Shown: piece by piece, positions 1 to 39,527 of the stretch
Numbering within the stretch: position 1 is the first letter of the stretch
How the letters are laid out: every line of letters begins with the position of its first letter
Assembly: GCA_016764995.1 (NCBI GenBank)
Contig: JAESQU010000198.1
Location: 1-39,527, forward strand
DNA length: 39,527 bases
Direction of reading: 5' to 3'
From: SAR324 cluster bacterium
GTDB lineage: Bacteria > SAR324 > NAC60-12
Notes under the pieces: model-generated
The model's input: only the letters and a program-made list of their open reading frames with translations
Database searches by the model: none
What the model was told of the DNA's origin: nothing
Translations under genes and position numbers: made by a program

Positions 1-54
1 AAAAATGAAGATGCTCGTATTAAGTTGAAACGGTTATATCCTCTGATTAAATAG
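1..54 (+). CDS. C-terminal fragment of an unidentified protein
   Basis: Frame 1 is open from the first base of the window and ends at a TAG at 52-54. It encodes 17 charged residues (KNEDARIKLKRLYPLIK). The gene begins outside the window, so the family cannot be named. The reading is supported only by the open frame and a protein-like composition, so it may be chance. The 170 bp that follow, up to the CDGSH gene, contain nothing I recognise. Confidence 0.3.
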   Translation, partial: KNEDARIKLKRLYPLIK

Positions 55-225
55 TATCTAATTAAGATTGACGATGTACTAGTTTAAGTAAAACTATAGT
101 TAAATATTTTTAGAAACGTTGCAATTATTTTTTACCAGAATGAAATGTATGCCTTCACCAGAATCACATCAAGGGACAACAATGAAGACAAGTGGAATTT
201 TACGTCAAAAATTATTTTAGGATAA

Positions 226-417
226 TCACCAGGTGTCACACTTTTTGTGAGAACCGTCACAAAAAGGTTTATTGGCAGAAAGCCCGCAGCGGCAAAGGGC
301 TACCGTTCCTTCCCGTAATTCCTCTCGACCATCCGGATGGACTAAGGTCACGCCGTCTTTGATTATATATGGTCCTTTGTCGCCAATTTTGATTATTCGT
401 TTAGAATCTTCCATCAT
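226..417 (-). CDS. CDGSH-type iron-sulfur protein
   Basis: A 63-residue soluble protein with one complete CDGSH domain at its C-terminal end. The motif [16 protein letters not shown] (about residues 42-57) fits the family pattern C-x-C-x2-(S/T)-x3-P-x-C-D-G-(S/A/T)-H, so the three Cys and one His ligands of a 2Fe-2S cluster are all present. The residues before it ([19 protein letters not shown]) form the usual beta-strand lead-in. Family members are small redox or iron-sulfur-transfer proteins; the partner of this one is unknown. The start is the first of two consecutive ATG codons. It stands alone and is divergent from the mlaA-like operon. Confidence 0.9.
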
Positions 418-599
418 ATCTCTTTTTTGAGGTTATTTCAAAAAAGACCTCCTGCCGGAAATCTTGCACAATTGCTCATCCGTAGAAACAGCCTGTTTGA
501 CTAGACTGGCGGATTGTTAAAAGTGAATTATTTTTACGCGGTCACTTCGGTCCGGAGAAAAATACTTGCAGAGTTCCGGATAAATTTCAGTTAACCAGT

Positions 600-605
600 T
601 ATAAT
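600..605 (+). promoter_or_regulatory. Candidate -10 element for the mlaA-like operon
   Basis: A perfect TATAAT lies 63 bp before the mlaA-like ATG. No convincing -35 box sits at 16-18 bp, so it is only a candidate. The rest of the 250-bp divergent region (418-668) holds two TCCGGA palindromes (about 551 and 575) and no other feature I can support. Confidence 0.25.
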
Positions 606-668
606 CTTGCACTTGGCGTGAAAAAAGTAAACTCTATTTGACAATAATTAAATTTGTAGCGATAACTA

Positions 669-1523
669 ATGCCAAAAAATATTCTCGCATTCATAACTAT
701 TTTAAGCATCCTCTCCATTTTATTTCTGTCCATTAAAATACAGCTTGTTTTGGCGCAGGAAAAGACTTCGGAAATTTCAACTGCAGTTCCGGAAACAGAG
801 ATTGCAGAGGACGAAGAAGGTGGATTTGATGATGAGTTTGAAGACGAGTTTGCCGCATCAGAAGAAGAAGTTTTTGATCCTCTGAGCGGATACAACAGCG
901 TGATGACAGAATTTAATGATGGTTTTTATATTTTTGTTTTGGATCCGGTTGCACGTGGATATCGCTGGGTTCTTCCGGAAGTGGCACGGCGAGGCGTAAA
1001 AAACTTTTTTCATAATCTGCTCTTTCCATTACGCTTTGTCAATAACGCGTTGCAACTTAAAGCAAAAAACGCCGGCGAGGAATTTCTGCGATTCAGCATA
1101 AACAGTACAGTCGGAATTTTCGGATTTTGGGATCCTGCTAAAGAGTGGTTTGGTTTAGAAGCGCACGAAGAGGATTTTGGGCAAACTCTAGGATACTATG
1201 GAGTTGGCGGAGGTTTCCACGTCGTATTACCATTTTTGGGACCCTCAAATTTGCGGGATATGTTCAGCTTGTATCCGGAAATTCAAATGGATCCGCTAAA
1301 CTATGTGGAAAATCGGCCATATAACTTTCCTCAACCTGAAGGTGAATATATTGGACTTTCCAGAAAAACAATCCAGCAATATGAACTGACACTTTTAAAA
1401 ACTATTAACCGTGAATCTTTGCGGATTGGTCAATATGAAAATCTTAAAAAAGACGCAATTGAACTCTATCCCTTTTTGCGGGATGTCTATGAACAAAACA
1501 GAGCTAAACTAATCAGAGAATAA
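669..1523 (+). CDS. mlaA: MlaA/VacJ-family outer-membrane lipid-asymmetry protein without lipobox
   Basis: A 284-residue MlaA (VacJ) family protein. Recognisable blocks include DPLSGYNSVMTEFND, FHNLLFPLRFVNNALQLK, FLRFSINSTVGIFGFWDPA and EDFGQTLGYYGVGGGFHVVL. Known MlaA sits in the outer membrane and extracts misplaced phospholipids, passing them to periplasmic MlaC. The N-terminus is a signal peptide (about 1-29, ending VLA). There is no Cys near it, so this looks like a SPase I substrate rather than the usual lipoprotein. Residues 44-70 form a very acidic strip with regularly spaced Phe (FDDEFEDEF). The gene is 2 bp upstream of the mlaC-like gene and part of a three-gene operon. There is no clear Shine-Dalgarno before the ATG. 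Confidence 0.88.
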   Translation: MPKNILAFITILSILSILFLSIKIQLVLAQEKTSEISTAVPETEIAEDEEGGFDDEFEDEFAASEEEVFDPLSGYNSVMTEFNDGFYIFVLDPVARGYRWVLPEVARRGVKNFFHNLLFPLRFVNNALQLKAKNAGEEFLRFSINSTVGIFGFWDPAKEWFGLEAHEEDFGQTLGYYGVGGGFHVVLPFLGPSNLRDMFSLYPEIQMDPLNYVENRPYNFPQPEGEYIGLSRKTIQQYELTLLKTINRESLRIGQYENLKKDAIELYPFLRDVYEQNRAKLIRE

Positions 1524-1525
1524 TC

Positions 1526-2143
1526 ATGCAATTTTCTACGAAAAAAATAATTAACGTTTTGCTAATTTTTCTATTTTTCTTCTCTTTTGCTTCAACATCA
1601 CTTTTTGCGGATGAAATCAGTGAAATACGTACAATGACAAAAGAAAAAGTTGATCTTGTCATTAACACACTCAGAGATGAGAGTTTGAGTAAAGAAGAAA
1701 AAAAGGAAAGAATTTTAACAACAATCGATGGTCTTTTTGATTTTAGTTTGATGGCAAGATTGAGTTTAGGCAAAAAGCACTGGAAATCGCTCAGTAAGGC
1801 CGGTCGAAAAGAATTTTCTGAACTCTTCGTGGAGAGGCTAAAACAATCTTATTTGGACAAGCTTGACCTTTATACGGATGAAGAAGTTGTGGTTGGAGAC
1901 GCAAAATTGACCAAGAAAAATCGGGTGGAGGTGCTGACCTATCTTGTCAGCAAGGACGATAAAAAAGAGATGACATACAAACTTTACAAAACAAAGAAAA
2001 AGGGTTGGATGGTTTATGATGTTGATGTTCTTGGAGTAAGCATTGTTCAGACTTATCGCTCCCAGTTTTCAGGAATTTTAAAAAAAGAATCATTGGAAGA
2101 ATTAATTGAGCGTCTGCGTTCTTTAGGAGAATTGGGGTCTTGA
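1526..2143 (+). CDS. mlaC: MlaC/Ttg2D-family periplasmic phospholipid-binding protein
   Basis: A 205-residue secreted protein with a signal peptide (about 1-28, cleavage after SLFA) and the MlaC (toluene-tolerance Ttg2D, HpnM-like) fold. Blocks include the helical LFDFSLMARLSLGKKHWKSL, then FSELFVERLKQSYLDKL and, near the end, the strand KKGWMVYDVDVLGVSIVQTY. MlaC carries a phospholipid across the periplasm between MlaA and an inner-membrane complex. Residues 127-159 are strongly basic (KLTKKN, KDDKKE, YKTKKKG). The stop overlaps the next ATG (TGATG), so translation is likely coupled to the RND gene. No mlaFEDB genes are next to it. Confidence 0.88.
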   Translation: MQFSTKKIINVLLIFLFFFSFASTSLFADEISEIRTMTKEKVDLVINTLRDESLSKEEKKERILTTIDGLFDFSLMARLSLGKKHWKSLSKAGRKEFSELFVERLKQSYLDKLDLYTDEEVVVGDAKLTKKNRVEVLTYLVSKDDKKEMTYKLYKTKKKGWMVYDVDVLGVSIVQTYRSQFSGILKKESLEELIERLRSLGELGS

Positions 2144-4656
2144 TGTTGAGGAAATTCTATGACAAATTCATTCTAACTTACCCTAAAAGCATTTTGCTTT
2201 TGATGCTGATTTGCATTGCGGCATTGGGTTATCAAGCAAGATATTTAGAAATTGATGCATCTGCAGAAACTCTGTTGCTTGAAGATGACAAAGATCTGGC
2301 CTTTACACGCAAAGTAAATGAACGTTATGGAAGCAGCGATTTTCTTGTCTTAACTTACAGTCCAAAAGGGGATTTGCTTGCGGACAACACTTTAAATTCT
2401 TTGCGTAAATTGAGTGCAGAATTGCTTGCGTTGGATAGAGTTGAATCCGTAGATTCTATTTTAAACGTACCTTTGCTGGAAAGCCCCCCCAAGCCGGTCA
2501 GTGAACTTATAAAAAATGTTCCGACGCTGGAATCTCCCGGAATTGATAAAGCACTTGCCAAAAAAGAATTTCTCAATAGTCCAATCTACAGAGATAATCT
2601 CGTCAGTCCGGATTTCAAAACCACTGCATTGCTGATCAATCTGCATGATGACCCCTTGTATCGTGAACTGTTGCAGCAACGGAATAGTTTGCGGAAAAAA
2701 GAAAAGGAGCAAAGCCTGAGCTCTGTGGAGCAACTGGAGTTGGAAAAAGTGCTACGGGATTTCAAAAATCACCGCGACAAAATGCGACTGATTGAGCACA
2801 ATAATATTTCTAAAGTCCGCGCAATTGCGGATAACTACCGAGGAGACGCAAAGATATTTCTTGGTGGTGCAAGTATGGTTGCGGATGATCTGATCACTTT
2901 CATTAGAAGCGATCTTCAAGTTTTTGGCAGTGCGGTTTTTGTTTTTTTAATGCTCACACTCTGGGTTATTTTCAGACAGTTGCGTTGGATTTTACTTCCT
3001 TTGATTACCTGTAGTTTTTCTGTTGTGACAACCAGTGGATTTTTAGGTCTTTTTGGCTGGGAAGTTACAGTGATTTCCTCAAATTTCATTTCCATCCAAC
3101 TGATAATCACAATGGCAATTACAATCCATTTGATCGTCCGTTACCGTGAATTGGCGAGATTAAATCCTGAAATGGATCAGCGTCAGTTGATTTTGGACTC
3201 AACGATATTTATGGCCAGACCTTGTACTTTTGCAGTGTTGACGACAGTCGTTGGTTTTGCGTCACTTGTCCTGAGCGGAATTTTGCCGGTCATGAATTTT
3301 GGCTGGATGATGAGCGCGGGAATTGGAGTTTCACTATTTCTGACGTTCTTGATTTTTCCGGTGCTCTTAATGCAGATGCCGAAGGCGATGCCTAACACTT
3401 CCTTTGAGTCGCGCTTTGCATTGACCAAAATATTTGCCGATATCACAGAACGACATGGAAAGAGCATACTTTTTATCAGTGTTGCCGCGTTCATCATTAG
3501 TATTGCCGGCGCGGCAAGACTGAATGTGGAAAATAGTTTCATTGATTACTTCAAGGAATCTACTGAAATTTATCAGGGAATGAAATTAATTGACCAACAA
3601 CTTGGTGGAACAACTCCACTGGATTTGATAGTTAATCTTGAACAAAGTGAAGATGAATTTCAGCAGACCGAACAAGAAAATAAAGCTGATGCAGAAGTGG
3701 AAGATGAAGAAGAGTTTGATGCCTTTGAAGAAGAATTTGAGGAAAGTGCCGGAGAAGCACAATACTGGTTCACTGCTGAAAAAATGGCGCGGATTGAAAA
3801 AATACACGATTACCTGAATGGACTGGAGCAAACAGGAAAAGTGCTTTCACTCGGGACTATGCTCAAAATTGGGAAAACCCTTAATTCCGGAAAACCGCTG
3901 GATAATTTTATGCTCGCGCTTCTTTACAACGAACTTCCGGAACGTTTTCGCAAAATTATTATGGATCCTTATGTTTCTGTTGAAAACAATGAGGCGCGGT
4001 TTTATGTGCGGATACGTGATTCGGAACCTAATCTGAGGCGAAATGAACTTTTGAAACAAATTCAGTTTGATCTAAAGGACAAGTTGGATATTCCGGAAGG
4101 AAAATGGCAGCTCGCAAATTTGCTTGTACTCTATAACAATATGCTGCAAAGCCTTTTCAAATCACAAATACTCACTTTGGGAGTAGTAATAGTTGCATTT
4201 CTAATCATGTTCATATTTCTGTTTCGCTCAATTACAATTGCGCTGATCGCGATTTTTCCAAATGTACTTTCAATTGGCGTGGTGCTGGGTTTCATGGGCT
4301 GGATGGGAATTCCGCTGGACATGATGACCATTACAATTGCGGCAATCAGTGTCGGAATTGCAGTAGACAACACCATTCACTATATCCACCGCTTCAAGCA
4401 TGAGTTTACTATAGACCGCAACTATCTGGCGGCTATGCACCGATCTCACGAAAGTATCGGTTACGCTATGTATTACACATCCATTACGATCATCATCGGC
4501 TTTTCAATTCTTGTGCTCTCTAAATTTATTCCGAGCATCTATTTTGGTTTATTGACCGGACTGGCTATGTTGATTGCTCTGGTTGCGGCACTGACGCTTT
4601 TGCCGCAATTGCTGATTGTCCTGAAACCTCTGGGTCCGGAAAATCAAAAAGCATAA
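2143..4656 (+). CDS. RND/MMPL-family lipid transporter, HpnN-like
   Basis: An 837-residue inner-membrane RND (MMPL) protein. One N-terminal membrane helix (about 13-32) is followed by a large periplasmic loop, then a five-helix bundle (about 258-420), another helix (443-463), a second periplasmic loop and a final bundle (about 675-830). The motif GIAVDNTIHYIHRF carries the conserved Asp of the proton pathway. Length and context resemble HpnN, which works beside the MlaC-like HpnM in hopanoid transport; no hopanoid genes are visible here, so the cargo is inferred to be a lipid. Residues about 500-541 in the second loop are an acidic insert (EEEFDAFEEEFEES). I chose the ATG at 2143, which overlaps the mlaC stop, over a TTG one codon earlier. 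Confidence 0.85.
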   Translation: MLRKFYDKFILTYPKSILLLMLICIAALGYQARYLEIDASAETLLLEDDKDLAFTRKVNERYGSSDFLVLTYSPKGDLLADNTLNSLRKLSAELLALDRVESVDSILNVPLLESPPKPVSELIKNVPTLESPGIDKALAKKEFLNSPIYRDNLVSPDFKTTALLINLHDDPLYRELLQQRNSLRKKEKEQSLSSVEQLELEKVLRDFKNHRDKMRLIEHNNISKVRAIADNYRGDAKIFLGGASMVADDLITFIRSDLQVFGSAVFVFLMLTLWVIFRQLRWILLPLITCSFSVVTTSGFLGLFGWEVTVISSNFISIQLIITMAITIHLIVRYRELARLNPEMDQRQLILDSTIFMARPCTFAVLTTVVGFASLVLSGILPVMNFGWMMSAGIGVSLFLTFLIFPVLLMQMPKAMPNTSFESRFALTKIFADITERHGKSILFISVAAFIISIAGAARLNVENSFIDYFKESTEIYQGMKLIDQQLGGTTPLDLIVNLEQSEDEFQQTEQENKADAEVEDEEEFDAFEEEFEESAGEAQYWFTAEKMARIEKIHDYLNGLEQTGKVLSLGTMLKIGKTLNSGKPLDNFMLALLYNELPERFRKIIMDPYVSVENNEARFYVRIRDSEPNLRRNELLKQIQFDLKDKLDIPEGKWQLANLLVLYNNMLQSLFKSQILTLGVVIVAFLIMFIFLFRSITIALIAIFPNVLSIGVVLGFMGWMGIPLDMMTITIAAISVGIAVDNTIHYIHRFKHEFTIDRNYLAAMHRSHESIGYAMYYTSITIIIGFSILVLSKFIPSIYFGLLTGLAMLIALVAALTLLPQLLIVLKPLGPENQKA

Positions 4657-4660
4657 CACC

Positions 4661-4765
4661 ATGAAAGCTAAAACTGTTCAAACAAAAGTCATGCTCTCCC
4701 AGACCGGACAGTTAATCAATAATAACCTTTACGGAATTAGATCCTTTCGAGCTGCCAAAAGATAA
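4661..4765 (+). CDS. Small basic ORF between the RND and AEC genes
   Basis: A 34-codon frame begins with ATG 4 bp after the RND stop. It ends in TAA directly abutting the ATG of the AEC permease. The peptide starts MKAKTVQTKV, ends RSFRAAKR and is clearly basic. No Shine-Dalgarno is visible, and it is in frame with the permease. It could be a small protein, a translational leader that couples to the permease, or chance. I do not recognise it. Confidence 0.3.
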   Translation: MKAKTVQTKVMLSQTGQLINNNLYGIRSFRAAKR

Positions 4766-5704
4766 ATGTTCGGACCAGTTTTTGACATAATTTTACCAAT
4801 TTTCGGACTTTTGATGGTGGGTTATATCACTGCCCGTGTCGGCTGGTTTGATCAGTCAGCAATTCGTGGACTCACACGGTACGTCTTTGATTTTGCTGTA
4901 CCGATGCTTTTGTTGCGTACCCTTTCCTCCACAAATCTTCCAGATGTGATCCCCTGGGATTATCTTGCTTCATACTATTTTGGAACATTTTTCGTTTTAT
5001 TTACAGGATTTGTGTTAACACGATTGTTTTGGCAACGCACCCTTTCCCAGCAGGTTATCAATGCTTTTTCCGGTAGTTTTTCCAATACTGTTTTGCTTGG
5101 AATTCCAATTATTTTGCTTGCTTTAGGTGATGATGCGGTTCTGCCTCTGTTTATTATCATCGGCACACATGGTCTCATTATGGTACCACTTTTCACAATT
5201 ATGCTTGAAATGGCTAAAAACGGAAGAGGACGTATTACAACTGTCATTACCAGGACTTCGTATGGTTTGATCACCAATCCCCTCATCATTGGATTACTTT
5301 CCGGCTTAGCGTTAAATTCATTTGAAATATCGTTGTGGAAGCCAATTGATGAAATGGCAAAGTTGCTGGGCAGTTCTGTTACTCCCTGCGCTTTGTTTGC
5401 CCTCGGAGCGACACTGGCAAGTTTCAGGGAAAAAATATCATGGCAGGAAGTTCCATTGATTGTCGTCATAAAGACTCTTGTACACCCCCTCGTTGTCTGG
5501 GTTTTGGCTACGCAGGTTTTTGGTATTAAAGAAGCAATCTGGATTCAAGTCCTGGTGTTGCTGGCGGCACAGCCGACGGGCGTCAATCCTTTCCTTTTTG
5601 CCAGCCGTTATAATGTGGGACAGTTAATCGCAAGTGGATCAGTTTTCATTTCCACTGTGTTTTCCATATTTACGCTCAGCCTGCTTCTTGCCTTTTTCAA
5701 TTAA
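4766..5704 (+). CDS. AEC (auxin efflux carrier) family permease
   Basis: A 312-residue, very hydrophobic inner-membrane protein of the AEC family, with about ten predicted helices. Blocks typical of the family are the start FDIILPIFGLLMVGYI, FDFAVPMLLLRTL, GSFSNTVLLGIPI, the middle TNPLIIGLLSGLAL, GSSVTPCALFALGATLA, and AAQPTGVNPFLFASRY near the end. Bacterial members export organic acids such as malate or other anions, but the substrate cannot be read from sequence. It follows a small ORF with no gap and lies 109 bp from the RND stop, so it may be read through from the lipid operon. No strong Shine-Dalgarno is present. Confidence 0.85.
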   Translation: MFGPVFDIILPIFGLLMVGYITARVGWFDQSAIRGLTRYVFDFAVPMLLLRTLSSTNLPDVIPWDYLASYYFGTFFVLFTGFVLTRLFWQRTLSQQVINAFSGSFSNTVLLGIPIILLALGDDAVLPLFIIIGTHGLIMVPLFTIMLEMAKNGRGRITTVITRTSYGLITNPLIIGLLSGLALNSFEISLWKPIDEMAKLLGSSVTPCALFALGATLASFREKISWQEVPLIVVIKTLVHPLVVWVLATQVFGIKEAIWIQVLVLLAAQPTGVNPFLFASRYNVGQLIASGSVFISTVFSIFTLSLLLAFFN

Positions 5705-5814
5705 GTCCTCTTCAAGGCATGAAAACTTAAAAAATATTCACTCCACAAATGACTGGAAAATTATTTAAAATCAGTGAAAATGAAACAGTTTGACAATCCT
5801 GATAAAAGGGAAAT

Positions 5815-6498
5815 ATGGCAGTAGTAGAAATTGAAAAAAAGGACAATGTTTACATTGTTACCCTCAATGATCCGGAAAGAGGAAACGCGATAAACGCAGA
5901 GGCGCTTTCTGCTCATCGCAAAGTCTTAACTGAGTTGGAGGCGGTTACAGAAAACTCTGCTGTGGTGGTTGCCAGTAGTGATGAAAAATCATGGTGCGTA
6001 GGTCTTGATTTTGAATGGATACAGGGGCAGTCAGCGGATCAGTTTGAAAATACTTTCAGAGAGCTTGAGGAAGTCTTCGGACGCTGGGCACTGTTAGCAC
6101 TGCCAACAGTAGCGTGTCTCAATGGTCATTGCCTGGCGGGAGGCGCTGTTTTTGCTTCTGCACTTGATTTCCGCATTATGCGTGAAGACAGAGGCTGGTT
6201 TGCTTTTACGGAAATTGACGTTAAAATTCCGCTTTCGCCTATTCTTTATGAGTTAGCAGATCTACTTCCGAATAAACAGACAGTACGAGAACTTCTGCTG
6301 ACAGGAAGGCGCATTGGAGGTGCTGACGCAAAAAAAATGGGAGCGGTTGATGAGTGCCATTCACTGGAAAAATTAATGCCGCGCGCACTTGAAATTGCGG
6401 AAGAACTGTCCCAGAAAGACCATAAGACTTACAACGCAATGAAGCAACTTTTAAAACAGAAGTTGGTACGGCAGATTAAATTGGAAATTGAGAGTTGA
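5815..6498 (+). CDS. Enoyl-CoA hydratase/isomerase family (crotonase fold) protein
   Basis: A 227-residue, single-domain crotonase, shorter than the usual 255-265. The N-terminal strand VTLNDPERGNAIN, the first oxyanion-hole region SWCVGLDFEWIQG and the second, LNGHCLAGGAVFASALDFRI, are present. The catalytic region reads FAFTEIDVKIPL, resembling plant and peroxisomal delta3-delta2-enoyl-CoA isomerases (single Glu) more than two-Glu hydratases. I therefore favour an isomerase acting on unsaturated fatty acyl-CoA, with moderate certainty. It stands alone, 110 bp after the AEC gene and convergent with ileS. Confidence 0.8.
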   Translation: MAVVEIEKKDNVYIVTLNDPERGNAINAEALSAHRKVLTELEAVTENSAVVVASSDEKSWCVGLDFEWIQGQSADQFENTFRELEEVFGRWALLALPTVACLNGHCLAGGAVFASALDFRIMREDRGWFAFTEIDVKIPLSPILYELADLLPNKQTVRELLLTGRRIGGADAKKMGAVDECHSLEKLMPRALEIAEELSQKDHKTYNAMKQLLKQKLVRQIKLEIES

Positions 6499-6563
6499 AG
6501 TTCTTACTCGAATTAAATTGTATTGAAAATCATTGTTCTTCTTTTGGAGCGTAAATCAAAAGT

Positions 6564-9500
6564 TTAAGTGTCGAGCTCCACTTTTATTTTACAAGTCTCA
6601 CCGTTTAAATCCCATACCATGCCCTCCTGAGTTTCACCGGATTGCAGTTGGTTCGCAAGTGTTTCAAGGCACACAAAATCCGTAAAATTTTCCAATGCGT
6701 TGTTCAGTACAACGGAACCTTGATAACTGATGCTGATTCGATCCATCACATCAAGATCCATTTCTTTTCGCATGTTCTGGACTTTGTTCACAAACTCACG
6801 CGCAAAACCTTCCTGAATCAAATTTTCATTCAGTTCCGTGTCTAAAGCAACCGTCAGTCGGTTGTCTGTTTCCACCAGCAAACCTTCTTTTTCCTGGCGT
6901 TGAAGCAAAACATCTTCTGGAGTTAACTCTAAAGTTTCTCCTTCAATTTCTAAAGAAATTTTAGCACCGTTCTGCAGTTTCTTGATCGCCTCAAGATTCA
7001 GTTCCGCGATGGCGTTTGCCGCAACTTTCATTTTTTTGCCAAGTTTTCGTCCCAAAGTTTTGAAATTGGCTTTTGCGCTTAAATTTACCAGTTCCTCCTC
7101 ATCCGGAGTAATTACGATTTCTTTAATATTCAGTTCATCGGTAATTAAATCTGCGAGGTTTTCCAAAACTTTTTTTGCTTCCGGATCATGAGTAACCAGA
7201 AAAATCTTTGGTAGCGGCTGGCGAATTTTTAACTGATGCTTGGCACGCAGCGCCCTTCCCATTGTGACAGTAGAAAGCACCAGATCCATTTGCTTTTCCA
7301 AGTCAATGTCTCTGTATGCAGAATCCGCTTCCGGAAACAAAGCCAAGTGTACACTTTGATGATCGGATTCCTGACGCAGTGTCCGGAAAATTCCATCGGC
7401 GATGAATGGAATAAAGGGCGCGATAATTTTGCTGAATTCGAACAACACTGTGTAAAGTGTGGCGTATGCTTCTCGTTTGTCAGGACCTTGCCCTGCTTTC
7501 CAGAAACGTCTCCTGCTGCGGCGGATATACCAATTTGTCAACAAGTCGATGAAACCGACAAATGGCGCAACAGAGCGATTCAAGTCGTAACTGTCCATCT
7601 CTTTTTGCACTTCTGAAATCAGCTTCTGTAAACGTGACATAATCCAGCGGTCCATCGGATTATTGTTTTTTACAGAAAGATTTTCCGGAGTCGGTTCCCA
7701 GCCGTCAATTTTGGCATAGGTGCTAAGAAATACGAGTGCGTTCCAGAGTGGCAGAAGTTGCTGTCTTGTTGTTTCTATCAATCCTTTTTCCGAAAAGCGT
7801 AAATCTTCACCGCGAACAGCCGGACTATTGAGCATGTAAAGACGTACCGCGTCAGCACCATATTTGTTCAACATCTGGTTAGGATCGGGATAGTTTTTGA
7901 GCCTCTTACTCATTTTTTTGCCGTCTTCCGCCAGTATCAAACCGTTGACAACACAGTTATTGAATGCGGGAGTATCAAACAAAGCGGATCCCAAAACTGC
8001 CAGTGTATAGAACCAGCCACGAGTTTGGTCTAAGCCTTCACAAATAAAATCTGCAGGAAAATTTGCCTCGAAACGTTCCTTGTTTTCAAAGGGATAATGC
8101 TCCTGAGCATAAGGCATGGAACCTGATTCAAACCAGCAATCTAGTACTTCCGGAACACGGTTATAGGTTTTTCCATTTCGTTTTACGACCAGTGGATCAA
8201 CAAAATGTTTGTGAATGTCATCAATTTTTTCTCCGGTCATTTCTTCTAGTTCAGCGACGCTTCCGATGCATAAAATATCACCGTCCTCACTTTTCCAAAC
8301 TGGAAGCGGAGTACCCCAAAAACGGTTACGGCTGATAGCCCAGTCACGTGCGTTTTCTAGCCATTTTCCAAAACGACCATCACGTATGTGTCCAGGCACC
8401 CAATGCACTGTTTTGTTGTGCTCGACCATCCTGTCCTTAATTGCTACAACATTTACGAACCATGTTGAAATTGGTTTGTAAATCAAGGGCGTATCAGTAC
8501 GCCAGCAAAAAGGATAACTGTGCTGTACAGTTTCATGGAGGAACATTTTCCCTTCATCTTTAAGACGCTGGACAATGGCTTTGTCGGCATCTTTGATATT
8601 CTTGCCGGCGATAAATCCCATGTAATCCAGAAAATTTCCTTCTTCATCCACCGGATCAAAAATTGGAATATTTTCACGCTGAAAAATACGGACATCATCC
8701 TCTCCAAAACAGGCTAAATGCACAATTCCTGTTCCGCTTTCATCGCTGACATAATCATCCAACTGTATAGCCCAGGTGTTAGTCGTGTCGATGTGGCTTT
8801 TTGCAAAATCAAATAAGGGCTCATAAGTTTTCCCCCTCAATTCCTTGCCTTGCATTTCGGCCAGCACTTCATAACTTCCTTCCTCGAAATATATGTTGAT
8901 ACGTGTTTTCGTGAGGATATAGCAGTCACCACTTTTTTTATCTCGGATTTTACTATAGATAAGTTTTGGTCCCGCGCAGAGTCCCATATTGGAGGGTAAA
9001 GTCCAGGGAGTTGTTGTCCATGCAAGAAAATACAAATTTTCCTCTCCACTGATTTTGAAGCGCAAAGTCACAGAAGGGTCCTGAATATCTTTGTAATTCA
9101 GATTTGCCTCAAAGTTTGAAAGTGGAGTAGAGACCCGCCAAGAAAAAGGAACGACCTTAACTCCCTCATAAATCAGACCTTTATCCCAAAGGCGTTTAAA
9201 GACCCACCATACGGACTCCATGAAATCAATATCCATGGTTTTGTAATCATTATCGAAATCAACCCAGCGCGCCATGCGTTCCACTGTTTCACGCCATTCT
9301 TGTGTGTAACGTAAAACAATTGCTCTACATTCCTCATTAAAGTTTCCTTCTCCAAAAGTTTCAATTTCATGTCGGCCATTCAGTCCAAGAGTTTGTTCTA
9401 CTTCAAATTCAACCGGCAAGCCGTGTGTATCCCAGCCAAAACGTCGTTCAACTCTGAAGCCGCGCATGGTTTTGTAGCGTGGAATAACGTCTTTGATCGT

Positions 9501-9683
9501 TCCGGCTAACAGGTGTCCATAATGCGGAAGTCCTGTCGCAAACGGCGGACCGTCATAAAAACTGAAAGTTTTGTCTTCCGGACGTTCATCGATTGATTTT
9601 TGAAAAATATTTTCTTTACGCCAGAAGTTTAGAATTTTTTCTTCCATCTGCGGAAATCCGAGTCTGTTGGACACTTCTTTCAT
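6564..9683 (-). CDS. ileS: Isoleucyl-tRNA synthetase, eukaryotic-like type
   Basis: A 1039-residue class I aminoacyl-tRNA synthetase that charges tRNA-Ile. The HIGH-type motif is HYGH (residues 54-57, within [15 protein letters not shown]) and the KMSKS motif is KMSKR (590-594). Between them lies the CP1 editing domain ([15 protein letters not shown]). Blocks such as [33 protein letters not shown] and [14 protein letters not shown] mark the eukaryotic-like form (IleRS2), known in some bacteria for mupirocin resistance. No C-terminal zinc-binding Cys cluster of the standard bacterial type is seen. The ATG follows the phosphotransferase-like gene by 76 bp on the same strand. Confidence 0.97.
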   Translation of the reverse strand: [1039 protein letters not shown]

Positions 9684-9759
9684 AGTCTTGATAGGTTGTT
9701 GCTGGATGGTCTATTTACATGCGTTGGGCGTTTCAGCTTATGCGAAAACACCACAAGCG

Positions 9760-10761
9760 TTATACTCTAGGGATTTCTCGTGAGAAGCGTACGGCAAGAT
9801 TAAAATATTCCATGGCTAGGGTCCCAAGTTTCTCATCTTGTTGGGCGACCTTTAGTTCACAAGTTTTGACACCTTGTTTAAGTGCGCAATAGGTTTGATA
9901 AAGCGGTAGCATTCTCAGCAAATCCTGGTCATTTGAGACTTCAAGATATTGCTTTAAAAATGCATCAAACAGCTCAGTTTTACCCATACGTGCAAGCTCG
10001 ACTGTTAAAGACGAAACGTCATTTGCCACATCAAGAACAGCCAATTTCTTTTGAACTTCCTGTGGACTGATGAAGAATACCTGATCGCCGTTAACGAAAA
10101 TATGTTCTGGTAAAAATGCACCGTGACCCAACACAATTCGGCCTTTTTTCTGACGCTTGCTGAAAAGACGTTTGTGATCATCGATAAACTTTTCAAGAGG
10201 ATGTCTAATCATGTCTAAAATCGGCTGTGTTAGCGATGCCTCAAAATAGCGTTTCAGTTGAAAAAGCATGTCGTCACAGAGTGCCCTGAAAGGTTCGGGT
10301 TTTCCGGACTCTGCGGCTCTATCTTTTGCAGGCGAAATGGCATGAATTTCCGCAATCCGAGTTGCAATGCTCTCAATATTTTTTTCTGTAACCTTGTTTT
10401 TTACCAGTAGTTGGGAAAGCAACCACTGATCAGGAAGAGCTTCCATTTTTAGTGCATACTCAATTGTTTCCCCTTCTACATCACCTATTTTGAGCTTAGC
10501 ATTTTGTGCCTTGACCGGCAGTACTTCCAGCTGCCAGTTTGGATTAAAACGACGGCTGAGCCTGCACTCTTCATGACAAAAGGCTTCTTTAACTGCTAAT
10601 GTAGCGTATTCATTACCCCTCTTTTTGATCTTGTAAAGCTGGTCATCAGCCCTAAACAGATATGAAGTGGTTGTCTCTAGAAGCTTTATAGATTTTGGAG
10701 AATTGTTATAGGCTTCAGGTTCATGGAGGGCCTTAACCAACTCTATTTGCGTTGCAGTCAT
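9760..10761 (-). CDS. Aminoglycoside-phosphotransferase-like protein with degenerate active site
   Basis: A 333-residue protein that resembles the N-terminal kinase-like half of COG2187 proteins (APH fold). The N-lobe is recognisable: QLYKIKKRGNEY, then CHEECRLSRRFNPNWQLEV. The C-lobe catalytic loop, normally HGDLHxxN, reads HGAFLPEHIFV, so the catalytic Asp and Asn are replaced. The later metal-binding Asp of the FDxxEF segment is also missing (VFFISPQE). The following LDVANDVSSL aligns with the family DxxxD(L/V) helix. The C-terminal P-loop kinase domain of longer relatives is absent. It is probably a pseudokinase of unknown role. It lies between ribBA and ileS, all minus strand. Confidence 0.6.
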   Translation of the reverse strand: MTATQIELVKALHEPEAYNNSPKSIKLLETTTSYLFRADDQLYKIKKRGNEYATLAVKEAFCHEECRLSRRFNPNWQLEVLPVKAQNAKLKIGDVEGETIEYALKMEALPDQWLLSQLLVKNKVTEKNIESIATRIAEIHAISPAKDRAAESGKPEPFRALCDDMLFQLKRYFEASLTQPILDMIRHPLEKFIDDHKRLFSKRQKKGRIVLGHGAFLPEHIFVNGDQVFFISPQEVQKKLAVLDVANDVSSLTVELARMGKTELFDAFLKQYLEVSNDQDLLRMLPLYQTYCALKQGVKTCELKVAQQDEKLGTLAMEYFNLAVRFSREIPRV

Positions 10762-10902
10762 AGTTTGTTTTAAAAATTTAAAATGCTTTTGCGAAAATTT
10801 CTCTAATAAATCTTTTTTTTAAAGTGCTCAAAAAACAGCAATCAGTATTTAGTGGAAATTGAAGACTTTACAATAGAATTAAGTTTTTAACAGCAGAATA
10901 AT

Positions 10903-12120
10903 TTAAATATTAAGAATGTGCCCCAGTTTATTTTTTTTGGTATGCGTGTATTTTATATTACCTGGATTACTCTTAATTTCAAGCGGGATTCTTTCTACAA
11001 CTTCCAATCCGTGACCTTGAACTCCAACAATTTTGCGTGGATTATTGGTCATTAAGCGCATCCGGCGGACACCAAGCATATAAAGCATTTGCGCACCCAA
11101 GCCGTAATCACGCAAATCTGCTTTAAAACCCAATTTCTGATTTGCTTCCACTGTATCTGCGCCATCGTCTTGGAGTGCATAAGCCTGAAGTTTGTTAATC
11201 AATCCAATCCCGCGCCCTTCCTGTGGCAAATAAAGGATTACGCCTTTTCCCTCTGCTTGCACCATCTCCATTGCCGCATGAAGTTGTGGTCCGCAGTCAC
11301 AGCGATATGAACCGAAGACATCACCCGTAAGACATTCTGAATGCACACGTACCAGCACAGGTTCATCTTTTTCCCACTCACCCTTGACCAATGCGACATA
11401 ATCACTGTCATCCAAAAGACTTTGAAAACCTATCACTTGAAATTCACCAAATTTTGAGGGCAAGATTGCTTCTGCTTTTTTGATAACAAGTGTTTCATTA
11501 CGTTTCCTGTAATGAATCAAATCTTTAATTGTAATGATCAATAAGTTGTGGTGTTCTGCAAACTTTATCAAATCAGGAACTCTTGCCATTGTACCGTCTT
11601 CATTCATGATCTCACAGATCACTCCTCCAGGCAGCATCTTGGCCATTTTTGCCAAATCCACAGCAGCTTCAGTATGTCCCGCTCTGCGTAAGACTCCCCC
11701 TTCCACGGCGAGTAAAGGAAAGACATGTCCGGGACTGCGTATGTCTTCAATTCTAGCTTCCGGATTAATTGCCGCTTCGATTGTACGGGCACGATCCCCA
11801 GCAGATATTCCTGTTGTTACTCCAACTGAAGCCTCAATACTAACCGTAAAGTTGGTACCCAATGTCGCGTTATTGTTATTCACCATTAGTGGTAGATTGA
11901 GCCGCTTTACAGTATCAGCATCAAGGGGAAGACAGATCAGTCCCCTTCCGTATTTTGCCATGAAATTAATTTTTTCCGGAGTAGCAGCCTCAGCCGCGCA
12001 AATGAGGTCGCCTTCATTTTCACGGTCTTCATCATCTACCACCACAATTAATTCACCTCGGCCAATGGCTTTTATCGCGTCATCAATGGAATTAAAAATA
12101 TTGTCTTTATCTGGCATCAT
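10903..12120 (-). CDS. ribBA: Bifunctional RibBA: DHBP synthase / GTP cyclohydrolase II
   Basis: A 405-residue fusion catalysing the two entry steps of riboflavin synthesis. Residues 1-200 are 3,4-dihydroxy-2-butanone 4-phosphate synthase, with VVDDEDRENEGDLICAAE, RSPGHVFPL and RRAGHTEAAVDL. Residues about 207-400 are GTP cyclohydrolase II, with zinc ligands Cys263, Cys274 and Cys276 in SECLTGDVFGSYRCDCG and the LPQEGRGIGL loop. The start is the first of two ATG codons. It follows the RibD reductase gene by 72 bp on the same strand, so the two probably form an operon. Neither ribE nor the RibD deaminase is nearby. Confidence 0.97.
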   Translation of the reverse strand: MMPDKDNIFNSIDDAIKAIGRGELIVVVDDEDRENEGDLICAAEAATPEKINFMAKYGRGLICLPLDADTVKRLNLPLMVNNNNATLGTNFTVSIEASVGVTTGISAGDRARTIEAAINPEARIEDIRSPGHVFPLLAVEGGVLRRAGHTEAAVDLAKMAKMLPGGVICEIMNEDGTMARVPDLIKFAEHHNLLIITIKDLIHYRKRNETLVIKKAEAILPSKFGEFQVIGFQSLLDDSDYVALVKGEWEKDEPVLVRVHSECLTGDVFGSYRCDCGPQLHAAMEMVQAEGKGVILYLPQEGRGIGLINKLQAYALQDDGADTVEANQKLGFKADLRDYGLGAQMLYMLGVRRMRLMTNNPRKIVGVQGHGLEVVERIPLEIKSNPGNIKYTHTKKNKLGHILNI

Positions 12121-12192
12121 CTAATTTTTTGTGAAATAATTTTTTTAAAATTGCTATGTAATAACAGAGATATAATAATTAGAAGCAACTAG

Positions 12193-12849
12193 TTATTTTA
12201 TTTTTGCTGAAATTAGCACGTCATCGCCTAGTGGGGTTATCGAGCAAATTTCAATTTGTGGAGTTTCATTTAAGTTGTTGATATTTAAATCGCCGCACCA
12301 TGTCATAGCTCTCTGTCCACCAATAATTTTTGGTGCAATAAATAAGGCCAGTTTATTTACACAATTACTTTTAAGAAAGCTTGCGTGAATTAGACTTCCG
12401 CCTTCTACTAATAAACTCTTTATACCGTGTTTTTGTAATTCTGAAAGTACCCATGAAACCTCCGGAATCTTAGCTGGAGCTTTTATAATTGTTAAATTAG
12501 CCAATTCCGGCCAACTCCGCAGAGGTGCCTCATTTCCGGTAACAATTATAACTGGGATACCGTCGTTTTGAAATACTCGGCATTGTTCCGGAATGCGCGC
12601 TTTGGAGTCCAAAACAATCCGGACCGGTGACCGACCTTCTTCAATTCCGCGTACAGTCAATTCAGGATCATCTGCCAGAACGGTGTTGATGCCAACTAAA
12701 ATTGCATCATTTTCATGTCTTAATTCATGTACCTTCTGCCTTGCCACTTCACCGGTAATCCATTTTGAGTGCCCGGATGCAGTGGCAATTTTTCCATCAA
12801 GTGTGGCTGCTGCTTTAAGAGTGACCGTGATTGCAGAGCTTTTCTTCAT
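12193..12849 (-). CDS. Stand-alone RibD C-terminal reductase (5-amino-6-ribosylaminouracil 5'-phosphate reductase)
   Basis: A 218-residue RibD_C/RIB7-type NADPH reductase. Diagnostic blocks are KAAATLDGKIATASGHSKWI, NDAILVGINTVLADDPELTV and GIKSLLVEGGSLIHASFL. It reduces the ribosyl side chain in the third part of riboflavin synthesis. Bacterial RibD normally has an N-terminal zinc deaminase domain; here the protein begins at the reductase, and I found no deaminase frame upstream. It is first gene before ribBA. A GAGAG sits 5 bp before the ATG as a plausible ribosome-binding site. Confidence 0.9.
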   Translation of the reverse strand: MKKSSAITVTLKAAATLDGKIATASGHSKWITGEVARQKVHELRHENDAILVGINTVLADDPELTVRGIEEGRSPVRIVLDSKARIPEQCRVFQNDGIPVIIVTGNEAPLRSWPELANLTIIKAPAKIPEVSWVLSELQKHGIKSLLVEGGSLIHASFLKSNCVNKLALFIAPKIIGGQRAMTWCGDLNINNLNETPQIEICSITPLGDDVLISAKIK

Positions 12850-13148
12850 AAGTCTCTCAAAATAAAGTCACTCTTTGGTCTTGAATCGTACGGTTGTTTT
12901 TTATTAAACGAAATTTGATAAACTCGCAAAAAATCTAAATGACAACATTTTTTGAATGCATCATATTTCACCGGTTAAATTCTATAATTATTAACCCGAA
13001 ACAACAAGGTTTATGAACAGGATCTGGACTTAGAGCCGGTTTTAACAAAATTCAATTAGTCTGAAATGAAGCAGGTTTTTCAAATTACTACTCAAATTTC
13101 GATTGAGATTTTTCAGAAAAGAAGCATTTTTACGAGCTGAAAATTCCA
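12850..13148 (-). promoter_or_regulatory. Intergenic region with weak promoter candidate for the rib operon
   Basis: This 299-bp gap between the hydrolase and the RibD reductase has no gene. On the minus strand TTGTCA (12945-12940) and TTTATC (12922-12917) are 17 bp apart and could serve as a weak promoter for the rib genes. I looked for the conserved blocks of the FMN riboswitch and did not see them. Confidence 0.25.
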
Positions 13149-14159
13149 TTATTGCTTAGCAACATGACACGAGCGCAGCCCTTGTGCGTCTGTCCATTCG
13201 TACATCAACTTGCCTACGCGGAGCATGTCTTCTGGATTCCCGGGATTAAAATGGCCTCCTTTAATCCATGTTTCACTTTTGGGTTCCGGAGAACTTTCCC
13301 AGAGGGGAAGATAAGCTTCAGGTGGAACTAAAGGGTCATTTGTGCCGTTAATAAAATGAATTGGTGTTTCGTAAATATACGGTAAATATGACTCCATTTC
13401 TCCATATTTAAAGATGTTTCCCAGCAAAAATGACAAAATGTGTGAAAGCATACGGACTCCTGCAACTTTTGTTTTTGTGCTAAAATCAGGATTAAATTCA
13501 GTTAAATCGAAATGTAATAATCCTTGACTAAATAATAGTGGTTGGATGACTTGCTGAAAATTTGTGAAACCGTAGATTATCATCAATCCAGCAACTTTCT
13601 CTGGCGCAAAACTGGTAAGGATAACCGGAAATGCCGCGCCAACGCTTCCTCCGGCCAAGACAATTTTGTCTGTAAAACGTGGATCCGCAAGTTTTCCTCC
13701 TTGTACATAATTCAAAAGCGCGTTTAGGGCGCCAAGTGTATGTCGAGATTCTTCACGCATTTTCTCCGGAATTTCCCACCAGTCAAGTAAACTCCAGTTT
13801 TTCCAATGCTGTCGCAGAAGAAAAGAATGAACAGGTTGTTTCATCAGAATAGTATTTCCGGTATATTTCCATTTGCCTCCGCCTGCCAATAAATTTTCAC
13901 CTTCTTCCACTCCTCCAATAAGAATAAGTGTGTCGCATTTAAGTTTTTCAGGTCGTGTAATCCAGGCAGTTGTTGAACGTTCAGGATCATCGACAGAGCG
14001 TAATTCCCATGTTAACGCCGTTAACTCCGTGACCGTCCATTCCGGAACATCGTCTGCTTGAAACGGTTGTTGCACAAGATAAATTTTAAATGCGACTCCG
14101 CTGATTACTAAGATGATAACTGAAACGATCAAGAGCAAAAGGAAACGTCCGAATTTCAT
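13149..14159 (-). CDS. Membrane-anchored alpha/beta hydrolase
   Basis: A 336-residue protein from the ATG at 14159. The N-terminus is a signal anchor (about 4-28, FGRFLLLLIVSVIILVISG) and the rest is probably periplasmic. The alpha/beta-hydrolase triad can be traced: nucleophile Ser in LAGGSVGAAF, Asp in INGTNDPLVPPE and His in KGGHFNPGNP. The middle segment (FTNFQQVIQPLLFSQ) would be the lid. The substrate is not evident. An in-frame TTG at 14189 would add ten residues ahead of the membrane segment; neither start has a clear Shine-Dalgarno. It is divergent from tsaD. Confidence 0.7.
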   Translation of the reverse strand: MKFGRFLLLLIVSVIILVISGVAFKIYLVQQPFQADDVPEWTVTELTALTWELRSVDDPERSTTAWITRPEKLKCDTLILIGGVEEGENLLAGGGKWKYTGNTILMKQPVHSFLLRQHWKNWSLLDWWEIPEKMREESRHTLGALNALLNYVQGGKLADPRFTDKIVLAGGSVGAAFPVILTSFAPEKVAGLMIIYGFTNFQQVIQPLLFSQGLLHFDLTEFNPDFSTKTKVAGVRMLSHILSFLLGNIFKYGEMESYLPYIYETPIHFINGTNDPLVPPEAYLPLWESSPEPKSETWIKGGHFNPGNPEDMLRVGKLMYEWTDAQGLRSCHVAKQ

Positions 14160-14240
14160 TCGTTTTTCAGATTGAGGATTGAAAGACAATCAATGATCAT
14201 GGAGTGTACTTAATTTTTAACTCTGAAATAATAACATCTT

Positions 14241-15272
14241 ATGTCCGCTATCGGTCTTGGACTGGACACCACTTTTGATGATACCTCAGTCGCCATCTTG
14301 CGTGGTAAACGTGAAATTCTGGCAAACCTGACTCTTTCTCAATATAAGGATCATGAAGAGTTCGGCGGAGTTGTTCCTGAAAGAGCTTCGCGCAAACATC
14401 TTGAAGTCATACATCACTTAATTGCTGATGCATTGAAAGAGGCACAGCTTGATTTTTCAGGAATTGATTACATTGCGGTTTCCAACCATCCAGGTTTATT
14501 AGGTTCTTTACTGGTTGGACTGACGGTCGCAAAAAGCTTAGCATACACCTTACAATGTCCGCTAATTGGAGTCAATCATGTAGAATCCCATCCATACGCG
14601 AACGTCCTCATTCATGGAGAAATGCAGTTCCCGATACTTCATCTTGTTGTTGCGGGAGGGCACACTTTGTTAATTAAGGCACGCGACCATTTTGATTATA
14701 AAATCATTGGCCGGAGTTTAGACGATGCGGCCGGAGAATGTGTGGATAAAGTCGCAAAAATGTTTGGACATCCAATGCCTGGAGGTCCTGTTGTGGACAG
14801 AGCGGCGCAAGAATTTCCAGGAGATGCTTTTGATTTTCCGCGTCCGCTGATGCACAAAAACGAGCATAATTTTTCGTTCAGTGGTTTGAAAACAGCAATG
14901 TTACGTTTTAGAGAACAGAATCCCGATATTTCTTCTTCAAGCAAAAATAGCTCAAATCCGCTTTTGGCAGAAGGTCCAATCCTCTCCGCTTTTTTTCAAA
15001 GTGTGGTTGATGTGTTACTCCATAAAACTTTCAAGGCAGCAAAATTTTATGGTTTGAATAACATTTCTGTTTCCGGTGGACTGGCCGCCAGTCGCAAGTT
15101 ACGATCAGCATTTGAAGAGGAATCTGCAAGAAAAGGAATTCAGCTTTTTTATCCACCGCCAAATCTATGTACAGACAATGCCGCAATGGTGACTTGCTTA
15201 GCCGCTCACCGCTTTGAAGCGCAGCAGTTTGATGATCTGAAGCTGGATGCTTTTCCTAATTTGATCTGTTGA
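14241..15272 (+). CDS. tsaD: tRNA N6-adenosine threonylcarbamoyltransferase TsaD
   Basis: A 343-residue ASKHA-fold enzyme that, with TsaB and TsaE, transfers threonylcarbamoyl to A37 of ANN-decoding tRNAs. The metal-binding HxxxH is HVESH, and the second metal Asp lies in CTDNAAM. The glycine motif LVVAGGHTLL, the substrate segment SLDDAAGECVDKVAKMFG, NFSFSGLKTA and VSGGLAASRKLR are intact. The N-terminal phosphate loop reads GLDTTFDDTS where most bacteria have G-I-E-T-S-C-D-E-T. It ends 8 bp before the convergent KAS III gene, with no terminator between. Confidence 0.96.
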   Translation: MSAIGLGLDTTFDDTSVAILRGKREILANLTLSQYKDHEEFGGVVPERASRKHLEVIHHLIADALKEAQLDFSGIDYIAVSNHPGLLGSLLVGLTVAKSLAYTLQCPLIGVNHVESHPYANVLIHGEMQFPILHLVVAGGHTLLIKARDHFDYKIIGRSLDDAAGECVDKVAKMFGHPMPGGPVVDRAAQEFPGDAFDFPRPLMHKNEHNFSFSGLKTAMLRFREQNPDISSSSKNSSNPLLAEGPILSAFFQSVVDVLLHKTFKAAKFYGLNNISVSGGLAASRKLRSAFEEESARKGIQLFYPPPNLCTDNAAMVTCLAAHRFEAQQFDDLKLDAFPNLIC

Positions 15273-15280
15273 ATGAGGAC

Positions 15281-16210
15281 TTATTTTTTTCTAAAAATCA
15301 AAGTGCTGGCCCAGGAAAGTCCAACACCAAATCCTGCTAGAACGGCAACTTGCATTTCTTGATTGTCAAACTCCTGTGAAAGAATCATGGGGACAGAAGA
15401 AGAAACGGTGTTTCCGTACGTAGCGGAGTGGAAGGGACAGCGTTCCCGTGGTACACCAAGTGTGTCCGCGATAGAATTGACAATGTGGAGACTTCCCTGA
15501 TGCAAAAGGAAACGGTCTATTTTATCAAGTGCATGACCGTTTTTTTCCAACATTTTCCGGATACTGTCCGGAATCACACGTACCGTAAAGGTGAATACCG
15601 CTCGTCCGTTCATGTGTACGTGCCCATCATCCTTCACAATGATTCCTTCTTTTTTGCTGCCGTCTGAACCAAAAACAAATTTTCCGAAATCGAAGACAGG
15701 ATCTTCGGTCAGCAAAGTAACTGTGGCGCCATCTCCAAATAAGGTTGCGGTTTTTTTGTCATCATTATTCATCACCTTTGAATACGGATCAGCGGTAAAG
15801 AGCAAACCTTTACGGAATCCATTTGATTCCATGAAAGACCTGATTACGGAGAGTCCATAAACATATCCGGAACATCCCAGAGAGAGGTCAAAAGCTGCGC
15901 AGTTTTGAGAAATGGAAAGTTTTTCGTGAAGAATTGCGGAAGTGTGAGGAAGTCCGTGTCCATCCGGATTTTGAGTACAGACGATCATACAATCGATTTC
16001 ATCAGGAGAAACCGACTGTTGCTGTTGTAAATTTTCCCATGCATTGACGCATAGATCGGAAGTTTCCTGTTCCGGAGCTTTTTTGGCAACTTGAGTAAAG
16101 CCGATTTTATCACGAACAAATGAGGCGGTCATACCAAATTTATCCATGCGTTCCAAGTTGGAAGTACGAGCATCGGGTAAATAAGTCCCAATCGCCTTGA
16201 TGCCAATCAT
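15281..16210 (-). CDS. 3-oxoacyl-ACP synthase III (FabH-like)
   Basis: A 309-residue thiolase-fold condensing enzyme with a complete Cys-His-Asn triad: Cys in LSLGCSGYVYGL, His in RFLLHQGSLHIVN and Asn in YGNTVSSSVP. FabH proteins condense acyl-CoA with malonyl-ACP. This copy departs from housekeeping FabH in its N-terminal region (KAIGTYLPDARTSN) and sits outside any fab cluster, so a specialised acyl chain (surface polysaccharide or secondary lipid) is plausible but unproven. It begins 5 bp after the last permease stop, making it the final gene of the nucleoside-uptake operon. Confidence 0.85.
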   Translation of the reverse strand: MIGIKAIGTYLPDARTSNLERMDKFGMTASFVRDKIGFTQVAKKAPEQETSDLCVNAWENLQQQQSVSPDEIDCMIVCTQNPDGHGLPHTSAILHEKLSISQNCAAFDLSLGCSGYVYGLSVIRSFMESNGFRKGLLFTADPYSKVMNNDDKKTATLFGDGATVTLLTEDPVFDFGKFVFGSDGSKKEGIIVKDDGHVHMNGRAVFTFTVRVIPDSIRKMLEKNGHALDKIDRFLLHQGSLHIVNSIADTLGVPRERCPFHSATYGNTVSSSVPMILSQEFDNQEMQVAVLAGFGVGLSWASTLIFRKK

Positions 16211-16215
16211 ATCAG

Positions 16216-17190
16216 TTATTTTTCTTTGGAAAAAGGTTGTCCAATGGCTTTAGGTGCTACTGCTCTGCCGACAAAACCTGCCAGAAAGATAACAGTGAGA
16301 ATGTAGGGTGACATATCTAAAAAGCTGTTGAGCAGTTTCACTGGAACAATGCCCTTTAGCAAGTCAAAAACTTCAGGTTTATCTTTGATTGCAAACAAAA
16401 ATGAGAAAAGCAGACAGGCGAACATTGCTGGATAAGGGCGCCACTTGCCGACTATCATTGCCGCCAGCGCGATATAACCTTTACCGGCAGACATATCTTT
16501 TACGAAAAAGGCTAAGTGGGCAGTAGAAAGATAAGCTCCAGACATTCCTCCCAAGATTCCGTTCAAAAGTAAAGCCTGGTAACGAGTTTTGTTTACTGAA
16601 ATTCCGGTTGTGTCTACAGCTAAAGGATTTTCGCCAGTGGCTCGTAAGCGTAAACCGAAACTACTTTTGAAGATTATCCATGCTGTGACAGGAACCATTA
16701 AAAAAGCAATGTAAACCAGAATACTGTGTCCGCTAATAATTTCATAATATATATCTCCTAAGATTGGAATATCACGGAACTCCTCAGCATAAGGCAGTTC
16801 TATTGACATAAATCGGGCTTCTCTGGAAAGTTGGGGAGTTTTACCTCCCATTCCAAACCAGGCGTTGGCCAGCACCACTGTCAAGCCCATCGCAAAAATA
16901 TTGATTGCTACACAAGAAACGACTTGGTTACCGCGTTTGGTGATACTGGCGTAACCATGTATCATTGAAAAGATAATACCGATGCCGATAGAGCCCAATA
17001 GTCCCCACCATGCCGATTGTGTCCAATATGCGACAGTTGCCGCCACAAAGGCTCCACCGAGCATTTTTCCTTCCAGCCCAAAGTCAATCACTCCGGAACG
17101 TTCCGCAAATATTCCGCCCATTGCGGCGAACACGAACGGAACAGAAATTCGCAGAGTTGCATCCAAAATTAATAATAAATCATTCCACAT
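16216..17190 (-). CDS. Nucleoside ABC transporter permease, NupQ/YufQ-like
   Basis: A 324-residue inner-membrane permease with eight or more predicted helices, of the BPD_transp_2 type found in nucleoside/simple-sugar importers. Characteristic blocks are MGGIFAERSGVIDFGLEGKM near the start, RGNQVVSCVAINIFAMG and GLRLRATGENPLAVDTTGI. It pairs with the upstream permease to form the channel, powered by the double ATPase. It starts 81 bp after the first permease stop on the same strand. Substrate assignment to nucleosides comes from the BMP-type binding protein and nucleoside hydrolase in the operon. Confidence 0.88.
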   Translation of the reverse strand: MWNDLLLILDATLRISVPFVFAAMGGIFAERSGVIDFGLEGKMLGGAFVAATVAYWTQSAWWGLLGSIGIGIIFSMIHGYASITKRGNQVVSCVAINIFAMGLTVVLANAWFGMGGKTPQLSREARFMSIELPYAEEFRDIPILGDIYYEIISGHSILVYIAFLMVPVTAWIIFKSSFGLRLRATGENPLAVDTTGISVNKTRYQALLLNGILGGMSGAYLSTAHLAFFVKDMSAGKGYIALAAMIVGKWRPYPAMFACLLFSFLFAIKDKPEVFDLLKGIVPVKLLNSFLDMSPYILTVIFLAGFVGRAVAPKAIGQPFSKEK

Positions 17191-17271
17191 ACGAAGGTTA
17201 ACGGTTATCGTTTGTATTTCATGATTTTGTGTTTTCCAGCTAGAATTGCGGTTTCCCCGCGGTTCATTTTA

Positions 17272-18360
17272 TTAGGTAGCTAAACGTTTTACAAATTGCT
17301 CAATTTGCGGCCGGAAAAGATTTTCCAATGCTCCGGCAAATAGAATCACCAAACCCTGGATGAGTACTACCATGTGACGATCAATGGCCTGTACTTCAAA
17401 AGAAAGTTCTGCTCCCCCCTGATAAAGAATTCCAAACAACAAGGCAGCCAGCAAAATTCCTAATGGATGATTGCGGCCAATCAGCGAAACCGCAATACCG
17501 GTGAAGCCGATGCCTGCCTGAAAATTAAGCATGAGTCGATGACTTGAACCCATGATTTCGTTTATGCCTACAAAACCCGCCAATCCACCACCGATGACCA
17601 TGGCAATGATAATGTTCTTTGAAACACTTATTCCGGCATAAACCGCAGCGGTTTCATTTGTACCAACCGTCCGAAGTTCATATCCCCAACGGGTGTACCA
17701 AATAAAGCGCCAAACTAAAAACAGACAAATGAGCGCAAAGATGAAAGTTCCATTAAGCGGAGTTTGAGTAATTTCAATTCCAAACCATTCAAATATTTCG
17801 TGCATTTGCGGAATCCAGACTCCCTCTCCGAATTCACGTGATTCAGGAGACATTTCTTTAGGAGGTCTGAGGACATGCGACAAGAGATTCACCATGACCA
17901 CTGAAGCGATGAAGTTGAACATGATGGTTGTTACCACCTCATGGCTTCCTCGTTTTGCTTTCAAATATCCGGGAATCGCACCCCATAATCCTCCTAAAAC
18001 AATTGATGCCAAAACAGCCAGCGGGAAAACCAGCCAAAGAGGCCAGTTTTCCAACCACAAACAAACCAAGCCAACACCCAGGCCGCCAATGTATGCCTGT
18101 CCTTCCGCACCAATATTGAACAATCCGCAATGGAATCCGACGGCAAAGGCCAAACCTGTGAAAATAAAATTGGTGGTGTAATACAGTGTGTAGCCTAAAC
18201 CTTCGTCATATCCGAAAGCGCCGTAGAGCATGGTTTTTAAAGCAAACCACGGATCTTCTCCAAGCACCCAAATCACAATTCCTGAAACCAAAAACGCGAG
18301 TAAAAGATTGGTGATTGTGACCAGTGTAACAACGAGAGTATTGGCATGACCTTCGTTCAT
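17272..18360 (-). CDS. Nucleoside ABC transporter permease, NupP/YufP-like
   Basis: A 362-residue permease with about eight to ten helices, partner of the NupQ-like protein. Family blocks include PLWFLAF-type hydrophobic N-terminus, FHCGLFNIGAEGQAYIGGLG, KAKRGSHEVVTTIMFNFIA and WGYELRTVGTNETAAVYAGI. The final hydrophobic blocks are FQAGIGFTGIAVSLIGRNHP and GILLAALLFGILYQGGAEL. Its ATG overlaps the ATPase stop by 4 bp (ATGA), indicating coupled translation. Confidence 0.88.
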   Translation of the reverse strand: MNEGHANTLVVTLVTITNLLLAFLVSGIVIWVLGEDPWFALKTMLYGAFGYDEGLGYTLYYTTNFIFTGLAFAVGFHCGLFNIGAEGQAYIGGLGVGLVCLWLENWPLWLVFPLAVLASIVLGGLWGAIPGYLKAKRGSHEVVTTIMFNFIASVVMVNLLSHVLRPPKEMSPESREFGEGVWIPQMHEIFEWFGIEITQTPLNGTFIFALICLFLVWRFIWYTRWGYELRTVGTNETAAVYAGISVSKNIIIAMVIGGGLAGFVGINEIMGSSHRLMLNFQAGIGFTGIAVSLIGRNHPLGILLAALLFGILYQGGAELSFEVQAIDRHMVVLIQGLVILFAGALENLFRPQIEQFVKRLAT

Positions 18361-19886
18361 GCTGCTTCCTGCTTAATTCCTGCCATCAATAGTCCAATAT
18401 CACGTTCGTTAGCAGTACTTGCCAGAACTTCTCCCATTATTTGTCCAGCAAACATTACCAAAATTCTATCACTTAGAGAAAGAATTTCATCGAGTTCCAC
18501 CGAAACCAGTAAAACCGCTTTTCCAGCATCACGCATGGAAATAATTTGACGATGAATGAATTCAATTGCTCCGATATCCACCCCGCGTGTTGGTTGACCT
18601 ATAACCAATAAATCCGGATCACGTTCCATTTCACGAGCAACCACCAACTTTTGCTGATTTCCTCCGGAAAAGAGAGATGCTCTCAAATTAAGATTATTCG
18701 GACGAACATCGTAGATTTCCATTCCACGCTGACAAGTGGAATGAATGGCATCTCTATCCATTTCAAACAGACCATTATATGCAGGATCGTTGTGGTAGCC
18801 CAAAATACTATTTTCTTTGGCGGAAAAGGAAGTCACCAAACCCATGCGCTGACGGTCTTCCGGAACATGTACCATTCCGAAACGCCTCATGGTTGCCGCG
18901 TCTGCTTTTGAAGCTGGAGTGATTGACTCATCATTAATTTGAATCATTCCCTTTTGCAAGGGCTGAATTCCCGTGATGGCAGCTAAAAGTTCAGATTGTC
19001 CATTTCCTGAAACGCCGGCAATGCCAACAATTTCTCCGGAATGTACTTTGAAACTAACATCTTTGACACGGTGAACTCCGGAAGCATCCGTGAAATCAAG
19101 ATGTTCCACGGTTAAGACGGGTTTTCCCGGATTGGCTGCAGCCTTGTCTACACGGAGCAGAACCTTTCGCCCAACCATCAATTCCGCTAATTCTTCCCGA
19201 TTAGTTTCCGCAGTTTTCAAGTGAGCTACCATCTCGCCTTGACGCATCACAGAAACATTGTCGGTGATAGCCATAATTTCACGCAGCTTGTGGGTGATCA
19301 AAATGACCGTCTTTCCTTGCTCCCGGAGTTCCGCGAGAATACGAAACAAATGGTCTGCTTCTTGAGGCGTAAGTACACCGGTTGGCTCATCGAGAATTAG
19401 TATATCTGCGCCTCGATAAAGCGCTTTGAGAATTTCAACCCTCTGTTGAAGTCCAACTGGTAAGGTGTCAATCACAGCATTGATATCAACTTCAAGATGG
19501 TATTCTTTTTCCAGACGTTGCAATTCAAGTTTTGAAGTTTCCAGCGATTTTTTAAGAGAAAATCCTGTTTCGGTTCCCAGAACAACATTTTCCAAAACCG
19601 TGAAAGTATCTACCAGCATGAAGTGCTGATGTACCATACCAATTCCTACGCTAATCGCGTCATGCGCATTTTGAATCTGAACGGGCTTTTCCTGAACAGA
19701 AATTGTACCTGAATCTGCCTGATAGAAACCGTAGAGGATACTCATCAACGTCGATTTACCGGCACCATTTTCACCTATTATTCCGTGAATAGTTCCAGAC
19801 TCAACTTTCAGCGATACGTCTTTATTAGCGCAGACATTACCAAAATTCTTAGTAATCTCAGTCAGTTCAATTGCTAGCGCGGACAT
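18357..19886 (-). CDS. Nucleoside ABC transporter double ATP-binding protein, NupO/YufO-like
   Basis: A 509-residue protein with two fused ABC ATPase domains. The first has Walker A GENGAGKST (38-46), signature LPVGLQQRVEILKAL and Walker B ADILILDEPTGVLTP. The second has a degenerate Walker A (GVSGNGQSELL), signature FSGGNQQKLVVARE and Walker-B region LLVIGQPTRGVDIGA without the usual acidic pair. This asymmetry is normal for the RbsA/MglA/YufO group, where only one site is fully active. It energises uptake through the two permeases encoded downstream. It lies 65 bp after the nucleoside hydrolase. Confidence 0.93.
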   Translation of the reverse strand: MSALAIELTEITKNFGNVCANKDVSLKVESGTIHGIIGENGAGKSTLMSILYGFYQADSGTISVQEKPVQIQNAHDAISVGIGMVHQHFMLVDTFTVLENVVLGTETGFSLKKSLETSKLELQRLEKEYHLEVDINAVIDTLPVGLQQRVEILKALYRGADILILDEPTGVLTPQEADHLFRILAELREQGKTVILITHKLREIMAITDNVSVMRQGEMVAHLKTAETNREELAELMVGRKVLLRVDKAAANPGKPVLTVEHLDFTDASGVHRVKDVSFKVHSGEIVGIAGVSGNGQSELLAAITGIQPLQKGMIQINDESITPASKADAATMRRFGMVHVPEDRQRMGLVTSFSAKENSILGYHNDPAYNGLFEMDRDAIHSTCQRGMEIYDVRPNNLNLRASLFSGGNQQKLVVAREMERDPDLLVIGQPTRGVDIGAIEFIHRQIISMRDAGKAVLLVSVELDEILSLSDRILVMFAGQIMGEVLASTANERDIGLLMAGIKQEAA

Positions 19887-19951
19887 TTTTCCAGTGCGTA
19901 GGTTTTAAATATTTTATGTTAGGAATCATGTATTTAAAATCAAAATCAATT

Positions 19952-20893
19952 TTAATAGCGATTGAAGCGTTCCAAAATCAAAGCAAAAAAAGCATCTGCG
20001 TTAATTTGATTGATATACGTCACGTTTGGTGTGCGATCGGTGACTTTCCACCAGTCAACTACTGTCATGCCCATCGTCAGTTCGGAATGTATTTCTACCT
20101 CCACATTGACTTGCCGCCCCTCAAAAAGTTCTGGCTGAAGCAAATAAGCAATCACGGTAGGATCATGCAGAGGACCGCCGCTGGAACCGTACTTGTCCAC
20201 ATCAAAACGCTCATAAAAGCTCAACATTCCATAAGTGGCATCACCGACGGGAGTTCCAAGTTCCTTTAATGCATCTAGCCACTTGCGTTGCATTAGCGCT
20301 TTATGGGTAACATCCAGTGGTAAGACGACCAGCGGACGACCACATTTGAAAACAGTGCTGGCTGCATGTGGATCGACGTAAATATTAAACTCAGAGGTAG
20401 GAGTAATGTTTCCACCCTCAAAATATCCTCCGCCCATCAAGACAATTTGTTTAATTTTCGGCAGGATCTTCGGTGCTTTTACCATGGCCATAGCCACATT
20501 TGTCAAAGGAGCGAGACAGCAAATAGTAATCGAGTCGTCTTCTGCCGCGAGTAAAGTTTCAATCGTCCAGTCCACACCATGTTGCGTTTGCAATGAAATT
20601 GTCGGTGCGGCAAGATCGGCGCCGTCAAGTCCGGTTTTTCCATGTACATGCTCAGCGGTAACTAAGGGTCGCACAAGTGGTCCTGGACATCCCGCAAAAA
20701 CTTTTGTTTCCGGTTTATTCGCAAGTTCACAGAGCATTAAGGCATTACGTGAAGTTAATTCCAAAGGAACGTTTCCGGCAACCGTGACGATTCCCAGTAG
20801 ATCAAGTTCTTCCGGAGAAGCCAGTGCCAGTAAAATGGCAATAGCATCGTCTTGTCCGGGATCGGTATCTATGATAATTTTATGAGAGGGCAT
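19952..20893 (-). CDS. Inosine-uridine-type nucleoside hydrolase
   Basis: A 313-residue enzyme that splits ribonucleosides into base and ribose. The calcium-binding signature DTDPGQDDA lies at the N-terminus, the block QIVLMGGGYFEGGN is in the middle, and GGPLHDPTVIAYLL holds the His and the late Asp ligand. No signal peptide is seen, so it probably acts in the cytoplasm on imported nucleosides. I chose the ATG at 20893, just before the DxDxxxDD strand. An in-frame GTG at 20971 would add a 26-residue tail that overlaps an intergenic hairpin and does not resemble the family. Its place between binding protein and ATPase ties uptake to salvage. Confidence 0.92.
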   Translation of the reverse strand: MPSHKIIIDTDPGQDDAIAILLALASPEELDLLGIVTVAGNVPLELTSRNALMLCELANKPETKVFAGCPGPLVRPLVTAEHVHGKTGLDGADLAAPTISLQTQHGVDWTIETLLAAEDDSITICCLAPLTNVAMAMVKAPKILPKIKQIVLMGGGYFEGGNITPTSEFNIYVDPHAASTVFKCGRPLVVLPLDVTHKALMQRKWLDALKELGTPVGDATYGMLSFYERFDVDKYGSSGGPLHDPTVIAYLLQPELFEGRQVNVEVEIHSELTMGMTVVDWWKVTDRTPNVTYINQINADAFFALILERFNRY

Positions 20894-20951
20894 GAAAAAG
20901 GTCTTAGGTGCAGGAAGGCTAGCGAATACAGGATGTAAGGTAATGGCAGCC

Positions 20952-20973
20952 GAGTGATGAAATATCATCACTC
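20952..20973 (-). other. Intergenic stem-loop between bmpA-like and nucleoside hydrolase genes
   Basis: GAGTGATGA and TCATCACTC form a perfect 9-bp stem around a 4-nt loop. It lies 41 nt after the binding-protein stop and 59 nt before the hydrolase start. No U-run follows, so it is not a canonical terminator. Such hairpins after binding-protein genes often protect the upstream mRNA and raise its yield relative to transporter genes. Confidence 0.5.
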
Positions 20974-21013
20974 AACAGCCAAAAATATGATTTATACACC
21001 CATTAAGATTGGA

Positions 21014-22015
21014 CTACTGTACAGGACACTTGTTGTCACTCATGTAGTCATGTACTTTGATCTTTCCAGAGAGGATGTCTTTGTGGACTTGCTCCACTTT
21101 GGTTTTCATGGCACCGGTAATCAATTTGGCATTGTGCTCATCAAGAGCCCAACCCACACCAGCTTCCGCGAGTCCGAGGGTTTTTACGCCAGATTTCCAT
21201 GTCCCATCTTGGGCCGATTTGAATACTTCGTATGCCGCAACATCAACACGCTTGAGCATGGAGGTCAAAACAGATCCAGGATGGATGTGGTTTTGGTTGC
21301 TGTCAACACCAATGGAAAACTTGCCATTGTCTGCAGCAGCCTGCAAAACACCAAGTCCGGTACTACCGGCTGCAGCATAAACGATATCTGCTCCACTGTC
21401 AAACATGGTCTTGGCCAACTGTGCGCCTCGTGCAGGATCACTCCATGCCGCAGGTGTTGTTCCAGTCATTTTTTGATAAACAGTTGCTCCGGAATTGATG
21501 TACTTGACTCCCTGAACATAACCACAGGCAAATTTGTGGATCAAAGGAATATCCATTCCACCGACAAATCCAACTTTTCCTGTTTCACTTTTCATTGCTG
21601 CCAAAACACCGACCAGGAATGAACCCTCTTGTTCCTTGAAAGCAATTCCTTGAATGTTTGGTGCATTCAGCCAATTAACGTCGATGATACTGAATCTGGT
21701 ATTTGGGAATTCTTTTGCAATCTTCTCTACTGCGGAAGCTTGCCCAAAACCAACCGCAAGAATCGGATCAGAACCACGTTTGGCCAGTTTGCGCAAGAAC
21801 TGCTCACGTTGAGCTTCTTGCTGTACTTCAAATTCCCGGTACTTAATACCAGTTTCTTTACGGAACTTTTCAAGTCCGTTCCAAATGCCCTCGTTGAATG
21901 ACTTGTCAAATTTACCACCCATGTCAAAAAGGACAGCCGGTTTGAAAGCCATTGCCTGAGTGGCACTCCATAGCACCACGCTTAGCAACAGCAGAGTGGA
22001 AATAAATCTTTTCAT
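21014..22015 (-). CDS. BMP-family periplasmic nucleoside-binding protein
   Basis: A 333-residue secreted binding protein of the BMP/Med/PnrA family. A signal peptide (about 1-23, ending AMA) has no lipobox, so it should be a free periplasmic protein. Family blocks are FDMGGKFDKSFNEGIWNGLE, ILAVGFGQASAVEKIA, GKVGFVGGMDIPLIHKFACG, DIVYAAAGSTGLGVLQAA and GVDSNQNHIHPGSVLTSMLK. PnrA-type members bind purine and pyrimidine nucleosides. It heads the operon and has a clear AAGGAG seven bases before the ATG, stronger than the downstream genes. Confidence 0.93.
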   Translation of the reverse strand: MKRFISTLLLLSVVLWSATQAMAFKPAVLFDMGGKFDKSFNEGIWNGLEKFRKETGIKYREFEVQQEAQREQFLRKLAKRGSDPILAVGFGQASAVEKIAKEFPNTRFSIIDVNWLNAPNIQGIAFKEQEGSFLVGVLAAMKSETGKVGFVGGMDIPLIHKFACGYVQGVKYINSGATVYQKMTGTTPAAWSDPARGAQLAKTMFDSGADIVYAAAGSTGLGVLQAAADNGKFSIGVDSNQNHIHPGSVLTSMLKRVDVAAYEVFKSAQDGTWKSGVKTLGLAEAGVGWALDEHNAKLITGAMKTKVEQVHKDILSGKIKVHDYMSDNKCPVQ

Positions 22016-22067
22016 AACATACTCCTTATTAAAATCCGAAACTCTGTCCGGAACAGTTTATCAAAAA

Positions 22068-22089
22068 CCTCTCAGCACGCACCGAGAGG
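22068..22089 (-). terminator. Terminator-like hairpin in the bmpA leader (possible attenuator)
   Basis: On the minus strand CCTCTC and GAGAGG pair around a 10-nt loop and are followed at once by TTTTTG. The hairpin lies within the leader, ending about 50 nt before the bmpA-like start, so a functional terminator here would cut the operon's own transcript. A second short hairpin (GGGATTGTCCC, 22094-22104) precedes it. I could not match the leader to a known riboswitch class. Confidence 0.4.
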
Positions 22090-22140
22090 AAGCGGGACAA
22101 TCCCACATACGCCACTAACGCAAAGTGTACGAACAAATTA

Positions 22141-22169
22141 TATATATTGTATATTTACAGAAGATTCAA
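22141..22169 (-). promoter_or_regulatory. Sigma70-like promoter candidate for the nucleoside operon
   Basis: TTGAAT (22169-22164) and TATATA (22146-22141) are separated by 17 bp on the minus strand. A TATAAT overlaps at 22142-22137, though at wider spacing. The predicted leader would be about 115 nt. Just upstream lies an all-A/T inverted repeat (22175-22194, 8-bp arms). Confidence 0.4.
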
Positions 22170-22302
22170 CAGAAATCTTTTTTAAAAGTAAAAAAGTTAA
22201 AATAATCCTCTATGAACGAAGTTTTCTTCAAAAGTGAAAACAGGATTAGATTTTGATGGCAAGTTTTTTACTTCTTCAGATTAAGCAAAAAGTCTAATCA
22301 TT

Positions 22303-23193
22303 TTACAATTTCATTTCATCCATTCCGTTTTGCCAGCGTGCGGCATTGACTGTGTTTGCCATCAGCATGGCAATGGTCATTGGACCAACACCGCCTGGAA
22401 CTGGAGTGATGAATGACGCTTTTTCTTGTACCTCCTGAAAAGCAACATCTCCGACCATGCGGCTGCCTGACGCTTTGCTGGGGTCATCGATACGGTTTAT
22501 ACCAACGTCAATCACAACAGCTCCGGATTTGACCATGTTCGCTTTCACAAATTCCGGAATCCCAATTGCCGCCACAAGAATGTCGGCCTGCGAAGTCACT
22601 CCAGCCAAATCAGCAGTTCGTGAGTGGCAAACTGTCACCGTTGCATCCCAGCCTTTACTGGAAAGCAAAGTGGCGATGGGGCGTCCGACAAGATTACTTC
22701 TTCCGAGTACAACCGCGTTTTTTCCGGAAGTAGAAATTCCACTTCGTTTGAGCATTTGTAATACGCCGTAAGGAGTACAGGAAATGAATCTTGGCTGTCC
22801 CATCGCAATCCGTCCAGCATTCAGTGGATGCAAACCATCTACATCTTTTTCAGGAGAAATTGCCAGGATCACACTAGTTTCGTCAAGTCCTTTTGGTAAA
22901 GGAAACTGGCAAAGTATTCCGTGTACTTTCGGATCATCATTGAGACTTTGCACGAGTTTTTCCAATTCTTCCTGAGTTGTGGAAGCGGGCAAATCGTGTC
23001 CGACAGAGCGGATCCCAACCTCTCCACAAGTTCGCTTTTTGTTGCGCACATAGACTTCCGAGGCAGGATCTTCTCCAACCAGGACCACTGCCAAACATGG
23101 CTCAATTCCATTTGATTTTAACTTTTCCACTTCTTTGCGTAACTCTTCATTGATACTTGCGCTAATTGCTTTTCCTGAAATTAATTCACCCAT
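22303..23193 (-). CDS. folD: Bifunctional methylene-THF dehydrogenase / methenyl-THF cyclohydrolase FolD
   Basis: A 296-residue enzyme interconverting 5,10-methylene- and 10-formyl-tetrahydrofolate with NADP. The active-site Tyr48/Lys52 pair lies in SEVYVRNKKRTCGEVGI. The Gln of ILCQFPLPKGLD and the Asp of EKDVDGLHPLN are conserved, as are the Rossmann block VVLGRSNLVGRPIATLL and the signature PVPGGVGPMTIAML. It is divergent from the folate-binding YgfZ gene, 89 bp away, an apt partner for one-carbon metabolism. Confidence 0.97.
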   Translation of the reverse strand: MGELISGKAISASINEELRKEVEKLKSNGIEPCLAVVLVGEDPASEVYVRNKKRTCGEVGIRSVGHDLPASTTQEELEKLVQSLNDDPKVHGILCQFPLPKGLDETSVILAISPEKDVDGLHPLNAGRIAMGQPRFISCTPYGVLQMLKRSGISTSGKNAVVLGRSNLVGRPIATLLSSKGWDATVTVCHSRTADLAGVTSQADILVAAIGIPEFVKANMVKSGAVVIDVGINRIDDPSKASGSRMVGDVAFQEVQEKASFITPVPGGVGPMTIAMLMANTVNAARWQNGMDEMKL

Positions 23194-23225
23194 GTTATTT
23201 CCATTTCATAAAAGTTAAAGAGGGG

Positions 23226-23254
23226 TTACAAATATTTCACTCTTGCTGTATGAT
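23226..23254 (+). promoter_or_regulatory. Promoter candidate for ygfZ
   Basis: TTACAA (23226-23231) and TATGAT (23249-23254) are 17 bp apart. The -10 matches consensus at five of six positions, the -35 at only three. Transcription would begin about 22 nt before the ygfZ ATG. Confidence 0.35.
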
Positions 23255-23282
23255 ATAGGCCAATGTATTTTGAAAAAATCTT

Positions 23283-24347
23283 ATGGAAATTTACAAAAAA
23301 ATTGACGCGATTCACCTGAAATTAAGGTGTAACATTCAAGAATTTGAAGGCGGTGCTGGTTTGCCGACAAGCTATTCTGACAGATTAGCTGAAGAAATCA
23401 ACCTACTCTTGCACGGTTGTGGATTATTTGACCTTAAAGCATGTTGGCTGATTGCGTTGAATGGTACGGATGCCGGCATCTTTTTGCAGGGAATGGTGAC
23501 AAGTGATGTTTTGCAACTGGAAATCGGACAAATTCAATCGAGTTTGATTTGCGGAAACAAAGGCAAAATCTTACATCATCTGGAAATCTTCCGGAGTCAA
23601 GAACAGGAATGGATTGTTATTTGTGATCCAGGTGAAGGGCGTGCAGTCGGAACAATACTTGATAATTTTCATATCCGTGAAGACTTGGAAATGCGACTAC
23701 TTAATTCCGGAGAAATGCTGCGGATAGATTTGCTTGGCCCGGATGCAGGAAAAAATCTTGAAAAACTTGGCTGTGATCTGCAAAAAACAAATTGGAAGTT
23801 TGAGGATTTCTCAATTCTGACAGTTAAATTTAATTTGGGAAAATTACCGCGTTTTATTAACCTCGTTCACATTAACGTTTTAGAAAACTTTGTCGCAAAA
23901 ATACTAAATAAAGAAAATGCTGACTTGACAGGGCTTGAAGCCTTCGACGAAATACGGATTTTAGAGGGAATCCCACGATTTGGAGTTGATTACAGTACAG
24001 GGAATTTTCCTCAGGAAGCTGGACTTGGTGACCACATTTCCTTTAAAAAAGGTTGTTATATTGGTCAGGAACCGCATGCCAGAATGTATCATCGTGGACA
24101 TCCGAATTGGCTTTCAGTCTGGCTGAAACTTCCGGAAAAGTCTGAAGCAAGTTCCGGAGATGCTCTTTTTCACAATGCAAAAGAAATTGGTAAAATCACC
24201 AGTTTGGGAAGTTATTTAACAAATGGTAATTTTCTGGGAATTGCCATGATTCGCCAAGAGTTGACGGAAGAAAAAACCACACTTGCTTTGGCTGCGGATT
24301 CGTTGCCAATGATTGAACAAAAAGCTCTTCCTACTACAATTCTATAA
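23283..24347 (+). CDS. ygfZ: YgfZ/CAF17-family folate-binding protein
   Basis: A 354-residue GcvT-fold protein. The diagnostic YgfZ signature K-G-C-[FY]-x-G-Q-E is present as FKKGCYIGQEPHARMYHRG in the C-terminal third, and the N-terminal half has the GcvT-like LNGTDAGIFLQGMVTSDV. YgfZ uses tetrahydrofolate and helps maintain or repair certain iron-sulfur enzymes such as MiaB. The motif Cys is intact. It is divergent from folD and has no good Shine-Dalgarno. Confidence 0.9.
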   Translation: MEIYKKIDAIHLKLRCNIQEFEGGAGLPTSYSDRLAEEINLLLHGCGLFDLKACWLIALNGTDAGIFLQGMVTSDVLQLEIGQIQSSLICGNKGKILHHLEIFRSQEQEWIVICDPGEGRAVGTILDNFHIREDLEMRLLNSGEMLRIDLLGPDAGKNLEKLGCDLQKTNWKFEDFSILTVKFNLGKLPRFINLVHINVLENFVAKILNKENADLTGLEAFDEIRILEGIPRFGVDYSTGNFPQEAGLGDHISFKKGCYIGQEPHARMYHRGHPNWLSVWLKLPEKSEASSGDALFHNAKEIGKITSLGSYLTNGNFLGIAMIRQELTEEKTTLALAADSLPMIEQKALPTTIL

Positions 24348-24357
24348 TAACCTTATC

Positions 24358-24462
24358 ATGTTGCAATTTGCATCTCTTCCAATCCTTCCAGTCCCAATGG
24401 GCTGTTTCACCGGAATTATGCTGACGCTTTCTCTTTGTGCATTATTATATTTTCAGTTTTGA
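24358..24462 (+). CDS. Possible 34-residue membrane peptide
   Basis: An ATG 10 bp after the ygfZ stop opens a 34-codon frame ending in TGA. The peptide is almost wholly hydrophobic (MLQFASLPILPVPMG, then ILMLTLSLCALLYF-like residues), with no charged residue, which would suit a single membrane helix. There is no Shine-Dalgarno and no homologue I recognise. It may be chance. Confidence 0.28.
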   Translation: MLQFASLPILPVPMGCFTGIMLTLSLCALLYFQF

Positions 24463-24470
24463 CATTGAAA

Positions 24471-25520
24471 TTATAGACTGAAGCGAAAAACTCTATCGTA
24501 ATAAAAGTAACGGTTTAGCGAGAGGTTGCCGGAAAGTCCGTAATAATAATCGTCGTCTGAGGTACGGTATGATTTGCGCCTGATACTCCATTTTCGTCCG
24601 GAACGATTCATCTTAAGTTGATAGACTCCGAAGTCAAGGTTCGCTCGACGGTCAGATCTGTTGAGGTAAAGAATATCAGGAGCAAACTCGCCTCGCTTCG
24701 ATTTAGAAATAACCCTGATCTTATCACCGTCAAACTGGAGTTCATAACTTACCAAACGAGGAGGATTCCAGGTGCCCAAAGACTCTGTATCAGTTAGTAG
24801 TGCAGGACGATGATCCAAGACGTTTTGTGGGGTTTTCAGGAAAGTGCTAGAGATGTTTCCACTGACTTGTAAAGGTGCAAGTTCCCTGAAATTTACAAAC
24901 TTTTTGAATTCATTACGGACATAACCGAGAGATGATTTTCGTTTGATTTTCAGACCAATTGTGTTGATTGTATATTCCGCAAGTTGCTTTGGATGAGTCT
25001 GATAGACAACGTCTTCGAGAAAGAAAATTCCAGTTTCACTAGAGATATTTCCAGTTAATATTTTACCGTTTGGCGTATTGATCCGGACTTGTAGAATCAT
25101 TTCTTCAGCCAACCGTAAATTGGAGGATAAACGGTCAAATTCCAATTCAACCTTACCTGTAATCAATAAATGCCACCACTGCCGCATTTCCGCACGGGCT
25201 TCATCCAGTTCCGGATTTTGAGTTAAAGCAGTCTCCAATCTCCGGTATGCTTTATGGAACTCTTCCTTGTTTAAATACTCTTTATAAGTTTCAAAATTTT
25301 CCTGCGCGACCCGGATGTTCATTCGGGTCAGTGCTTCCGAAATTTGCACATCGTCCGGATTTTCAACTGAGGCAATACGGTACTCAATCGCTGCTTCCGC
25401 CCAGCGTTTCTGCTCTTCTAATTTCAATCCTTGATCATAATGAAAGGAACAACCGACAATGAACCATGGAATCAAAAAAAGGAAAAATATTTTAAAACTA
25501 GCTAAAAAACGATAGTTCAT
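24471..25520 (-). CDS. Predicted lipoprotein with TPR-like N-terminal helices
   Basis: A 349-residue envelope protein. The signal peptide ends in a lipobox, FIVGC, with Cys24 as the lipidation site. Residues about 28-120 are helical with a TPR-like pattern ([39 protein letters not shown]). The remainder is mixed strands rich in basic residues, ending in many Tyr ([23 protein letters not shown]) and a terminal FSL. That ending looks like an outer-membrane or periplasmic scaffold. I do not recognise the family. Its ATG overlaps the guaB stop by 4 bp, so it is translationally coupled to guaB. Confidence 0.7.
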
Positions 25521-26995
25521 GATTTAACTTGCATAGGATAATTCGGAGCTTCTTCTGTAATGAAAATATCATGGGCATGGCTTTCCTGTAATCCGGCAGC
25601 AGTAATTTTTACAAAGCGGGGTTCCGTTCGTAATTCTTCGATGGTTGCGGAACCGGTATAACCCATGCCTGCTCGCAGTCCGCCAACGAATTGATAGATT
25701 GATTCTGACAGAGGACCTTTGTACGGCACACGCCCCTCGATGCCTTCCGGAACGAATTTTACATCTTCCTCAATATGCCCCTGAAAATAACGATCCTTGC
25801 TGCCGTCTTTCATTGCGCCTAATGAACCCATTCCGCGATAAATTTTATAACGCCTGCCCTGGTAAAGCACGACTTGTCCCGGAGATTCTGCGGTACCTGC
25901 AAACAAGCTGCCAATCATTACGGTGTGTGCGCCGACAGAAAGTGCTTTGACGATGTCTCCAGAATATTTGATACCTCCGTCTGCAATTATGGGAATGTCT
26001 GATTTCCGTAATGCATGGGAAACCTTGTCAATCGCAGTCATTTGCGGCACCCCAATTCCGGCCACAATTCGTGTTGTGCAAATAGAACCGGGGCCGATTC
26101 CAACTTTGACCGCGTTTACACCAGCTTTGACCAGAGCCTCCGCAGCTTCTCCGGTTGCAATGTTGCCGCCGATTATTTGCAAGTCAGGAAAAGTAGAGCG
26201 CAGTTTGACAATACTGTCAATCACACCTTGTGAATGTCCATGTGCGGTGTCAAGGACTACTACATCAACACCAGCTTTGATCAAGATTTCCGCGCGGGAT
26301 AATAAATCTGCTGATGTTCCCAAGGCTGCGCCTACTCTTAGGCGGCCCTGATCATCTTTGTTGGAGTCAGGAAACTTTCTGGCTTTTTCTATATCTTTGA
26401 TTGTTATCAAACCAACCAATTCATAATCATTTGAAACGACGAGCAGTTTTTCAATTCGATGTTTGTGGAGCAAGCGCTTGGCTTCCCCCATCCCAATTCC
26501 AGGTGCGACAGTGATCAAACTTTCGCGACCTCCAGTCATCAACGCGGAGACAGGTTGGTCAAAATTGGTTTCAAATCGTAAATCTCGATTTGTCAAGATG
26601 CCGACCAATTTATCTCCTTGTTTGACAGGTACTCCGGAAATGCGGTATTGTTCCATCAAATTCAGTGCATTACGCAGCGGCTCCTGTGGTTCAATGGTAA
26701 TAGGATCTGAAATCATTCCGCTTTCTGAACGCTTGACTACTTTGACCTGTGTCGCTTGCTCTTCGGCATTCATGTTTTTATGAATGATACCAATTCCGCC
26801 TTCTTGTGCCATGCAGATCGCGGTTTGATGTTCTGTAACTGTATCCATGGCCGCACTTAAAAATGGGATATTGCAGTCAAGTGTTTGAGTAATTTTGCTT
26901 TTTACAGAAACGTCGGCAGGCAACACCTTGGAATGTCCGGGTAGGAGAAGTACATCGTCGAAAGTGAAACTCTCTTCTATGCGGTCCTTTAACAT
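25517..26995 (-). CDS. guaB: Inosine-5'-monophosphate dehydrogenase
   Basis: A 492-residue IMPDH, converting IMP to XMP with NAD, the committed step to GMP. The TIM barrel is interrupted by a CBS-domain pair (about 95-205). The catalytic Cys306 is in [14 protein letters not shown]. Other conserved blocks are [56 protein letters not shown] and the flap [19 protein letters not shown]. Length is typical. It heads a two-gene operon with the lipoprotein and is divergent from the LolA-like gene. Confidence 0.98.
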
Positions 26996-27224
26996 GTGCT
27001 GTTTTTAAAGAGTCTATTCATAAAAAATTATTGACATTTAGGATCAAGCTTTTCATGCTTAAAGTCAAGATATTTGCCTTATGCAGCAGGATGGTAAAGA
27101 AAAAATTATTTCTAAAAAAATATGGAAATTATGTCTTTTGACTTGTTCTCAAAATTAGAATCCGCTAGTATCTGCAAATCTTTACATGTTGTTGCTTATT
27201 TAACCTGTAGTTAGGAAAAACTGT

Positions 27225-28076
27225 ATGATAAAAAATCATTTTTGGATTTTAGCCCTGCTATTCATCTTGTTCGGTCTTCCAAATAGCGTAAGCGCTGTTA
27301 GCTGTAAAGATTTAAATACTCCTGAAAAGATCAGTGAATTCATGAAAAAATCTAATCAGTCAAGTCCACTTTTGCTAAAGAATATCAGTTTTACTTTGCT
27401 TTTAGATGCATGTGAGGGCAAGGTGTGCAAATCTAAAAGCAAGCGTGCAGCACAAAAAGAAAAACTCCGGATTTTAAAATTTAAAAACAAACGTCGTATT
27501 TTTGCTGAAAAAGGTCCGAATGCACCTCGTTGTGTTATCCAACGAGGAGGGCGGCGTTTTGTCTGTTCAAGTTGTAGCATAGTTTCCAACGAAAACTGTC
27601 GAAGTTTTCCCTCAGACGGCAGCACAATTTTTCCTGGAACAAACATTGATACAGCCGATTTTGCTTTAACTTCCAATCCGGCAAGTGATATGAGCTGTTC
27701 AAAATTGAAAAATCCAAAATTTTTCAAAATAAAAACTATAATCAAAGCCGAATCAGGCGAAAGTGAAAAAACGTATGACAAGGTGCTGAGTTATTATGAT
27801 AAGGAAAAAGGTGTGCCGATCATGATGAATTTTTTTGCGGATAATGTTCTCCGTAAAGTCTATCGTTTCTTTCCGAAATATTATACCAAGGTTGGCGGAC
27901 AGTGGTTTTCAACTGTGATGCGTGTACGTACAACATTAGGAAAAGAGAAAAAATTCATTTTTGAAACATTGACTAATGTTGACAAAAAAAATGGAAAACT
28001 AAAATTGTATCTTGATTTATCTGACGATCCCGATCTCAAAAATGTGTCTCCAGAATCACTATTCATCACTGACTGA
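27225..28076 (+). CDS. Cys-rich LolA-like (outer membrane lipoprotein-sorting-like) periplasmic protein
   Basis: A 283-residue secreted protein; signal peptide about 1-24 (ending VSA). The C-terminal half resembles the LolA-like proteins that accompany MMPL transporters: VLSYYDKEKGVPIMMNFF, VLRKVYRFFPKYY, GGQWFSTVMRVRTTLGKE. These form a half-open lipid-binding beta fold. Two things are unusual: eight Cys in the mature protein (an even number, so disulfides are likely) and a very basic stretch at 67-91 (KSKSKRAAQKEK, KFKNKRR). AGGA lies 8 bp before the ATG. It heads a three-gene operon with a beta-barrel and an RND exporter, so it is probably the soluble shuttle between them. Confidence 0.75.
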   Translation: MIKNHFWILALLFILFGLPNSVSAVSCKDLNTPEKISEFMKKSNQSSPLLLKNISFTLLLDACEGKVCKSKSKRAAQKEKLRILKFKNKRRIFAEKGPNAPRCVIQRGGRRFVCSSCSIVSNENCRSFPSDGSTIFPGTNIDTADFALTSNPASDMSCSKLKNPKFFKIKTIIKAESGESEKTYDKVLSYYDKEKGVPIMMNFFADNVLRKVYRFFPKYYTKVGGQWFSTVMRVRTTLGKEKKFIFETLTNVDKKNGKLKLYLDLSDDPDLKNVSPESLFITD

Positions 28077-29934
28077 AAATTCACCAATCGGTTCCTCGGG
28101 AGCAGAGTTTTTTGACCACTTGACCAGACATTCGGTCTTGCGGGGCTTTTTGCTTTCGGCGCTATTTACGCTTGCCCTCATAGTTATTGTTCCTCCTGCA
28201 TTTTCCCAGGATAGCAGTGATCCAAATTTTCAGAAAAGTTTAGCAGAAGACCCCCTTGCTGAGTCTGACGAAGTTCTTGGTTTAGAAGAAGACCCCCTTG
28301 CTGAGTCTGACGCTGATCTTGGTTTAGAAGAAGACCCCTTTACAGAATCAGACGCTGATCTTGGTCTGGAAGAAGATCCTTTTGCTGAGTCTGAAGTTGA
28401 TCCTGGTCTGGAAGAAGACCCCCTTGCGGAATCTGACGCTGACCTTGGTTTAGATGAAGATCCACTTGCGGAATCTGATGTTGATCTTGGTTTAGATGAA
28501 GACCCCTTTACAGAATCTGACGCTGATCTTGGTTTGGAAGAAGATCCTTTGGAGGGAGATTCAACCGAATTGGAAGATGTAGTAAATCAAGATTCCGAAG
28601 AACAATTTGAAGAAGAGGAAGAATTTCAGCCAAGAATTACTTTCAGTCATGAAGTAAAAACTATGTTTGGTGGAAGTGAAACGTATGGCTTGTCGGTTTT
28701 GGATCCTTTGCTGAGTGAGATCAAGGAACTCCGTTTTGTATCCACTTATGATCAATCCGTAAAAGTCCAAACATCTCCGCGAATGTACAATTATTTCCGA
28801 CTTTCCATCAGCTTTTCGCAAAATTATGAATTAAAGAAGCAACGTATTTTTGACGGTTTTGCCAGCATACGTGAAATATATTCAAATTATCGTGTTGGCG
28901 CGCACCAAATACGTTACGGAACCCAGATTTTTGGTCTTGGCAAAGTTGATCTAGATAAGGTGATTGATGTATTGCACATGAACAACGTTATGGGCCTTTA
29001 TACTTTTGATCCGGATGATACAAAAGATGCCATTCCATCGATCAGATACAATTGGTTTCGTGGTGAACACACGGCCACTTTGTACTTGTCTCCGATTCGG
29101 CAGCAAACATTTGGAATGAAGTTTACAGAATTTCGTGAAGAAGTAGAAAAAAAAGAAGATGATAATGAGGAAAATATAGTCTCATTTTTGCGCGATTATT
29201 ATGGTTTGCAATATCAATGGACTGGGGATGTCTTTGATACAAGGTTTGGCGTGTTTCACTGGTTTGATTCGAATCCATATATAAAGTTTGAATATCAGCG
29301 AGTTGCGGACAATGGAACAACAACTTTGCAAGGTTCTTTTGAAAACATGCTTTCTAAGTATGATGAGCACGAAACACGATCTGATTTCTTAACCCTCGAA
29401 ATAGACGCAATCTGGAGCGATATGGTATGGAAATTGGAATCAGGTTTATTTAAGAAAAGAAATTTATACTCATACGAAATACCGGAGGGAAAACACATTC
29501 GCCTTTCAACTGTCCGGACTCCTCACTTTGCATTTGCGACTTCGTTTGAGAGGACATTCCGGTATTTTTATTGGCTAATGATCTATTCCCATCGCAAATC
29601 GTATGATGTTCCAGCAGGCTCCCACATTTTTCTGTATGAAAACGAGTCAAATCTCATACCCAGAAAAAGGGACGTTGTGCGGAATCAAATCTCTGGAGTG
29701 GCTGTTCTGAAAACTCCTGACAATTCTTTGCGTATAACAATGCTGAATTATCAGACTTGGCCTTTCACACAGCGTGGTTTTGCTTCAATCTTTACCTGGG
29801 ATCGTTACAAACAGGACATGGAACTGGAAATCAAGTTTTTTCGTTTAAAAACAGATAGGCAAAAAATGTTAGAAGACAATATTATCACAAATCAGATTTT
29901 TTTGACCTACACCCAAAAATTTACCGCAAACTGA
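28042..29934 (+). CDS. Predicted outer-membrane beta-barrel with N-terminal acidic repeats
   Basis: About 630 residues. A signal peptide (LRGFLLSALFTLALIVIV, cleavage near FSQ) is followed by seven acidic 14-residue repeats and more acidic sequence. From about residue 195 the pattern is alternating strands rich in Tyr, Phe and Trp, such as RVGAHQIRYGTQIFGLG, HTATLYLSPIRQQTFGM and DTRFGVFHWFDS. It ends IFLTYTQKFTAN, as in an outer-membrane barrel. The position between a LolA-like protein and an RND exporter is typical of DUF1302-like partners, but I cannot confirm that family. The start is uncertain: ATG 28042 overlaps the previous gene by 35 bp; a TTG at 28120 gives a cleaner signal peptide. 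Confidence 0.7.
   Translation: MCLQNHYSSLTENSPIGSSGAEFFDHLTRHSVLRGFLLSALFTLALIVIVPPAFSQDSSDPNFQKSLAEDPLAESDEVLGLEEDPLAESDADLGLEEDPFTESDADLGLEEDPFAESEVDPGLEEDPLAESDADLGLDEDPLAESDVDLGLDEDPFTESDADLGLEEDPLEGDSTELEDVVNQDSEEQFEEEEEFQPRITFSHEVKTMFGGSETYGLSVLDPLLSEIKELRFVSTYDQSVKVQTSPRMYNYFRLSISFSQNYELKKQRIFDGFASIREIYSNYRVGAHQIRYGTQIFGLGKVDLDKVIDVLHMNNVMGLYTFDPDDTKDAIPSIRYNWFRGEHTATLYLSPIRQQTFGMKFTEFREEVEKKEDDNEENIVSFLRDYYGLQYQWTGDVFDTRFGVFHWFDSNPYIKFEYQRVADNGTTTLQGSFENMLSKYDEHETRSDFLTLEIDAIWSDMVWKLESGLFKKRNLYSYEIPEGKHIRLSTVRTPHFAFATSFERTFRYFYWLMIYSHRKSYDVPAGSHIFLYENESNLIPRKRDVVRNQISGVAVLKTPDNSLRITMLNYQTWPFTQRGFASIFTWDRYKQDMELEIKFFRLKTDRQKMLEDNIITNQIFLTYTQKFTAN
28246..28539 (+). repeat. Seven tandem 42-bp units encoding an acidic 14-residue repeat
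   Basis: Seven in-frame 42-nt units follow without spacers, with a partial eighth from 28540. The protein consensus is EDPLAESDADLGLE, varying at positions 4-5 (LA, FT, FA), 8-10 and 14. Each unit carries six or seven acidic residues and no basic one. Silent and replacement differences among units show the array is not a very recent duplication, although blocks of neighbouring units are nearly identical. Confidence 0.95.
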
Positions 29935-29941
29935 TTCAAGT

Positions 29942-32900
29942 ATGTTTGTCCGCTTTTTCACCACTGTAAATCAGTATCCTAAATCTATCATCCTAGTACT
30001 TCTTGCCCTCAGCACATTCTTTTTTGTGCAGGCAAGGGACGGCCTTTTTGATCCAGTCAGCGGAAAATTACGTATCAACAGTACAGTTGAACCTTTCATT
30101 GAGCGCGATTCAGGAGCCTACCAACAATTTCTTGATGCCAGAGAGGCTTTTGGCAGCGAAGAAGTGGTTGTGATTGCTCTGCACAATACAGAAAAAAAGC
30201 CGATTGGACTCGAATTTCTGTTGACACTGTCGCACTTGAAAACAGAAATTGAATCCAAAGTTCCTGGAATTAGCAAAGTCATCAGTATGCTGGATATTCC
30301 ACAAGCCTCAGGAAAATGTGCAGGTAAATCCTATTTTCATCAAATGGGAATTGGTTCAGTTTGTGTTTCTGTTTTGGAAAAATATGAGCATGAAATTTCC
30401 TGCTTGAACAGTTCTGCGTCAGAAAAAACTTATGTGCCTGAAAAAGAGGATAATTTTGAAGAAAGTCTCGAAGATGGATTAGAGGAAAGTCTGGAAGAAA
30501 GTCTCGAAGAAGGTTTAGAGGAAAGTCTCGATGAAGGTTTAGAGGAAAGTCTTGAAGAAAGTTTAGCGGATAGTTCAGCTGATTCCAGCGGAATTATGAC
30601 AGAAACAGATGAGTCCGAAGAATCAATTTTGGACTGCACGTTAGAAAAATCAAATGCAAGTCCAGAAAAATTACATGCTGATGCAGAGGCAAAAATAAGT
30701 AAAACGGTCAGCCGTTTGAAAAGTCATCCTCTTTTTCAAGGCGATGTGCTCTCCAAGGATGCGAACACTGCCGCATTGATTCTTACCTTCAGTCCCGAAT
30801 CAAAACCTGAATCAGACAACACCCAAACAATTCTGAAAGATCTGTTGCTTAAACATCAAAAAGACTCAGAAGTTGCTGATACTCTTCGCATTGCTTATGC
30901 CGGACAACCACGGCAAATAAACAAGGCCAGCCGTTTAATTCAGCAGGATATGCAGCGCATTCTTCCAATGAGTTTGCTCTTGATCGTAATCGTGCTTTTA
31001 ATTGCATTCCGGAGTATCAAGGCTGTTTTTGTACCACTGTTTGTTGTTTTGTTCGGGATCCTCTGGACAGCCGGAACCATCGGTTGGATCGGCGATGAAC
31101 TCAATTTGGTCACCATGGCCTGTGCGCCGATTATAGTTTGTGTAGGCAGCGCATACGTGATTAAGTTTCTCAATCAATATCAGACAGAAGCACTGCAAAT
31201 CAAGCAAGCAAGAAGTTCCGGAGAACCTCCGGCAAAAATTCCGGAAGTGATTTTTGCAACCCTTACTTCGGTAACTGTTCCTGTGACCGTGACTGCCATC
31301 ACAACCGTCGCAGGATTTATCGCACTTATGGTCAGTCCAATTCCCGCAGTTCAGCAATTGGGACTCTATTCAAGTGTTGGTATTGTTTCCATAAATCTAT
31401 TCACACTCACCCTAGCTCCCGCATTACTGCACTTTATCCACATGCCTGATTTAGCACAAACTGAAGACGGCAGTGGTTTCCTAAATCGTTTTTTTCATAT
31501 TATTGTGGAATGGCTTCGGCTTCATTCAAAACGTATAATCTGGATTTGGCTTTTGATTGCAGGCTTTGCTGCTTTAGGTATGTTGGGACTGAGCATCAAC
31601 AGTTCTACCAAGACTTTTCCGGAAGAGAGTATGCTGGTAAAAGACTTAAAGTTGATTGAAAATGAATTGTCCGGCACAGATACTTTGCGCTTATTATTCA
31701 GGGCACAAACAGCTGGTGATAATCAACAGGCCTCGTCAATCAATCCCTTGAAAACAGCTAAAACAATTTATGGACTGAGGGAGCTTCAAGATTGGTTGTT
31801 TCAGGTAAAAGGTACAACAGAGATTGGGAATATAGCAGGACTTAGAATCGATAAAATTCATTCTCCGGTTGATATTATTGAACATTACCGCATGGGTCTT
31901 GAAAAATTATCTGATGAAGAAGTTGCTCAATATTTCGAAAAAACCAGTAAAAATGGCCCCAAATTTTTAAGTGACGCGGAAGATGTTTTGCAGGTAACTA
32001 TCAGAATGCGCAGCAGTGGATCCACCTCATTTCTGGCACTGAGGGATTCGCTGTTAATAAAGGTTCCGGAGTTATTGCCTCATTTGCAGTTCAGTTATAC
32101 AGGTGGAGGAGTGCTTTCCAGTGAGTCGGCAAACAACATTGCGCAAGGTCAAATAAACAGCGTTATTCTGGCGTTGATTATCGTTTTCGTAATTCTGTCG
32201 ATGCTCTTTCTTTCCTGGAAGATGGGCGTGATTGCCCTGTTTCCAAATGTGATAACAATCCTGATATTTTTTGGTTCTCTCGGATGGCTTGATATTCCAA
32301 TTGGAGTAACAATCTCAGTGATTGCGGCGATTGCCCTGGGAATTGGTGTAGACGACACAATCCATTTTTTGAGCCACTATAACGAATATGCCAATAAACT
32401 GAGGAACAAACGCAAGGCATCATTGAAAACATTACCGATTGTTGCGCGGCCGATGTTGTTTTCGACTATTGCTCTGTCTGCGGGATTCATCCTCTTTGCA
32501 CAATCGGAGATGGAATCTCAAGTTCTGTTTGGAACTTTCACTGCATTTACCTTGCTCGTCTGCTTAGCAATTGACATGACCTTTTTACCATCTGTTGTGA
32601 TGGAGACAGGATTGATAACGGTTTGGGATTATGTTGGCTTAAAATTTGATGAAAAATTTATAAAAGGAATAGACCTCTTTCAGAACATGACTGTCAGAGA
32701 AGCAAAAATTGCAAGTCTGATGGCCTACACAGAAGACCTGAAACATGGTTCGCGGCTCTTTTCACAAGGAGATATTGGTGATGAAATGTATGTAATACTG
32801 GAAGGATCTATTGCAATCTTTCTGGAAAAAGACGGGAAACGTACTGATCTTGTGCGTTTGGAAAAAGGAAATACATTTGGTGAGATGGGACTCTTCAGGA

Positions 32901-33592
32901 AAGCGGAACGAAGCGCCAGTGCAGAAGCTGCTGAAAAAACGAGACTGCTGGTCGTTAATCGTGATTGTCTGGATCCGCTGAAAAAACGAAATCCCAAAAT
33001 TGCTGCAAAACTGTTTTTAAATTTAGCAAATCGTCTTCAATCGTCTTTGAAAGAGACAGATGAACGTTTGCTTACACAAAAAGATTTTAACCTCACAAGT
33101 CTTGAGGCAAAGTTAAACGCGGATGAAAAATTAGCGGAACAGGAAAGTTCGACTAATCCTGCGGAACTTTGGGAAAATCTTGGCGCAAAATGGCGTCACA
33201 AATTACAATCGTACAGTGAGACTCATTCTGTTCCGAGAGGAAAAAGATTATCAAAAATTAAAAATAATAAAGGCGACTACTTGTTCATCACGTCTGGAGC
33301 AATTGAGATTGAGTCGATAGTTTTACCTAAAAGCAAAACATTTTCTGTGGGATATTGCTGGACAAGGGAAGATTTTGATTTAATAGGAGAATTCGCGCTT
33401 TGTACAGGAAACAAAGCAGCGTCTGCACGAGCAATCGCACGCCAGGATTCAACTCTATTGCAATTTAGCGCGAGCAATCTTTTAGCATTGTCTAAAAAGG
33501 AACCACGAATTGCCGCGCAATTCCTTGAAGACGTGGTTTGTATGCTTTCAGACCAGCTTGCCGTTGCCGATAAACGCTTGCAGAATCATTAA
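29942..33592 (+). CDS. RND/MMPL exporter fused to two CRP-like cyclic-nucleotide-binding domains
   Basis: A 1216-residue inner-membrane protein. The RND part (about 1-900) has the usual two halves of six helices with large periplasmic loops; GIGVDDTIHFLSHYNE holds the proton-relay Asp. Periplasmic loop 1 contains an acidic strip (about 167-239). After the last helix, residues about 920-1040 form a cNMP-binding domain (LKHGSRLFSQGDIGDEMYVI, phosphate cassette FGEMGLFRKAERSASA with its Glu and Arg). A second domain (about 1083-1210) reads IGEFALCTGNKAASARA at the cassette and lacks the Arg. Transport is probably gated from the cytoplasm by a cyclic nucleotide; cargo unknown, likely lipid. It starts 7 bp after the barrel gene. 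Confidence 0.88.
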   Translation: MFVRFFTTVNQYPKSIILVLLALSTFFFVQARDGLFDPVSGKLRINSTVEPFIERDSGAYQQFLDAREAFGSEEVVVIALHNTEKKPIGLEFLLTLSHLKTEIESKVPGISKVISMLDIPQASGKCAGKSYFHQMGIGSVCVSVLEKYEHEISCLNSSASEKTYVPEKEDNFEESLEDGLEESLEESLEEGLEESLDEGLEESLEESLADSSADSSGIMTETDESEESILDCTLEKSNASPEKLHADAEAKISKTVSRLKSHPLFQGDVLSKDANTAALILTFSPESKPESDNTQTILKDLLLKHQKDSEVADTLRIAYAGQPRQINKASRLIQQDMQRILPMSLLLIVIVLLIAFRSIKAVFVPLFVVLFGILWTAGTIGWIGDELNLVTMACAPIIVCVGSAYVIKFLNQYQTEALQIKQARSSGEPPAKIPEVIFATLTSVTVPVTVTAITTVAGFIALMVSPIPAVQQLGLYSSVGIVSINLFTLTLAPALLHFIHMPDLAQTEDGSGFLNRFFHIIVEWLRLHSKRIIWIWLLIAGFAALGMLGLSINSSTKTFPEESMLVKDLKLIENELSGTDTLRLLFRAQTAGDNQQASSINPLKTAKTIYGLRELQDWLFQVKGTTEIGNIAGLRIDKIHSPVDIIEHYRMGLEKLSDEEVAQYFEKTSKNGPKFLSDAEDVLQVTIRMRSSGSTSFLALRDSLLIKVPELLPHLQFSYTGGGVLSSESANNIAQGQINSVILALIIVFVILSMLFLSWKMGVIALFPNVITILIFFGSLGWLDIPIGVTISVIAAIALGIGVDDTIHFLSHYNEYANKLRNKRKASLKTLPIVARPMLFSTIALSAGFILFAQSEMESQVLFGTFTAFTLLVCLAIDMTFLPSVVMETGLITVWDYVGLKFDEKFIKGIDLFQNMTVREAKIASLMAYTEDLKHGSRLFSQGDIGDEMYVILEGSIAIFLEKDGKRTDLVRLEKGNTFGEMGLFRKAERSASAEAAEKTRLLVVNRDCLDPLKKRNPKIAAKLFLNLANRLQSSLKETDERLLTQKDFNLTSLEAKLNADEKLAEQESSTNPAELWENLGAKWRHKLQSYSETHSVPRGKRLSKIKNNKGDYLFITSGAIEIESIVLPKSKTFSVGYCWTREDFDLIGEFALCTGNKAASARAIARQDSTLLQFSASNLLALSKKEPRIAAQFLEDVVCMLSDQLAVADKRLQNH
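30458..30565 (+). repeat. Nine acidic E-E-S-L-type tetrapeptide repeats in the RND exporter
   Basis: Nine consecutive in-frame tetrads of the form E-[ED]-[SG]-L (for example EESLEEGLEESL) cover 108 bp, followed by a Ser/Asp-rich tail (ADSSADSSG). The strip lies in the first periplasmic loop (residues 173-208). Its hydrophobic Leu every fourth residue would put all Leu on one side of a helix. Confidence 0.92.
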
Positions 33593-33727
33593 TTATCTTC
33601 CAAGTCCAAAGCAATATTTTCGCTTTCAATACTGAAATATAGTTTTTAATCGTCACAACTCACCAGCAAATTTGAAAATCAGTTTATATTTTAAGTCTGC
33701 AACAAATTCATCCGGTCTGGGTTGAGT

Positions 33728-34123
33728 ATGACCGCTGAAACAGCAATGAAAATTCTGGTTGTTGATGATTTTTCCGCAACACGGCAGGTTGTGATAAATA
33801 CTCTTGAGCAATTTGGTTTCAATAATATTGAAGAGGTTGCCGACGGTTACTCTGCTCTAGTTAGACTTAAATCTGCTCTTTTTGATTTTGTAATTATGGA
33901 CTGGGGAATTTCTCAAATGAGTGGTTTGGACTTGCTGAAGCAAATCCGTGCAGATCCTGAGCTCAAACATATTCCGGTTTTAATGGTCACAGAGGATCAT
34001 TTACAGGAAAATATTGTGGCGGCAATTAAAGCAGGATTGAATGATTATATCATCAGGCCTTTTGACGCAAATATTTTTGCGGAAAAGCTGGAAAAGATTT
34101 TTCAAGATTTAAATCTTCCGTAA
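33728..34123 (+). CDS. CheY-like single-domain response regulator with Lys-to-Arg change
   Basis: A 131-residue receiver domain without an output domain. The acidic pair Asp13/Asp14 (ILVVDDFSATRQ), phospho-acceptor Asp58 (FVIMDWGISQMSGLDLL) and Thr88 (VLMVTED) are intact. The nearly invariant Lys before the cis-Pro is replaced by Arg110 (YIIRPFDANIF), and the Pro of the usual D-W-N-M-P is Ser. The overall sequence is close to chemotaxis CheY (GFNNIEEVADGYSAL). Start: ATG 33728; a TTG two codons earlier is less likely. It stands alone, 135 bp after the RND-cNMP gene and convergent with acyP. Confidence 0.88.
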   Translation: MTAETAMKILVVDDFSATRQVVINTLEQFGFNNIEEVADGYSALVRLKSALFDFVIMDWGISQMSGLDLLKQIRADPELKHIPVLMVTEDHLQENIVAAIKAGLNDYIIRPFDANIFAEKLEKIFQDLNLP

Positions 34124-34168
34124 TTGAACTGAATGTAGCGGAATTAGAAAAAATGCTTTTGGCGGGCT

Positions 34169-34447
34169 TCAGTAGAGTACACTGAATTCCCGGAAGTCTT
34201 CTGTTGCTCCCGGAATCCTTTCTATTCCGCTGACAATGGCTGCCGGAGGTCCCAGATAGCACCATTTTACAAATTTCTCAACTACGGCCGTCGCCCCCTG
34301 TGCTGCCACAAAAACTGAACCATCACGTTGATTCCTGACGTAACCTCTAATTCCAAGAGATTCTGCTTTGATCTTGACGGAAAAGCGGTAACCAACACCC
34401 TGAACATTTCCTGAGATTACTAAATCCAGACGCATTTCAGTTGCCAT
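34169..34447 (-). CDS. acyP: Acylphosphatase
   Basis: A 92-residue enzyme hydrolysing acyl-phosphates. The phosphate-binding loop ISGNVQGVGYRFSV carries the catalytic Arg21, and GIRGYVRNQRDGSVFV carries the catalytic Asn39. Length is the family norm. The physiological substrate of bacterial acylphosphatases is unsettled. It starts 6 bp after the ParA-like gene, so the two are probably cotranscribed. Confidence 0.95.
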   Translation of the reverse strand: MATEMRLDLVISGNVQGVGYRFSVKIKAESLGIRGYVRNQRDGSVFVAAQGATAVVEKFVKWCYLGPPAAIVSGIERIPGATEDFREFSVLY

Positions 34448-34453
34448 TCCACC

Positions 34454-35437
34454 TCAGTTTTCGAGTCCTTTATGTCGTTTTTCAAATATATTTTTCGTGT
34501 TATTTAAAAGCAAGCTGGAACTGTTTCTTAGCGGTTGTTTCCACAAGCGTATAATTCGATCGGCAAGCAGGTTTATATCTTCAGCTATTTCAGCCGAGGG
34601 GATTAATTTATTCAATGCTTCGCGTTGCTGAAATGAAATTGAAACGGAAGGATCGTCTGGAAGACAACCAAAAAAATCTGCTTGCAGCATTAAATTGTGT
34701 TTGAGTTTGTTTTCCAAGACAAAGAGTAGATTTAATTCGTTTGGGTCTTTACATTTGTTGAAAACAATTCTGGGCCTGTAGCTGAGCCATTTCTGCTCAG
34801 CTTGTTGTGCGACTGCCGGATCAATTACTGAAATTTCATCCAGCAACCCCCGCACAGTCAGTATTTCTTCATTGACGGAGAGGTTGTAGGATTTTCTCAA
34901 ATTTTGTTCAAGGAAAGTGTTTTTAGGCAAGGAACGTTCAATTACCCTAAAAGCAAAATGTTTGAAAAAAGTCAGCATGTTCATGATTGAAGTATGTTCT
35001 GTAGTAGTGACAATCATCCCAAATTGCTCCATGCCAAAATAATCCAGGGTGTTGTATGCGCTGCCACTTCCAAGGTCCAAAATAAGATATTCACAATCCA
35101 GTTGTTTCAAGTTGTAAATTAGACGCATTTTTTGTGAATGGTGCATGTTTGCTAGAAAAGGACTTCTGACATCACCCGCGAGAAATTTTAAATTCTGCTC
35201 ATCAGTAGTGACCAGTAAATCTTTGAGCTTAGCATTACGCGCACGTAAAAAATCTCCAATTCCAGGATAAATGTTATTTAAACCAAGGCAAGTATGCAGA
35301 TTTGAACCTCCAAAATCGAGGTCGGCAACAATAACCTGTTTGCCCTGTTTTGCCAGTGCAATTGCCAGGTTTGCCGCCAGGAAGCTTTTGCCAACACCAC
35401 CTTTCCCACTTGCAATTGGTATGATAGAAATTTCCAT
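34454..35437 (-). CDS. MinD/ParA-family (FlhG-like) ATPase
   Basis: A 327-residue deviant-Walker ATPase: SGKGGVGKSFLAANLAIALA near the N-terminus, then VIVADLDFGGSNLHTCLGL and YLILDLGSGSAYNTLDYFG (Walker B region). The sequence style matches the MinD/ParA group in deltaproteobacteria related to FlhG, which places polar structures such as flagella. No C-terminal amphipathic MinD helix is obvious. Role here is unknown; a CheY-like gene lies close by on the other strand, which fits a polar or motility link only weakly. Confidence 0.85.
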   Translation of the reverse strand: MEISIIPIASGKGGVGKSFLAANLAIALAKQGKQVIVADLDFGGSNLHTCLGLNNIYPGIGDFLRARNAKLKDLLVTTDEQNLKFLAGDVRSPFLANMHHSQKMRLIYNLKQLDCEYLILDLGSGSAYNTLDYFGMEQFGMIVTTTEHTSIMNMLTFFKHFAFRVIERSLPKNTFLEQNLRKSYNLSVNEEILTVRGLLDEISVIDPAVAQQAEQKWLSYRPRIVFNKCKDPNELNLLFVLENKLKHNLMLQADFFGCLPDDPSVSISFQQREALNKLIPSAEIAEDINLLADRIIRLWKQPLRNSSSLLLNNTKNIFEKRHKGLEN

Positions 35438-35536
35438 GGCAGTTTCGTGTTAGTTGTTCAAATGGTTAATTAAAAACATGTTAATGTTGTCCCGCAGTTT
35501 TTTCAAAACTCAATACAGCAACCGAACCGTGTAAGC

Positions 35537-36022
35537 TTAACTCTGGCTTGCTTTATCCAAAGTTTTCTCGAAAAAAACCACCTCCGGATGAGGATTATTA
35601 TAATACGGTTCCGTTTCAAAAAATGCCAATGATCTGTAAAGTGCCTGTGCTGATTCCATACTGCTCAAGGTGTCCAGCATAATTTTGGAATAATTTTTCT
35701 CTTTTGCGAATCTCAAAATCTTTTCGGCCAATAATCTGCCCAAACCAATGCCGCGATAAGCCAGTTTGACGTAGAGGCGTTTCATTTCGCAGACTGTATT
35801 ACTCAGTGGACGCAAGCCGACACAACCCACGCAAGATGAATGTTCCCAAGCCAATAGGATACAGCCTTCTGGTTCTGAGTATTTACCCGGAAGATTTTTC
35901 AGTTCCTCGTCAAATCCTTGAAAACATAAACTAAATCCTAAAGAGTCTGCATATTCTAAAAACAGCAGGCGGGCATGTTCATAATCTTTTTGACTCTCCG
36001 CAAAGTATATTTTTACTGACAT
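35537..36022 (-). CDS. GNAT-family N-acetyltransferase
   Basis: A 161-residue acetyltransferase. The acetyl-CoA-binding motif A is VKLAYRGIGLGRLLAEKIL, with the R-G-x-G-x-G pattern; before it come CVGCVGLRPL and CEMKRLYVK, and the C-terminal part has MLDTLSSMESAQALYRSLAF. Such small GNATs acetylate amines or small molecules; the substrate is unknown. I chose ATG 36022 over a TTG one codon earlier. It reads toward the ParA-like gene, 99 bp away. Confidence 0.88.
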   Translation of the reverse strand: MSVKIYFAESQKDYEHARLLFLEYADSLGFSLCFQGFDEELKNLPGKYSEPEGCILLAWEHSSCVGCVGLRPLSNTVCEMKRLYVKLAYRGIGLGRLLAEKILRFAKEKNYSKIMLDTLSSMESAQALYRSLAFFETEPYYNNPHPEVVFFEKTLDKASQS

Positions 36023-36103
36023 CAAGATCTAAATCTATGAATTTAGCTAAGAAATGACGAAGTTGTAAAAAGTCCTGAAACAATGACATTGCTCACAAAG
36101 CGA

Positions 36104-36162
36104 CCCCGCAGCTAAATAGCTCTGGATTTTTTCATTTCCGGATTGCTGATTTAGGTGCGGGG
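36104..36162. other. Long intergenic hairpin (59 nt)
   Basis: Outer arms 36104-36117 and 36149-36162 pair at 13 of 14 positions (CCCCGCAGCTAAAT against ATTTAGGTGCGGGG). Inside, AGC pairs with GCT and TCTGGA with TCCGGA through one G-U, leaving a 10-nt loop (TTTTTTCATT) and only small bulges. No U-run follows on either strand. It sits in the 176-bp gap between the MFS pseudogene and the GNAT gene. The GC-rich ends contrast with the surroundings. It may be a structured RNA, a REP-like repeat or a terminator variant. Confidence 0.6.
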
Positions 36163-36198
36163 TGGATTTCAGATATTTTACGTAACTATCAGGAGCTT

Positions 36199-37353
36199 TT
36201 AATGTTCATTTAAGCTTTTTTCTGCTTCATGCAGTCCCAATACAATTCCTAATCCCAGTATAGTAGAAGTTATTACAATAATCAAATAAGGATACCAGCC
36301 CCAGTTATGATAAATGATGAGCGGAAAATAACTGCCTAAAGATCCTCCCGCATAATAAAAGCAATATAAAGCCCGTTTGCGATACCACGCTGAGATTGGG
36401 TGTGATGGTTGATATATGCGGATAAGGTGGAATGCATCAGAAAAAAACCGGTGCTGAAAATAAAAACTGCAATAATTATGATGAACAAATTTGTATTTGT
36501 GAGCAGCAAAATACCTGTACCAAATGTGAGAATTCCCAGGATTGTGCTGTTGATTTCACTACCTAGTCTGGCACATATTCTCTGTGCATTGAGTGAAACC
36601 AGCACACCCATCAAGTATCCCATGTAGGCGGAAGCAATCAGCGATTCTGACGCATCAGGCGAAATTTCCTTGTCGAAAAGGTAGCACATTTAAAGCAGAG
36701 GCGAAACCGAAAAAAACTATCAATACTGTCAGATAAACACGAAAATGCAAAGGACGTTTGAACATTTGCCAAATTCCGGAAATTTCGAGGCTGCTACTCT
36801 GAGTTGGTATATCCTTTTTTAATTTCCAGAGCAGACTCCACGAAATGAGTAAACCAATGGTCCAGACCACAAATGCGACCCTCCAGTCCGTTAAATCTGA
36901 AATTAAGCCTGTGATAAATCTGCCTGCAAATCCGCCCGTAATGGTTGCTGCAATGTAACGGCTGACCGACTTTTGTCTTTGATGCGCAGCGGAAAGGTTG
37001 CTGATGTATGTTACAATTGCGGTGAAAATTGCGGGCAGTAGCAGACCCTGCAGTAAACGCAGTCCGAGCATAATCCGGAAGTCTGTAACGAAAGCAAACG
37101 ACAGCTCCGTAACTGCCAAAATTCCTATAAACCAGTGCAGTATAGTTCGAGCGGAAACGTTATCGATTAAATAACCGTAAATAATTGGAGTCAGTCCCAG
37201 AGGAAATAAGGTTAAGGAAATCAGCAGTGATACTTCACTTCCGGAAACCGAAAATTCTTCTGCCAGTAATGGCAAAATAGGTTGCGGTACGTAAAGCGTG
37301 CTGAAGACCAGAACTGTTGTCAAAAGCAAAATATTTATTGATCTGTTATGCAT
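36199..37353 (-). pseudogene. MFS transporter interrupted by two compensating frameshifts
   Basis: The reconstructed protein is about 384 residues, twelve helices, of the MFS group including YnfM. The first part runs to SALNVLPFR, then a +1 shift near 36673 moves the frame; the next 100 codons (DKEISPDASESLIASAYMGY onward) continue in the shifted frame. A -1 shift in a short A/T run near 36357-36361 restores the first frame, giving YYAGGSLGSYFPLIIYHNWG and an end LGLHEAEKSLNEH. MFS sequence stays good in all three parts, so the damage is recent or a sequencing error. As read, the gene stops after 232 residues. It is divergent from htpG. Confidence 0.82.
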
Positions 37354-37477
37354 GCTAATTTGAAGAAATATGCTTGTCGAATATCAAGAAATTACTTTTC
37401 ATTTTGTTGATTTTAAAGTAGTATCAAAGGTTAATTAAAACAATATTCAAAACTATTTGTCATCAAGGAATATCTTT

Positions 37478-39367
37478 ATGAGTAAAAACGCAAAGCAAAA
37501 ACCGGAAGTTCATCAATATCAGGCAGAGATGCAGAAACTGCTTGAAATACTGGTACATTCTCTGTACACAGAACGCGAAATTTTTCTACGCGAACTTGTT
37601 TCAAATGCCTCTGATGCCTTAAGCAAGGTTCAACTTACAACATTGACAGAAGAAAAAGTTCTGGACAAAGACGCAGATCTGCAGATCACCATTTCCTTTG
37701 ATGAGGACAAATCACAGATCGTGATTGAGGATTCCGGTTGCGGCATGACCAAGGACGAACTAATTGATAATTTGGGTACAATTGCTAATTCCGGAACACT
37801 TAAATATTTGCAGCAGGCACAAGCTGAGAACAAATCGGCAGAAAACTTGATAGGCCAATTTGGTGTTGGTTTCTATTCCGTATTCATGGTAGCAGATCGT
37901 GTAGAATTAACCACCCGTTCCTGGCAAATTGATGCTCAAGCCTGGCAATGGTCTTCTGATGGAGGAGGTCAGTACGAGGTAAGTCAGGTTGATTATGAAA
38001 AACGTGGAACTCGTGTCACAGTGTTTCTCAAGGAAGATGCCAAGGAGTTTTGCAGTGAGTGGCGTCTCGAATCGATTATTAAAAAATATTCGAATTACCT
38101 CCCTTTTCCGGTAAAGCTTAAGGATAAAACAGTAAATCAGGTAAAAGCAATTTGGACCCAATCTAAAGCTGAAGTTAAAGCAGATGAATACAAAGATTTC
38201 TACAAGCAAATTTCTCATTCCCAACAGGATCCGCTGCATCATTTACATTTTAATATTGACGCGCCGATTCAGTATTATGCGCTGCTTTATTTTCCAGAGT
38301 CAATCGGCAATGAAGTCCTTTATTCGCGCGAAAGCAAAGACATTGCACTTTATGCCCAGAAAGTTTTGATCCAGTCAGGCAACACGCATTTACTGCCATC
38401 ATATTTACGTTTTGTCCAGGGAGTAGTGGATTCTGAGGACATACCACTGAATGTGTCACGCGAAAGTGTGCAGAAAAATGCGCTTATCGAAAAAATTAAA
38501 AATAGTTTAACTTTACGTGTCTTAAAAGAACTACAGTCTCTTTCAGAACAAAATGTAGAAAAATACGGCAAATTTTGGCAGCAGTACGGGACATTGATCA
38601 AAGAAGGCATTTCTGCTGATTTTAAAAATAAAAACAGATTGATGAACCTGTTGCGTTTCAACTCATCAATATCCGAAGATTCGCTAACGGAAGTTTCTCT
38701 CAAAGATTATGTAAGTCGGATGCGTGAAGAACAAAAGGATATTTATTACGTTACCGGAGGTTCACGAGAGGCAATCCTCCACAATCCGAATCTGGAATAT
38801 TTCCGTAAACAAAGTCTGGAAGTTTTGTTTATGACGGATCAAATTGATGATTTTATGGTTGCGGATTTACGGGAATATGACGGAAAATCCTTAAAAAATA
38901 TTTCGCAGGGTGACATAGATGGAATTAATGACGCCGATATGTCAGCGCCTGAATCTTCGCTCTCCAAAGAAGAAAAGAATGATATTCTCGCTTTTTTTGA
39001 AAAACAGCTGAAAGATCGTGTAAGCGGTGTTTCGGACTCAAAACGTCTGGTGGACAGTCCTTGCTCTTTGGTAACGCCCAAGGACGGAATGACGGCTCAA
39101 ATGGAAAAGATGATGAAGATGATGGATCAGAAATTTAAGGGAGAAAAGCGCAACATGGAAGTCAACATGAGCCATCCAATAATTCAGAATCTCTCAGAAA
39201 TACTGCAAAAGGACAAAAAGCATCCTTTTCTCAAAGATTCTGTCGAGCAACTCTACGACAATTCAATGTTGGTTGAAGGTCTGCTCGAAGATCCAGTACA
39301 GGTATTGTCGCGTTTCCAGAAGTTTATGGAATCTGCGAGTGCGTATGAATTGGAAAAACTTTCTTGA
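37478..39367 (+). CDS. htpG: Chaperone HtpG (Hsp90)
   Basis: A 629-residue bacterial Hsp90. The GHKL ATP-binding residues are Glu39 and Asn43 (IFLRELVSNASDALSK), the Asp of VIEDSGCGMTKDEL, the lid NLGTIANSGT and GQFGVGFYSVFMVAD. The middle domain has the catalytic-loop region VDSEDIPLNVSRE. The C-terminal dimerisation domain is complete, ending in LEKLS without a eukaryotic MEEVD. Start: ATG 37478 with AAGGA ten bases upstream; an in-frame TTG at 37457 is less likely. No heat-shock (sigma32) promoter is clear to me. Confidence 0.97.
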   Translation: MSKNAKQKPEVHQYQAEMQKLLEILVHSLYTEREIFLRELVSNASDALSKVQLTTLTEEKVLDKDADLQITISFDEDKSQIVIEDSGCGMTKDELIDNLGTIANSGTLKYLQQAQAENKSAENLIGQFGVGFYSVFMVADRVELTTRSWQIDAQAWQWSSDGGGQYEVSQVDYEKRGTRVTVFLKEDAKEFCSEWRLESIIKKYSNYLPFPVKLKDKTVNQVKAIWTQSKAEVKADEYKDFYKQISHSQQDPLHHLHFNIDAPIQYYALLYFPESIGNEVLYSRESKDIALYAQKVLIQSGNTHLLPSYLRFVQGVVDSEDIPLNVSRESVQKNALIEKIKNSLTLRVLKELQSLSEQNVEKYGKFWQQYGTLIKEGISADFKNKNRLMNLLRFNSSISEDSLTEVSLKDYVSRMREEQKDIYYVTGGSREAILHNPNLEYFRKQSLEVLFMTDQIDDFMVADLREYDGKSLKNISQGDIDGINDADMSAPESSLSKEEKNDILAFFEKQLKDRVSGVSDSKRLVDSPCSLVTPKDGMTAQMEKMMKMMDQKFKGEKRNMEVNMSHPIIQNLSEILQKDKKHPFLKDSVEQLYDNSMLVEGLLEDPVQVLSRFQKFMESASAYELEKLS

Positions 39368-39440
39368 GAAAAATTAGCTTAGTTTCAAAAGATAGGGAAA
39401 ATTGCTGAGAAGAAATTTTAGGTACAGACAGATGATCAGC

Positions 39441-39527
39441 TTAATTGCACAGAGTATTATTTGAGATTTCTTCTTCAATCTTCATAATGTTTTCTTCATA
39501 TTCGTGCAGGGCAGTTTCAATCTGCCT
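39441..39527 (-). CDS. C-terminal fragment of an unidentified acidic protein
   Basis: A minus-strand frame enters from the right edge and ends in TAA at 39443-39441. The 28 visible residues (for example ALHEYEENIMKIEEEISNN) look like an acidic helix, possibly coiled coil. The rest of the gene lies outside the window, so no family can be named. It is convergent with htpG. Confidence 0.45.
   Translation of the reverse strand, partial: RQIETALHEYEENIMKIEEEISNNTLCN

Follow-up and report, generated by a model that had tools for sequence, protein, structure and literature searches.

A SAR324 gene module for a predicted RND pump with cyclic-nucleotide-binding domains, a LolA-like carrier and a DUF1302-related barrel

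SAR324 is an abundant deep-ocean lineage. In a stretch of 39,527 nucleotides (the window) from a 2.65-Mb SAR324 MAG that is 85% complete, three adjacent genes encode a LolA-like protein, a predicted outer-membrane barrel and an RND pump that ends in two cNMP-binding domains. Do these genes form a functional unit, and if so, what could it transport and how could it be controlled? The ORF coordinates agree with the first-pass annotation, which had described three neighbouring plus-strand genes with one overlap and a 7-bp gap (Table 1). The overlap between the LolA-like and barrel genes is 35 nt with the ATG start, or 65 nt with an in-frame TTG at 28012, which would give a protein of 640 aa (28012-29934); the ATG at 28042 is likelier. 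The gap lies between the barrel and the pump (29935-29941). The number of promoters and terminators found around the locus is not above that in shuffled sequences. A second RND pump in the window (2140-4656, 838 aa) is without a cNMP domain.

Table 1. Positions in the window of the three genes, their notable segments and the adjoining regulator gene.
Feature	Position	Strand	Remarks
LolA-like periplasmic carrier (predicted)	27225..28076	+	283 aa; signal peptide residues 1-24 by eye; 8 Cys
DUF1302-related outer-membrane beta-barrel protein (predicted)	28042..29934	+	630 aa from ATG
42-bp tandem array, 7.3 copies	28238..28544	+	acidic EEDP(L/F)xESDADLGL arm between signal peptide and barrel
Barrel domain	28636..29931	+	432 aa; G-x-Q-x3-LGkVD-x4-IDVLH motif, C-terminal YxxxF
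HAE3/MMPL-type RND pump fused to two cNMP-binding domains (predicted)	29942..33592	+	1216 aa; 12 TM
Acidic insert, periplasmic loop 1	30404..30634	+	residues 155-231, net charge -28, between the invariant C154 and C232
TM10 D804-D805-x-x-H808	32351..32365	+	candidate proton relay, invariant 17/17
cNMP domain 1	32735..32983	+	residues 932-1014; phosphate-binding cassette G980-E981-x8-R990
cNMP domain 2	33215..33511	+	~residues 1092-1190; degenerate, no cassette Arg in window protein
CheY-like response regulator	33722..34123	+	130 bp downstream of trio

Within the genus, the neighbourhood that is kept consists of IMPDH, the trio, the response regulator, a ParA-like gene and HSP90, and by itself this would be weak evidence. 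Beyond the genus, the flanking genes are mostly different, no response regulator is seen beside the module, and the trio is still together. We searched for the barrel in 78 genomes and for the LolA profile in 383 genomes, and both families gave strong E-values in SAR324 only. The 35 SAR324 genomes from beyond the genus divide into 13 with both the LolA-like gene and the barrel gene, one with only the barrel and 21 lacking both (Fisher 9.5e-9, a test that assumes independent genomes, which related SAR324 genomes are not). In the barrel-only genome, a contig end cuts the LolA side. The comparison of pump with barrel gives an identical value under the same assumption, and its single exception is again a contig end. 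The permuted gene orders are separate evidence. The order is pump-LolA-barrel in L065, the LolA-like gene and pump lie opposite the barrel in L067, and the barrel is opposite pump-LolA in L069. Split copies are present in G022: one pairs LolA with a barrel, one pairs LolA with two pumps, and in a third the pump and barrel are 9 kb apart. On contig C19 of this genome (L106:9461-17911), the LolA-like gene is followed by a pump and then, in convergent orientation, by another module pump of 1290 aa, and no barrel adjoins them. No fourth gene, AmeC (COG4447-like) included, accompanies the trio outside the genus. Because the genes are co-present outside the genus and remain adjacent despite the permuted orders, the LolA-like protein, barrel and pump are a real module, present together or absent together. 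This comparison of genome neighbourhoods, in which the LolA-like, barrel and RND-cNMP genes co-occur across SAR324, bears out the proposal in the first-pass annotation that the three belong together.

The body of the pump matches Pfam MMPL (2.4e-36), with Patched and sterol-sensing domain matches too. Its best subfamily is TIGR00921 (HAE3) at 4.9e-54, yet this is below the curated cut-off of the model. By hydropathy the pump has exactly 12 TM segments; its periplasmic loops span residues ~31-346 and ~550-740, and ~330 residues follow TM12. With 12 TM segments, the C-terminus and the cNMP domains would be cytoplasmic, provided that the N-terminus is cytoplasmic. The TM4 Asp of several sister pumps is absent from most module pumps, which have GSAY instead, and with this residue missing proton coupling may be asymmetric. 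In periplasmic loop 1, C126, C141, C154 and C232 are found in 15 of 15 module pumps and in none of 13 other RNDs, so these four cysteines were gained in the SAR324 module pump branch. The acidic insert in this loop varies in length among relatives and is mostly acidic in them. Given its Patched and sterol-sensing domain matches, a pump of the MMPL/HAE3 type would suit the export of a sterol or hopanoid, as by BstABC or HpnN. However, the squalene-hopene/oxidosqualene cyclase C-domain PF13243 is present in 0 of 52 SAR324 genomes, while control genomes give matches. We therefore rejected such a substrate and regard this reading as extremely improbable.

The two stretches of the pump that match PF00027 (2e-25 in all) agree with the earlier description of an RND exporter with two cytoplasmic CRP-like domains, the second of which proves to be degenerate. 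The best PDB matches are PKG, Crp-family, PKA and Epac structures. The fusion is present in all complete module pumps. In domain 1 the GE-x8-R cassette has the same spacing as in PKA. Some domains with the cNMP fold bind no cyclic nucleotide, and the same trio could have cNMP domains with a structural role, or with some other ligand or a protein partner, the pump being constitutive or under transcriptional control. This would fit domain 2, where the cassette Arg is gone in the window protein and conservation is poor, and a published report describes CNB domains whose ligands are nucleosides rather than cyclic nucleotides (PMC10959531). Against it, G, E and R of domain 1 are kept in 17 of 17 sequences, from pumps that are only 31-77% identical to the window pump, and class III cyclase domains occur in 52 of 52 SAR324 genomes, at five places in the window genome. 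We consider a pump whose domains do not sense cyclic nucleotides to be rather unlikely.

Outside the module, there are four strong pump-cNMP fusions in 383 genomes, one in G048 (SAR324) and three in genomes of a small second phylum. In a tree of the pump cores, the cNMP-bearing pumps are placed apart from ten others with a support of 0.885, which is compatible with a single fusion event. The grouping of the G048 and small-phylum pumps has a support of only 0.08. No characterised RND-cNMP fusion was found in a literature search, in which coverage of subscription journals was thin. A predicted cyclic-nucleotide receptor built into an RND pump is, within the literature searched, a feature without characterised precedent.

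The LolA-like protein of the window matches PF17131 with E=1.6e-5 and 25.1 bits, below the curated cut-off of 30. This family is matched by 14 of the 19 family members at E<=0.1 (best 7.8e-9), and hhalign of the LolA-like family against canonical LolA_like gives E=1.6e-4 with a probability of 50%. The protein thus appears to be a divergent homologue of PF17131, and the profile link is modest. With a net charge of +21 in its mature part and eight cysteines (C27, C63, C68, C103, C114, C117, C125, C158), it is the secreted, basic, Cys-rich protein that had been annotated. Six of the cysteines are invariant in the family, while L064 and L065 lack both C63 and C68, a joint loss that would be expected of a disulfide pair. 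In canonical LolA_like proteins the cysteine count is 0-3, compared with six to eight in the module carrier. Since a VKOR gene is present in the window genome, periplasmic disulfides are plausible. PDB profile searches with the LolA and barrel families gave no informative match, only a weak zinc-finger one, which looks like a cysteine artefact, and 9tp6, an 'outer membrane lipoprotein-sorting protein', at E=0.97. In AlphaFold predictions, pLDDT was 34.2 for the LolA-like protein (2 sequences admissible) and 28.7 for the barrel (3 sequences admissible); the half-barrel and barrel folds are predicted from sequence profiles.

The Pfam name of PF17131 is likewise 'outer membrane lipoprotein-sorting protein', and its fold is related to LolA. 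These points raise the idea that the RND pump stands in for LolCDE, with the LolA-like protein delivering lipoproteins to the outer membrane; a lipoprotein line was one option in the first-pass annotation. However, the module is missing from 21 of the 35 other SAR324 genomes, and being so patchy it cannot be an essential Lol pathway. A match to LolA (PF03548), a fragment only, is found elsewhere in the window genome. The partners in the unit are an RND pump and a DUF1302-like barrel, with no LolCDE ABC transporter or LolB, and the related systems with experimental data handle small hydrophobic molecules. For these reasons a lipoprotein line is disfavoured, and we regard it as very unlikely.

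The barrel of the window has no Pfam match of its own, and none of the 21 barrel family members matches PF06980 (DUF1302) directly. The relationship appears at the profile level. The barrel domain profile aligns with DUF1302-type barrels in hhalign with E=1.4e-12 and a probability of 97.7%, the canonical barrel profile matches the window protein at 3e-10, and the three canonical barrels that were scanned against Pfam match PF06980 at 1e-11 to 1e-22. The barrel domain profile also weakly finds barrels of other bacteria through the motif G-x-Q...LG..D....DVL, and several of these barrels, which lie outside the SAR324 module, adjoin HAE3 pumps and LolA_like genes. Nearly all 21 members have YxxxF, an outer-membrane signature, at the C-terminus or close to it. 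The window protein has a signal peptide by eye and 16 amphipathic segments, compared with 11.1 +/- 2.4 in shuffles. By its profile, the protein belongs with the DUF1302-type outer-membrane barrels, in agreement with the outer-membrane barrel predicted earlier.

The acidic repeat that had been noticed in the barrel gene is the tandem array of Table 1, and the arm it encodes varies in length and is mostly acidic across relatives. Canonical SAR324 DUF1302 barrels (L139:633-2138, L140:5949-7454) carry an acidic repeat arm too, built from a different unit, SVDDLLxGFEEP. Acidic arms are thus a SAR324 habit of such barrels. Over 16 loci, the charge of the LolA-like protein correlates with that of the arm (rho -0.75, p 9e-4), and arm charge correlates with the charge of the pump linker (rho 0.67, p 0.005). 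Under phylogenetic contrasts only the arm-linker relationship remains (r 0.56, p 0.01), with p 0.13 for LolA-arm. In the canonical SAR324 trios, acidic barrel arms (net -24, -25) stand beside acidic LolA proteins (net -7, -8). Because the contrasts weaken the LolA-arm link and the canonical trios break the pattern, we do not claim an electrostatic relay in which the basic LolA-like protein is held by the acidic arms of the barrel and pump.

We consider it somewhat probable that the module is a trans-envelope exporter of a hydrophobic or amphiphilic small molecule or lipid, driven by protons and switched by a cyclic nucleotide. The analysis itself establishes the gene unit, the family assignments, the predicted topology, the conserved cassette, cysteines and proton residues, and the presence of cyclase genes. 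From the protein families we infer the substrate class, a hydrophobic small molecule or lipid; the direction of transport, the gating by a nucleotide, the identity of that nucleotide and a docking based on disulfides are likewise our inferences. In such an exporter, the RND pump, powered by the proton motive force through Asp804/Asp805 of TM10, would extract the substrate from the inner membrane and move it into the porter domains on the periplasmic side. The LolA-like protein would receive the substrate in its half-barrel cavity, cross the periplasm with it and pass it on to the DUF1302-related outer-membrane barrel. The pump would be switched or throttled when cAMP or cGMP binds the cytoplasmic cNMP domain 1. 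Domain 2 would be its degenerate partner, as in tandem-CNB proteins, in which one site can be structural.

The same three proteins could instead bring a hydrophobic substrate inward. DUF1302/DUF1329/RND genes of Pseudomonas putida are essential for the use of Tween 20 (PMC10866462), though this phenotype does not fix the direction. RND pumps of known direction export, and deletion of AmeABCD increases dye accumulation (PMC6394551), so we judge an uptake or retrograde line to be improbable. The genes next to the module do not point to a substrate of the exporter. A 2378-aa NRPS-like protein (condensation, AMP-binding, thioesterase) is encoded beside it in G021 (L067:11662-18798), and a KAS III gene is near it in L064. 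These neighbours, and the PKS in L112 described below, are each near a single relative only. Since neighbours differ outside the genus, no substrate is inferred from them.

More tentatively, we suggest that this is a line specific to SAR324, with Cys-rich docking surfaces that may have co-evolved between pump and carrier, acidic tethers on pump and barrel and a direct cAMP/cGMP switch; its pump could then be the first RND that is allosterically regulated by a cyclic nucleotide. The control of RND pumps is usually ascribed to gene expression and substrate. If our proposal is true, a second-messenger receptor within the pump itself would let lipid or hydrophobe export be switched quickly, and cyclic-nucleotide signalling would have an envelope function in SAR324. 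The trio also offers a testable entry into the widespread and almost uncharacterised RND + LolA_like + DUF1302 systems.

How does the module compare with known systems? The first-pass annotation knew of no characterised system with such a combination. This holds for the cNMP part only, since the RND + LolA_like + DUF1302 trio is itself not new and has published precedents in AmeABCD (PMC6394551) and a P. putida set (PMC10866462). What is new in the SAR324 branch is the predicted cNMP-fused pump with an intact cassette, the four gained pump cysteines and the carrier with six to eight cysteines. HpnN and BstABC (PMC10942540) similarly use an HAE3/MMPL pump in lipid transport to the outer membrane, but they have other partners, and SAR324 is without the hopanoid/sterol cyclase. 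AmeABCD of Castellaniella defragrans combines an HAE3 RND pump, a DUF1302 barrel and a DUF1329 periplasmic protein of the LolA superfamily in one cassette, and without it the cells tolerate monoterpenes less well and accumulate more Nile Red (PMC6394551). Unlike the module pump, AmeD has 787 aa and no cNMP domain, the periplasmic AmeC (COG4447) has no counterpart in the SAR324 module, and no acidic arm or Cys set is described for AmeABCD. In P. putida, PP_0765/PP_0766 and PP_2018/PP_2019 link a DUF1302 barrel, a DUF1329 protein, a periplasmic protein and an efflux transporter, the linkage being drawn from phenotype and from predicted contacts among the products (PMC10866462). In contrast to the module, these genes are in two places, no cNMP domain is mentioned, and the context is growth on Tween 20.

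Closer to the module are L109-L111 from the small second phylum (G227, G362, G080) and L112 from SAR324 (G048), where an HAE3 pump-cNMP fusion adjoins a LolA_like gene. They differ in having a single cNMP domain, a canonical LolA_like protein and no module-type cysteines, and only L112 has a barrel. The LolA_like gene is directly upstream of the RND-cNMP gene in 3 of 3 small-phylum genomes, with no adjoining barrel. In L112:1-14725 (G048:C86), the barrel, LolA_like and single-cNMP RND genes are directly upstream of genes for a 2071-aa type I PKS and another ketosynthase protein, a hint of polyketide or lipid export in G048. RND + LolA_like + DUF1302 trios are found in several bacterial families (L131, L133, L134, L139, L140, L141). 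The window genome also has a canonical trio, L072 (G000:C159:1216-6232), with an RND pump of 829 aa, a LolA_like protein of 275 aa and a barrel of 568 aa, whose genes have 4-bp overlaps, and an RND + LolA_like pair on contig C200. The canonical trios (L072, L139, L141) have the same three families in the same adjacency as the module. Their pumps, however, are of 775-839 aa with no cNMP domain and none of the four loop cysteines, their LolA_like proteins keep to the low canonical cysteine count, and they share the acidic arm with the module in their SAR324 members only.
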